Below are positions 1-44,937 of a stretch of 44,937 nucleotides of DNA, in pieces. Source of the stretch: Limisphaerales bacterium (lineage in GTDB: Bacteria > Verrucomicrobiota > Verrucomicrobiia > Limisphaerales > UBA1100); NCBI GenBank assembly GCA_014382585.1, contig JACNJL010000020.1:1-44937 (forward strand). Direction: 5' to 3'. Position numbers and translations under genes: made by a program. The notes below the pieces were generated by a model. That model was not told the origin of the DNA, searched no databases, and was given only the letters and a program-made list of their open reading frames with translations. Every line of letters starts with the position of its first letter. Positions within the stretch are counted from its first letter, which is position 1.

Positions 1-1186
1 TGGCGAGGTTGCCGTACAGGTTAGCTCCCTGCTTGAGCAGCGCCTGAGGGTTCTGAAAATTTTGTAGTAACATCTGCGCGCGTGAGTATTGCGTGCCGTC
101 GGTGAGTAGCATGTTTACCTTACCATCGGCCCCCATACTGTAGGAGCTGATGCTCGCTCCACCGGTCAGGGTAAGCGACGAGACAGTGCCCGTGTCCTTG
201 TAAAGTTTGAACCCGCTTCCCGCCGTGGTGATGTCCACCGTGTTGGTGCCCGCCGTGGCGTCGGCGGAGGTGGTGTGGAAATAAATATCATTGGTGGATA
301 TCCGGGCGTAGTACGCCTTGCCGTCGGTTAACCCGCCGGGCATGGTGCCGCCGGTTACATAAAATGTATCGCCCGTAGACATCCCGTGGCCGGTGGCGAG
401 AGTCATTTTATCGCTGGCGTAGGTGACACTGCTCACGGTGACCTCCGTTGGGCTGGCGACGGTGTGATTCACTTTATTTGCACCGGAGGCCGCATCGGCA
501 GCGGTGTTGTGCAAACTGAAGGTGTCATCGGTGACCTTTGCCACAAAATAAACGGTGGACGTGGTAGCCGTTCCGCCGGCCACACTGGGCACGGTGCTGC
601 TGAATTTCACCTGGTTGCCCGTGGTGTATGCATGGGCGGTTTTTGTGAAAATATTGGTGGAGGTATCCAGAGACACGCTGGAGCGATCCTCGGTGTATTT
701 ACCCACATCGAGCTTGATATCGCCAATCTCCGCCTGCTCAGCCGTAGTATTCGCGGGAGCCTGTTTATTGAGGCCCTGCACGCGGTAACCATCGTTGGTC
801 ACCAGCATACCATTCTTGTCCTCACGGAAATCTCCCGCGCGGGTGACGAACAACTCGTTGGTGGTGGCATCTTTCACCATGAAAAAGCCTTCACCAGTGA
901 TGGCCATATCCGTGCGCACGCCGGTTTGCTTGATGGCGCCTTGAGTAAACTGGTTTTTGATGGCCGACACGGTGACACCATTACCCACCTGCATGCCGGC
1001 TTGGCCACTGGTGGTTTCACCGTCTGGCGTGGGGGCCCGCATGGTTTGCGCGAGGGTGTCTGAGAAATCGACGCGGGCGCCCTTAAAGCCAACGGTGTTG
1101 ATGTTGGCCAGGTTATTACCAATGGCATCGAGACTGGTTTGAAACTGCTTGATGCCGAGTACGCCGGTATTGAGTGATCGAATCAT
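1..1186 (-). CDS. flgE: Flagellar hook protein FlgE, C-terminus beyond left edge
   Basis: Main subunit of the flagellar hook. The first 395 codons are present and the gene continues past the left edge. The N-terminus (MIRSLNTGVLGIKQFQTSLD, then the rod/hook motif NNLANINTVGFK) is the flg_bb_rod signature, followed by the FlgE/F/G beta region with ITGEGFFMVKD. Start is the ATG at 1186, 3 nt after the flgD stop, so translation is probably coupled. Between about residues 182 and 330 the protein carries two copies of a roughly 65-residue beta-module with the pattern TGD/TGN...GG...YY/YF...LH/FHTT.ADA..G; the same module occurs in FliD at 17380. These look like surface-exposed insertions of the variable outer hook domain. 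Identity is firm; the role of the insertions is unknown. Confidence 0.95.
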   Translation of the reverse strand, partial: MIRSLNTGVLGIKQFQTSLDAIGNNLANINTVGFKGARVDFSDTLAQTMRAPTPDGETTSGQAGMQVGNGVTVSAIKNQFTQGAIKQTGVRTDMAITGEGFFMVKDATTNELFVTRAGDFREDKNGMLVTNDGYRVQGLNKQAPANTTAEQAEIGDIKLDVGKYTEDRSSVSLDTSTNIFTKTAHAYTTGNQVKFSSTVPSVAGGTATTSTVYFVAKVTDDTFSLHNTAADAASGANKVNHTVASPTEVTVSSVTYASDKMTLATGHGMSTGDTFYVTGGTMPGGLTDGKAYYARISTNDIYFHTTSADATAGTNTVDITTAGSGFKLYKDTGTVSSLTLTGGASISSYSMGADGKVNMLLTDGTQYSRAQMLLQNFQNPQALLKQGANLYGNLA

Positions 1187-1189
1187 GAC

Positions 1190-1639
1190 TTATTCCGTGG
1201 TTGTTTGTTGATTAGCTGCTGGCGTCTCCCCGCTCACGGAGGTGACTTGGTCCAGAGTGTAGGTTTTATCGCCTACAATAATCCTCGCTTCGCCATCCTT
1301 GACGTTGAGGTCGGTCACGATTCCTTTCGTAAATTCCATATCTCCAAGGTTCAGTCGCACCTCCTTGCCCAGCAGATTGGTGGCCTGCAGGAAGTCGTTG
1401 CCTTGGCGCAGTTTGGTGATGTCGGCACTCATTGTCTTGGTTTGCTCCAAGCTGCTGAACTGTGCCATTTGCGCGATAAACTCAGTATCGCTCACCGGCT
1501 GCATCGGGTCCTGATTGCGCATCTGGGTGACGAGCAATTTCAAAAATTCATTCTGACCCAGCATCTTCACCGGCACGCGCTCATTCGCCTCGGGCGCTTC
1601 GGCTTGAAGGCCGGTTATCTGTGTTGCGTTAACAATCAT
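1190..1639 (-). CDS. flgD: Hook cap / hook assembly scaffold FlgD (short form)
   Basis: Caps the growing hook and is needed for FlgE polymerisation. The conserved FlgD N-terminal block is clear: LGQNEFLKLLVTQMRNQDP around residues 28-46, then FIAQMAQFSSLEQ. The protein has 149 residues, much shorter than enterobacterial FlgD (about 230). It ends soon after the conserved block with a small beta segment (GEARIIVGDKTYTLDQVTSV), so the large C-terminal Ig-like domains seem to be missing, as in other short FlgDs. It lies between fliK (30 nt upstream) and flgE (3 nt downstream), the usual position. Confidence 0.95.
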   Translation of the reverse strand: MIVNATQITGLQAEAPEANERVPVKMLGQNEFLKLLVTQMRNQDPMQPVSDTEFIAQMAQFSSLEQTKTMSADITKLRQGNDFLQATNLLGKEVRLNLGDMEFTKGIVTDLNVKDGEARIIVGDKTYTLDQVTSVSGETPAANQQTTTE

Positions 1640-1669
1640 GGTTCGTTCCTCTTTGTTTCGTTAAACTAA

Positions 1670-3049
1670 TTAGGCCCAACTTTCCCAGTTGACATTTTGG
1701 GCACGCGCGGTGGCGCGGCGGGGCGCAGATTGTTCTTCTTCATCACGGTTATTTTCCAGCTCACCCCAGTTGAGTGGCTCCTCATCATCCTCTCCGGCCG
1801 ACGCGTGGCGGCGGCTTTCGGAAGGGTTAAAATCGTCTAAATCATCGGAAAAACGGGGCAATTCGGCCTCTTCACGAGCCAAATCTCGCAAGGTTACGCC
1901 GCGTTCTGCGAGCGATTGCTGCAGCTCATTCCATTGGCCGGCAAGCTGTTGGCCCTCGCCCTGCCCCAACCGCGCCTGGATTTCCAAGCCGCCTTGGTTG
2001 TAGCGAATGGTCAACTCCATTTGCTGATTCTCCGTCTGCAGTTTCACCGTCATCTGATCAGCGCCCTTGGCGCGAAACGTGGTGACGGCATTCCAAATTT
2101 TTTCAAGCGTGGCCGAAATCTGTCCGGGCACTGGCGTAAACGCCTGAGTCGCCGCCGTGCCGGTGGCGGCGGGAGTGGCGACCGCTTGCACGGGCGCGGT
2201 CAGTTCGCGGGCTTGTTCGCGCGGCAAATCCTGTTGTTGGCTGGACGCACCGCCGCCGAGCTCGGCACTGGTCGCCGGGCGCAGCTCTTCCCATCTCGCT
2301 ACGGATCCTTCCGGCGCGAGGGGGGTTGTTTTTGCCATCATAGCCATCTTCGGGTTGTTCTGAGCAAATTGCGTGCCGTTCACAATTTCCCAATCGCCTT
2401 CAGGTAAATTTCCGGTTTTATCAGTCGATTGCGCGGGTTTTACCGCCGCGCCTTTGGCCATCGTAGCCGTGGGTAAATTTTGCCGGTCGGCTTCTAATTC
2501 CGCTTTGGCAGTGGCTTGTTTCACATCTTCCGATTTTAACTGCGCGCGCGCGGCCTGTTGCTTTTTCAATCGACCCGTTTGTTTGGCAGCCGATTGCTTG
2601 CGCGCCTGCATCGCCTTCAGTTCTTCTTTGGCTCCATCGGATTGGGTCTCAATGTTCACCTTGGCCTTGGGATCAACTTTGGGTGTTAACAATTTGGATT
2701 CACTCAAAAGTTTTTGGGCACCCTCTTCAGCCGGCGCATTTGTTGCGACTTGTTTTCCCTCCGATGGGTTTACCTTGGCCTTACTTGCTAGGTCCGCCTG
2801 CAATGGGGATGCATGGCCCAACCCGGCAAATTCATTGGCACGTTTTTTTTGCCGTGCGGCTTCTTCTTTGACTTGGAGTTCGACTTTGTCCTCGGCAGCT
2901 TTTTCCTGTTCAGCAACCTCGGCTTCTCCCGCAGCTTCACGAAACACCTTGTCAAAGCCTTGATCTTCCGAGGCCGGCTTGGCCGGGGTCATGAGGTCAA
3001 AAGCGTCCGTACCGGTTGTGTCGGTGGATTGTGTGGGTAAGGAAGTCAT
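1670..3049 (-). CDS. fliK: Flagellar hook-length control protein FliK
   Basis: Secreted ruler that measures the hook and switches export specificity from hook to filament substrates. The long N-terminal part (about 310 residues) is low-complexity, rich in Ala, Lys, Glu and Gln, as is usual for FliK rulers. Residues about 320-395 form the Flg_hook domain (ADQMTVKLQTENQQMELTIR, then GLEIQARLGQGEGQQLAGQW, LAERGV). An acidic tail with EDDEEP follows. Length 459, within the FliK range. The ATG overlaps the stop of the upstream coiled-coil gene (TAATG), so translation is coupled. The assignment rests on the C-terminal domain and the position before flgD. Confidence 0.9.
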   Translation of the reverse strand: MTSLPTQSTDTTGTDAFDLMTPAKPASEDQGFDKVFREAAGEAEVAEQEKAAEDKVELQVKEEAARQKKRANEFAGLGHASPLQADLASKAKVNPSEGKQVATNAPAEEGAQKLLSESKLLTPKVDPKAKVNIETQSDGAKEELKAMQARKQSAAKQTGRLKKQQAARAQLKSEDVKQATAKAELEADRQNLPTATMAKGAAVKPAQSTDKTGNLPEGDWEIVNGTQFAQNNPKMAMMAKTTPLAPEGSVARWEELRPATSAELGGGASSQQQDLPREQARELTAPVQAVATPAATGTAATQAFTPVPGQISATLEKIWNAVTTFRAKGADQMTVKLQTENQQMELTIRYNQGGLEIQARLGQGEGQQLAGQWNELQQSLAERGVTLRDLAREEAELPRFSDDLDDFNPSESRRHASAGEDDEEPLNWGELENNRDEEEQSAPRRATARAQNVNWESWA

Positions 3050-3870
3050 TATGGAGTGGGGGTTGGTGCCAAGCCGGATTCCGGCATAGTGCGGCGCCAG
3101 TCTTTGATGATTGTGTTGTAGAGCTTCACGTCCTCGGCATCACCGGAGGAAACCAGCGTATTCACGATGGTCGCCTGATTGGTCGGAGCCATGAACTGAA
3201 ATATCTTGGGGTTCAATGCAGGATCATTATCCTGCGTTGCTCGGATAAGGTTTCTGAGGTTCGCCTCACGCGCCGCCGCATCCCCTTGATTCATGATATC
3301 TTCATAAATACCTGCCAAACGCATCAGCTTATTCGTTTCGTTCTGGCGAATTTGAATCACTTTGCCCTCAAATAATTTATCCAAATGTGCGCGGATCGTG
3401 GTGATGTTGTTGGTGTGAAAATGCATTTCCTTGAGTTGTTCATTGATGTGACTGTTCAACTCTTCCAATTCCCTCTCACGTTGTTTTAGATAATTCTCGC
3501 GTGCCTGAAGCCGCTGAATCAGGTCGCTCAATCCGGGATCCGTGATTTCCAAATCACCCGCGGCGGTACTCCGATTGATATCCCCGAATCGCCGGTCAAT
3601 TGTGCGTTTATTGGCCTCTTCGTTTACATCATGTTTAAGGGATTCAGCGGTCTCTGCCGTGTCCACCATGCTCCGGGGCTTTTCGGCTTCCTTCTTTTCC
3701 TCAATCTTTTTTTCCTCTGCCGCCTGCTCGGCGACCCCGGATTTCTCAAGTGCCTCCTGCAACAGCACGTCTTTCGATACCAACGTCAGCCCCACCAGCG
3801 TGGCGATAAATAAGATTCCTCCCAGCAAGGCGACGAACCATCTTGATTTCAAAATCTTTTTCATAATCAT
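3049..3870 (-). CDS. MotE/YlxF/FlbB-like membrane coiled-coil protein
   Basis: A 273-residue protein with one N-terminal membrane anchor (about residues 10-31), a charged linker, a coiled coil at about 112-150 (RLQARENYLKQRERELEELN) and a helical C-terminal part that resembles the MgtE-N-like tail of MotE proteins (LMRLAGIYEDIM, then FLAP-like FQFMAPTNQATIV). It sits exactly between fliJ and fliK. In Bacillus this place holds ylxF and in spirochaetes flbB, both of this architecture. Those relatives act at the collar, stator or export apparatus, so a periplasmic or collar-associated role is the best inference. The family call rests on topology and position more than on residue identity. Confidence 0.7.
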   Translation of the reverse strand: MIMKKILKSRWFVALLGGILFIATLVGLTLVSKDVLLQEALEKSGVAEQAAEEKKIEEKKEAEKPRSMVDTAETAESLKHDVNEEANKRTIDRRFGDINRSTAAGDLEITDPGLSDLIQRLQARENYLKQRERELEELNSHINEQLKEMHFHTNNITTIRAHLDKLFEGKVIQIRQNETNKLMRLAGIYEDIMNQGDAAAREANLRNLIRATQDNDPALNPKIFQFMAPTNQATIVNTLVSSGDAEDVKLYNTIIKDWRRTMPESGLAPTPTP

Positions 3871-3876
3871 CCTCCG

Positions 3877-4332
3877 TTAAATTTTTGCGGCCGCTCCTCT
3901 GGCTTCGCGCAGCAACACCATTTCGTCGATGGCGTTTTGCTCCGTGCGACGGGCTTCGTGCTGGTGCAGTGTTTGTTTTTTGTCGCGCATTTTTTCGAGT
4001 GCCTCGCGGCGTTGACGGGCTTCCAACAGCGATTGCCATTTTTCATCCATCACACTTTGCAAGCGAAGCAATTCCGGTTCCAACTCAGCCAACTGCGCGC
4101 GCAATGATCGCAGAGAGCCCTGCAATTGAGCCAAATCGCCGCTCTGCGCCTGGCCGTCGAAGGCGCTGCGGCAAGCCGTTAAATTCGCATCCACCGCTTC
4201 ATCCAACGCGCGCCAGTGCAGTTGCAGCGTTTCCACTGCGCCGCGCGCCTGGGCGTACACGTCGCTGGCGGCTTGTTCCTCATTGGAACGAACTTCCAGC
4301 ACGGTCTTGAGTGAAAAGTTAAACGGTTTCAT
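3877..4332 (-). CDS. fliJ: Flagellar export chaperone / ATPase stalk FliJ
   Basis: FliJ is the coiled-coil stalk inside the FliI hexamer that links the ATPase to the export gate. This 151-residue protein is nearly all helical: it starts MKPFNFSLKTVLEVRSNEE, the typical FliJ opening (F.F.L..VL..R...E), and continues as an uninterrupted alpha-helical antiparallel hairpin rich in Gln, Leu, Arg and Glu. Only one base separates it from the fliI stop, and 6 nt lie before the next gene. Sequence conservation in FliJ is weak, but length, opening motif and position after fliI agree. Confidence 0.88.
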   Translation of the reverse strand: MKPFNFSLKTVLEVRSNEEQAASDVYAQARGAVETLQLHWRALDEAVDANLTACRSAFDGQAQSGDLAQLQGSLRSLRAQLAELEPELLRLQSVMDEKWQSLLEARQRREALEKMRDKKQTLHQHEARRTEQNAIDEMVLLREARGAAAKI

Positions 4333-4333
4333 T

Positions 4334-5788
4334 TCAGGCCATCATTGGCGGTTGGCCGCCGGGTTGTTGTTGCGGTTGAAATGGTTGCGGCGCAAATTGA
4401 TCTCCGGGCTGCCCGACCCCTTGTACGGCTTGGGCGGCTTGGGCTTGGCCTAAGGTTTGGATGAGTTGTTCCCAGCTTTCATCCCGGCCATTGCCGACGG
4501 TGGTTTCCTGCCGCAAAAAATCGCGCATTGGTTCGTGCAAACTGATGGCTTCGTCGATTTTTGGATTGCTGCCGGCTTGATACGCACCGATGGAAATCAA
4601 ATCCTGACTCTTGCGATACACCGCCATGCTTTCGCGCGCGTGGCCCATATGGGCGCGTTGCTCGGGCGTGAGCAAATCATGCGCCAACCGGCTCACACTT
4701 TCCAAAACATCAATAGCCGGATAATGATTTTGCGAAGCCAATTCGCGCGAGAGCACCAGGTGCCCATCGAGAATGGACCGCGCGGCGTCGGCCACCGGAT
4801 CGTTCATATCATCGCCTTCCACGAGCACATTAAACAATCCGGTGATGGAGCCGTGCTCGTTGTTGCCCGCGCGTTCGAGCAATTGCGGCAGCAACGAAAA
4901 GACTGAAGGCGTGTAGCCGCGCGAACTGGGCGGCTCGCCAATCGCAAGGCCGATCTCGCGCTGGGCCATTGCGAAGCGCGTGATGGAATCCATCATCAAC
5001 AACACATTTTTGCCCTGACTACGGAAATGTTCAGCAATCGTCATTGCCAAAAAAGTTCCCTTCACACGGGCCAGCGCCGGCTCATTGGAGGTAGCCACGA
5101 CGACCACGGATTTTGCGCGGCCTTCTTCATCGAGATCGCGTTCCAAAAATTCGCGCACTTCACGGCCTCTCTCCCCGATGAGCGCGATGACGTTTACATC
5201 CGCTTCTGATTTACTGGCCATCATTCCCATCAAAGTGGATTTACCCACGCCGCTGCCGGCAAAGATGCCCAGGCGTTGACCGCGGCCGAGCGGCGTAAAG
5301 GTATCGATCGCTTTGATGCCGGTTTCAAACGTTTGATCAATGCGGCCGCGTTTCAGGGGGTGCGGCGTTTCGAGGTTTAGCTCGGCGAGCGGCAATTGAG
5401 GGATGGCGCCCAAATCGTCGAGCGGTTGGCCCATTCCATCAATCACGCGGCCCAACAATTCTTCGCCCACGGGCACGCGCAGGGAATGGCCGGTGGCCAC
5501 CACTTCGCTGCCGGGACAGATGCCCTGCACTTCGCCGAGCGGCATGAGCAGCAGATTGCGATCACGGAAGCCCACTACTTCGGCCAACAGTTTTTGGCCG
5601 GTGATGCGTGACTCGATGCGGCAAATTTCGCCGACCGACGCCAGCGGGCCTTGCGATTCGATGACCAATCCGATCATCTGCGTCACGCGCCCGCGGTTCT
5701 CGACGAGGCGGGTATTGGACAGGCGCGAGCGCAACTGCCGCACCCCTTGGCTCATGCGGGAACTGGTTTTTTGTTCGTCGGCAATCAT
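4334..5788 (-). CDS. fliI: Flagellum-specific export ATPase FliI
   Basis: Cytoplasmic ATPase of the flagellar type III export system. The Walker A motif GIFAGSGVGKST is at about residues 173-184 and the Walker B region NVLLMMDSITRFAMAQRE follows at about 262-280. The type III ATPase signature PPSSRGYTPSVFSLLPQLLERAG is also present. The catalytic block GERGREVREFLE is intact. The length of 484 is slightly above the usual 440 because of a Gln/Pro-rich C-terminal tail (QPFQPQQQPGGQPPMM). It is preceded by fliH (6 nt) and followed by fliJ (1 nt), the standard export-ATPase trio. Confidence 0.97.
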   Translation of the reverse strand: MIADEQKTSSRMSQGVRQLRSRLSNTRLVENRGRVTQMIGLVIESQGPLASVGEICRIESRITGQKLLAEVVGFRDRNLLLMPLGEVQGICPGSEVVATGHSLRVPVGEELLGRVIDGMGQPLDDLGAIPQLPLAELNLETPHPLKRGRIDQTFETGIKAIDTFTPLGRGQRLGIFAGSGVGKSTLMGMMASKSEADVNVIALIGERGREVREFLERDLDEEGRAKSVVVVATSNEPALARVKGTFLAMTIAEHFRSQGKNVLLMMDSITRFAMAQREIGLAIGEPPSSRGYTPSVFSLLPQLLERAGNNEHGSITGLFNVLVEGDDMNDPVADAARSILDGHLVLSRELASQNHYPAIDVLESVSRLAHDLLTPEQRAHMGHARESMAVYRKSQDLISIGAYQAGSNPKIDEAISLHEPMRDFLRQETTVGNGRDESWEQLIQTLGQAQAAQAVQGVGQPGDQFAPQPFQPQQQPGGQPPMMA

Positions 5789-5794
5789 ATTAAT

Positions 5795-6433
5795 TTAGGC
5801 ACTCACCGCTTCGCGCAACAGGGATTCGCGGGTTTCGCGACGGCCATCGATGACGCCGCAGCGGGTTTCCACGAGGCAACCGCCACGGGAAACTTCCGTG
5901 CCTTCCAAGTACCGCACGCGGCGTTGGTGGGGCGAGTCCTGCAACAGCTCGCTTTGGTGAGCCTTCAATAATTTCAAATCTTCGGGATGCAAATGGACCG
6001 ACACCTCGGCATCCTGCTCGCAGTGCTCGAGCGTTTCGCGGATGGCCGCTTCGATGACGCCGGTGCTAATGGGCAAGCCATGCACGAGGCGGATGGCCGC
6101 TTCGGTGGAAAATTCAATCAACTCCGCTTCGAGTTCGTTGAGGCGCGCAGTGAGTTGCGACTGCACAGTTTCCTCGATGATCGTCAATTGCTGGTTGGCG
6201 CCTTCGGCCTTGGCCGCTTTCAGTTCCGCACGTAATGCGGCGAGTTGCGGTTCGTACTCGGCGGCAGCCTCGTCGCGGCCGCGTTGATGTCCGGCGGTTT
6301 CCTGCTCGGTCAGTTGCTCCTCATGCGTGGGACCGGCGGATTCCTCGGGCAACAGCGCCTCGGCGGGGCCAATGGCCAGCCGAATGCCGCGCAGCGGGGC
6401 TTCGGTGAAAATGTTGTCGATGGCTTGGACCAT
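5795..6433 (-). CDS. fliH: Flagellar assembly protein FliH
   Basis: Stator and regulator of the FliI ATPase, linking it to the C-ring. The protein has 212 residues. The N-terminal part is acidic, the middle is a Glu/Ala/Gln-rich coiled coil (about 60-110, EYEPQLAALRAELKAAKAEG), and the C-terminal region has the FliH/YscL pattern: VIEAAIRETLEHCEQ, then VSVHLHPEDLKLL and GGCLVETRCGVIDGRRETR. It lies between fliG and fliI in the conserved order. Identity rests on this C-terminal VETRCGVIDG-type motif plus position. Confidence 0.92.
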   Translation of the reverse strand: MVQAIDNIFTEAPLRGIRLAIGPAEALLPEESAGPTHEEQLTEQETAGHQRGRDEAAAEYEPQLAALRAELKAAKAEGANQQLTIIEETVQSQLTARLNELEAELIEFSTEAAIRLVHGLPISTGVIEAAIRETLEHCEQDAEVSVHLHPEDLKLLKAHQSELLQDSPHQRRVRYLEGTEVSRGGCLVETRCGVIDGRRETRESLLREAVSA

Positions 6434-6448
6434 AAAATATTTGTTTGC

Positions 6449-7471
6449 TTATTCGCCTTCGAGTGAGATTTCGCCTTCGGTTTCGAGTTGGCGCACCACA
6501 TCGATGATTGAGTTTTGGTTGGCTTCCACTTCGCGCAGAGAGACTTTGCCCATGTTGTCGATTTCCTCGCGCACATTTTCGGCGGCACGTTTGGAGAGGG
6601 AACCGAGCATGGCATCCTTGAGCGTGTCGGTGGCGGCACTGAGGGCGACGGCCAGTTTGCTGGCATCCACTTCGCGCATAATTTTTTGAATGGTCTTCAC
6701 ATCGAGCGTTTGCAAATCGTCGAAGGTGAACATCTTCATGCGAATGGAGCGCACTAAATCCGGCGCGCGTTCGTCCATGTTGTCGAGCAGCTTCTTACGC
6801 TCGTCCTTGTTCATGGCGTTGAGCACGGCAGCGGCGGATTTCTCGCCACCCGTTTGGTTCAGCGCACGGCTGACGCGTTCGCCCACCTTGGCAGAAAGCA
6901 CTTCACCAAGAGTTTCCACCACCTCAATGGGGGTGGACTCAAGGGTGGCGAGTTTTTCGACCACCATTTCGCGCACACGATCGGGCATGCTCATGAGCAC
7001 CTCGGATCCTTTTTGCGCGGGCAAATAGCTGACCACCAACGCGATGGTTTGGGGGTCTTCTTCTTTGAGTAAATTACAAATCGATGTGGAATCCAGATCG
7101 ATGATTTGCTGCATCGTCGCCACACTCGTGCGGGCGGTGCCCACGCGGCCGATAATTTCCGCCGCCTTAAAAAGACCCACGGATTTTTCCAGCACGGCCC
7201 GGGTGAAATCCACCGAACCACTGATGCCCGACTGCGCTTCCACGGCCATACCGGTGAATTCCTGCAGCACGGCGCCCTGTTCGATGCTATCGAGCAGGGG
7301 CAAGTTGGCCATCTCGGCACACACCAGTTCGCGTTCGTTATCATCAAAATTCTTGATGATATCTGCCGCCGCATCCTCGCCCATGACAATCAGGAAGGTC
7401 GCCAGCTTCTGCGATTGGGTCAATTGCAGTCCCTTGGAAGCTTTTTTCTTTTTTTTGTGTGCTTCAGCCAT
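6449..7471 (-). CDS. fliG: Flagellar motor switch protein FliG
   Basis: C-ring protein that contacts the stator and the MS ring. The length of 340 is typical. The N-terminal domain has LTQSQKLATFLIVMGED; the middle domain has EEDPQTIALVVSYLPAQKG (the EHPQT-type FliM-binding motif); the C-terminal torque domain has RSIRMKMFTFDDLQTLD and SKRAAENVREEIDNMG with the charged residues that face MotA. The N-terminus is unusually basic (HKKKKKASKG). The gene is 30 nt downstream of fliF and 15 nt upstream of fliH. Confidence 0.97.
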   Translation of the reverse strand: MAEAHKKKKKASKGLQLTQSQKLATFLIVMGEDAAADIIKNFDDNERELVCAEMANLPLLDSIEQGAVLQEFTGMAVEAQSGISGSVDFTRAVLEKSVGLFKAAEIIGRVGTARTSVATMQQIIDLDSTSICNLLKEEDPQTIALVVSYLPAQKGSEVLMSMPDRVREMVVEKLATLESTPIEVVETLGEVLSAKVGERVSRALNQTGGEKSAAAVLNAMNKDERKKLLDNMDERAPDLVRSIRMKMFTFDDLQTLDVKTIQKIMREVDASKLAVALSAATDTLKDAMLGSLSKRAAENVREEIDNMGKVSLREVEANQNSIIDVVRQLETEGEISLEGE

Positions 7472-7501
7472 GGTTCAACTTGGTTTTAAGTTTGTTTCAG
7501 T

Positions 7502-9400
7502 TCAGCTTGCGGCTCCATCACCGCCATCTTCAGCCTTATCTTCACCGGAGCCACCGAGCCAGCGGCGGGCGGCCACGGCCATGGATTCGGGGTTCTCTTT
7601 AATCATATCGCGGAGCACCTCGATGTTCACGCGCTCAGGCTGTTTCTTGCCGAGACCAAAGTCCATAATCAGCTTTTGTTTTTCCTGCTCGATGACTTCG
7701 ACATCATCTTCATCCTCTTCTTCTGCCATGGCTTCGAGCATCTTGCGGCGCTCTTTCTCTTCCTTGCGGCGTTCCATAAGCTGCTGGATTTCGGCGGTCG
7801 AAAGTTTGGATGGATCTTTCAAAGCTTCTTCAATATCTTCCGATGATTTGGCCGAAGCCTCCATTTGTGCCTCGGCATCCATGCCGCCAGTGAGCGCTCC
7901 GGCCGCCGGGGCTGCTATCGCCGCACCTCCAGCCATTGCACCAGCGGGCGCGGCCACCATCGCGGTACCGGCGAGCAATTGACCCACGGGCACGCCGGTG
8001 GGGATCGCCTCTTCGGCGCTGCGTTTCACGAGCTTCACAAATGCCATTAACGCACCCGCACCCAGTAACACGTAAAGGATGTTACGAACCAAGTCACTGA
8101 TCATCGCCTTTGTGGCGGCGGATTCAAGTTCCTCTTTTGCCGCGGTGAGATGGGCATCGTTAAAGACAACTTCCTCTACCGAAATTTTATCACGCCGCAC
8201 AGAGCTATCGTCCGGATCAAGATGCAGGCCGATGGCGTTTTTGACCACATTAGTGAGTTGCATCATTGCGGCAGCATCACGGGCAGTCGCACCTTGAGCC
8301 ACTAACACGGTGGTGGTAATGCGCTCGGGCTTGCCGACGGCTTTCACCACATTGGTGGTGTTTTGGCTGTTGTTAAACGAAATCGTTTTCTCTTCCTTGT
8401 TTTGTGTGTTGTTGGCCAAGGCACCTCCGGTGTTGTTGGTGCTGGTATTGGTGTTGGCGGTGGCCCCGGCCACGCCGCCGGGGCGCGGAGTGGTGTTGCC
8501 GGTGGTGTCGAGGGTGGACTGAAATTGATTGGTCACCACGCCCTCAGGATCAAACTTGATGGCGGTGTGAGTGATTTGGTCATGATTGAGTTCCGCGCTA
8601 ACGGTGACGATGACCTGTCCCGGACCCAGCGCCGGCTCCAGTGTGGAGCGCACTTGGGCGGCCAAATATGTTTCAAAATTTCGGCGCGCCGTGAGTCGGT
8701 TGTTGGCCATCGCGAAGGAACCGTTCCCTTCGCCTTCAGTGGTGAGTTTGTTGCCGTAATTATCAGTCACCACTACGTTATTGGGCTGCAAGCCTTCAAT
8801 GCCCCCAGCCACCAAATGGCGAATGGAATGCACCGCCTCGGGCCGGATCGCCCCGGCGCTATTCAAATTTAACAGTACGGCCGCCGTGGCTTTTTTGCTG
8901 TCATCCACAATCAACCGCGTCTTGGGTAGCACGACGTGTACGCGGGCGCTGCTGACTCCTTGAATCATCGAGATGCTCCGGGCCAACTCCCCCTGCAACG
9001 CGCGCACTTTATTATTCTGCTGCACAAAATCCGACATGCTCACCGTATTTTTATTGTCGAATAATTCCCAACCCACATCGCCCGCTTTCGGCAGGCCACG
9101 GCTGGCGAGAGTCATCCGTAGGCTATACACTTTATCGCGCGGCACCTTAATGCTGGTGCCACCGGCTCCCGCTTCGTAAGGAATATTTTGCTCCTCCAGC
9201 ACCGTGATGATTTCACCGGCGGACTTGGAATCCATATTGCCGTACAGCAATGCAAAATCCGTTTTACTCGTGAAGAACACCACCACCGAAAGCGCGCCGG
9301 CGACGAGCAGGCCGGAGGCGACCACAGTTACTTTTTGGTTCACGCCAAGCTGCTGCCAGATGGTCAGGAGCTGCATCGCCATTGCTTTTATTTTATCCAT
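7502..9400 (-). CDS. fliF: MS-ring protein FliF
   Basis: Forms the MS ring in the inner membrane. The length of 632 is at the long end for the family. Transmembrane helix 1 is at about residues 24-44 (VTVVASGLLVAGALSVVVFF) and helix 2 at about 436-455 (NILYVLLGAGALMAFVKLV). The secretin-like RBM region is intact: LLYGNMD, IPYEAGAGGTSIKVP, SARVHVVLPK, then ASAAVLLNL-type KATAAVLLNL. A Thr/Asn-rich linker lies at about residues 305-335. The acidic C-terminal tail, which binds FliG, has EDEDDVEVIEQEKQ and ends with AAAVRRWL-like VAARRWLGG. The order fliE-fliF-fliG is conserved. Confidence 0.97.
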   Translation of the reverse strand: MDKIKAMAMQLLTIWQQLGVNQKVTVVASGLLVAGALSVVVFFTSKTDFALLYGNMDSKSAGEIITVLEEQNIPYEAGAGGTSIKVPRDKVYSLRMTLASRGLPKAGDVGWELFDNKNTVSMSDFVQQNNKVRALQGELARSISMIQGVSSARVHVVLPKTRLIVDDSKKATAAVLLNLNSAGAIRPEAVHSIRHLVAGGIEGLQPNNVVVTDNYGNKLTTEGEGNGSFAMANNRLTARRNFETYLAAQVRSTLEPALGPGQVIVTVSAELNHDQITHTAIKFDPEGVVTNQFQSTLDTTGNTTPRPGGVAGATANTNTSTNNTGGALANNTQNKEEKTISFNNSQNTTNVVKAVGKPERITTTVLVAQGATARDAAAMMQLTNVVKNAIGLHLDPDDSSVRRDKISVEEVVFNDAHLTAAKEELESAATKAMISDLVRNILYVLLGAGALMAFVKLVKRSAEEAIPTGVPVGQLLAGTAMVAAPAGAMAGGAAIAAPAAGALTGGMDAEAQMEASAKSSEDIEEALKDPSKLSTAEIQQLMERRKEEKERRKMLEAMAEEEDEDDVEVIEQEKQKLIMDFGLGKKQPERVNIEVLRDMIKENPESMAVAARRWLGGSGEDKAEDGGDGAAS

Positions 9401-9435
9401 TGTTCAGTGGGTTGGGGTTTTCAAAATTGGGGACA

Positions 9436-9810
9436 CTAAATCTGCATGCGCATGAGTTCCTGATAACCTTCGAGGAGTTTGTTACGCACTTCCACCATCA
9501 GCTGGAACGCCACGCCGGCTTCCTGCATGGTGATCATCACCTGATGCAGCGGGATGTCTTTGCCCGCAAGCAAATCATTAACTGCCTGGGTGGAATCGAG
9601 CTGCTTGGCGTTGACCTCATTAACAAATTTATCCAGCACGCCACCAAAGCCAACCTGCTCCGGGGCACGTGCCGCTTCTGCTCCCTCCGGCGCCACGGGC
9701 GCACCGGCCTTGCTGGCATCAGTGATCTCGCGGCTGCGATCCATAATCGCGCGTTGCTGGCGGTAGATGTCCGCCAGCCCCTGCGCTGCAACTGGATTTA
9801 CGGGTAACAT
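9436..9810 (-). CDS. fliE: MS ring-rod junction protein FliE
   Basis: Connects the MS ring to the proximal rod and is the first rod protein exported. The 124-residue protein ends with the diagnostic FliE block: KDIPLHQVMITMQEAGVAFQ, MVEVRNKLLEGYQELMRMQI. The upstream VGFGGVLDKFVNEVNAKQ also matches the family. The N-terminal 40 residues are variable. It lies 17 nt after flgC and 35 nt before fliF. Confidence 0.95.
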   Translation of the reverse strand: MLPVNPVAAQGLADIYRQQRAIMDRSREITDASKAGAPVAPEGAEAARAPEQVGFGGVLDKFVNEVNAKQLDSTQAVNDLLAGKDIPLHQVMITMQEAGVAFQLMVEVRNKLLEGYQELMRMQI

Positions 9811-9827
9811 ATTTGTGTGTCGTTCAA

Positions 9828-10253
9828 TTAATTCTTACCGATCGCCAATGTTTGCATAGCCATTTGGCGAGCGGTGCGGATGATGGAAAGGTTCGCCTCC
9901 ATAGCGCGGGAAGAGGCGATCAAGTCCGCCATCTCTTCGTGTACATTTACGTTCGGGTATTTCACCATGCCTTCAGCGTCCGCATCGGGATGACCGGGCT
10001 GATGCATGAATTTGAACGGTCGGTTGTCCGTTTCGATTCCCGCCACGCGTATTTCGGCTTTGGCATTTAGGGGATCAAACTGATTGGCCATAATCGTCTC
10101 GAAACGGACGACTTGCCGTTGGTACGGGCCGCCTTTTTCGGTGCTCGTCGTGTTGGCGTTGGCAATGTTTTGGGAAATGACTTCCATGCGCACCTTCTCC
10201 GCTTGCAAAGCGGAGGCCGCGCTGCCGGCTCCGGGTAAAATGTTAATGTTCAT
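9828..10253 (-). CDS. flgC: Proximal rod protein FlgC
   Basis: Proximal rod subunit of 141 residues. The N-terminal rod motif is AASALQAEKVRMEVISQNIA followed by NANTT; the middle has GHPDADAEGMVKYPNVNVHE, which is the most diagnostic FlgC segment (P.ADA.GYV..PNV); the C-terminus has ASSRAMEANLSIIRTARQMA, forming the second rod helix. It is 20 nt downstream of flgB. Confidence 0.97.
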   Translation of the reverse strand: MNINILPGAGSAASALQAEKVRMEVISQNIANANTTSTEKGGPYQRQVVRFETIMANQFDPLNAKAEIRVAGIETDNRPFKFMHQPGHPDADAEGMVKYPNVNVHEEMADLIASSRAMEANLSIIRTARQMAMQTLAIGKN

Positions 10254-10273
10254 AATAAGGGTCGTGAAAATTG

Positions 10274-10651
10274 TTATCGCGTTTTAATCGCCGAACGTAG
10301 TTTGGAAAACGTTCCGGAAATCATTTGGGTCTGCATGTGGTGGGCCACCATGTTTTTCTGTAACAGCATTAGCTCCTTCTCAAGCTGCACTGAGTTGCCA
10401 TCGCGATTCTGCGCCGTGGCGGAAGTATCCACCGTGATCTTCGCCTGCACCCCGCGCACGGCATCGGCCGAGCCGGTGCCAATGGCGCGCGACAACTCGG
10501 AGGCAAACGTGGACTGCACGTCCATCCGCTTGTAATGCGGAGTCTCGACATTCGCCAAATTGCTGGCGATGGCCTCCTGCCGCAGCGTGGAAGCATCGAG
10601 CATCTTCTTCACGCCTTGGTAATTGGCACCGCTAAAAAGCGCATCAATCAT
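10274..10651 (-). CDS. flgB: Proximal rod protein FlgB, first gene of the minus operon
   Basis: Proximal rod subunit of 125 residues. It has QEAIASNLANVETPHYKR near residue 28-45, and a C-terminal helix with ELMLLQKNMVAHHMQTQMIS. The start MIDALFSG at 10651 fits the usual FlgB opening. A near-consensus sigma-54 promoter lies at 10663-10678, and its expected transcription start (about 10652) falls directly before this ATG, so the mRNA would be almost leaderless. No ribosome binding site can exist inside such a leader. An internal ATG at 10603 would leave a 49 nt leader but would cut off conserved N-terminal residues. Confidence 0.95.
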   Translation of the reverse strand: MIDALFSGANYQGVKKMLDASTLRQEAIASNLANVETPHYKRMDVQSTFASELSRAIGTGSADAVRGVQAKITVDTSATAQNRDGNSVQLEKELMLLQKNMVAHHMQTQMISGTFSKLRSAIKTR

Positions 10652-10662
10652 GCCCCGCGTGC

Positions 10663-10678
10663 AGCAAGCCCCGTGCCA
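10663..10678 (-). promoter_or_regulatory. Sigma-54 (-24/-12) promoter for the flgB operon
   Basis: On the minus strand the sequence reads TGGCACGGGGCTTGCT, which matches the sigma-54 consensus TGGCAC-N5-TTGCW at every defined base, with the essential GG and GC separated by exactly 10 nt. Transcription is expected about 12 nt past the GC, at about 10652, one base before the flgB ATG. An NtrC-type activator able to serve it is encoded at 33139-34557. Confidence 0.85.
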
Positions 10679-10724
10679 TTATAGGGGCTTAAAAACGAAT
10701 TTTCATAAACTGGCGTTTTTTGCG

Positions 10725-10751
10725 TATTTTCCGCGTTTTACGGCGAAAATA
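10725..10751. promoter_or_regulatory. Inverted repeat, possible activator site for flgB promoter
   Basis: Arms TATTTTC (10725-10731) and GAAAATA (10745-10751) are perfect complements separated by 13 nt. The site lies about 73-99 bp upstream of the predicted flgB transcription start, a usual distance for a sigma-54 enhancer. Related GCGTTTT words repeat nearby. AT-rich DNA makes chance repeats likely, so this is tentative. Confidence 0.3.
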
Positions 10752-10815
10752 TCTCACAGTAAAATCCAGCATCCTTGGCATTTTTTACCATTTATTCCAA
10801 TTTTTGTGTTTTTAC

Positions 10816-10834
10816 GATTTTTTGCCAAAAAATC
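10816..10834. promoter_or_regulatory. Perfect inverted repeat upstream of the 10956 promoter
   Basis: GATTTTTT and AAAAAATC flank a 3-nt GCC centre. The centre lies about 69 bp upstream of the predicted start of the plus-strand transcript. It could be an activator or repressor site, or simply an A/T-tract hairpin. No ORF crosses it. Confidence 0.3.
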
Positions 10835-10867
10835 CGTTTTTAGCCCGGGATCGGGTTTTCAAAAAGT

Positions 10868-10883
10868 TGGCCCAGGATTTGCT
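10868..10883 (+). promoter_or_regulatory. Sigma-54 (-24/-12) promoter for the 10956-fliA-mot operon
   Basis: The sequence TGGCCCAGGATTTGCT has GG and GC separated by 10 nt and a perfect -12 element TTGCT; the -24 element differs from TGGCAC at one base. The expected transcript start is about 10894, leaving a leader of about 62 nt before the ATG at 10956. A small CCTTG/CAAGG hairpin lies in that leader at 10910-10925. Confidence 0.75.
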
Positions 10884-10955
10884 GCTCCCTGCCGGATAAT
10901 CATGCTTGTCCTTGCGTGAACAAGGCCGGGCAACTAAGAGAATGAAGTTGATCGA

Positions 10956-13900
10956 ATGAATCTGCGAACCATTCAAGTTACCGCTCTGCTGGGCGGCGCG
11001 CTGATATTTCAGGGTGCCCTGCCCCCGCGTGCGGGAGGTGCTGCGGGTGGTGCTGAATCCTCTCCGGCGCCGGCGATGCCACCGCGGTTGGTGCCGGAAA
11101 CTCCCGGACAGGCTGCCGGACGATTGATGGCTGAGCATTGGGTGGTGATTTTGCGGAGTTGGTTTCAGGATAGTGCGCAATTTGTGGGACACCGCCAAGG
11201 TTTGGTGATTGCGGCAGATCACTTGGACAAACAATTTCCAGTAGCGCCTTGGACTCACCGGCCATTGTGCGGTCCGATGGCGTTGGCGCATCATTTGGCT
11301 CCGCTGTTGCCGGTGGGCGGCGGCCAGCCCCATCCTGAGGAATGGCTGAATCTCTACGCGAACAAAGTTCAAATCGCTCGTTACCAAAAAATTCTGGAAG
11401 ATATTACCCACGTGTTCCAACGGCGCGGCATGTCACCCCTCGTCGCCCACACTGCGGCCATGCGTCAAATTTACACGCGCTGGGATCTTTATGAGCATCT
11501 CATCAAGTTTGGAGCGCCCCCCAAAACACAACAACCGCGCATCTCCAAAAATCCTTACGATCCGCATGCCATTTCCAGTGACGCCACCGACTATTATAAC
11601 CGCGGGCTGATTTGCCAACGGATCGGCAATTTCAAAGATGCCGCTGCCGAGTACGAACGCGCCACCCGCTCACGTCACGCCATGGCGCAGGCGAGCCTCG
11701 CGTATCTTTATGAAACCGGCCAAGGCGTGTCCCGCGACCTGATGAAAGCGCTGGAACTTTACCAGCTCGCCGCTCAACAGGGCCATTCGGTGGCGCAATA
11801 CAATCTCGGCCGCATTTACCAAAACGGGCTCAAGCACCTCAATCAAGTGGTTTCTCCCAACCCCGCACTGGCCGAGCAGTATCTGCGCCGCGCCGCCGCA
11901 CAGGGCGTGGTGGCCGCCTATCATCAACTCGGCATCCTCTATTACACCCAAGGTGGCCGCGTGAATATGGCCGCGCTCACACCGGAGCAGCTCAAACTTT
12001 GGGATAAGAACAACGACGGCCAAGTCCATCCGTCGGAGAACCGTTTATATCAGGACGCGCACGACCATTTTTTGTTGGCTGCCCGACAGAGTTATGGCCC
12101 GTCGCTGCACGCGCTGGGCGTGATGTATCAACAGGGCCACGGGGTGAGTGTTGATCCGGGACGCGCGGCGCATTGGCTGGAACAAGCGGTCAAACACGAT
12201 CAACCCGATTCCTTTTACAACCTCGCCCAACTACACGAAAACGGTCTCGGCGTGCCTCCCAATTTGCCACGCGCCTTTATACTGTATCGGCAGGCCGCCC
12301 GAATGGGGCACGCACCCAGCCAATATAATCTCGGTTTGTTTTATTATCAGGGCCGTCGCGCGGGCGAGCAAGTGACCCTGCAAGTAACGGCAGACTTTGC
12401 CGAGGCGCATCCGGCCGCCTTGCTGACGGCCGAGTTGGCAAAAGCCAGTGCGGTGCTGGCCAGCGCGCAGGCGCGGTATTTGCCGGTGCCCGGCAACGCA
12501 AAATCTCAACGGCTGGAGTTATTCGTACCCGTCGGTCAGGGCCGCCACGCGGCGGAGGTGCTGGGCAAGTGGTACGATGCCGAGCAACCGGGTGAAATGC
12601 CCGAACCAACATACGAAGTGCTGGGCGGCGATGATCCGGTCCGCGCGTATGCGTGGTGGTGGCTGGCCGCGCGCCAACATCAGCAAGCGGCCATCACGGG
12701 GCGCGATTCGTTGCAACGGTTGCTCACTCCCGAGCAACTTCGCAACGCCCGCACTCTGGCCGCCCAACTGCAAGCTGAATCGGCCGCGCCTAGGCCCGTT
12801 AACCCGATGGTGGACGCACAGGCGAACGCCACCTTCGCCGCCAAAGATTGGTCCACCGGATTTTTCGTTTCTCAAAATGGCTACGTCATCACCGGCAAAC
12901 ACCTCAAACACAGCGGCAACCAATATCAAGTGGTCACCGAAAACGGCGCATTCCCGGCGCATGAAGTCGTATTGAGGGGCGATTTAGATCAGTATCTGCT
13001 ACTCAAGGTGAATGGGGATTATCAATTTCCCGCACTCTCGCTCAACTTCAGCCACGGCGTGCGACAGCGTGATCCGGTGCAAGTATTGGGCAACCAATTT
13101 ACCTTCGCCCAACAAGGCACCGGCCCGCGTCCGGCGCTGGCGAAGACCCGCATCTCGGCCATTCTCGGAGCCCAGGCCGATCCGCGATTTTTCACGCTGC
13201 ACAACCCCGCGTTAGGTGATCGGTTGGTCTTTACATTCGAAACCTACCTCGACCGCCGCGGCACGCCCAATGCCGGCAAACACCCTAACATGCCGCGTGG
13301 CGACGACCTGCACCGTCTACAAACAACCAGCCTCAAACGCCTGAAAGCCGCGCTACACGGGGCCCATAACTTACTGGGCAACGCCGACCTGCGCATCGGA
13401 TATATATTGAAAGAAAAACTATGGTACGATGCCATCAACAAACGTTGGCATCGGTTACCCCAACCCCAGGCAAAAGAATTTGGCGCAGGTGAATGGGTCA
13501 TCCTCGACGGTCAACGAATCCGCGAAGCCCCCCCCTTGGAACAAGTGGAAGAAGGCCGTGCATTATTGCAGGTTACCGTTGTGCCCGGCATAATAAATCA
13601 ATCACACGAGACGACACAGACGACACTTCGACTGGCCAAGCTGGTGGAGGAAACGTTGGTAGGGCCGTTTGATGGTTTGAAAAACGACCTCACCTCACTT
13701 GAAAAAGCGCTGGGCGATGCCCACTTCAAAATGCTCCGCCGCACTCCGGGCTTTCGCGGAGTCGCCCTGCTCGATAATCAGGGCCAGGCAATTGGCCTGT
13801 TTTTCCCGGGATACTCAGGGCGCACCCCGGATGTATTTCAAAATTTCAGCTCCTACCACAAACACGTACTGAAGGCCGACCACTTAATCACCTTCCTCAA

Positions 13901-14096
13901 TCGCCTGCCCGATGTGCGTTATCATACACGGCCACCAACACTGCCCAAACTGGCGGCCAGCGAAAAACTCAACTTTGATTCACAAGCTTACCTGCTCGCC
14001 AAAGCACGGTCCGCTATGGTACTCGTACAAGTAGCTGGCGATCAGGCCCCCCCCGCACCTGCGGAGGTGGCCACAAAAGGAGGCACACGCCAATGA
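10956..14096 (+). CDS. Secreted Sel1-repeat protein with EF-hand loop and HtrA-like pseudoprotease domain
   Basis: A 1046-residue protein with a hydrophobic N-terminal signal-like segment (about 5-25). Residues about 205-465 hold five or six Sel1-type repeats (AMAQASLAYLYETGQGV, HSVAQYNLGRIYQNG, PSLHALGVMYQQGHGV, DSFYNLAQLHENGLGV). Among them is one canonical EF-hand loop, D350-N352-D354-G355-E361. Residues about 630-945 resemble a trypsin/HtrA fold: STGFFVSQNGYVITGKHLKH keeps the catalytic His (H649), but the Asp position (GDLDQYLLLKV) reads Gln and the serine motif GNSGGP reads GFRGVA with Arg at 934. It is therefore predicted to be inactive as a protease and may bind peptides or other proteins. 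It leads the sigma-54 operon containing fliA, motA and motB. The function is unknown; a surface or periplasmic role linked to motility is an inference. Confidence 0.8.
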   Translation: MNLRTIQVTALLGGALIFQGALPPRAGGAAGGAESSPAPAMPPRLVPETPGQAAGRLMAEHWVVILRSWFQDSAQFVGHRQGLVIAADHLDKQFPVAPWTHRPLCGPMALAHHLAPLLPVGGGQPHPEEWLNLYANKVQIARYQKILEDITHVFQRRGMSPLVAHTAAMRQIYTRWDLYEHLIKFGAPPKTQQPRISKNPYDPHAISSDATDYYNRGLICQRIGNFKDAAAEYERATRSRHAMAQASLAYLYETGQGVSRDLMKALELYQLAAQQGHSVAQYNLGRIYQNGLKHLNQVVSPNPALAEQYLRRAAAQGVVAAYHQLGILYYTQGGRVNMAALTPEQLKLWDKNNDGQVHPSENRLYQDAHDHFLLAARQSYGPSLHALGVMYQQGHGVSVDPGRAAHWLEQAVKHDQPDSFYNLAQLHENGLGVPPNLPRAFILYRQAARMGHAPSQYNLGLFYYQGRRAGEQVTLQVTADFAEAHPAALLTAELAKASAVLASAQARYLPVPGNAKSQRLELFVPVGQGRHAAEVLGKWYDAEQPGEMPEPTYEVLGGDDPVRAYAWWWLAARQHQQAAITGRDSLQRLLTPEQLRNARTLAAQLQAESAAPRPVNPMVDAQANATFAAKDWSTGFFVSQNGYVITGKHLKHSGNQYQVVTENGAFPAHEVVLRGDLDQYLLLKVNGDYQFPALSLNFSHGVRQRDPVQVLGNQFTFAQQGTGPRPALAKTRISAILGAQADPRFFTLHNPALGDRLVFTFETYLDRRGTPNAGKHPNMPRGDDLHRLQTTSLKRLKAALHGAHNLLGNADLRIGYILKEKLWYDAINKRWHRLPQPQAKEFGAGEWVILDGQRIREAPPLEQVEEGRALLQVTVVPGIINQSHETTQTTLRLAKLVEETLVGPFDGLKNDLTSLEKALGDAHFKMLRRTPGFRGVALLDNQGQAIGLFFPGYSGRTPDVFQNFSSYHKHVLKADHLITFLNRLPDVRYHTRPPTLPKLAASEKLNFDSQAYLLAKARSAMVLVQVAGDQAPPAPAEVATKGGTRQ

Positions 14097-14365
14097 CTCA
14101 ACTTGCCACTACTCTTGCAGGAGCGCTCGGCTTTGCCTTGGTGTGCGCGCTTGGATTTTATCAGGATCGCGGCTGGGATCGCACGCTCACCAGCGCCGCC
14201 ATTGCTGCATTAGCATTTGGATTAGTAGGCCATTGGTGGATGCGCCTGTGGTTTGCCAGCCTCGTCAATGCCCAACAGGAACAAGCTCAGGTGGAAATGG
14301 AACGACAACAACAAGCGCAAGCCGAGGCACTGATCGCCGCCCAAGAAGAGGCCACTCCGGAATAA
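14093..14365 (+). CDS. Small membrane protein of unknown function
   Basis: I do not recognise this 90-residue protein. It has two hydrophobic helices (about 5-22 and 34-55, the second ending in WWMRLWFASLV) and a Gln/Glu/Ala-rich helical tail (about 58-90) likely to form a cytoplasmic or periplasmic coiled coil. Its ATG overlaps the stop of the preceding large gene by four bases (ATGA), so the two are probably translated together and may act together. The next gene, fliA, starts 23 nt later. Confidence 0.7.
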   Translation: MTQLATTLAGALGFALVCALGFYQDRGWDRTLTSAAIAALAFGLVGHWWMRLWFASLVNAQQEQAQVEMERQQQAQAEALIAAQEEATPE

Positions 14366-14388
14366 CCCACAAAAGGAAAATTTGACCC

Positions 14389-15183
14389 ATGGCCCAAGCC
14401 ACCACCAGCCCGAAAAAACGACCCCAGCCACAACGCATCGCGGCGGCCCGGGCGTATCAAAAAATGCACCTCACCGAGGTGACCGAGGAGGAATTGCTGC
14501 TCAACTACGCGCCGGTGATTAGCCAGATGGTGCATCGCTTTGCGCCGCTAGTGCGGGTGACGGTGGACGTGGATGACTTGAAAAATATCGCCTGCCTCGC
14601 GCTCATCCAAAGCGCACACACGTTTGACCCCAGCTTAGGCGTAGTCTTCGAGGCGTATGCGCGGATGCGCATTCGCGGGGCGATCCTCGATGAGATTCGA
14701 AAATCCCAACCGCTTTCGCGCTCGGTGTATTCCCGGCGGCGCGAGCTGGAAGGCAGTCTCGAAAGTTTGCGCATAGAGCTCAACCGCCAGCCCACCGAAG
14801 AAGAAATCGCCGAACGCATCGGCACCACGGTGGATGGCTACCGCGACTTGCTCGACCAACTGCGGCCGGTGATTTTTGTGCCGCTGCATCAAATGCTCGA
14901 AAGCGATGATGAATTCGGCACGGGCGACCAGCATGTGGCTGATCTCACCCAGCCCGATCCATCCGACAATGCCGGCCGGCACGAGCTGCACGCGATGATT
15001 CGAGACCGCATTTTGCAGCTCTCTCGCCAGCAACAGAAGGTTTTACTCTTGTTTTATTACGAAGGATTGCGCATGAAAGACATCGCGGAGTTGATGAACA
15101 TCAGCGAAAGCCGCGTGTGCCAGGTGAACACCGAGGCCGTGTTGTCATTGCGCGCCTATTTGCAACGACAGGAGCGTGTGTAA
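14389..15183 (+). CDS. fliA: Flagellar sigma factor FliA (sigma-28)
   Basis: Alternative sigma factor for late flagellar genes. The 264-residue protein has region 2 at about 40-110 (APVISQMVHRFAPLV, VDVDDLKNIACLALIQS, FEAYARMRIRGAILDEIRKS), region 3 at about 112-150 (LNRQPTEEEIAERIGT) and region 4 with the HTH at about 202-258 (LLLFYYEGLRMKDIAELMNI, SESRVCQVNTEA). This is the FliA/WhiG/SigD form rather than RpoD or RpoH. AAGGA lies 12 nt before the ATG. It sits in an operon behind a sigma-54 promoter, so FliA would be made in the middle stage of assembly. A likely target is the flagellin promoter at 36969-36996. Confidence 0.95.
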   Translation: MAQATTSPKKRPQPQRIAAARAYQKMHLTEVTEEELLLNYAPVISQMVHRFAPLVRVTVDVDDLKNIACLALIQSAHTFDPSLGVVFEAYARMRIRGAILDEIRKSQPLSRSVYSRRRELEGSLESLRIELNRQPTEEEIAERIGTTVDGYRDLLDQLRPVIFVPLHQMLESDDEFGTGDQHVADLTQPDPSDNAGRHELHAMIRDRILQLSRQQQKVLLLFYYEGLRMKDIAELMNISESRVCQVNTEAVLSLRAYLQRQERV

Positions 15184-15198
15184 CAAGGAGGAAAAACA

Positions 15199-16101
15199 AT
15201 GCTAGTAATTGTAGGACTAATTATCATCTTTATCGGCGTGCTCACCGGCTTTGCCATGGCCGCCGGCGGTGGACACGGCATCGGCGAAATGTTTCAAAAA
15301 GCCGAATGGACCGCGGCCATGAGCCTCATCCACGCCAATGAATTCATCGCGCTGGGCGGCATGGTATTGGGATCCATGATTGTGATGGCTCCGATGACCG
15401 TGCTCAAAGGCGTGATCTCGCAATTGCTGGGCACCCTCAAAGGCGCGCCCTTCGCCAAAGCGGATTACGAGGAACTCTTCAAGTGCATGTACGAGCTGTT
15501 CCAGCTGGGCCGACGCGGCGGCATGATCGCGCTGGAGGAACACGTCATGAATCCCGAGGCGAGCAGTCTTTTTTCTAAATACCCGAAATTCCACGGCAAC
15601 CATCATGCGGTGGAATACATGTGCGACGGCTTGAAACCGATTGTGGATGGCCGAATCAAACCCGACCAACTCGAGCCGCTGATGGCCAAGAGCCTGCACA
15701 CTATGGAAGAGGAACATCACGGCCCAATTTTAGTCTTGAACAAAGTGGGCGACGGGCTGCCGGCGTTTGGGATTGTGGCGGCGGTGTTGGGTATCATCGT
15801 GGTGATGATGTACAAGCTCGGGCAAGGCGGCGAAGCCGTGGGACAGGGCATCGCCACGGCGCTCGCGGGAACGTTTTTTGGAATCTTCGGTTCCTATTGC
15901 GTCGTGGGACCGCTCGCCACCTGCGCGGAATTTAACGGCCATTCGGAAATGAATTATATGAAGGCGATCAAGTCCGGCGTGGTGAGCTTCGCCAATGGCT
16001 TGCCGCCACTGGTGGCCTGCGAAGTGGGCCGGCGTGAGCTGACTTCCGACGTCCGCATGGGCTCCGGCGAACTGGAGGACACTCTGAAATCCTCATCCTA
16101 A
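15199..16101 (+). CDS. motA: Flagellar stator protein MotA
   Basis: Inner-membrane stator subunit that couples ion flow to rotation. At 300 residues it is the long proteobacterial-type form. Helix 1 (2-22) and helix 2 (about 34-55), a large cytoplasmic loop with PFAKADYEELFKCMYELFQL and the charged GRRGGMIALEEHV, then helices 3 and 4 (GDGLPAFGIVAAVLGIIVVM at about 190-209, and ALAGTFFGIFGSYCVVGPLA). The Pro of LPAFGIVAAV is the conserved channel proline. A very good ribosome binding site (AAGGAGG, 15185-15191) lies 7 nt before the ATG. Confidence 0.96.
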   Translation: MLVIVGLIIIFIGVLTGFAMAAGGGHGIGEMFQKAEWTAAMSLIHANEFIALGGMVLGSMIVMAPMTVLKGVISQLLGTLKGAPFAKADYEELFKCMYELFQLGRRGGMIALEEHVMNPEASSLFSKYPKFHGNHHAVEYMCDGLKPIVDGRIKPDQLEPLMAKSLHTMEEEHHGPILVLNKVGDGLPAFGIVAAVLGIIVVMMYKLGQGGEAVGQGIATALAGTFFGIFGSYCVVGPLATCAEFNGHSEMNYMKAIKSGVVSFANGLPPLVACEVGRRELTSDVRMGSGELEDTLKSSS

Positions 16102-16139
16102 ATGAACGAAACCCAACCCTTTTAATGGAGCAATAAACG

Positions 16140-16862
16140 ATGGCAGGAGCTGGAGGAGCATGGAAAGTAGCGTTCGCGGATTTTGTAACCGCGATGATGG
16201 CACTGTTTATGTTGTTGTGGATTCTGAACCAGGACGAAAAGGTGAAAGGCGAAGTGCAGCAATACTTCAATACGCGCTTCAAGAGCGTCACCAAAATGTC
16301 CGTGGGCATCATCCCCATCCAAAACGCGGACCTCATCGAGGCCAAGCGCGCGGTGTTCGACAATGCCTCGGCCATTGACCTGCAGTTCATCCGCCGCATC
16401 AACGACGACATCGTTCGAGTATTTGCCGACAACCCGAACTTCATCGACATGAAAACCATGCGAGTGCAGATGACCAGCGAAGGATTGTTGATCGAATTTT
16501 TTAACGACCCCAACCGGCGACTCTTCGAAGGCCCAACCGCCACGCTCACAAAATACGGGCAGACGGTATTCGATACGCTGTCTTATGTGCTGGCGCGGCA
16601 CCGTACCACACGCGTGGAAGTGGAAGGCCACACCGCGAGCAACATCGAGCTGGATGGCGAGCCGGTAAACACATGGGCCCTCTCCACACAACGGGCACTC
16701 GTCGCCCGCGAGGCGATGGATCGCAAAGCTATGAAATCCGAACAATTCATCAAAATAGCTGGCTTCAGCAGCAGCAAACCGCTCTCGGATTATTTACACG
16801 ACCTCACCCATTCTCACCACGATCGCGTGACCATTATGGTTCGCGCGGGTAACCCCCGTTAA
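16140..16862 (+). CDS. motB: Flagellar stator protein MotB
   Basis: Stator partner of MotA. The single transmembrane helix starts almost at the N-terminus (WKVAFADFVTAMMALFMLLW, residues 8-27) and carries the ion-binding Asp at residue 14. The plug and linker follow, then an OmpA-type peptidoglycan-binding domain at about 130-238 (RVEVEGHTASN, STQRALVAREAM, AGFSSSKPL). At 240 residues it is shorter than the enterobacterial form and lacks a long cytoplasmic N-tail. GGAG lies about 12 nt before the ATG. The sequence does not tell whether H+ or Na+ is used. Confidence 0.95.
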   Translation: MAGAGGAWKVAFADFVTAMMALFMLLWILNQDEKVKGEVQQYFNTRFKSVTKMSVGIIPIQNADLIEAKRAVFDNASAIDLQFIRRINDDIVRVFADNPNFIDMKTMRVQMTSEGLLIEFFNDPNRRLFEGPTATLTKYGQTVFDTLSYVLARHRTTRVEVEGHTASNIELDGEPVNTWALSTQRALVAREAMDRKAMKSEQFIKIAGFSSSKPLSDYLHDLTHSHHDRVTIMVRAGNPR

Positions 16863-16864
16863 CC

Positions 16865-17299
16865 ATGGCCCGCGAATTTATCCCATTTGGCGGTGAGTTG
16901 GCCGATCCCTCGGAAGCCCCCACATTTGTGCGACGCGAGGCCCCCGGCTTAGAATCCGATGAGCTGGACACCCCCGCGGCCGCGCCGGTCACGCCCGCTG
17001 AAGCGGTAGATTTAACCGGGCACATTCGGAAAATCATTCTGGAAGGCGGTCTCACCGGCGAAGCGGCCGAGAACGCCATTTCCAAAATCAAATCTGCGGT
17101 GGCCGCCGCACCCGCGCGCGTGGCGTTGCCAGAAATTAAAATTACCGCCCCCGCCGCGCCCGAAACCGCAACCGACGAATCAAGCGACGGTGAGCCCAAA
17201 CTCGCCACCATCGAGTACGAGCGCGAGGAGGAAATCATCAAACGCATCCGCGTGGGCTGCACTTGCGGCGAGACGATCCTGCTCGACTGCGATTACTAA
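16865..17299 (+). CDS. Small protein of unknown function with a CxC...C C-terminus
   Basis: I do not recognise this 144-residue protein. The first 110 residues are Pro/Ala/Glu-rich and mostly disordered, with one short helical piece (LTGHIRKIILEGGLTGEAAE). The C-terminal 28 residues look folded: EREEEIIKRIRVGCTCGE followed by TILLDCDY, with three Cys (CTC and DC) that could bind zinc. It starts 2 nt after motB and ends just before the fliD promoter, so it is the last gene of the fliA-mot operon. No signal peptide is seen; a cytoplasmic location is likely. Confidence 0.65.
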   Translation: MAREFIPFGGELADPSEAPTFVRREAPGLESDELDTPAAAPVTPAEAVDLTGHIRKIILEGGLTGEAAENAISKIKSAVAAAPARVALPEIKITAPAAPETATDESSDGEPKLATIEYEREEEIIKRIRVGCTCGETILLDCDY

Positions 17300-17312
17300 T
17301 TTCCGCCATTTC

Positions 17313-17328
17313 TGGCATCCTACTTGCT
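17313..17328 (+). promoter_or_regulatory. Sigma-54 (-24/-12) promoter for the fliD operon
   Basis: TGGCATCCTACTTGCT has GG and GC at the exact 10-nt distance and matches the consensus except for one base in the -24 block. It lies wholly in the 80-bp gap between 17299 and the fliD ATG. The expected start is about 17339, giving a leader of about 41 nt. Confidence 0.8.
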
Positions 17329-17337
17329 ATGTTTAGC

Positions 17338-17358
17338 CGGACACTTGTGTTGTGTCCG
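17338..17358 (+). promoter_or_regulatory. Hairpin at the 5' end of the fliD leader
   Basis: CGGACAC and GTGTCCG form a perfect 7-bp stem with a 7-nt loop. It begins within a base or two of the predicted transcription start, so it would cap the 5' end of the fliD mRNA. There is no T-tract behind it, so it is not a normal terminator for the upstream operon. Confidence 0.55.
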
Positions 17359-17379
17359 TAAAGCAATCCAAGAAAACAT

Positions 17380-19326
17380 ATGGATTTACAAGTAGCAGGC
17401 TTAGTTTCCGGCTTTGACTGGAAATCGATGGTGGACCAACTCTCGAACGTAGAGCGGGCACCCCAGCGCCGTATGCGCGTAGAGCAGCGCACCATCAGCC
17501 AAAAAAATAACGCGCTCACCACGCTCAAAAATGAGCTCACCACGCTGAAAGCCAGTTCCAAGACACTGAAAGAAACCGAGCTATACGACAGCCGGTCGGT
17601 CAATTCCAGCCAAGCACACACTACCGCCAGCGCTCAGGAAGGTACTTCCTCCGGTGATTACCGTTTCGAAATTTATCAACTCGCCACCGCCGCCAAGCAA
17701 CTGGGCAATACCGATGTCGGTGCCAGCGTCACCTCCAGTGCCGCACTTGATTCCGGCGGATTTGCCATTGCGGTTACCGAAGGCACGGTCACCGTACAAG
17801 GCAAGCAAATCACCATTGCCACCAGCGACTCGCTCGACACCACGCTGGCCGCGATTAAAACAGCCGTGGGCGGCAGCTTCGATTACTCCATCAGTAGCGA
17901 CAAAGTTACCTTCACCGATTCGAGCGAGGTAGTCCTCGGCAGTGCCACGGACACCAGCAATTTACTGCAAGCCCTGCGCCTCAATGCCAACGGCACCAGC
18001 AGCATCACCAGCTCCGCCAACCTCGGCGGCATGGATCTTTCTAAAACCGCTGACGCCGCCAACTTTACCGACGGCGCCGGCAGCGCCAGCGGGTCTTTCA
18101 AAATCAACGAAACCTCCATCACCTACGCCGCCACCGACACCATCACGGACATCCTCGACAACATCAACAACTCCGAGGCCGGTGTGTACGCGAATTACGA
18201 CACGGTGAACGACCGCTTTCTCATTACCAACAAAACCGAAGGCGACGTAGGCATCACCCTCGAAGATGTGAGCGGCGATTTCCTCGCCAAGACCCGCCTG
18301 CTCACCGCCAACAGCGGCGCCCTCTCGCGCGGCAATAACTTGCTTTATAAGGTAAATGATAATGGGCCCCTTGAGAGTCGCAGTAACACCATTACCCAAA
18401 ACAGCTCAGGTGTGCAGGGCCTCTCCGTCACCGCTACCCAAGCCAGCGGGGCATCGCGAATCAGCAGCGTGGATACCTCCGGCGAAAGTATAACCACCAC
18501 TGAAAGTCACAACTATTCCACCGGCGATGCCGTGACAATGTACAGCCCCGGCACCGTGCCCGGCGGGTTATCCTCCAGCACCACTTATTACGTAAAAGTC
18601 ACGGCCAATGATAGCTTCACGCTGCACACCACCAAAGCCGATGCAGAGGCGGGCACCAGCGCAGTGGACCTCACCGGCGCCCAAAGTGGCGATGTCTATT
18701 TTCTGGATAGCAACCCCAAAAAAGCAACGATTTCTGTGAAATCCGATACGGAAACCGTCAAAACTGCCATCGCGGATTTGATCGCGCAGCTCAACAAAGT
18801 GCAATCGCTCATCTCCTCGCAGATCGCCAGCAGCACGGATGCCGACGGCAAAATCACGCTCGGCGTATTGGCTTCCGAGACGTTGCCCACGGAAATTGCC
18901 CGTGAGCTGCGCTCGACAATCACCGGCGACGTCTCCGGAATCACCAGTACCATCAAACGACTGGAATCCATCGGCTACACCTCCAGCGGTTACACCAATG
19001 AAATCTCGCTGAGCGATTCAGACAAACTCGACGATGCGCTCCGCGATAATCTCGGCCAAATCAAAAGCCTCTTCACCACCGCCACGTACGGCGTAGGCAT
19101 TGCGATGTATGATTATTTGGACAACGTACTTGATGACGACGGGGCGATGGCCACGACACAGAAAAATATGACCGATCGGGTGACCGACATCACCCAGCAA
19201 ATCACGGATCACGAACGGCTCGTGCAATCCAAACGGGACCAGCTCGTTCGCAGCTTCGTTGCGATGGAATCTTCGCAGGCCAAAATAAACCAACAAATGA
19301 GTTTTCTAAACGCCAGATTTAAATAG
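17380..19326 (+). CDS. fliD: Flagellar filament cap protein FliD
   Basis: Caps the filament and folds flagellin at the tip. Length 648. The N-terminal FliD_N domain is clear (VAGLVSGFDWKSMVDQLSNV, E-RAPQRRMRVEQ, LTTLKNELTTLKAS). The C-terminal FliD_C helices contain LIAQLNKVQSLISSQIASST, TLPTEIARELRSTITGD, RLESIGYTSS and the closing coiled coil ending in MSFLNARFK. Residues about 368-448 are a beta-module not expected in the family core (HNYSTGDAVTMYSPG, VPGGLSSSTTYYVKV, SFTLHTTKADAEAGT); it is the same module found twice in FlgE at 1-1186. The gene heads its own sigma-54 operon. Confidence 0.95.
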   Translation: MDLQVAGLVSGFDWKSMVDQLSNVERAPQRRMRVEQRTISQKNNALTTLKNELTTLKASSKTLKETELYDSRSVNSSQAHTTASAQEGTSSGDYRFEIYQLATAAKQLGNTDVGASVTSSAALDSGGFAIAVTEGTVTVQGKQITIATSDSLDTTLAAIKTAVGGSFDYSISSDKVTFTDSSEVVLGSATDTSNLLQALRLNANGTSSITSSANLGGMDLSKTADAANFTDGAGSASGSFKINETSITYAATDTITDILDNINNSEAGVYANYDTVNDRFLITNKTEGDVGITLEDVSGDFLAKTRLLTANSGALSRGNNLLYKVNDNGPLESRSNTITQNSSGVQGLSVTATQASGASRISSVDTSGESITTTESHNYSTGDAVTMYSPGTVPGGLSSSTTYYVKVTANDSFTLHTTKADAEAGTSAVDLTGAQSGDVYFLDSNPKKATISVKSDTETVKTAIADLIAQLNKVQSLISSQIASSTDADGKITLGVLASETLPTEIARELRSTITGDVSGITSTIKRLESIGYTSSGYTNEISLSDSDKLDDALRDNLGQIKSLFTTATYGVGIAMYDYLDNVLDDDGAMATTQKNMTDRVTDITQQITDHERLVQSKRDQLVRSFVAMESSQAKINQQMSFLNARFK

Positions 19327-19341
19327 GTAACCTGAATCATC

Positions 19342-20175
19342 ATGAAACGACTACGCACCTTCACCCTATTAGCCGCCAGCGGATTGCTGGTCGGTTGTGC
19401 TGCCCTCGAACGCACCGACAACGGCGCTTACATGGGCCCCTTCCACGCACCCAGCAACTCGCATCTTGTGCCCGGCGGCTTGCCGGCCGATCTGTTGCGG
19501 GTAGCGGTGATGCCCCTGATGCCCGGCCGCGGTAACGTGCCCGCCGAACGCGGCACGCCCCTGTTGCAAACGATCCTCACCGAGGAATTGTCGCGCGCGC
19601 GCCTGTTTGAGGTGGTCACAGTGACGTCTCATCGCCTTCACGGGTTGTTTAATGAGCGGGCTATTTATGCGGATGCAGCGTTGCCATTCGATTTTCTGCC
19701 CATGCTGGCCAAGGAAACAGGCTGCCAGGCGGTGCTCTTTTGCGAGCTCACCACGTACCGCGCTTATCCACCCATCGGTGTGGGCTGGAAACTTCATCTT
19801 TTCAGCCTTGAGGACGGTCAATTGATTTGGGCCACAGATGAGGTGTTCGATGCCGGGCAAACCACAGTCAATAACAGCCTGCGGCGACACATCCGTGAAC
19901 ACCAATCCTCAAGTGTTTTAGCCGCCACAGAGCTGTTAATCCTCAATTCACCTCGTGAATTAGGGCGTTATTCGCTGGGATCCATCTTTCAACATTTATC
20001 TGAAAAAAATGCTAAAGAGATGCTGCTCGCTGCCGATAATGAGGATAGTCAGAGTGTGTCCGGAAATCCGGAGCCGGTGACTCCTCCCACCGAGGAGCCA
20101 GAACCGCCCGGGCCAACGGTGCCAGAAGGGTCAGAAGAACCCGCGCCAGAGCCCCCGATTCCCGGCGCCACCTGA
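19342..20175 (+). CDS. Lipoprotein of unknown function
   Basis: This 277-residue protein has a lipoprotein signal peptide: a basic start (MKRLR), a hydrophobic stretch and the lipobox LVGC with Cys at residue 19. The folded part (about 50-220) starts LLRVAVMPLMPG and contains LTEELSRARLFEVVTVTS, ETGCQAVLFCELTTYRAYPP and GWKLHLFSLEDGQLIWATDE. This layout resembles lipoproteins of the CsgG/TolB-N/FlgT-like type, but I cannot assign a family. The tail (about 230-277) is rich in Pro and Glu. Its place in the fliD operon suggests an outer-membrane role tied to the flagellum, as with FlgP or FlgT in vibrios; this is only inference. Confidence 0.7.
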   Translation: MKRLRTFTLLAASGLLVGCAALERTDNGAYMGPFHAPSNSHLVPGGLPADLLRVAVMPLMPGRGNVPAERGTPLLQTILTEELSRARLFEVVTVTSHRLHGLFNERAIYADAALPFDFLPMLAKETGCQAVLFCELTTYRAYPPIGVGWKLHLFSLEDGQLIWATDEVFDAGQTTVNNSLRRHIREHQSSSVLAATELLILNSPRELGRYSLGSIFQHLSEKNAKEMLLAADNEDSQSVSGNPEPVTPPTEEPEPPGPTVPEGSEEPAPEPPIPGAT

Positions 20176-20184
20176 GTTGTGTGA

Positions 20185-20207
20185 GCGAAAAACCTTGTGT
20201 TTTTCGC
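20185..20207 (+). promoter_or_regulatory. Perfect hairpin between the lipoprotein gene and the flgM-like gene
   Basis: GCGAAAAAC and GTTTTTCGC form a 9-bp stem around the loop CTTGT. Outer GTGT/ACAC words could lengthen it. No T-tract follows, so it may be an mRNA processing or stability element inside the operon. It covers the GTG at 20197, which argues against that codon as the start of the next gene. Confidence 0.55.
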
Positions 20208-20235
20208 GAAATACACGATATTTGGGACGGTTGCT

Positions 20236-20544
20236 ATGAAAGAAGTTAGCCTTAATACAACGCGCCAAGCGCAAGGCCCGCAGAAAGCGGCTCAAGCGCA
20301 GGCGCAGCCGACTGACGGTGTGGGCATGGTCGCCCCGACCGATTCGTTGGAGGCGAATATGACCCGTCAGCCGGATTTCACCCGTGTGGAGGTGGACGCT
20401 GAGGCTCGGTTTGATCAGATCAAAGAACGCCTGCGCGAGGATGTGCAAGCCGATCGTTATCCGCCCGCCGAAGCGATTGAGCAATTTTCCAAACTGCTCG
20501 CCACTGAGATTGAGGTAAGCACCCCTCGCCCAGGTAAATCCTAA
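20236..20544 (+). CDS. flgM: Candidate anti-sigma-28 factor FlgM
   Basis: FlgM binds FliA and is exported when the hook is finished. This 102-residue protein starts MKEVSLNTTRQAQ and has a disordered, Gln/Ala-rich N-half. The C-terminal part is DAEARFDQIKERLREDVQAD followed by RYPPAEAIEQFSKLLATEI. That matches the FlgM layout (R...I..L...I..G.Y.VD...IA..L) in helix position, the Tyr and the length. It is next to fliS and fliD, common neighbours. The ATG at 20236 is chosen, with GGGACGG just upstream, over a GTG at 20197 that lies in a hairpin. Similarity is short, so the call is moderate. Confidence 0.5.
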   Translation: MKEVSLNTTRQAQGPQKAAQAQAQPTDGVGMVAPTDSLEANMTRQPDFTRVEVDAEARFDQIKERLREDVQADRYPPAEAIEQFSKLLATEIEVSTPRPGKS

Positions 20545-20592
20545 CCTCCCTCCCCAAGCTGTTTCGGCACGCAACGTGCTGTGTACCACCCG

Positions 20593-21117
20593 ATGAACAG
20601 CGCCAACAAGCTGAATGCGTATCGAGTGGCCGCGGTAAATACTTCCTCCGCGGAAAATCTCGTGGTGATGTTGTATGACGGTGCCATTCGATTCCTCGGC
20701 ATCGCCATCAAGGCATTCGAGCGGGAAGACCCGTTGGATTTCAATTTTACCGTCCACGAAAACATCACGCGCACACAGGCTATCATCCGCGAACTCAACC
20801 GCAGCCTTGACCCCGAGAAAGCCGGTGAACTGGGTGACCACCTCGTGAGTTTATACGATTATTTTGATAACCGGCTGCAGGAAGCGAACGTGCAAAAAAA
20901 CAAGGAGATTATTGAGGAAATCCGTACGCGCCTCTCTGAACTACGCGATGCATGGAATGAATCACTCAATCAAGTCAGCGAACCACCGGCTCCGGCCGCC
21001 GCACCGGCGCCAGCAATAGCGCCCGTGCCCGTGCCCGTTACCCAACCCATTCCCGTTGCCGCACCGGCACCTTCCCCCTCTTCGGGCGAATACACCGGGC
21101 TATCATTAATGGGCTAA
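20593..21117 (+). CDS. fliS: Flagellin chaperone FliS with Pro/Ala-rich tail
   Basis: Export chaperone that binds the flagellin C-terminus. The family core is clear: NAYRVAAVNTSSAENLVVML followed by YDGAIRFLGIAI at about residues 8-40, then ENITRTQAIIRELNRSLD and LVSLYDYFDNRLQEANVQKN. The core ends near residue 130. A tail of about 43 residues made mostly of Pro, Ala and Val follows, ending GEYTGLSLMG; normal FliS has about 125-135 residues without it. The ATG at 20593 fits the family start better than the GTG at 20581. Confidence 0.92.
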   Translation: MNSANKLNAYRVAAVNTSSAENLVVMLYDGAIRFLGIAIKAFEREDPLDFNFTVHENITRTQAIIRELNRSLDPEKAGELGDHLVSLYDYFDNRLQEANVQKNKEIIEEIRTRLSELRDAWNESLNQVSEPPAPAAAPAPAIAPVPVPVTQPIPVAAPAPSPSSGEYTGLSLMG

Positions 21118-21119
21118 CG

Positions 21120-21470
21120 ATGAGCTTACCCGCCACTACTACTCTACTTCGCGAATGGCACCGACTCGCCCGCGATGAATCTGTCGCCATCGCGCTGCAG
21201 GATTGGAACGAACTGAATCGGACCATCGATGCCAAGGCACGTTTGCAGGAATTGCTCGAGGATTACGCCGGCGAAGATTACACCCCCGAAGATCGCGAAC
21301 TGGTCAACACCCTCGTCAGCATCACCCAGCAACATCAGCAGTTGCTGAGTAATGAAATGGACTCATTACAAAAACAAATTGCCAATGAAGATAAAAATCT
21401 TAGTAATGGCCGAAAAGTAGGGGCCGCCTACGGCCAGCGCACCGAGTCCTATTGGGGCACTTACAGCTGA
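21120..21470 (+). CDS. FliT-like small helical chaperone candidate
   Basis: A 116-residue, all-helical protein directly after fliS (2 nt). FliT, the FliD chaperone, is commonly encoded right after fliS and has this size. The helices are LLREWHRLARDESVAIALQD, WNELNRTIDAKARLQELLED and LVNTLVSITQQHQQLLSNEM. FliT proteins are poorly conserved, so the name rests on place, size and helix pattern. The last 20 residues (GAAYGQRTESYWGTYS) are aromatic-rich and look unstructured. Confidence 0.55.
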   Translation: MSLPATTTLLREWHRLARDESVAIALQDWNELNRTIDAKARLQELLEDYAGEDYTPEDRELVNTLVSITQQHQQLLSNEMDSLQKQIANEDKNLSNGRKVGAAYGQRTESYWGTYS

Positions 21471-21528
21471 TCGAAGCTGAGTTTTTGCTCGGAAAATAGT
21501 GCCCCCCCCCATTTGATCCCGCCATTTC

Positions 21529-21552
21529 ACAGCCTATAAAACAGGCTGTTTT
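21529..21552 (+). terminator. Rho-independent terminator of the fliD-fliS operon
   Basis: ACAGCCT and AGGCTGT form a 7-bp stem with a 7-nt A-rich loop, followed by TTT and, a few bases on, a run of eight T. It lies 58 nt after the stop of the FliT-like gene and before the flgF promoter. A run of nine C (21502-21510) lies between the stop and the stem. Confidence 0.75.
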
Positions 21553-21599
21553 AACGTGTTTTTTTTCTGTTTAAGCGGTTTTTAAAATAATCCGAGTGC

Positions 21600-21615
21600 T
21601 GGCACATAATGTGCT
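21600..21615 (+). promoter_or_regulatory. Sigma-54 (-24/-12) promoter for the flgF operon
   Basis: TGGCACATAATGTGCT has a perfect -24 element, the GG-N10-GC spacing, and one change in the -12 element (GTGCT for TTGCT). The expected start is about 21626, only 3 nt before the flgF ATG at 21629. The next upstream in-frame start (GTG, 21596) lies before the promoter and so cannot be used from this transcript. Confidence 0.75.
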
Positions 21616-21628
21616 GCGTGGGTGGCCG

Positions 21629-22393
21629 ATGAATATCAGTTTGTACCAGGCCGCCAGCGCTCTGGAGGGCAACCTCCAACGCCAGCACGTGATCGCGGAA
21701 AACCTCGCTTCCTCCAGCGTGCCCGGATTCAAGCGGCATAATATGACCTTTAACGCCGTCGACGCCTCGATGTTCGACGAATCCCTCAAAGCCGCCAACA
21801 AAACTCAGGTGCAGTGGATGCTGCCACGGTTCATCGTTTCCACCGATTTCCAGCAGGGTACGCTGATGCCCACCGGCGATAACACCAACGTCGCCCTCGA
21901 TGGCCCGGGCTTCTTCGGGGTCAGCGGGCCTGATGGCGAAACACTGTACACCCGCGACGGAAGTTTCCGCACCAACAACCTCGGTCAGCTCATCACCAAA
22001 GACGGCAACCTACTCCAAGCCGTGGGCGGCGGACCGATCACGGTGGACACGAATTCCAAGTACCCCATCACCATCGCCAAAGACGGCACGGTGACGCAGG
22101 GCGGGCCTTCGTTGGGTCGCTTGAACGTGGTGAGCTTTGCCCCGGAAGATTTGCAAAAACTCCAACGCATCAATTCCGGCTACTTTACTTCGGGCGGCCT
22201 CACGCCATTGGCAGCGGATGAAAGTGAAACCGCCGTGGCCATGGGATTTTTGGAAGGTGCCAACACCACGCCTTCGCACGAGATGGGTCAGTTAATGACC
22301 ACGCTCCGCCATTTTGAAGCCAACCAAAAGATCATGAAAATCCAGGACCAACATATGGGCCGATTGATCCGTGAACTGACTGACAACAAATAG
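21629..22393 (+). CDS. flgF: Proximal rod protein FlgF
   Basis: Rod subunit of 254 residues. The N-terminus MNISLYQAASALEGNLQRQH, then VIAENLASSSVPGFKR, is the flagellar rod motif. The middle has NVALDGPGFFGVSGPDGETL and YTRDGSFRTNNLGQLITKDG, and the C-terminus the second rod motif (GFLEGANTTPSHEMGQLMTT). FlgG follows as a separate gene, so this one is FlgF. The start at 21629 is chosen because it fits the family N-terminus and lies after the sigma-54 promoter. The predicted leader is about 3 nt, which would make the message nearly leaderless. Confidence 0.93.
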   Translation: MNISLYQAASALEGNLQRQHVIAENLASSSVPGFKRHNMTFNAVDASMFDESLKAANKTQVQWMLPRFIVSTDFQQGTLMPTGDNTNVALDGPGFFGVSGPDGETLYTRDGSFRTNNLGQLITKDGNLLQAVGGGPITVDTNSKYPITIAKDGTVTQGGPSLGRLNVVSFAPEDLQKLQRINSGYFTSGGLTPLAADESETAVAMGFLEGANTTPSHEMGQLMTTLRHFEANQKIMKIQDQHMGRLIRELTDNK

Positions 22394-22403
22394 GAGATAA
22401 CCA

Positions 22404-23192
22404 ATGTTACGCGCACTCTACACCTCCGCATCCGGCATGCAGGGCCAGCAAATGAACCTGGATGTCATCGCCAATAACCTGGCGAATGTGAACACCACCG
22501 GTTTTAAGAAATCGAAGATGGAGTTCCAGGATATGCTTTACCAAACCAACCGCGCCGCCGGCGCCGAGGCCGGGGGCGGCAACCAAGTGCCTACCAGCAT
22601 GCAGGTGGGCCACGGGGCCCGTGCAGTGGCCACTTCCAAAGTGTTCACCAATGGCGAGCTGCACCAAACCGGTGACAAGCTGGATACGGCCATTCACGGC
22701 AACGGTTTTTTCAAGGTCACTTTGCCTGATGGCACGGATGCTTACACACGGGATGGCGCGTTTAAAATGAGCAACGCCGGCAACATCGTTACCAGTGACG
22801 GCCTGCCGGTAGCCAGTTTTGCCGGTATCACGGTTCCATCCAATGCCACGAATATTTCAATCAGCACTTCTGGCGCGGTGTCCACCACGGTGGACGGGGT
22901 CACTTCTAACGTGGGCCAGATCATGCTCTCGCGTTTCGCCAACCCCGGCGGCATGGAGAGTGTGGGTGGCAGTCTTTACAAATCCACACTGGCGGCCGGC
23001 ACAGAAGAAACCGGCCTGCCGGGAGCCACCGGCATGGGCACCGTCCAGCAGGGTTGGTTGGAGCTTTCCAACGTAAAAGTGGTGGAGGAAATGGTGAACC
23101 TCATTAAAGCGCAACGCGCTTACGAAATTAATTCCAAAGCCATTCAGGCGGCGGACGAAATGATGCAAATGAGCAACCGCTTGCGCGGCTAA
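22404..23192 (+). CDS. flgG: Distal rod protein FlgG
   Basis: Distal rod subunit of 262 residues, the usual length. It starts MLRALYTSASGMQGQQMNLD, then VIANNLANVNTTGFKKSKME and FQDMLYQTNR. The middle has QVGHGARAVATSKVFTNGEL and IHGNGFFKVTLPDGTDAYTR, and the end LSNVKVVEEMVNLIKAQRAY, EINSKAIQAADEMMQ. These are textbook FlgG features. AGGAG lies 7 nt before the ATG, and flgF ends 10 nt upstream. Confidence 0.97.
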   Translation: MLRALYTSASGMQGQQMNLDVIANNLANVNTTGFKKSKMEFQDMLYQTNRAAGAEAGGGNQVPTSMQVGHGARAVATSKVFTNGELHQTGDKLDTAIHGNGFFKVTLPDGTDAYTRDGAFKMSNAGNIVTSDGLPVASFAGITVPSNATNISISTSGAVSTTVDGVTSNVGQIMLSRFANPGGMESVGGSLYKSTLAAGTEETGLPGATGMGTVQQGWLELSNVKVVEEMVNLIKAQRAYEINSKAIQAADEMMQMSNRLRG

Positions 23193-23213
23193 CTTTAATC
23201 AACTCAACTGAAC

Positions 23214-23918
23214 ATGAAAAAAATCGTTGCCCTCATCCTTCTCGCCACCGCGCCCTTCGGCTTTGCGGTGCTGACCGATCTGCAGCCCGCCATCACCACC
23301 GCCCTCGGAACAGAGCTGGAGGTGGCCAATGGCCAATTGTCCCTCACTTCCGTGCAGCCGCTGCCGAAGGTGGAGGTGCCCGATGGATTTCCGCTTTCTG
23401 TAAAAATTACTCAGGCACCCGCCCAAGGGTTGGCGGCGTTTATGACCGTGAAATACGAAGTGATTGTCGGTGACCAATCACGCGGCGAGTTTACTGGATT
23501 TTTTAAGGCCCGCCTGTTGCGTGAGGTGTGGGTGGCCACGAAATTATGCCAACGGCTCAAGGCACTTGACGAGGTTTCGCTGAAACTCAAACAAATGGAT
23601 GTCATCAACCTGCGCAACGGCGTGTGGGAAGGGGACAAACTCACTGCCGATTTACAGATCATCCAAGCCGTCACCCCCGGCACCGTGCTGCAGCCGTACC
23701 ATGTGCGCCGCAAGCCGGTGGTGCTGAGGAATCAAACGGTGCAGGCAGAAATCCGCCACAAGGCGCTACACATCCGACTGCCGGTGATGGCGCTGGAAGA
23801 CGGCGCGCCGGGCGATGTGATTCGCCTTCGCAACCCCAAATCTTTTAAGGAAATCCGCGGCACCGTGGTGAACAGCGACACGGTGTCCGTTAAATTCATT
23901 AGCCCCAACGGAAAATAA
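23214..23918 (+). CDS. flgA: P-ring assembly chaperone FlgA
   Basis: Periplasmic chaperone that helps FlgI assemble. The 234-residue protein has a signal peptide (MKKIVALILLATAPFGFA). The C-terminal half holds the FlgA/SAF-type fold: ADLQIIQAVTPGTVLQPYHV, RRKPVVLRNQTVQAEI, LRLPVMALEDGAPGD-like HIRLPVMALEDGAPGDVIRL, then NPKSFKEIRGTVVNSDTV. The motif G.A.GD.IR..N..S...I.G.V is diagnostic. It is placed between flgG and flgH, and the FlgH ATG follows 2 nt after its stop. Confidence 0.92.
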   Translation: MKKIVALILLATAPFGFAVLTDLQPAITTALGTELEVANGQLSLTSVQPLPKVEVPDGFPLSVKITQAPAQGLAAFMTVKYEVIVGDQSRGEFTGFFKARLLREVWVATKLCQRLKALDEVSLKLKQMDVINLRNGVWEGDKLTADLQIIQAVTPGTVLQPYHVRRKPVVLRNQTVQAEIRHKALHIRLPVMALEDGAPGDVIRLRNPKSFKEIRGTVVNSDTVSVKFISPNGK

Positions 23919-23920
23919 TT

Positions 23921-24544
23921 ATGAAACACACTTTTACACTCGCACTCACCCTCGCTTTGGCCGGCAGTGCCCTGGCGGATTCACTTTGGAAAGATGGCTC
24001 CAGCCGCGGCCCGGCCCTGGATAAAACTGCCCGCGCGATTGGCGACATTCTGTTTGTATCCATTTCCGAATCGGCCACGGTGGATCGGGATAATAAGAGC
24101 ACCACCAGCCGCGTGGGCTCGGCCAACGCAGGCATCACTAGTTTTTTGTTTGGCACTCAGGCGGGCACCTCCACGGGAAGCCAGTTGGGCAAGCATCAAG
24201 GCACTTTCCCGAAAATGGAATTTACCAATACCACCACACACGAGGGTAAAGGCACTACGAAAAACGTGGATAAAATTACCGCCAAATTCGGTGTGCGCGT
24301 GGTGGATGTGCTACCGAATAACACGATGGTGATCGAGGGCATGCGCCAAACTTCTTATGGCGGTGAAACGCAGGTCGCCATTTTGCGCGGCACGGTGCGG
24401 CGCGAGGATGTTGATTCCTCCAATATGGTGATGAGCGAGCGTCTGGCCGATTTGCAGATTCGTTACGTGAACACTGGCGTTATCTCCGACTCGCAAAACA
24501 AGGGTTGGTTCCTGAAATTCTGGGACAAAGTAAGCCCATTTTAA
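23921..24544 (+). CDS. flgH: L-ring protein FlgH, without a lipobox
   Basis: Outer-membrane bushing for the rod. The 207-residue protein shows the family signatures: LDKTARAIGDILFVSISESA, then DRDNKSTTSRVG, TTHEGKGTTKNVDKITAKFG, VVDVLPNNTMVIEGMRQ, ILRGTVRREDVDSSNMVMSE and RYVNTGVISDSQNKGW. The signal peptide ends in ALAGSALA-DS and has no Cys, so it looks like a signal peptidase I substrate. Most described FlgH proteins are lipoproteins, so the membrane attachment here should differ. It is followed by flgI after 30 nt. Confidence 0.95.
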   Translation: MKHTFTLALTLALAGSALADSLWKDGSSRGPALDKTARAIGDILFVSISESATVDRDNKSTTSRVGSANAGITSFLFGTQAGTSTGSQLGKHQGTFPKMEFTNTTTHEGKGTTKNVDKITAKFGVRVVDVLPNNTMVIEGMRQTSYGGETQVAILRGTVRREDVDSSNMVMSERLADLQIRYVNTGVISDSQNKGWFLKFWDKVSPF

Positions 24545-24574
24545 TCCACGAACCTTTACATTAAAAACCGGACT

Positions 24575-25765
24575 ATGAAACATTTACAAATTCCATTCTG
24601 GGCAATGATTCCGCTGTTCGCCTTCGGGCAACAAGCGGGCATCACAATTCCGCCAGCCGCCAATCCCTCCGCCAACTTGCGGACCGTCAGCCCGCTGCGC
24701 GCCAATGCGGTGGGCGGAGGCGTGCGGATCAAGGACATCGCCTTTTTCAAGGGCGAACATCCCAATGGTATCCACGGCGTGGGCGTGGTCACCGGCCTAA
24801 ACAACACCGGCGACAAAGATACGATTTATTCCAAACAAGCGATTTCCAACTTACTGAAGCATTATGGCATCAACGTGCCCGCCAGCTCGGTATCCACCAA
24901 AAACTCCGCCGTGGTGACACTAACGGCGAACCTGAACCCCTACGCCAAGAAAGGTTCGCGAATTGATATTTCCATCAACTCCATGGGAGACGCCACCTCG
25001 TTGACCGGCGGCTACCTGCACATGGCACCGCTGACCGCGGGCGGGCGGGTGTTTGCATTGGCCAGCGGGCCGCTCAGTAACAATTCTTTTTCCCTCGGCA
25101 CCGGCAATGCGCAGGTGACGAAGAACCATCCTACCGGTGGCATCTTGGTCAATGGCGCGGTGGTGGAACGGGAAGTGCCAGTCACTCTTGTGGAGGATGG
25201 TTTTATGGAAATCTTTCTGCGCACGCCGGACAAAGTGCTGGCGGCGCGGATGAAGGAGGCCATCCTCGGTCAGGCACAGCGCCTTGGCGGTGTGGGTAAT
25301 TTCGCCACGGCCATTGATGGCGGCACCATCCGCATCAAAGTGCCGGATCAGTTTCGCGCCGCGCCGGTGGATTTCGCCGCGCAGTTGCAAGCCATCACCG
25401 TGGTGCCCGATTCCCGGGCGGTCGTGGTAATGAATGAACGCACCGGCACCATCGTGGCCACTTCCCGCGTGCGGGTGCTCAGCTGCGCGGTGGCGCATGG
25501 CAACATTTATCTTACGGTGGCCAAGAGCGAAGATATTTCGCAGCCCAACGCGTTGTCGCAAACAGGCACCACCCAGCGGGTGCCGGCGGATGTAGCGAAG
25601 GTCACCGAAGGCGGTGGCGGTCTGCACGTGTTTCCTGAGCTGCCCACGGTGCAGGAAGTTTCCGAAGCGCTCAACAGCCTCGGCGCGACCCCGCGCGATA
25701 TGATGACAATTTTTTCCGCGATGAAAGAAGCCGGCGCGCTGCAGGCTGAATTGAAGATGCAGTAA
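24575..25765 (+). CDS. flgI: P-ring protein FlgI
   Basis: Periplasmic ring protein of 396 residues. After the signal peptide it has RIKDIAFFKGEHPNGIHGVG, VVTGLNNTGDK, NLLKHYGINVPASSVSTKNS, AVVTLTANLNPYAKKGSRID, INSMGDATSLTGGYLHMAPL and the closing VQEVSEALNSLGATPRDMMT, AGALQAELKM. All of these match FlgI. It indicates a peptidoglycan layer and, with FlgH, an outer membrane. Confidence 0.97.
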   Translation: MKHLQIPFWAMIPLFAFGQQAGITIPPAANPSANLRTVSPLRANAVGGGVRIKDIAFFKGEHPNGIHGVGVVTGLNNTGDKDTIYSKQAISNLLKHYGINVPASSVSTKNSAVVTLTANLNPYAKKGSRIDISINSMGDATSLTGGYLHMAPLTAGGRVFALASGPLSNNSFSLGTGNAQVTKNHPTGGILVNGAVVEREVPVTLVEDGFMEIFLRTPDKVLAARMKEAILGQAQRLGGVGNFATAIDGGTIRIKVPDQFRAAPVDFAAQLQAITVVPDSRAVVVMNERTGTIVATSRVRVLSCAVAHGNIYLTVAKSEDISQPNALSQTGTTQRVPADVAKVTEGGGGLHVFPELPTVQEVSEALNSLGATPRDMMTIFSAMKEAGALQAELKMQ

Positions 25766-25811
25766 GCGTGCAGCAAACGATAGCGAACGAATTTTAACTG
25801 AACTATAAAAA

Positions 25812-27230
25812 ATGGGCGGACTCGGAATATTAGGCACAATGGAGATGGCGCGGAATGCGATGCAGACCGCCCGCCAAGGTGCCGAGATTTCGGGCAACAA
25901 CCTGGCCAACGCCTCCAACCCCATTTACGCGCGGCAACGCGTGAAAATTACCGCGGCCGTCGCGATCCCCACCGATAAGGGCCCGCAAGGTTCCGGCGCC
26001 GAAGTGGCGCGCATCGAGCAAATCCGCGATTACGCCATCGACAAACAGTTGGTGGAGGAGAAAGGCGTCACCGCATTTCTGGAATCCAAACAACGCGGCC
26101 TGCAAATGGCCGAATCAAGCCTGGGCCAAGCCTTGGATCGCCAAAGCGTGGATGCCGGCGATGCGTACAGCACATACGGCATCAGCGAAGGAGTCACGGA
26201 TTTATTCAACTCCTTTCAATCGCTCAGCGCCAGCCCCACGTCCACTGCCGAACGCCAGACGGCGCTTTATAGCGCGCAGAAATTAACCGACAAATTCAGA
26301 AGCGTGGATCGTCGGCTGGATGAGCTGCGCAATTCGTTGAACAAAGAAGTCAAGGCCGACATCGTCAACGCCAACGCCAAGCTCGAGCAGGTGGCTTACC
26401 TCGCCTCGTCCATCGGCAACACAGAATTAGTGGAAGGCGCGGCTAATGAAATCCGCGACGTAATGCAGGAAACACTAGAGCAGCTCGCCGAGTACGTCAA
26501 TGTGACCACCACCACCAATGACGACGGAGAAATGAGCCTCTTCATTGCCGGCGAAGAATTCATCACCGACAATGTGATGACCGATGTGATGAAAGTGGTC
26601 ACCGATGGCAATGGCTACCATTCCGCCACCACCAGCGAAGGCACCGCATTAAACCTCACCAGCGGCAAGGTCGCCGGGGCCATTGATGCCCGCGATGGCG
26701 GGGTGGTGGATCTGCGCGAAAGCCTGAATACGCTGGCCTCGGAATTGATCACGCAAGTGAATGCCCTCCACACGACGGGCTACGATCTCAGCGGCAATAA
26801 TGACACCACCCTGAATTTTTTCACTGGAAGCGGCGCGGCGGATATCAGCGTGAACAGCACATTGAGAGACGACGCACGCAAGCTGCAATTATCGGCCTCC
26901 GCCACCGAGGTGGGCGACAACACCATTGCCCGCGCGTTGGCTGATAAGCTGAAAGCGCCCTCTGCCAACCTGAATAATATGAATTACGCCGAGCATTACG
27001 GCAATACGGTGAGCAGCTTTGGGCAGGAACTTTCACTGGTGAACGTGCAGCTCAACGACCAAAAAGCCGTACAGGGAATGCTGCAAAAACAACGCGACTC
27101 GGTGCAGGGCGTTTCGATTGACGAAGAGGTGGCCAACCTCGTGATTTTCCAGCGCGCCTTCCAAGCCTCGGCGCGACTGATTAGCACTATGGATACCCTG
27201 ATGGGGGACGTAATTAATATGCAACGCTAA
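25812..27230 (+). CDS. flgK: Hook-filament junction protein FlgK (HAP1)
   Basis: First junction protein between hook and filament. Length 472. The N-terminus has MEMARNAMQTARQGAEISGN followed by NLANASNPIYARQRV. The D1 helical region has LFNSFQSLSASPTSTAERQT, and the C-terminus has IDEEVANLVIFQRAFQASAR followed by LISTMDTLMGDVINM, the typical FlgK end. The rod motif plus this C-terminus separates it from FlgG and FlgL. It is followed 10 nt later by flgL. Confidence 0.95.
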   Translation: MGGLGILGTMEMARNAMQTARQGAEISGNNLANASNPIYARQRVKITAAVAIPTDKGPQGSGAEVARIEQIRDYAIDKQLVEEKGVTAFLESKQRGLQMAESSLGQALDRQSVDAGDAYSTYGISEGVTDLFNSFQSLSASPTSTAERQTALYSAQKLTDKFRSVDRRLDELRNSLNKEVKADIVNANAKLEQVAYLASSIGNTELVEGAANEIRDVMQETLEQLAEYVNVTTTTNDDGEMSLFIAGEEFITDNVMTDVMKVVTDGNGYHSATTSEGTALNLTSGKVAGAIDARDGGVVDLRESLNTLASELITQVNALHTTGYDLSGNNDTTLNFFTGSGAADISVNSTLRDDARKLQLSASATEVGDNTIARALADKLKAPSANLNNMNYAEHYGNTVSSFGQELSLVNVQLNDQKAVQGMLQKQRDSVQGVSIDEEVANLVIFQRAFQASARLISTMDTLMGDVINMQR

Positions 27231-27240
27231 CTAAATTGAT

Positions 27241-28161
27241 ATGAGAGTCACTGCAGCCAGTTTTGGAAATGATTTTCGCACGCAGATTGCCAAGCTCGCC
27301 GAGCGGCAAATGCGGGTGCAAAAGCAAATCGCCACCGGCCAGCGGATCGACGCGCCCAGCGACGATCCCCAGGCAATGCGCCGCGTGCTTGATCTGCGCG
27401 CAGAACTGCGCGTGCTCAACCAATACCAGGACAACATCAGCAAGGTTCGCGAGAATTCCACCGTGGCGTATTCCTCGTTGAACGCGATGAAGAAGCTCAA
27501 TGATCGCGCCGGAGAGATTGCCACCATGGCCGATGGCTCCAAATCCACCGAGGCATTGGGTGCGTACGGCAAGGAAATCAATCAACTCCTGGAGGAAGCC
27601 GTGCGGTTGGCCAACACCAAGCACCGCGACGTTTATATTTTCTCAGGCACCAACAGCACCACCGCCACCTACGGCACCACGCGCGACGCCAATGGCGACA
27701 TCACGGGGGTCACGTGGGGCGGCAACAGTAACACCACCAAAGTGGATATTGCCTCCGACAGCACGGTGGATTCCAGCCACCCCGCCGAGGGCGCGGAAGG
27801 GGTTTTGAAGAATAGCACGAATGGCGCGGATTTCATCGCGCACTTGATCACGCTACGCGATGATCTGAACTCGGGCAACACCGCGAACATTAAGAGCACC
27901 GGCATCGCGAATATCAAATCTGACGAGACCAATTTCATCAACCATTTTAGCAATCTCGGCGCCATCCAGTCGCGGCTGGACACCTCCGAGGCGATCACCC
28001 GCAATCAGGCTTCCTCCATCGACCCCCTCGTCTCCAATGAGGCCGATGTGGATATGGCCGAGGCCTTTGTGCAGCTCAACGAAATCCAGAACGCGTACAC
28101 CGCCGCGTTGCAATCGGGAGGTACGCTGTTGAAAACCTCCCTGCTTGACTACATCCGTTAA
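27241..28161 (+). CDS. flgL: Hook-filament junction protein FlgL (HAP3)
   Basis: Second junction protein, a flagellin relative. Length 306. It starts MRVTAASFGNDFRTQIAKLA, with RMRVQKQIATGQRID-like RQMRVQKQIATGQRIDAPSD at about 20-40. GEIATMADGSKSTEALGAYG and NTKHRDVYIFSGTNSTTATY are typical FlgL features, and VDMAEAFVQLNEIQNAYTAA, LLKTSLLDYI closes the protein. It follows flgK, as usual. Confidence 0.95.
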   Translation: MRVTAASFGNDFRTQIAKLAERQMRVQKQIATGQRIDAPSDDPQAMRRVLDLRAELRVLNQYQDNISKVRENSTVAYSSLNAMKKLNDRAGEIATMADGSKSTEALGAYGKEINQLLEEAVRLANTKHRDVYIFSGTNSTTATYGTTRDANGDITGVTWGGNSNTTKVDIASDSTVDSSHPAEGAEGVLKNSTNGADFIAHLITLRDDLNSGNTANIKSTGIANIKSDETNFINHFSNLGAIQSRLDTSEAITRNQASSIDPLVSNEADVDMAEAFVQLNEIQNAYTAALQSGGTLLKTSLLDYIR

Positions 28162-28185
28162 ATGACCGAATTTTAGAAAAGACCA

Positions 28186-28563
28186 ATGCCAGTCCCTATT
28201 GAAATGTCGACGATGAGCGCCAACCATATGGCGGTCGAGCGCTTGGCGGGCAACAATCAGTTGACCGAGGCGGAGAAAATTGGTGAGGTGAGCCGCCACT
28301 TTGAGGCCATTCTGCTCCGGCAGTTTTTAGGCAAGGCCCTGCAGCCGATGTTTGGCGGAGGCGGCATGGGCGGCGACGGCATGAACGCGGCCACCAAAGG
28401 TATTTATCAGGATATGATTACGAAAACGCTGGCCGACACCATCAGCAATACAGGTGAATTCGGGTTGGCAAATGCGTTTAACACGCAATTGATGCCGCGC
28501 AACCTGCAGGCACAGGAAGCCGCCGCCGCCGCCGCCAAGCTGACGGAGGAGAAAGCGAAATGA
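28186..28563 (+). CDS. flgJ: Rod-binding protein FlgJ (N-terminal domain only)
   Basis: This 125-residue protein has the rod-binding domain: SRHFEAILLRQFLGKALQPM, then GIYQDMITKTLADTISNTGE and FGLANAF. The muramidase domain of enterobacterial FlgJ is absent, so another enzyme must open the peptidoglycan. Its place after flgL, instead of between flgI and flgK, is less common. The last four bases overlap the flgN ATG (ATGA), so translation is coupled. Confidence 0.9.
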   Translation: MPVPIEMSTMSANHMAVERLAGNNQLTEAEKIGEVSRHFEAILLRQFLGKALQPMFGGGGMGGDGMNAATKGIYQDMITKTLADTISNTGEFGLANAFNTQLMPRNLQAQEAAAAAAKLTEEKAK

Positions 28564-29063
28564 ACGAAGCTCTGAATAATTTAATCGCCGCGTTGCGCGA
28601 GGAGATGACCCAGTACGGGGAGCTGCTGGCGTTAATGCAGGAACAACAGGAGCTGATCATCAACCGCTCAGCCAATGAATTGCTGATTAATTTACACGAC
28701 GTCAACCAGCAGGTTGAAACAATTGCCACCCATCGCGAGCAACGCGAAGCGGCACGCCGCGTGCTGGTGCAATCGGTCGGCGGCACGGAGGACACCACCT
28801 TCAAACAAATGACCGCGCTCTTGCCCGAAGAATATCAGCCGCTGCTCAATGCCCTCGTGGAAGAGATCAATCAATTACTGCAACGCATTCAAACGTGGGT
28901 GAAGCAGAATCATTTACTGCTCAAACGCTCGCTGGATTTGATGTCGAAGATAATGCACACCATCTTCCCCACCTCCAGCGCCGCTGCCCAAACCTACGGA
29001 CGCGGCGGCACGGTGAACCCCATCGCGCCCCCGCCCAGCACCCTGTACGAAGGACTCATCTAA
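28560..29063 (+). CDS. flgN: FlgK/FlgL export chaperone FlgN
   Basis: A 167-residue, helical protein. The pattern of FlgN is visible: LRRLLEEE-like LIAALREEMTQYGELLALMQ, then EQQELIINRSANELLINLHD, followed by long helices with QREAARRVLVQSVGG and LLKRSLDLMSKIMHTIFP. FlgN guards FlgK and FlgL before export, and both are encoded just upstream. The C-terminal 30 residues contain TYGRGGTVNP, a glycine-containing stretch often found at FlgN ends. It overlaps flgJ by 4 nt and the next gene by 1 nt. Confidence 0.85.
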   Translation: MNEALNNLIAALREEMTQYGELLALMQEQQELIINRSANELLINLHDVNQQVETIATHREQREAARRVLVQSVGGTEDTTFKQMTALLPEEYQPLLNALVEEINQLLQRIQTWVKQNHLLLKRSLDLMSKIMHTIFPTSSAAAQTYGRGGTVNPIAPPPSTLYEGLI

Positions 29064-29683
29064 TGAAACGACACCGCGCTTTTTTAAACCCATTTAGTTA
29101 CGCCCTCGCGTTGCTGGCCGTGTTGACTCTTTCGCGGCCCCTTTCGCTGCCCGCAGGCGAACGTGGCAGCGGTTTTCTCAAACGCATCGTCCCCGCCGGG
29201 CCGGGTTATTTAAACCGCGGCGCGCCCTTTAATTTGCGCACCGGTGCCCGCTCGCGGCCGCCTGTTTACTCCCTGCCCTCACTGCCCATCAACCCAGATC
29301 CGCAGCCCATCCCACTTTCGTCACGCCAGCCCGCGCAGCCGTTGAACCCCGCCAACGCACCCGGCCTCAGCGGCGGAGCAGGCGCAATGGGCGCACCCAT
29401 CCCCGTAGCCCCCGTACCCGGCGCGCGCCCGTTCACGGTGCAAGCCCAGTCCATGATGATGCCCACTCTGCCCTTTCCCGCGGGCGGCGGATTCCATTCC
29501 GGCGGCACGAGCACGAACAACGCCAGCGCATTTCTGAACCCGCAAATCCTGCGTTACTTTAACCTCGGCGGCAGCACTAATTACCAGAGCCGCCTGATGT
29601 TCGACCAAAACTCGCTCTACAACCTGCCCTCACAAAATCCAATGATGCGGCGGGGCAGCAGCGCCACGTACGAAATTCGATGA
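29063..29683 (+). CDS. Secreted low-complexity protein of unknown function
   Basis: I do not recognise this 206-residue protein. It has a basic N-terminus and a hydrophobic segment (about 12-32, YALALLAVLTLS) that is probably a signal peptide or anchor. The rest is rich in Pro, Gly, Ala, Ser and Asn (PINPDPQPIPLSSRQPAQPL, GLSGGAGAMGAPIPVAPVPG) and ends in an Asn/Gln-rich part (YFNLGGSTNYQSRLMFDQNS). The ATG overlaps the flgN stop (TAATG), and its own stop overlaps the next ATG (ATGA). This coupling suggests it works with the 995-residue secreted protein behind it. Confidence 0.65.
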   Translation: MKRHRAFLNPFSYALALLAVLTLSRPLSLPAGERGSGFLKRIVPAGPGYLNRGAPFNLRTGARSRPPVYSLPSLPINPDPQPIPLSSRQPAQPLNPANAPGLSGGAGAMGAPIPVAPVPGARPFTVQAQSMMMPTLPFPAGGGFHSGGTSTNNASAFLNPQILRYFNLGGSTNYQSRLMFDQNSLYNLPSQNPMMRRGSSATYEIR

Positions 29684-32667
29684 ACCCTACACGTCAAATT
29701 TTACTGTTAACCCTGTTGCTGGCGAGCGGCGTTTTGCACGCCGCCAAGCCCGCTGCCCCGCCTGCGCCGACAGCCATCAATGCCGATGCATTGGCCGCCA
29801 AAGAAGCTGTGCAGAAATTAGCCAATCGGCTTACTCCGTCGTTGCCCCCAATGCGCATCGGGATCCCCACTCCCATGGAGGAATACGGCCTGAGCATTGG
29901 CGATATCACGGTGACCCGTGTTTACAATCCACTCGGTCAACTGGCTTTAAATAAACATCTTCTGTTGAGCCGTCGGCTCAATCGGGTGACCAATCCGTGG
30001 GAAGAACTCGCGCCGGGCACCGCCATTGAAGTCGATGGCCGTAAAGCGGTGATCGTTCAAATTGAACCCGCTGCGGCGCCCAAAGATTTGGGTGCCGCCA
30101 ATCTGCGGGTGACCATTCGTGCTCAGGAAATTGGCGGGCCAGAAATGAGGCTCACGTGGCAACAGGAATTACTCACCCTCAACCACCGTGTAGAGGCCAA
30201 GGAACGGCGCGGGATTGTCAATCGCGTCAAAAATGAATTACGCGTGGGTTCGCACCTGATTGTGGAGGGAAACCGCGCGATCATCACCGCCCTCTCGCTC
30301 ACCGCGCTAGCCGGTGCCGCGCGCGAGGCCAACCCGCCCCACACACTCCGCGCCCGATACAGCGGCATCAGTAGCCCGCCCGGCGAGCTCACAGGCCAGG
30401 AAAACCGCGCTGAATCCCGTTCGGAACCCACCTGGCATTTCCTGCATAAACCCACCAGCGGCGGCGCCCATACCCAGCCACGAACGATGGCCGATAGCAG
30501 CATCCGAATGGTCACCTGGTCATTCGTCCAGCGCTCTGTGGATGGCAACCCCGATCCCGAAGGCGTCAAGCCCAGTGTAATAATTGTTCATCGTCGACGC
30601 GGTTTGGTAACGCGCATAGAGGCCCCCGTGGATGACCCCAACGTGGCGCGCATTGAAGCGCAATTTTCATTCGATGGCCGCGTGCTGAACCGCTCGTTCG
30701 ATTGGCAACTCACCCGTAATGCCGCCCGAAACGTGCAGTGGGAACTCCGGCCGCATCCCTCGGAAACGTACGTGCTGATGTACGCCGTCAACGACCCCAA
30801 CATTCGGTTCCAAGTCACTCCGCGCAGTTTGATCGAGGCCAACGAACGTGCCATGGCCAGCCTGCACTCCATGCGCAACCCCAATGCCGCCCGGCCGACT
30901 CTGGGGCATATTCCTAATTTCAGCACCAACTCCGTAGAACAACAACTCCGTATCCTCGATAACATTTACCAAAGCGATGCCTCACAAGTCATTAAAGGAG
31001 AAGCCAAACGACAGACCGTGATCACCCTCGCGCAACGTTATGAACGCCGGGCCATCCACAAAAAATCCCTCGCCAACGAACAAAAGTTAAGGGCGAAGAT
31101 GGCATTGGCCGCCGCCCGCCATCTCGAGCTCAACGCCTGGGCTAACCAGCGCAAAGCCGATCTCCTGCGCTATCAATTACCCACGGCAGACCTTTCCGCG
31201 CTTGAGCTGGGTGCAGATCTGGCTCGGCCCAAGGATTTGGAAATGACGCTTACCACCATCGGCGATGCCGACCAAGCCGTGGCTGAATACGAACAAGCCA
31301 CCCAAAGCAAGAGCCTCAGCGATAAGGCGCAGGATTACGCTGAGTTTTTCCGCAAAGCCCGGGTACAGGGAAACCGCGCCGATGAATTGCGCGCCGACGC
31401 CAAGAAACGCCGGGCGACAATCCACGATTACGAAAGCGAAACCACCCAGCTATACCTGCGCTCACTGAAGATGTGGCAGGAATACATCCTGCGAACCGAA
31501 GGCCTGCAGAAAGAAGAGCGCGGCCTCTTCGATCGCGGGCTGGTGGATAACCCGCTGCCACCGGATCCGCTCATCCCTGAAATCCTGCTACGCCAAGGCT
31601 GGATTTATCGTGAGCTGGGCCTTCCGGAAGAATCGGTGGACACATTTTTTGGCGTGCTTGCCTCTTCGATCAGGCAACAGGTGGACAACCTCGTACGATT
31701 CGATCGCATCAGCCTCGTGGCCCAAAGCCAGATCGCCAACGCTTATTACGAAGCACCCCAAAAACTTGAGGATTACCAACTTGCCGTCGAGAAGCTTCAA
31801 ATAATTATGAAGCAACCTGCCGATGAACGCGCCGAAGATCACGAATTGGATCTCGAGCAAATTCAATTGCGCTACATGCGGGCGGTGTACAACGCCATCC
31901 GCGCCATTGACCGCCGCCTCACCCGCGACAACCGCCGCCTCAAAATGCTCTCAAACAGCACACTGGCCAGTGACAAACTGCAATCCCAGATTGCCGTTTT
32001 AGCGAAAGACCGCAACGAACACTGGCGCAGCCTCGCCGAACAATCCGCGCTATTCATCGAGCAATATACCAAGACGCTCTCCCGCCAAAGCGTCCGCTAT
32101 GATGGCGAAGTACGATACTATAAAATTCTCGCCCATCAAGCCCTCGGCAACGAGCAGCACGTGCAACGCGAAATAGAAGTGCTGCTCCAAAACTCCTCCG
32201 TCACCAGTGAGCTTGAGGTCGTGTGGGAAGGCACGCGCCTGCAAATCGTGATGGACATCGCCAACTTACTTTACGCCGAAGCCATTCAGCTCCAAGGTGA
32301 TTTGGAGCAACTTGCCCAACTCCCCGGTGAACCCACGCCGGGGCAAAACGCAAAAATCATCGCGGTGCAGCCGCGCTTGCACGACTCCCTGCAGACACAC
32401 CTCAACGCCGCCATCACCTACTACCAATGGGCCCAAAGCCGTGATCAAACTTATCGCAGTCAGATTTTCCTCCGCCAGCAACTCGCCTTTTGCCACGAAC
32501 GCCTCGGCCAGAAAAGCAAAGCGCTGGATTATTACAACCAACTCATCCGGTTATTTGAACTGCACCCGAACGACCTCACACCGGCATTAACTCTGGTAAA
32601 ACACACGACCCTTTTCCGTCAGAACAATTTACGCATCGAAATCAAGCAACTCAACAAAAGCAACTGA
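29680..32667 (+). CDS. Large secreted TPR-like protein of unknown function
   Basis: A 995-residue protein with a clear signal peptide (MNPTRQILLLTLLLASGVLHA). Residues about 55-390 hold beta-rich segments: GIPTPMEEYGLSIGDITVTR, NPWEELAPGTAIEVDGRKAV and SSIRMVTWSFVQRSVDGNP. From about residue 425 it becomes almost wholly alpha-helical, with TPR-like helix pairs (PEILLRQGWIYRELGLPEES, IANAYYEAPQKLEDYQLAVE, QLAFCHERLGQKSKALDYYN). I cannot give a family. It is encoded inside the flgF-flgN operon, starting on the stop of the preceding gene. It may be a periplasmic scaffold or an outer disk-like part, but nothing in the sequence proves that. Confidence 0.7.
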   Translation: MNPTRQILLLTLLLASGVLHAAKPAAPPAPTAINADALAAKEAVQKLANRLTPSLPPMRIGIPTPMEEYGLSIGDITVTRVYNPLGQLALNKHLLLSRRLNRVTNPWEELAPGTAIEVDGRKAVIVQIEPAAAPKDLGAANLRVTIRAQEIGGPEMRLTWQQELLTLNHRVEAKERRGIVNRVKNELRVGSHLIVEGNRAIITALSLTALAGAAREANPPHTLRARYSGISSPPGELTGQENRAESRSEPTWHFLHKPTSGGAHTQPRTMADSSIRMVTWSFVQRSVDGNPDPEGVKPSVIIVHRRRGLVTRIEAPVDDPNVARIEAQFSFDGRVLNRSFDWQLTRNAARNVQWELRPHPSETYVLMYAVNDPNIRFQVTPRSLIEANERAMASLHSMRNPNAARPTLGHIPNFSTNSVEQQLRILDNIYQSDASQVIKGEAKRQTVITLAQRYERRAIHKKSLANEQKLRAKMALAAARHLELNAWANQRKADLLRYQLPTADLSALELGADLARPKDLEMTLTTIGDADQAVAEYEQATQSKSLSDKAQDYAEFFRKARVQGNRADELRADAKKRRATIHDYESETTQLYLRSLKMWQEYILRTEGLQKEERGLFDRGLVDNPLPPDPLIPEILLRQGWIYRELGLPEESVDTFFGVLASSIRQQVDNLVRFDRISLVAQSQIANAYYEAPQKLEDYQLAVEKLQIIMKQPADERAEDHELDLEQIQLRYMRAVYNAIRAIDRRLTRDNRRLKMLSNSTLASDKLQSQIAVLAKDRNEHWRSLAEQSALFIEQYTKTLSRQSVRYDGEVRYYKILAHQALGNEQHVQREIEVLLQNSSVTSELEVVWEGTRLQIVMDIANLLYAEAIQLQGDLEQLAQLPGEPTPGQNAKIIAVQPRLHDSLQTHLNAAITYYQWAQSRDQTYRSQIFLRQQLAFCHERLGQKSKALDYYNQLIRLFELHPNDLTPALTLVKHTTLFRQNNLRIEIKQLNKSN

Positions 32668-32685
32668 CCCCTTAACCCCAACCTG

Positions 32686-33135
32686 ATGAGCTTCCCCCCA
32701 GAATCGCTTCATCCTGGAACCGGCGACGGCTTGCCCGCGCTGGAGCAGGAGCTTCGTGCCCATCTCACTTTATGCGGCGAACTCCTCGCCGTCGTGCAGC
32801 GCGAACACCAACAACTCAAGACCGGCCAGGTGGACGATCTCAACGCCTTACTCCAAGCGCGTGAAGGAATGCTCGAGCGCCTCACGCGCGCGCAGGAAAC
32901 GCTCTTCACCCACAAGGACACGTGGATGGCACTCAACCCCACGCAGCGCGAGCAACACCCCACTATCGCCGCGCTCATCCGGCAGGATCTCGATCTCATT
33001 ATGAAAATCGTTTCGCTCGATCGCGAAAACGAACAGCTCCTCCTCCGCCACAAACTCGTGCCTGCAAATCATCTCCCCCCCGCCCAGCGCCAAAACCCCA
33101 ATCTCATTGCGCGGATGTACAAAGATCAGCCCTAG
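32686..33135 (+). CDS. Second FlgN-like helical chaperone candidate
   Basis: A 149-residue, mostly helical protein. LEQELRAHLTLCGELLAVVQ, then REHQQLKTGQVDDLNALLQA and REGMLERLTRAQETLFTH matches the FlgN opening (L...E...L..GD.D.L..LL..K..LL..L). It is shorter than FlgN at 28560 and differs in its second half. It could serve a different export substrate, for example the hook or a secreted protein of this operon. The name is a family guess. Confidence 0.55.
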   Translation: MSFPPESLHPGTGDGLPALEQELRAHLTLCGELLAVVQREHQQLKTGQVDDLNALLQAREGMLERLTRAQETLFTHKDTWMALNPTQREQHPTIAALIRQDLDLIMKIVSLDRENEQLLLRHKLVPANHLPPAQRQNPNLIARMYKDQP

Positions 33136-33138
33136 AAA

Positions 33139-34557
33139 ATGTCCATCGAGAAAGTCATCATGGTCGCGCAGGAAGAATTCCTCCGCAAACAGGTCTCGCA
33201 ATACCTGCGTAAAAAACGCATCGACGTCGCCGAGTGCGGCACCATCCAGGAAGCCCACGATTTCATGGGCAAAGGCAATTTCGATTTGATGTTGCTCGAC
33301 CAATCGTTGCCCGACGGCGAGGGCGCGGAGTTTTTGGAAGAGGTCAACCTCCGCCCCGCCAAACCGATGGTGGTGATGATGGGCGCCGAAGGCTCGGTGG
33401 ATCTCGCCGTGCAATGCATGGCCAAGGGCGCGTTTGATTATCTACTCAAACCGTTTTCCAATGAACAGGTGGAAATCATTCTGCGCAAGGCCGAGCAATT
33501 CGCGCAGGTCCTCAACGTCAATCAATTCCTAACCAGCCAGGAAGCCGAGGATCCGGAAAACGAAATCCTTGGCGAAAGCGATTCCACCAACCAACTCCGC
33601 AAACTCATTCGTCGCGTCGCCCAAACCAACGCCACCGTGCTCATCCAGGGCGAAAACGGCACCGGCAAAGAACTCGTCGCCCACGCGATGCATCGCAACT
33701 CCAACCGCAAGGACGGCCCTTTCATCAAACTCAACTGCGCCGCGCTGCCGGAGAATCTCGTAGAAAGCGAACTCTTCGGGCACGAAAAAGGATCCTTCAC
33801 CGGTGCCACCAACAAACGCGAAGGCCGCTTCGAGCTGGCCCACGGCGGCACGATTTTCCTCGATGAAATCAGCGAACTTTCCCTGCCGCTTCAAAGCAAA
33901 CTGCTGCGCGTTTTGCAGGAACGCGAGTTCGAACGCGTCGGCGGCAACCGCACCATCAAAGTCGATGTGCGCGTGGTGGCCGCCACCAACCGCAAGCTCG
34001 ATCAAAGCGTAGAGAAAAATGAATTCCGGCAGGACCTCTATTTCCGCCTCAACGTGGTGCCCGTGCACGTGCCGCCGCTGCGCGAACGCGAAGGCGATGT
34101 GCCGCTGTTGGCCGAAGCCTTTTGCCAGCGCTTCATCCGCAACCACGGCGTGCCGGTGAAAGGGCTCGCGCCCGCATCCATCACCGCACTCCAAGCGCAC
34201 GATTGGCCCGGCAACATTCGCGAACTGCAAAACGTCCTCGAACGCGCGGTGATCCTCTGCGGCGAAGACGGCTACATCCATCCCGAACAACTCGGCCTCA
34301 CCGCCCCACCCCAAGCCGGCGCAGGCGATGCCCCCACCGGCGCCATCGAAGACAAACCCGCCGGGACTGCAGCGGCAACAACCGTTTCCAACGGCGCGCC
34401 AGCCAAGTTGGCGGATCTCGAAAAGCAGCACATTCTTTCCACGCTCAAACAATGCGAGGGCAACCGCACGCGCACCGCCGAGACACTGGACATCAACATC
34501 CGCACCCTGCGCAACAAGCTCAACGAATACAAAGAGCAGGGCGAGCCGGTCGATTGA
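33139..34557 (+). CDS. NtrC-family sigma-54 activator (FlrC/FleR/FlgR-like) with atypical receiver
   Basis: Enhancer-binding activator of 472 residues. Receiver domain at 1-120 with phosphorylation Asp 54 ([13 protein letters not shown]) and the Lys of LLKPF, but the usual Asp pair reads Q11-E12 (VAQEE). AAA+ domain at about 145-375 with Walker A GENGTGKE (about 171-178), the sigma-54 contact loop GSFTGA (about 217-222), Walker [11 protein letters not shown] and the arginine-finger region [21 protein letters not shown] Fis-type HTH ends the protein ([20 protein letters not shown]). It sits in the flagellar operon and fits the four sigma-54 promoters in the window. No histidine kinase is encoded nearby. 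Confidence 0.93.
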
Positions 34558-34588
34558 TCGCGCGCGCGGTTTCTGTTACAACGCCGGC

Positions 34589-36016
34589 ATGTCCGGGCCG
34601 GACTCCCCTACTTTAACCCCGCTGCAACTGGGCCAACGCTGCCGTGAACACGGTGAACTGGCGCAAGCCGAAGCACACTTGCGCTCCGCGTTGGAAGCGG
34701 AGCCCGCGCTGCTGCCCGCCCATCTCGAGCTGGGATTGGTGCAGCAAATGCACGAGGACTGGCCCGCCGCGCGCGAATGCTTTGAGGCCGCCCACGCGCT
34801 GGACGCCAGCAACCCGCAAATCCTCAACGCCATCGGCTACTGCTGGCAACGCGAAGGTCAGTTTCGCAAAGCCATCACACCCTGGCGGCAAGCGGTAAAA
34901 CTGGATGCCAACTATGCCCAAGTTTGGCAAAATCTCGCGCTCGCCCACGAGCACCTCAATGAACTCGCCGAGGCGATCGAGTGCCATCAACAGGCCGTGG
35001 CGCTGCAGCCCGAAGACGCCAACGCGCATCGATTACTCGGAATGGCGCAGTTGGATTTTGGCCTGCACGATGCCGCGCGCAAATGCAATGCGCGCGCGCT
35101 GGAACTCGCTCCGGAAGATCCGGAAGCGCATTGGCAGCGATTTTTCCTGCGCGCATTGGAGGGCGATTTCCCCGACGCGTGGGTGGATTACGAATGGCGT
35201 TTCAAACTCCCCGGCCGCACCACTCCAGACGTAGCGTTTGAGATTCCCCGCTGGGACGGACAGCCCGCCCACGAAGGCACGCTGCTGTTGCACGCCGAGC
35301 AGGGCTTTGGCGACACGCTGCAAATGCTGCGTTACCTCCCGCGCATCGCGATGCGGGTGAGGCGCGTGCAGCTTTGCGCCCCGCGTCCGCTTTTGCCATT
35401 GTTGGAAAATGTGCCCAGCCTCAATGAAGTTTTTGCCCATGTGCCGCAAACTCCCACCGCCGATTTTCATTTGCCGCTAATGAGCCTACCCGGTGAGTTT
35501 GGCGATTCACTGGAAACGTTTCCCAACGAAACGCCTTATTTAAAAGCGCCCGCTGGCCACCCCGTGCTGCCGCCCAGAAACGGCTCCCGCCCGCGGGTGG
35601 GACTGGCGTGGCGCGGCTCAGGCTCGCAACCGCTGGATCGCCGTTCACTGCCCGATACAGCGTTGGCAGTGCTACGGGAGGCAGAGGTTGATTGGTTTTC
35701 ACTGCAGCCGGAGGGCGATGCGCCAGAAGGGTTCACGGATTTATCAGCACAGCTCACGGATTTTGGGGCCACGGCGCGGGTCATGGATGAGCTGGATTTG
35801 GTGGTGAGCGTGGACACTGCGGCGGCGCATTTGGCCGGCGCGCTGGGCCGGCCAACGTGGGTGCTGCTTTCGTTTGCGCCGGATTGGCGCTGGCTGTGGA
35901 CGGGGGATTCCAGCCCGTGGTATCCGGAGGCGCGACTATTTCGTCAGGAACAAAATGAAGATTGGCGACCGCTCATCCGCCGCGTGTTGCGGGCCTTACA
36001 AGAATTGAAGGCATAA
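34589..36016 (+). CDS. TPR-glycosyltransferase, candidate flagellin glycosyltransferase
   Basis: A 475-residue protein. Residues about 10-200 hold five or six TPRs (AEAHLRSALEAEPALLPAHL, NPQILNAIGYCWQREGQFRK, AQVWQNLALAHEHLNELAEA). Residues about 210-475 resemble a GT-B glycosyltransferase of the heptosyltransferase/GT41 kind found in TPR-GT fusions: LLLHAEQGFGDTLQMLRYLP, then RPRVGLAWRGSGSQPLDRRS and DLVVSVDTAAAHLAGALGRP, TWVLLSFAPDWRW. It is the last plus-strand gene, converging on flagellin. Such enzymes are known to glycosylate flagellins in other bacteria; that link here is inference from position. The ATG at 34589 is used; an earlier open frame lies inside the activator gene. Confidence 0.8.
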   Translation: MSGPDSPTLTPLQLGQRCREHGELAQAEAHLRSALEAEPALLPAHLELGLVQQMHEDWPAARECFEAAHALDASNPQILNAIGYCWQREGQFRKAITPWRQAVKLDANYAQVWQNLALAHEHLNELAEAIECHQQAVALQPEDANAHRLLGMAQLDFGLHDAARKCNARALELAPEDPEAHWQRFFLRALEGDFPDAWVDYEWRFKLPGRTTPDVAFEIPRWDGQPAHEGTLLLHAEQGFGDTLQMLRYLPRIAMRVRRVQLCAPRPLLPLLENVPSLNEVFAHVPQTPTADFHLPLMSLPGEFGDSLETFPNETPYLKAPAGHPVLPPRNGSRPRVGLAWRGSGSQPLDRRSLPDTALAVLREAEVDWFSLQPEGDAPEGFTDLSAQLTDFGATARVMDELDLVVSVDTAAAHLAGALGRPTWVLLSFAPDWRWLWTGDSSPWYPEARLFRQEQNEDWRPLIRRVLRALQELKA

Positions 36017-36044
36017 AAAAAGAGGCGACCCCGAAGGGTCGCCT
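36015..36044 (-). terminator. Strong rho-independent terminator of flagellin
   Basis: On the minus strand a 9-bp stem (AGGCGACCC / GGGTCGCCT) carries a UUCG tetraloop and is followed by seven T. It lies 28 nt past the flagellin stop and touches the end of the converging glycosyltransferase gene. The plus side lacks a T-tract, so it mainly stops flagellin transcription. Confidence 0.92.
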
Positions 36045-36071
36045 GTGATTGGTTGGATAACCGTTTGACTA

Positions 36072-36863
36072 CTACTGCAGGAGGCGGAGGGCCGACTGCG
36101 GCAGGAGGTTGGCTTGCGCCAGCATCGCGGTACCGGATTGGACCAGGATGTTGTAGCGGGCGAACTGAGTGCTCTCCGTCGCGACGTCCACATCTTTGAT
36201 GCGGCTCACGGAAGCGGACAGGTTCTCACTCAGAATGCCGAGCTGCTCGTTGGTGAGGTTCAGGCGCTGAATGTTACCACCGATTTGCGCACGGTGAGTC
36301 GACACGTTTTCGATCGACGTGGTCAAGGTGCTCATGGTGCTGGTCACAGTGAAACCGGAGGCGATCACGGAGGTGATGTCCGTATCGTTCAGGTCACTGG
36401 CGTTCAGCGTCCAAGTATTGCCTTCGCTGTCTTTGGTCACGGCCAGGCCGGAACCGTCGAACAAGCTCACGCCGTTGAACTCTTTGGTGCCCAAATCGCT
36501 GATGTAATTCTTCAGGTCAGTGAACTCCGTGTTGTAGTTGGCCTTGTCATTCGAGGACTTCGTCGAATCGTTTGCAAGGTTCATCAACTCACTCATACGG
36601 TCCAAAGCTTTGGAGACTTTTCCGAGAAAGCCATCCTGAGTTTGGCTGTAGGACAGCGCGCTTGAGACGTTGTTGGAAGCAGCGTTGTTCCGGCTGATCT
36701 GGGCGTCGAACTTTGTCGCGACAGCCAAACCGGCAGCATCATCTTGAGGTGAAACGATCTTCGAACCTGAAGCCAAGCGGCTTAAGGCACCATTCAACTT
36801 GCTTGTGGAATCTGCGAGCAAACGCGCACTGCGGGCCGCACCGATATTTGTATTTATTACCAT
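36072..36863 (-). CDS. fliC: Flagellin
   Basis: Filament subunit of 263 residues, a short flagellin with a small central domain. The N-terminal D0/D1 part is clear: VINTNIGAARSARLLADSTS, then LNGALSRLASGSKIVSPQDD and AAGLAVATKFDAQIS. The C-terminus has NEQLGILSENLSASVSRIKD, VDVATESTQFARYNILVQSG and TAMLAQANLLPQSALRLLQ. The central region (about 135-190) is reduced, with DGSGLAVTKDSEGNTWTLNA and many Ser/Thr that could carry sugars. GGAG lies 9 nt before the ATG. It stands alone on the minus strand between its own sigma-28-like promoters and a strong terminator. It is the only flagellin in the window. Confidence 0.97.
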   Translation of the reverse strand: MVINTNIGAARSARLLADSTSKLNGALSRLASGSKIVSPQDDAAGLAVATKFDAQISRNNAASNNVSSALSYSQTQDGFLGKVSKALDRMSELMNLANDSTKSSNDKANYNTEFTDLKNYISDLGTKEFNGVSLFDGSGLAVTKDSEGNTWTLNASDLNDTDITSVIASGFTVTSTMSTLTTSIENVSTHRAQIGGNIQRLNLTNEQLGILSENLSASVSRIKDVDVATESTQFARYNILVQSGTAMLAQANLLPQSALRLLQ

Positions 36864-36888
36864 TTTGACAACTCCATTTGTCTGTTAA

Positions 36889-36906
36889 GACGGCGTCCTT
36901 GCCGTC
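36889..36906 (-). promoter_or_regulatory. Hairpin in the flagellin mRNA leader
   Basis: GACGGC and GCCGTC form a perfect 6-bp stem with a 6-nt loop, 26 nt upstream of the flagellin ATG and clear of its GGAG ribosome site. From the nearer promoter it would sit at the very 5' end of the message; from the farther one it is in mid-leader. It may slow mRNA decay. Confidence 0.45.
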
Positions 36907-36914
36907 GAGATGTT

Positions 36915-36942
36915 TTAGAGGCATCACACCCTCCGTGCTTTA
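36915..36942 (-). promoter_or_regulatory. Weaker second sigma-28-like site before flagellin
   Basis: Minus strand TAAAGCAC, a 12-nt spacer and GCCTCTAA. The -10 block differs from GCCGATAA at two bases. The spacer is the same length as in the better site at 36969-36996. Start would be about 36908, leaving a leader of about 45 nt. Confidence 0.35.
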
Positions 36943-36968
36943 CCAGGCGTCACGAGGCCTTACCTGTT

Positions 36969-36996
36969 AAATCGGCAAGGCAGGGGGGTGACTTTA
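36969..36996 (-). promoter_or_regulatory. fliC: Sigma-28 (FliA) promoter of flagellin
   Basis: On the minus strand TAAAGTCA, a 12-nt spacer and GCCGATTT. This matches the FliA consensus TAAAGTTT-N11-GCCGATAA in the key TAAAG and GCCGAT blocks, with one extra base of spacing, a length that sigma-D promoters of Bacillus accept. Start would be about 36962, giving a leader of about 99 nt. The T-tract of the upstream terminator ends 1 nt before the -35 block. Confidence 0.8.
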
Positions 36997-36997
36997 G

Positions 36998-37029
36998 AAA
37001 AAAAATGCGGCAATCTTCGAAGGTTGCCG
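36998..37029 (-). terminator. Second of two terminators after the HD-GYP gene
   Basis: A near-perfect 22-nt palindrome (37008-37029; CGGCAA...TTGCCG with TTCGAA in the centre), followed on the minus strand by CA and eight T. It separates the signalling operon from the flagellin promoter next to it. Confidence 0.8.
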
Positions 37030-37038
37030 AATTTCCAC

Positions 37039-37066
37039 AAAAAAGGTCGTTTTTCGGCCTTTTTTT
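37039..37066. terminator. Bidirectional terminator after the HD-GYP gene
   Basis: AGGTCG and CGGCCT form the stem (one G-T pair) with a five-base loop, flanked by an A run on one side and a T run on the other, so it can work in either direction. It lies 16 nt past the stop at 37083 and is followed by another terminator at 36998-37029. Confidence 0.8.
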
Positions 37067-37082
37067 GCTGATTACTGGCGCT

Positions 37083-38381
37083 TTAGCAATAGACCAAAAC
37101 TAACGGATTGATGGGGGTCATCCGATTGATGGAGTGGATTTTATTGATGTGCCGATCTTCGAGCTTCTTGCCTGCGTCCAGCAGTTTCATTCCGTTGGTA
37201 TTGAAAATAGGCCGCGCAAGCTCCATCCCAGGCTTGAGCTCGATGAGGAGGATTTCGCGTTCGCCGCGGGGCATTCGCGTGAGTGGCACGGCTTTCACCA
37301 GTGCCCTCACGGCATCGGGATCGAACACGTGATCGGCCAGCTCGGTTTCCATATACTTGATGAGCTGCACGTCGGCAGCCGTTTGGTTGCAATAATAAAT
37401 CACCGGCGCGAGTAGGCGCGCAAGGCGCGGGATGGTTTCACCCTTGAGCTTGTCAGGATAACCGGTGCCGTCCCAATGTTCGTGATGATGCTTCACCACT
37501 TCGGCAATGGACGCGAATGGGTTTATTTCCTCCTCATCCTCGGGGTCAGCCATTTGTAACTCGCCGAGGTGCAGCAAGATGTTGGAGCCAATCCCGGGAT
37601 GTTCCTTGATGACGGCCCATTCTTCGTCGGTGCATTTTTCCGGATCCCGCATCCAACGGCGTACCACACCGATTTCAGTATTCATCAGGCCGATGTCGTG
37701 CGCTTCGGCGGCAGTGGATAAAATCTGGGTATCCTCGGGTGAAAGCTCCATCACTTCGCCGATGGATTTACAGATCGCTTTGGCGCGTTGGGCGGTATTG
37801 CCGAGGTTGGGGTGAAACGTGTAGAGCATTTTGTTGATCGCCTCAAAGGCAATTTGCCCGCCCATCGCACTCGCCATACTGCCGCCCCCGCCCCCGCCCC
37901 CGCCGCCGCCGCCGCCGCCGCCGCCCGCGGCCATTTGCTCATTGAGCTGGAGATTGCGATTTTGCAGTGCCTCAATTTCCTTCTTCATCCGGTAACATTG
38001 CGCGGCGTTCATAAGCGTGGCGTGCAGGTCATTGCTCATCCACGGCTTGGAGACGTAGCGGAAGATGAGGCCGCTGTTGAGCACCTCGGTGACTTCCGCG
38101 ATGCTGATGCCGCTGGCAAGCAGGATACGTGTGGCATCGGGCTGTGCTTCCTGCGCTTCTTTGAGCAACTCAATACCAGAGGTGCCGGCGAGGTTTTGCT
38201 CGATCAGGATGATGCCAAAGACTTCCGCCTTCAAATGCTCGCGCGCAAGGGTGTCGCTATCCACCGTGGTGACGTGGAAGCCCATCTGCGGCAGTTGCTC
38301 CTTGAGCGCGGCGAGCACGAGCGCGTCGTCGTCGACGGCCAGCACCTTGTTTACGCTAGGGTCATTGTAGGGATCACTCAT
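37083..38381 (-). CDS. REC-HD-GYP protein with Glu at the phosphorylation site and a polyglycine linker
   Basis: A 432-residue protein. Residues 11-125 form a receiver domain with the acidic pair D18-D19 (VLAVDDDA) and the Lys of VSKPW, but the phosphoacceptor is Glu 61 (GIILIEQNLAGTSG). A run of 15 Gly follows the linker helix, then an HD-GYP-type domain: AHDIGLMNTEIGV at about 226, KEHPGIGSNILLHLG, and HHHEHWDGTGYPDKLKGETI at about 293-312. HD-GYP domains cleave cyclic di-GMP; the HD pair, the HH and the GYP are present, although the Lys after HDIG reads Leu. A C-terminal PilZ-free beta segment (ILLIELKPGMELARPIFNTN) closes it. It is last in the minus-strand signalling operon. Confidence 0.85.
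   Translation of the reverse strand: MSDPYNDPSVNKVLAVDDDALVLAALKEQLPQMGFHVTTVDSDTLAREHLKAEVFGIILIEQNLAGTSGIELLKEAQEAQPDATRILLASGISIAEVTEVLNSGLIFRYVSKPWMSNDLHATLMNAAQCYRMKKEIEALQNRNLQLNEQMAAGGGGGGGGGGGGGGGSMASAMGGQIAFEAINKMLYTFHPNLGNTAQRAKAICKSIGEVMELSPEDTQILSTAAEAHDIGLMNTEIGVVRRWMRDPEKCTDEEWAVIKEHPGIGSNILLHLGELQMADPEDEEEINPFASIAEVVKHHHEHWDGTGYPDKLKGETIPRLARLLAPVIYYCNQTAADVQLIKYMETELADHVFDPDAVRALVKAVPLTRMPRGEREILLIELKPGMELARPIFNTNGMKLLDAGKKLEDRHINKIHSINRMTPINPLVLVYC
37881..37925 (-). repeat. GGC/GGG trinucleotide repeat encoding 15 glycines
   Basis: Forty-five bases made of GGC and GGG codons only, between the receiver and HD domains of the 37083-38381 gene. Eight GGC codons in a row are followed by alternating GGG and GGC. 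Slippage by three bases would change linker length without breaking the frame. Confidence 0.9.
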
Positions 38382-38403
38382 ATCATTGCGTCGTTCAAGT
38401 CTC

Positions 38404-39813
38404 TTAACAGCCTAGCAGACCGCGCGCGCGAATGCACGCCGCGACCGCCGGGGGCACCATTTTCTCCCAAGCATCGTCACCGGCCTGGATGTGCTTCAGC
38501 ACCTCCCGTGAGTGGATGGTGAGGTAATCGGGATTAAATTCATCAATGCCCCGGATAAAATTGTTTTCCACCAAATAATTAAAGAGCCCCTGCAAGTGCT
38601 TGGGCAAACAAAGATCTTTTGCATGAAGCACGCCGCCTTCCGGAATGGCGGCGGGGTACACGTACAGGCGAAGATCATTTTTGAATAATCGCCCACACGC
38701 TTCGAGCAGACCGCCCTCCAATTCGGCATAATATTTTTCCTCAAATATTTCGCGCAAGGTTGGCACGCCCAGCGTTACGCCCACCGGTTCTTTGGTATAC
38801 CGAAAAAGATAGCGGGCGAGTTTATGAAACTCCGCGCAATTGGATACCATCACTTTGTGGTCGCCGCCGAGCCCTTCACCCATAGCCGCAAGGATGTCCA
38901 CGCGCTCCAGAAAATCGCGCGAATCGATTTCTCCTTCGTGCGATAAGTTTTTCAGCGTCATTTCAAACAGCACCGTCACCTCCTTGCCCTCCACCCGTGG
39001 CTCCTCCACAAATTGCGCAAGGCTGCTTTGCAACATATGATGCGTGGTGTGCGTGACTGGCCGGAAACTGCCGCGCTCCAGGATGATGGGCTTGTGATAT
39101 AGCGCCTCGGTGGGATGGGTCACTTCGCCGCTGGTGTCAAACAGGGTGGCTTGAGCCAGTCCCTGTTTCACTAATTCCAGCGCCATCAGCCGATTGTCCA
39201 CCCCCTCAAAATCCGGCCCACTAAAACGCGCCAAGCCCACCTCCGCCCGGCGCGGGCCGAGGCCATCGAGGAGACTGCCGACCAACCGCCCCGGATCCGC
39301 GTGCGATTCCATCGCGCCGTGGATGAGGTTCACGCCGATGATGCCGACGGCCTCCTGTTGTTTCAGATTGTCCTTGTCCAGCAGGCGCACGTGCAGCACC
39401 AAATCGCTGGGCGGTTTGCCGGGGGCAGTTTGAAATCGGATTCCCATCCAACCCTGGCCATCCTGTTGACGGCTGAAACTGCGGGCGGCCACAGTATTGG
39501 CGTACACAAAAAAGCGCGTATCCGCGCCGCGCTCGGGCGCGAGGCGTTGGTCGAGTAAACCATATTCGTGATCCAACATATGGCGCAGACGATCCTCACT
39601 CACGTAGCGTTCGGAGGGGCCATAGATGGCGTCGCTCACGGCCATATCGTAGGCGCTCATGCTCTTGGCCACCGTGCCGGATGCGCCGCCCACGCGGAAA
39701 AACCACCGCGCCACTTCCTGCCCCGCGCCGATCTCAGCGAAGGTGCCGTATTGGCCGCGATCGAAATTGATGGCCTGCGCCTTTTGCGAAGTATTAAGCG
39801 TGGGTTCAGTCAT
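38404..39813 (-). CDS. Conserved protein of unknown function (about 470 aa)
   Basis: A 469-residue soluble protein. It begins MTEPTLNTSQKAQAINFDRG and then GTFAEIGAGQEVARWFFRVG, with SMSAYDMAVSDAIYGPSERY, HMLDHEYGLLDQRL and HVRLLDKDNLKQQEAVGIIG. I recall this sequence pattern from many genomes, where it carries inconsistent labels (TonB-dependent receptor, nicotinate-nucleotide adenylyltransferase). I see no beta-barrel, plug, signal peptide or HxGH nucleotidyltransferase motif that would justify them. It sits between an HDOD and an HD-GYP gene (12 and 22 nt). The ATG at 39813 is chosen over a TTG 6 nt upstream. Confidence 0.75.
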   Translation of the reverse strand: MTEPTLNTSQKAQAINFDRGQYGTFAEIGAGQEVARWFFRVGGASGTVAKSMSAYDMAVSDAIYGPSERYVSEDRLRHMLDHEYGLLDQRLAPERGADTRFFVYANTVAARSFSRQQDGQGWMGIRFQTAPGKPPSDLVLHVRLLDKDNLKQQEAVGIIGVNLIHGAMESHADPGRLVGSLLDGLGPRRAEVGLARFSGPDFEGVDNRLMALELVKQGLAQATLFDTSGEVTHPTEALYHKPIILERGSFRPVTHTTHHMLQSSLAQFVEEPRVEGKEVTVLFEMTLKNLSHEGEIDSRDFLERVDILAAMGEGLGGDHKVMVSNCAEFHKLARYLFRYTKEPVGVTLGVPTLREIFEEKYYAELEGGLLEACGRLFKNDLRLYVYPAAIPEGGVLHAKDLCLPKHLQGLFNYLVENNFIRGIDEFNPDYLTIHSREVLKHIQAGDDAWEKMVPPAVAACIRARGLLGC

Positions 39814-39825
39814 TAGCAAAACGAC

Positions 39826-40758
39826 TTAGAGTCCAAACGATTTCAGGTCGGACTTTGCCGCTTCGAGTTCCGCATCCAAATCCAGTTCCAGTCCGTAGCT
39901 CATTTGGTACTGGCCCAAAAACTGCCACTCGGGGAGCTCCTCGAAAGGCTGATCGTAATCCATAATGCGCGCGCCGAAAATATTAAGCTGTTTATAATTC
40001 ACCAACGCATCCGCCACCGCCACACAGGCGGAGAGAAATTTGCTGTTGTCCGGCTGATCATCGAGCGTGGTGTTGAAGGGATCGTGATGATACCACACCG
40101 CGCGGATCACCTCGAGGTGTGCCTGCATACATTCGCAAATGGCCGCCCCGATTTGGGCGTGGGTCACGCCGAGGAACTCGCGCTCCACCAGCACGTGCCC
40201 ACACGCACGTTCGGTGGCGCGGATGATGATCGCATCAAACTCCTCCGGAAAATAATGCTCGAGCAACAGCTTGCCGCAATCGTGCAGCAACCCGGCGAGA
40301 TATTCCGAGCCGCACGGCGGACGATACGCCGCGGCCACACGCTCGGTGAGGCGCGCCACCATAATGCTGTGCAGCCAAAACGCGCCCCAATCCACCTGTG
40401 ATTTTAAATGCTCAAAATTTTTCATTACGCCCATCGCAAAGGCGATGCGGCGAATTTGTTGCATCCCGATCAGCATCATCGCCTGATCGATGCTCGAGAT
40501 GCGGCGCGCGGCAAAGCCCACCGAGCTGGCCACCCGAATGACGTCCGAAGCGAGGCCGGGATCCATTTGGATGACTTTGCCGACGTCTTCCATCTGGCAA
40601 TTTTCATCCCGCGATATCTCCGCCAGCTTCATTGCGGCGGCATTGAAAGGGGGGATCACCGGATCGCCAGCGAGCAAATAGATAAGCTTGTCCGACACCC
40701 ACTTTTTGTCGTGGGATTCGTAGGCAAGATATTTGACTAGTTTATCGGATTTGGACAC
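39826..40758 (-). CDS. HDOD-domain signalling protein
   Basis: A 310-residue protein with an HDOD domain over about residues 35-235: LLAGDPVIPPFNAAAMKLAE, DVGKVIQMDPGLASDVIRVA, ISSIDQAMMLIGMQQIRRIA and the HD-like YLAGLLHDCGKLLLEHYFPE, then HAQIGAAICECM. HDOD proteins often regulate motility or cyclic-di-GMP pathways and mostly lack enzymatic proof. It starts with a GTG; a nearby ATG is out of frame. It follows the LuxR-type regulator by 51 nt and precedes the 38404 gene by 12 nt. Confidence 0.85.
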   Translation of the reverse strand: MSKSDKLVKYLAYESHDKKWVSDKLIYLLAGDPVIPPFNAAAMKLAEISRDENCQMEDVGKVIQMDPGLASDVIRVASSVGFAARRISSIDQAMMLIGMQQIRRIAFAMGVMKNFEHLKSQVDWGAFWLHSIMVARLTERVAAAYRPPCGSEYLAGLLHDCGKLLLEHYFPEEFDAIIIRATERACGHVLVEREFLGVTHAQIGAAICECMQAHLEVIRAVWYHHDPFNTTLDDQPDNSKFLSACVAVADALVNYKQLNIFGARIMDYDQPFEELPEWQFLGQYQMSYGLELDLDAELEAAKSDLKSFGL

Positions 40759-40809
40759 GCGGCATTTATGCCGTCAAGCGCGACAGGAAGCCAATGAATT
40801 CTTGGCCGG

Positions 40810-41694
40810 TTACTTTGCCTTGGCGGACGGTGCCTTGTTGATCTTTTTCTCGCGGGACCATTGGTACGCGCGAAATGTCAGGACCGCGCTGTCGCGAAGG
40901 TCCAGCTTATCGCGGATGTGGTTTCGGTGAGCTTGAATGGTGTAGTGGCTCACTTTGAGGTTGCGGGATATTTGCACAGTGCTCAATCCCTGGCCAATGA
41001 GGTCAAACACTTCAATTTCACGCGGGCTCAAACGCTCAATGCCCTGCACACGGCCGTTGTGCTCACTTTTTCCGTTGGCGATGGGGTCGCCGTTGAACAG
41101 GGTTGATTCAAGTAATGTCTGCAATTCCCGTGAGAGGGTTTCCTGATGGTGCAATACCAATCGGTTAATTTTTTCATCGGTCACCGTGCCTCCACGAAGG
41201 GGGGTGCCCACGCCGAGCAGTCCAATCAGTTTTCCGTTCGGCGCGTTCACCAATCCGGTGCTGAGATCCACTGGAAACTCCCGCCCTTTGGCGTCGCGAT
41301 TGATCAACCGTCCACACCAATGGCCTTGAAGCGTTTCCTCGTGAATTTGTTTCCGGAGTTTTTTGGTGAGTTTTTTGGGGTTCACCAAACCCTCCACTTG
41401 CGTGCCCAGCGCCATTTGAGAGGAATACCCATAAAGCCGCCGCCATGCGCCGTTCACATAAAGCAACTGGCCAGTCTGCGGATCAACCACGGAAATGGCG
41501 TCAGTGACCAACTCCCAGGTTTCTGCCAATAAACGCAAATGTTTGCGATGCCCCTTATGCGTCAGGCAACTTGCCAACCGAACAACCGATCTAGGCCGCA
41601 TACAACCACAGTTGACCTCCTGTTTATTGATCTTTTTTCCGATTTTTTCCGCCCGTTTCGCCCGTTTCGCCCGTTTTGCCTTTTTTGAATTCAT
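40810..41694 (-). CDS. PAS-LuxR family transcription regulator
   Basis: A 294-residue protein. The first 25 residues are very basic because of a KRA repeat (KKAKRAKRAKRAEKIGKKIN). A PAS domain covers about 58-165 (TWELVTDAISVVDPQTGQLL, GAWRRLYGYSSQMALG, RLINRDAKGREFPVDLSTGL). A LuxR-type HTH is at about 222-280 (RLSPREIEVFDLIGQGLSTV, QISRNLKVSHYTIQAHRNHI). It would sense a small molecule or redox state and bind DNA. The ATG at 41694 is chosen: the open frame continues upstream but runs into the terminator of the next gene. AAGGGA lies about 10 nt before it. Confidence 0.85.
   Translation of the reverse strand: MNSKKAKRAKRAKRAEKIGKKINKQEVNCGCMRPRSVVRLASCLTHKGHRKHLRLLAETWELVTDAISVVDPQTGQLLYVNGAWRRLYGYSSQMALGTQVEGLVNPKKLTKKLRKQIHEETLQGHWCGRLINRDAKGREFPVDLSTGLVNAPNGKLIGLLGVGTPLRGGTVTDEKINRLVLHHQETLSRELQTLLESTLFNGDPIANGKSEHNGRVQGIERLSPREIEVFDLIGQGLSTVQISRNLKVSHYTIQAHRNHIRDKLDLRDSAVLTFRAYQWSREKKINKAPSAKAK
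41651..41677 (-). repeat. Three 9-bp tandem repeats coding for KRA units
   Basis: Plus strand GCCCGTTTC occurs three times in a row (last copy GCCCGTTTT). It encodes the KRAKRAKRA tail of the LuxR-type regulator. A separate 9-bp repeat of GAAAAAAGT (three copies, 41744-41768) lies upstream, next to the terminator. Confidence 0.7.
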
Positions 41695-41762
41695 CGAGAT
41701 TCGTCCCTTCTCTATTAATACGCATTCCAGGCATGAAATTACCGAAAAAAGTGAAAAAAGTG

Positions 41763-41798
41763 AAAAAATTCCCATCACCCGAAAGCGGGTGTGGGGAA
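41763..41798 (-). terminator. Terminator of the proline-rich protein gene
   Basis: CACCCG and CGGGTG (41776-41791) form a 6-bp stem with an AAAG loop, extended by CCC/GGG after a small bulge. On the minus strand it is followed by six T. It lies 40 nt past the stop at 41838. Confidence 0.8.
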
Positions 41799-41837
41799 AA
41801 AAGGGGTAATCCTGCTGTTTTACCCTAAACCAAGCGC

Positions 41838-44800
41838 CTAAACATCTTTTTCTTGATCCTTCGTTTGCTGATCAGCCTCGCTTTGAATGCTGGGCGAGCC
41901 GGGCATGGGCGGCAATGGCGGCAATCCCGGCTTGGGCGCAATCCCTCCCGCACCTGGCAGAGGAGGCAATCCCGGCGCACCCCCGAGTTTGGGTGGGGAT
42001 GGCATCGCGGGCAACGCTGGCAGGGTTGGCATTTCTTTACCTTCGCCGGCATTCAAGCGGTCAGCCCGATCTTGTGCGATGCGTTGAAGTTTGTTTTTCA
42101 ACATCGCTTGTTCCGCTGCCGCAGCTGGATCAGAATCAGGCGTGGGAGGGAAGGCGGGCAACTCCGGCTTAGGTGGTGGCCCTCCTACAGGACTGGCAGG
42201 GCTACCGGGGAAAGCTGGTAAAACAGGCTTGGGCGAGGCCCCTCCTGAAGCTCCCGAAGCTCCCGAACTGTCGGGCATAGGCGGCAGCGCGGGCTTGGGT
42301 GCGTCGGGGCCGGCTACCGGCAGTACCGTATCTGGATTGGCCGACCCGTCTTTTTTCTTTTTAGAAAATAATTTACCGAAGAATCCTTTCTTTTCTTCCG
42401 GCGCAGACGGCGCGGGCAGATCCGGCAATGTCGAGACGGGCGGGGAGTCGGGCGGGGGATCAGCGTTTGGAAACGCTGGAATTTCAGGTTTATCGCCAGC
42501 AGGTTTGGGCGGCGTTGGCAATGTCGACAATTTCGGTTTGTCAGCCGCTTTGGGAAACGCGGGGAGTTCGGGTTTATCTTCGCCGGAGGCGGGCAACGCA
42601 GGCAACGCGGGTTTGTCGCCGGCGGGTTTCGGCAGTTTAGGCAGCGTGGGCGGACCGGATGAATCGCTGCCAAGTGCGGGTAATGCCGGAAGTGCCGGTT
42701 TATCTCCACCGGGTTTGGGCAACTCGGGGAGAGCAGGTTTTTCGGCTGCGGGTTTGGGCAATGAGGGAAGTTTTGGTTTATCTTCCGAAACCGGCTTGAG
42801 CATCGCCACGGGTTTGGCGATCTTGGGTTTGGGCAACGGCTCTGCTTCACCGGATTTGGGTAGCGGCGGTTCCTCATCGGGGGCAGGCGGTTGATCGCGA
42901 TCGATTACCGGCTTGGCCACTTGTACCGGCGCATCATCAATCCGGTCTTGTTGGATGAAATCCGCCTCATGCTCGGCCGCCGCCTGGAGACGAACCATTT
43001 TTTCCTCGTCCGCACGCACGATTTTGCGGGCATCGAGCTTGGCGATCATCGCTGTGATTTCGCCGGATTCGATGTTGACTTGTTCCTCAATTTTCTCGCG
43101 CCGTTTGAGCAATACTTCCTGTTCGTGCTCTAAACGGGAATGCTCATCGTCTTCCTCAAACTTGATGTCCTTGGCGCGTTTTTGAAACGCACTTTCCTTG
43201 TTCTCGATCTCCTGCTTGAGGGATGCCTCTTCCCCTCCCAGTTGCTCAATATCGGATTTGTGGTGGACAATCTCCTCCTCGTCGGCCTTCACGCGCTCGA
43301 GGTATCGCTCGCGGGCTGCGCGACTTTCTTCCTCGCGCCGAAGATCTTCCGTTTCCTTGCGCCGGATGCGCTCTGTTTCATCCTCGTGCAGTTGATGCAG
43401 TTCACGATCCAGATCAGTGAGGCGATCTTCGTGGTCGAGGTGAGCTGCTTTCTTGGCGCGAATGGTATGGCGCACCAAATCCTCGTCGTGCTCGTATTCC
43501 TGTTTTAACTTTTCAAGAGCGGCCTGGTTTTTCTCGAGTTTGGCAACGTCGGATTTTTTGACCTTGTCAATTTCACTATCAATCTGCGCTAACTCCTTGC
43601 GGGCGCGCTCGAGGGCGGTTTTGTGCGCCTCAAGTTCCTCACGCGCCATCAATTCTTCCCGGGCGCGAGCTTCTTTCAACTCGCGCTGGGCGTTTTCCAC
43701 TGCCGATTCGGCCTCAATGCGAGATTTTCGTTTAGAGTCCACTGGGTCTATTTCTTTCTTTGCGCGACGCTTCGGGGTGGGGATAATCGGTTTAGCTTCG
43801 GGCTCAAGCGGCGGGGTGCTGCCCGCTTCAAATTCAATATCCGGATCCGTCTCGTCGTCGTTCTTAATGATAGGCAACGCCGGTTTATCCGGCTCGGGTG
43901 GCTTGGGTGATAGAAGCGGTTTACTGGGTTCAGGTGATTCCGGGGGTTCAGGTGATTTAGAAACCGGTTCCTCGGGCATAGGAACGACCGGTTTGGGCCC
44001 GGTTGGCAACGGGGGCACTGCGGGTTTCGCCGGAGCATCCTCGTCCGATGTAGGCGGAACAGGCGATACGAGGGGTAATTTAGGCTTAGGCAATGCCACA
44101 TTAGCGGGAACAGGCGGGAGCCCTCCAGTAGGCTTGGATATTTCAGGCACTTTAGGAGTTTCAGGCACTTTGGGAGTTTCAGGTAAATCAGGTAAATCCA
44201 ACTTCGGCACATCCGAAGGCTTGGGCAAGCCCGGCTCGGGCAAAGTAATTTTTCCAGCGATCGGCCCCAACCCCGGCGCCAACCCCGGCGCCGCCGCGGG
44301 TTTTGGCGGTGTGGTCGGCATAGGCGCAGGCACACTGGGAACCTTGGGCACTTCAGGTACTTCAGGCACATTGGGCACGGCCGGTGCAGGCGCAGTCGTT
44401 GGCACCAACGGCGCAGGGGGGCCGGGAGCAGCAACCTTTGGCACTTCAATCGCGCCGCCTGCCGGCCCCATCGAAATCGCCTCCATCGCCGCGGGCGCAG
44501 CGGGGGCAGGGGCAGCCGGAAACTCTTCAAGCTTTGCCACCATCGCCTGCAACGGCGACGCATACGCTGGATCCCCCGCCAAATTAATTGCGCCATCCGG
44601 ATCCGTCACACTATCAAAAAACTCCGTCTCACCCGCATCCGTTCTGACTAGCTTATGAGTCGCCGTTTCCACACCCCGGCCCGAAGGCGTCAACGTCAAT
44701 GGCGGCGCACCCTCTGAAATCGAAATTGATTCCCCTACATCCGACGTCTCAAACTCAACCCGCATCCCATCCGGCCCGTTCATGATATAGAAAAAAGTAG

Positions 44801-44937
44801 CCTCACCCACATCCGCCGGAGCTGGCGCGGGTACCGCCGGAGCTGGCGCGGGTACCGCCGGAGCTGGCGCGGGTACCGCCGGAGCTGGCGCGGGTACCGC
44901 CGGAGCTGGCGCGGGTACCGCCGGAGCTGGCGCGGGT
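41838..44937 (-). CDS. Very large proline-rich coiled-coil protein, N-terminus beyond right edge
   Basis: More than 1030 residues are present and the reading frame is still open at the right edge, because the first 40 residues visible are PAPAPAV repeats without a start codon. Order of parts: the repeat; a small folded piece (about 44-135, ATFFYIMNGPDGMRVEFETS); a Pro/Ala/Lys-rich region (PSVPAPMPTTPPKPAAAPGL); a highly charged helix of about 300 residues (HKTALERARKELAQIDSEID, DETERIRRKETEDLRREEES); and another Pro-rich region with KLPSLPKPAAEKPALPELPK-like units. A patch KKGFFGKLFSKKKKDG is very basic. I do not recognise it. It may be a cell-envelope or polar scaffold; no signal or membrane helix is visible in the part seen. 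Confidence 0.75.
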   Translation of the reverse strand, partial: PAPAPAVPAPAPAVPAPAPAVPAPAPAVPAPAPAVPAPAPADVGEATFFYIMNGPDGMRVEFETSDVGESISISEGAPPLTLTPSGRGVETATHKLVRTDAGETEFFDSVTDPDGAINLAGDPAYASPLQAMVAKLEEFPAAPAPAAPAAMEAISMGPAGGAIEVPKVAAPGPPAPLVPTTAPAPAVPNVPEVPEVPKVPSVPAPMPTTPPKPAAAPGLAPGLGPIAGKITLPEPGLPKPSDVPKLDLPDLPETPKVPETPKVPEISKPTGGLPPVPANVALPKPKLPLVSPVPPTSDEDAPAKPAVPPLPTGPKPVVPMPEEPVSKSPEPPESPEPSKPLLSPKPPEPDKPALPIIKNDDETDPDIEFEAGSTPPLEPEAKPIIPTPKRRAKKEIDPVDSKRKSRIEAESAVENAQRELKEARAREELMAREELEAHKTALERARKELAQIDSEIDKVKKSDVAKLEKNQAALEKLKQEYEHDEDLVRHTIRAKKAAHLDHEDRLTDLDRELHQLHEDETERIRRKETEDLRREEESRAARERYLERVKADEEEIVHHKSDIEQLGGEEASLKQEIENKESAFQKRAKDIKFEEDDEHSRLEHEQEVLLKRREKIEEQVNIESGEITAMIAKLDARKIVRADEEKMVRLQAAAEHEADFIQQDRIDDAPVQVAKPVIDRDQPPAPDEEPPLPKSGEAEPLPKPKIAKPVAMLKPVSEDKPKLPSLPKPAAEKPALPELPKPGGDKPALPALPALGSDSSGPPTLPKLPKPAGDKPALPALPASGEDKPELPAFPKAADKPKLSTLPTPPKPAGDKPEIPAFPNADPPPDSPPVSTLPDLPAPSAPEEKKGFFGKLFSKKKKDGSANPDTVLPVAGPDAPKPALPPMPDSSGASGASGGASPKPVLPAFPGSPASPVGGPPPKPELPAFPPTPDSDPAAAAEQAMLKNKLQRIAQDRADRLNAGEGKEMPTLPALPAMPSPPKLGGAPGLPPLPGAGGIAPKPGLPPLPPMPGSPSIQSEADQQTKDQEKDV
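44818..44937 (-). repeat. 21-bp tandem repeat coding for a 7-residue PAPAPAV unit
   Basis: Six copies, the last cut by the edge, of a 21-bp unit (plus strand GGAGCTGGCGCGGGTACCGCC). The copies are identical, which suggests recent expansion. The unit is a multiple of three and in frame with the 41838 gene, so it is coding and not a regulatory array. Confidence 0.9.

Follow-up and report, generated by a model that had tools for sequence, protein, structure and literature searches.

The window (the whole stretch of 44,937 nucleotides analyzed here, from a Limisphaerales bacterium) carries a gene whose product is assigned, from its sequence, to the Sel1-Trypsin_2 family as a flagellum-linked pseudoprotease. 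In six families of a single Verrucomicrobiota order, this protein probably serves as a scaffold of the flagellar motor that has so far gone undescribed. An intact His-Asp-Ser triad was found in none of its 34 positional orthologues, compared with 20 of the 23 non-flagellar Sel1-trypsin paralogues of the same order. A search of open-access papers found no published description of the protein.

Domain organization and loss of the catalytic triad

The open reading frame at positions 10956 to 14096 of the forward strand starts with ATG and encodes 1046 amino acids. A Sec signal peptide with a basic n-region and a hydrophobic core, IQVTALLGGALI, was predicted at approximately residues 1 to 30 (10956-11045, bounds approximate), and this layout recurs in nearly all orthologues. 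Scanning the whole sequence revealed neither a second strongly hydrophobic stretch nor a transmembrane segment beyond the signal peptide. The following region (approximately residues 31 to 205; 11046-11570) has no assigned fold and is missing from the short orthologues in the alignment. It precedes a TPR/Sel1 repeat region (approximately residues 206 to 612; 11571-12791) with a TPR-like repeat recognized by Pfam at residues 212 to 237 and several Sel1 repeats (PF08238, 121.7 bits versus a cut-off of 30.7, E 7e-36). In an alignment with its catalytic Sel1-trypsin relatives, the trypsin domain corresponds to approximately residues 613 to 1046 and is divided into an N-terminal lobe (residues 613 to 752; 12792-13211), an insert of 176 residues directly before the serine loop (residues 753 to 928; 13212-13739) and a C-terminal lobe with Arg934 in a GFRG motif and a conserved SMVLVQV tail (residues 929 to 1046; 13740-14093). 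All these features lie on the forward strand.

The N-terminal lobe matched PF13365 (Trypsin_2) over residues 634 to 747 with 34.0 bits, above the curated cut-off of 27.6 (E 6e-8), and the same cut-off was passed by 8/8 homologues and by three orthologues checked. An hhalign comparison of 16 flagellar with 15 non-flagellar relatives gave a probability of 99.9% (E 2e-31) and covered both lobes, while the flagellar-family profile matched structures of HtrA1, HtrA2, DegP, DegQ, DegS, and MamO in the PDB. Because of these profile matches, we consider homology to the trypsin/HtrA fold secure at the sequence level, as had been proposed for this half of the protein in the initial annotation, and a chance trypsin match was ruled out on the same grounds. 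In single-sequence structural searches, DegS was the closest match. AlphaFold2, run with four close sequences only, returned a mean pLDDT of 29 for the C-terminal half and 39 for the full protein, values too low for a confident model of the double beta-barrel. A PDZ domain was searched for with Pfam in the window protein and its homologues, and none was matched. The missing PDZ domain and the closer relationship to Sel1-trypsin proteins ruled out a copy of HtrA/DegP.

Of the catalytic residues, only His649 (12900-12902) is retained. The aspartate column holds Gln679 (12990-12992) and the serine column Arg934 (13755-13757), in agreement with the initial reading of these three positions. The stretch that reads DDPRxFQISVPV-QPGNSGG in catalytic relatives corresponds here to ADPRFFTLHNPALGD, followed by the 176 inserted residues and then by TPGFRG in place of QPGNSGG. 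The His-Asp-Ser triad and GNSGG motif of an active peptidase are missing from the window protein, and none of the 34 orthologues has an intact triad. Across the orthologues, His is replaced by Asp, Ser, Glu, Lys, Gln, Arg, or Ala, Asp by Gln, His, Gly, Ser, Asn, or Pro, and Ser by Arg, Leu, Gln, Gly, Ala, or Val; His649 is retained in genera g1 and g5, and Asp in one orthologue family. Homologues with an intact triad, which the initial annotation had named as evidence against a pseudoprotease, do exist, all of them non-flagellar paralogues. The pseudoprotease reading withstood this check since catalytic loss is conserved in the 34 positional orthologues. Conservation of the two substitutions themselves was only partly borne out: Arg occupies the serine position in 14 of 15 sequences in the window family, but other residues are found at both positions in other lineages.

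A single loop of calcium-binding type, DKNNDGQVHPSE (residues 350 to 361; 12003-12038, forward strand), is inserted among the Sel1 repeats. Its pattern, D-x-[DN]-x-[DN]-x-x-hydrophobic-x-x-x-E, was shared by the full-length homologues of genera g1, g3, and g5 (11 of 11), was not seen in genera g2 and g4 or in other families, and arose in just 7 cases when the protein was shuffled 2000 times. The loop had been annotated as an EF-hand. It does not satisfy the strict definition: although D-x-N-x-D-G is present, its positions 9 and 13 deviate from PROSITE PS00018, and no Pfam EF-hand model matched the window protein. We therefore refer to it as an EF-hand-like calcium loop.

The insert before the serine loop has no counterpart in any of the 23 paralogues or in the short orthologues, and its length ranges from 84 to 282 amino acids within the window family, the longest case (G016) including a run of unread bases. 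A sub-threshold LysM match (E 0.016) was also detected among the Sel1 repeats of a genus g2 homologue (L061, residues 415 to 452). Since the calcium-type loop, the variable insert and the LysM-like stretch are all additions, the window family appears, from these alignments, to keep adding to a common Sel1-pseudoprotease core. Two other long homologues have sequence resembling the LysM stretch of L061, with no Pfam match.

Flagellar operon and distribution within the order

The gene is the head of an operon, and its stop codon overlaps the ATG of the next gene (ATGA). Downstream, on the forward strand, lie genes for a predicted membrane protein of 90 amino acids (14093-14365), kept upstream of fliA across the order, the sigma factor FliA (sigma-28; 14389-15183; Pfam sigma-70 regions 2, 3, and 4), the stator subunits MotA (15199-16101; MotA_ExbB, MotA_N) and MotB (16140-16862; MotB_plug and OmpA, that is, a plug and an OmpA-like domain), a 144-amino-acid protein with no Pfam match (16865-17299) and the filament cap FliD (17380-19326; FliD_N, FliD_C). 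A sigma-54 type -24/-12 site, TGGCCCaggatTTGCT / TGGCCCAGGATTTGCT, was found at 10868-10883 on the same strand, 72 bp upstream of the start codon. It matches TGGCAC-N5-TTGCW at 10 of 11 positions, a score that shuffling the intergenic region 300 times never produced. The corresponding site also scored 10/11 in 12 of the family's 14 loci and 9 in the remaining two, and was weaker in other families. The initial annotation of a Sel1-repeat protein leading stator and sigma-28 genes under a sigma-54 promoter is thus corroborated. On the opposite strand, flgB (10274-10651) is the first gene of a divergent operon, flgB-flgC-fliE-fliF-fliG-fliH-fliI-fliJ, which flanks the pseudoprotease gene in orthologous loci. 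One rpoN gene and six flagellin matches were found in the window genome, which therefore likely encodes a complete flagellum.

Several features of these loci were noted in passing. The C-terminal part of the 144-amino-acid protein is conserved at the same position across the order. A perfect sigma-54 site on the reverse strand (10663-10678) stops 11 bp short of the ATG annotated for flgB (10651), and this spacing was seen in 13 of 16 loci of one set plus three further loci, 16 in total. Transcription should therefore start at or beside the ATG and yield a leaderless flgB mRNA, except if flgB actually starts further downstream. In families f36 and f2, motA is followed by two motB-like genes in a row (L134, 6316-7740, reverse strand; L135, 12498-13871, forward strand). 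Genus g313 has approximately 1.4 kb between the Sel1-pseudoprotease gene and fliA. In L164, this gap holds a small membrane-protein gene and a 375-amino-acid match to Mutator-family transposases (3511-4635, reverse strand; PF00872, E 2e-7, above the cut-off). Since a gap similar to that of L164 occurs upstream of fliA in L165-L171, this suggests a domesticated transposase relative in the flagellar operon of g313.

We then considered how widely the gene occurs, the relatives being genome assemblies, of which the named ones are metagenome-assembled or environmental isolates. In the window family, it lies beside flagellar genes in 19/19 motA-bearing genomes, partially where contigs end. A 587-amino-acid version occupies the equivalent slot in two further families, and three more came to light when 320 genomes of the order were searched and the gene neighborhoods retrieved. 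The slot divergent from flgBC-fliEFGHIJ and upstream of fliA-motA-motB-fliD thus holds the gene in six families of the order, a linkage to the flagellar cluster that is conserved across lineages. Flagellated lineages in which a different gene order precedes fliA do not have the gene, as seen at 14 loci within the order and at four from the wider class. In one genus of family f7, there are two flagellar systems; no relative of the gene was detected at the second fliA-motAB locus in the five genomes examined, and relatives of the same genus carry it at the first locus, which in one of the five (G682) is cut by a contig end. Because many flagellated relatives lack the gene, flagella as such do not require it. 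Genomes of genus g313 (for example L164 and L173, G687) have two different fliA-motAB loci each, one with the pseudoprotease and one without, which suggests two flagellar systems.

Origin and selection

Sequence comparison places the origin of the protein in a family of exported Sel1-trypsin proteases. The non-flagellar Sel1-Trypsin_2 paralogues of the order have the same domain order and the same C-terminal tail (hhalign 99.9%, as above), but they are only about 500 to 550 amino acids long, were not found at flagellar loci and have neither the insert nor the calcium loop. They often adjoin a Sel1 protein of about 200 amino acids; this pairing, with a Sel1-trypsin protein of about 515 amino acids, was observed in G000:C18 (L074), G010, G014, G016, and others in the family. 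The 34 flagellar copies form one side of a branch supported at 100/100, in an unrooted tree with long branches. Such a tree is in line with a single recruitment, after which catalysis was lost, and we infer the direction from protease to dead copy because the majority of relatives are intact. Loss of activity also occurs outside flagella, since three non-flagellar paralogues depart from the triad: in the window genome's own paralogue (G000:C18, L074) the Asp is Asn, and in two others the Ser is Leu.

Within the genus, dN/dS of the gene was 0.12-0.15, indicating purifying selection. The values were lower for fliA and motA (0.04-0.08) and similar for motB (0.09-0.20). Within the protein, the N-terminal region evolves fastest (0.20-0.31), the Sel1 region has values of 0.09-0.11, and the C-terminal lobe is the most constrained (0.06-0.09). 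As this lobe contains the dead serine loop, the dead domain is still being maintained for some purpose.

Proposed role and known motor proteins

The initial annotation had held that the protein is not a known flagellar part. This stands for the protein itself, but the concept is less unprecedented than claimed because of a pseudoprotease, PflC (PMC12222027), and a protein with a SEL1 motif, MotX (PMC9093738). PflC of C. jejuni has an HtrA-like fold without a triad and forms the medial disk of the motor, for which co-option of a protease as a motor scaffold has been proposed (PMC12222027), and its loss lowers stator occupancy (PMC11870540). The window protein resembles it as a flagellar protein with an HtrA-like trypsin fold and a lost triad, whose periplasmic location would here follow from the Sec signal. 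It has the dead domain of PflC but not its two PDZ-like domains. By its published description, PflC is also shorter (364 amino acids) and has no Sel1 repeats, whereas the window protein has Sel1 repeats and a large insert. Its relatives within the same Verrucomicrobiota order point to an origin separate from PflC. Vibrio MotX, a component of the T-ring, binds PomB as a stator partner (PMC9093738) and is likewise exported, stator-linked and endowed with Sel1 repeats; however, it has only about 211 amino acids and no trypsin domain. Homology to MotX was rejected, as its model (NCBIfam NF047621) matched weakly over the Sel1 part (E 2.5e-6, 27.1 bits versus a cut-off of 330). PflA and PflB, the TPR scaffold of stators (PMC12222027) at the proximal disk of Campylobacterota, are by description also periplasmic repeat solenoids that position stators, but they are two proteins with TPR instead of Sel1 repeats and no protease domain. 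MamO provides a further case of a trypsin-like pseudoprotease repurposed for binding (PMC4794232). It was matched by our profile with an E-value of 1e-4 but belongs to another system, the magnetosome. MamO is not known to carry Sel1 repeats. In terms of sequence, the window protein joins a dead protease of the PflC type and Sel1 repeats of the MotX type in one chain and is a member of neither group.

We therefore favor, as the probable though by no means certain role, a periplasmic structural component of the flagellar motor. Most likely it would act as a scaffold or adaptor in helping to recruit the MotAB stator or to hold it around the rotor, a proposal made concrete by the two precedents, PflC and MotX. 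Binding of a partner, with the stator among the candidates, had been suggested in the initial annotation. The Sec signal would place the protein in the periplasm, the Sel1 solenoid could offer a docking surface, and the trypsin-like domain, no longer an enzyme, may act as a binding or assembly module by analogy with PflC in Campylobacter. In such an old co-option of a Sel1-trypsin protease, catalysis would have gone while binding surfaces were retained, and the insert and calcium-type loop may be later additions of the family that tune binding or rigidity.

Operon membership alone cannot tell a stator partner from a protein with a secretion, assembly or regulatory role. An unlikely alternative is a chaperone or a peptidoglycan or outer-membrane adaptor for flagellar assembly, acting on rod, P-ring, sheath, or a secreted protein and not on the stator. 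Rod and basal-body genes are indeed divergent neighbors, one homologue has the sub-threshold LysM-like stretch, and both Sel1 and trypsin-like domains are binding modules of a generic kind; however, the cotranscribed side is that of fliA-motAB-fliD, and the Pfam matches of the window protein include no accepted domain for binding peptidoglycan. DegS-type proteins act as sensors of outer-membrane proteins, and a regulatory sensor of this kind would bind a periplasmic signal or client and, without cutting, report the state of assembly to FliA through the 90-amino-acid membrane protein. We regard this as rather improbable: the ATGA overlap with the small membrane-protein gene, the slot directly before fliA and the closeness of DegS in structural matches speak for it, but a PDZ domain is missing. 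Moreover, the 90-amino-acid gene and the pseudoprotease are separable, since the former is also found before fliA where the latter is missing, both in flagellated lineages and in second flagellar systems.

Very little likelihood attaches to a remaining enzymatic activity, whether by unusual chemistry or by cutting in trans with residues supplied by a partner. His649 in g1 and g5 and the Asp of one orthologue family would be its remnants, but Ser never occurs together with His and Asp in any orthologue, the replacements vary by lineage and the insert lies directly before the serine loop. As for a non-functional, decaying gene, the lost catalytic residues and a frameshift in G005 might suggest one, but the dN/dS given above ruled it out and the frame is open across six families, so that its probability is negligible. 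The G005 frameshift is itself likely an assembly error because neighboring flagellar genes there also show split frames.

Beyond a stator or motor scaffold as such, a trypsin-like protease could have been recruited into the motor independently, in parallel to PflC, with one Sel1-pseudoprotease chain combining a stator-holding solenoid and a lattice-forming dead protease in a motor architecture distinct to this order. We consider this quite conceivable, somewhat short of an even chance. Discoveries of lineage-specific periplasmic motor parts come mainly from Proteobacteria and Campylobacterota, and our limited search of the open-access literature returned no published account of such parts in Verrucomicrobiota. 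The question is directly testable because of the contrast in intact triads (0/34 versus 20/23) and the genomes with two systems and the gene in only one. If a dead HtrA-like domain was indeed recruited twice, protease folds would be ready-made building blocks for motor scaffolds.
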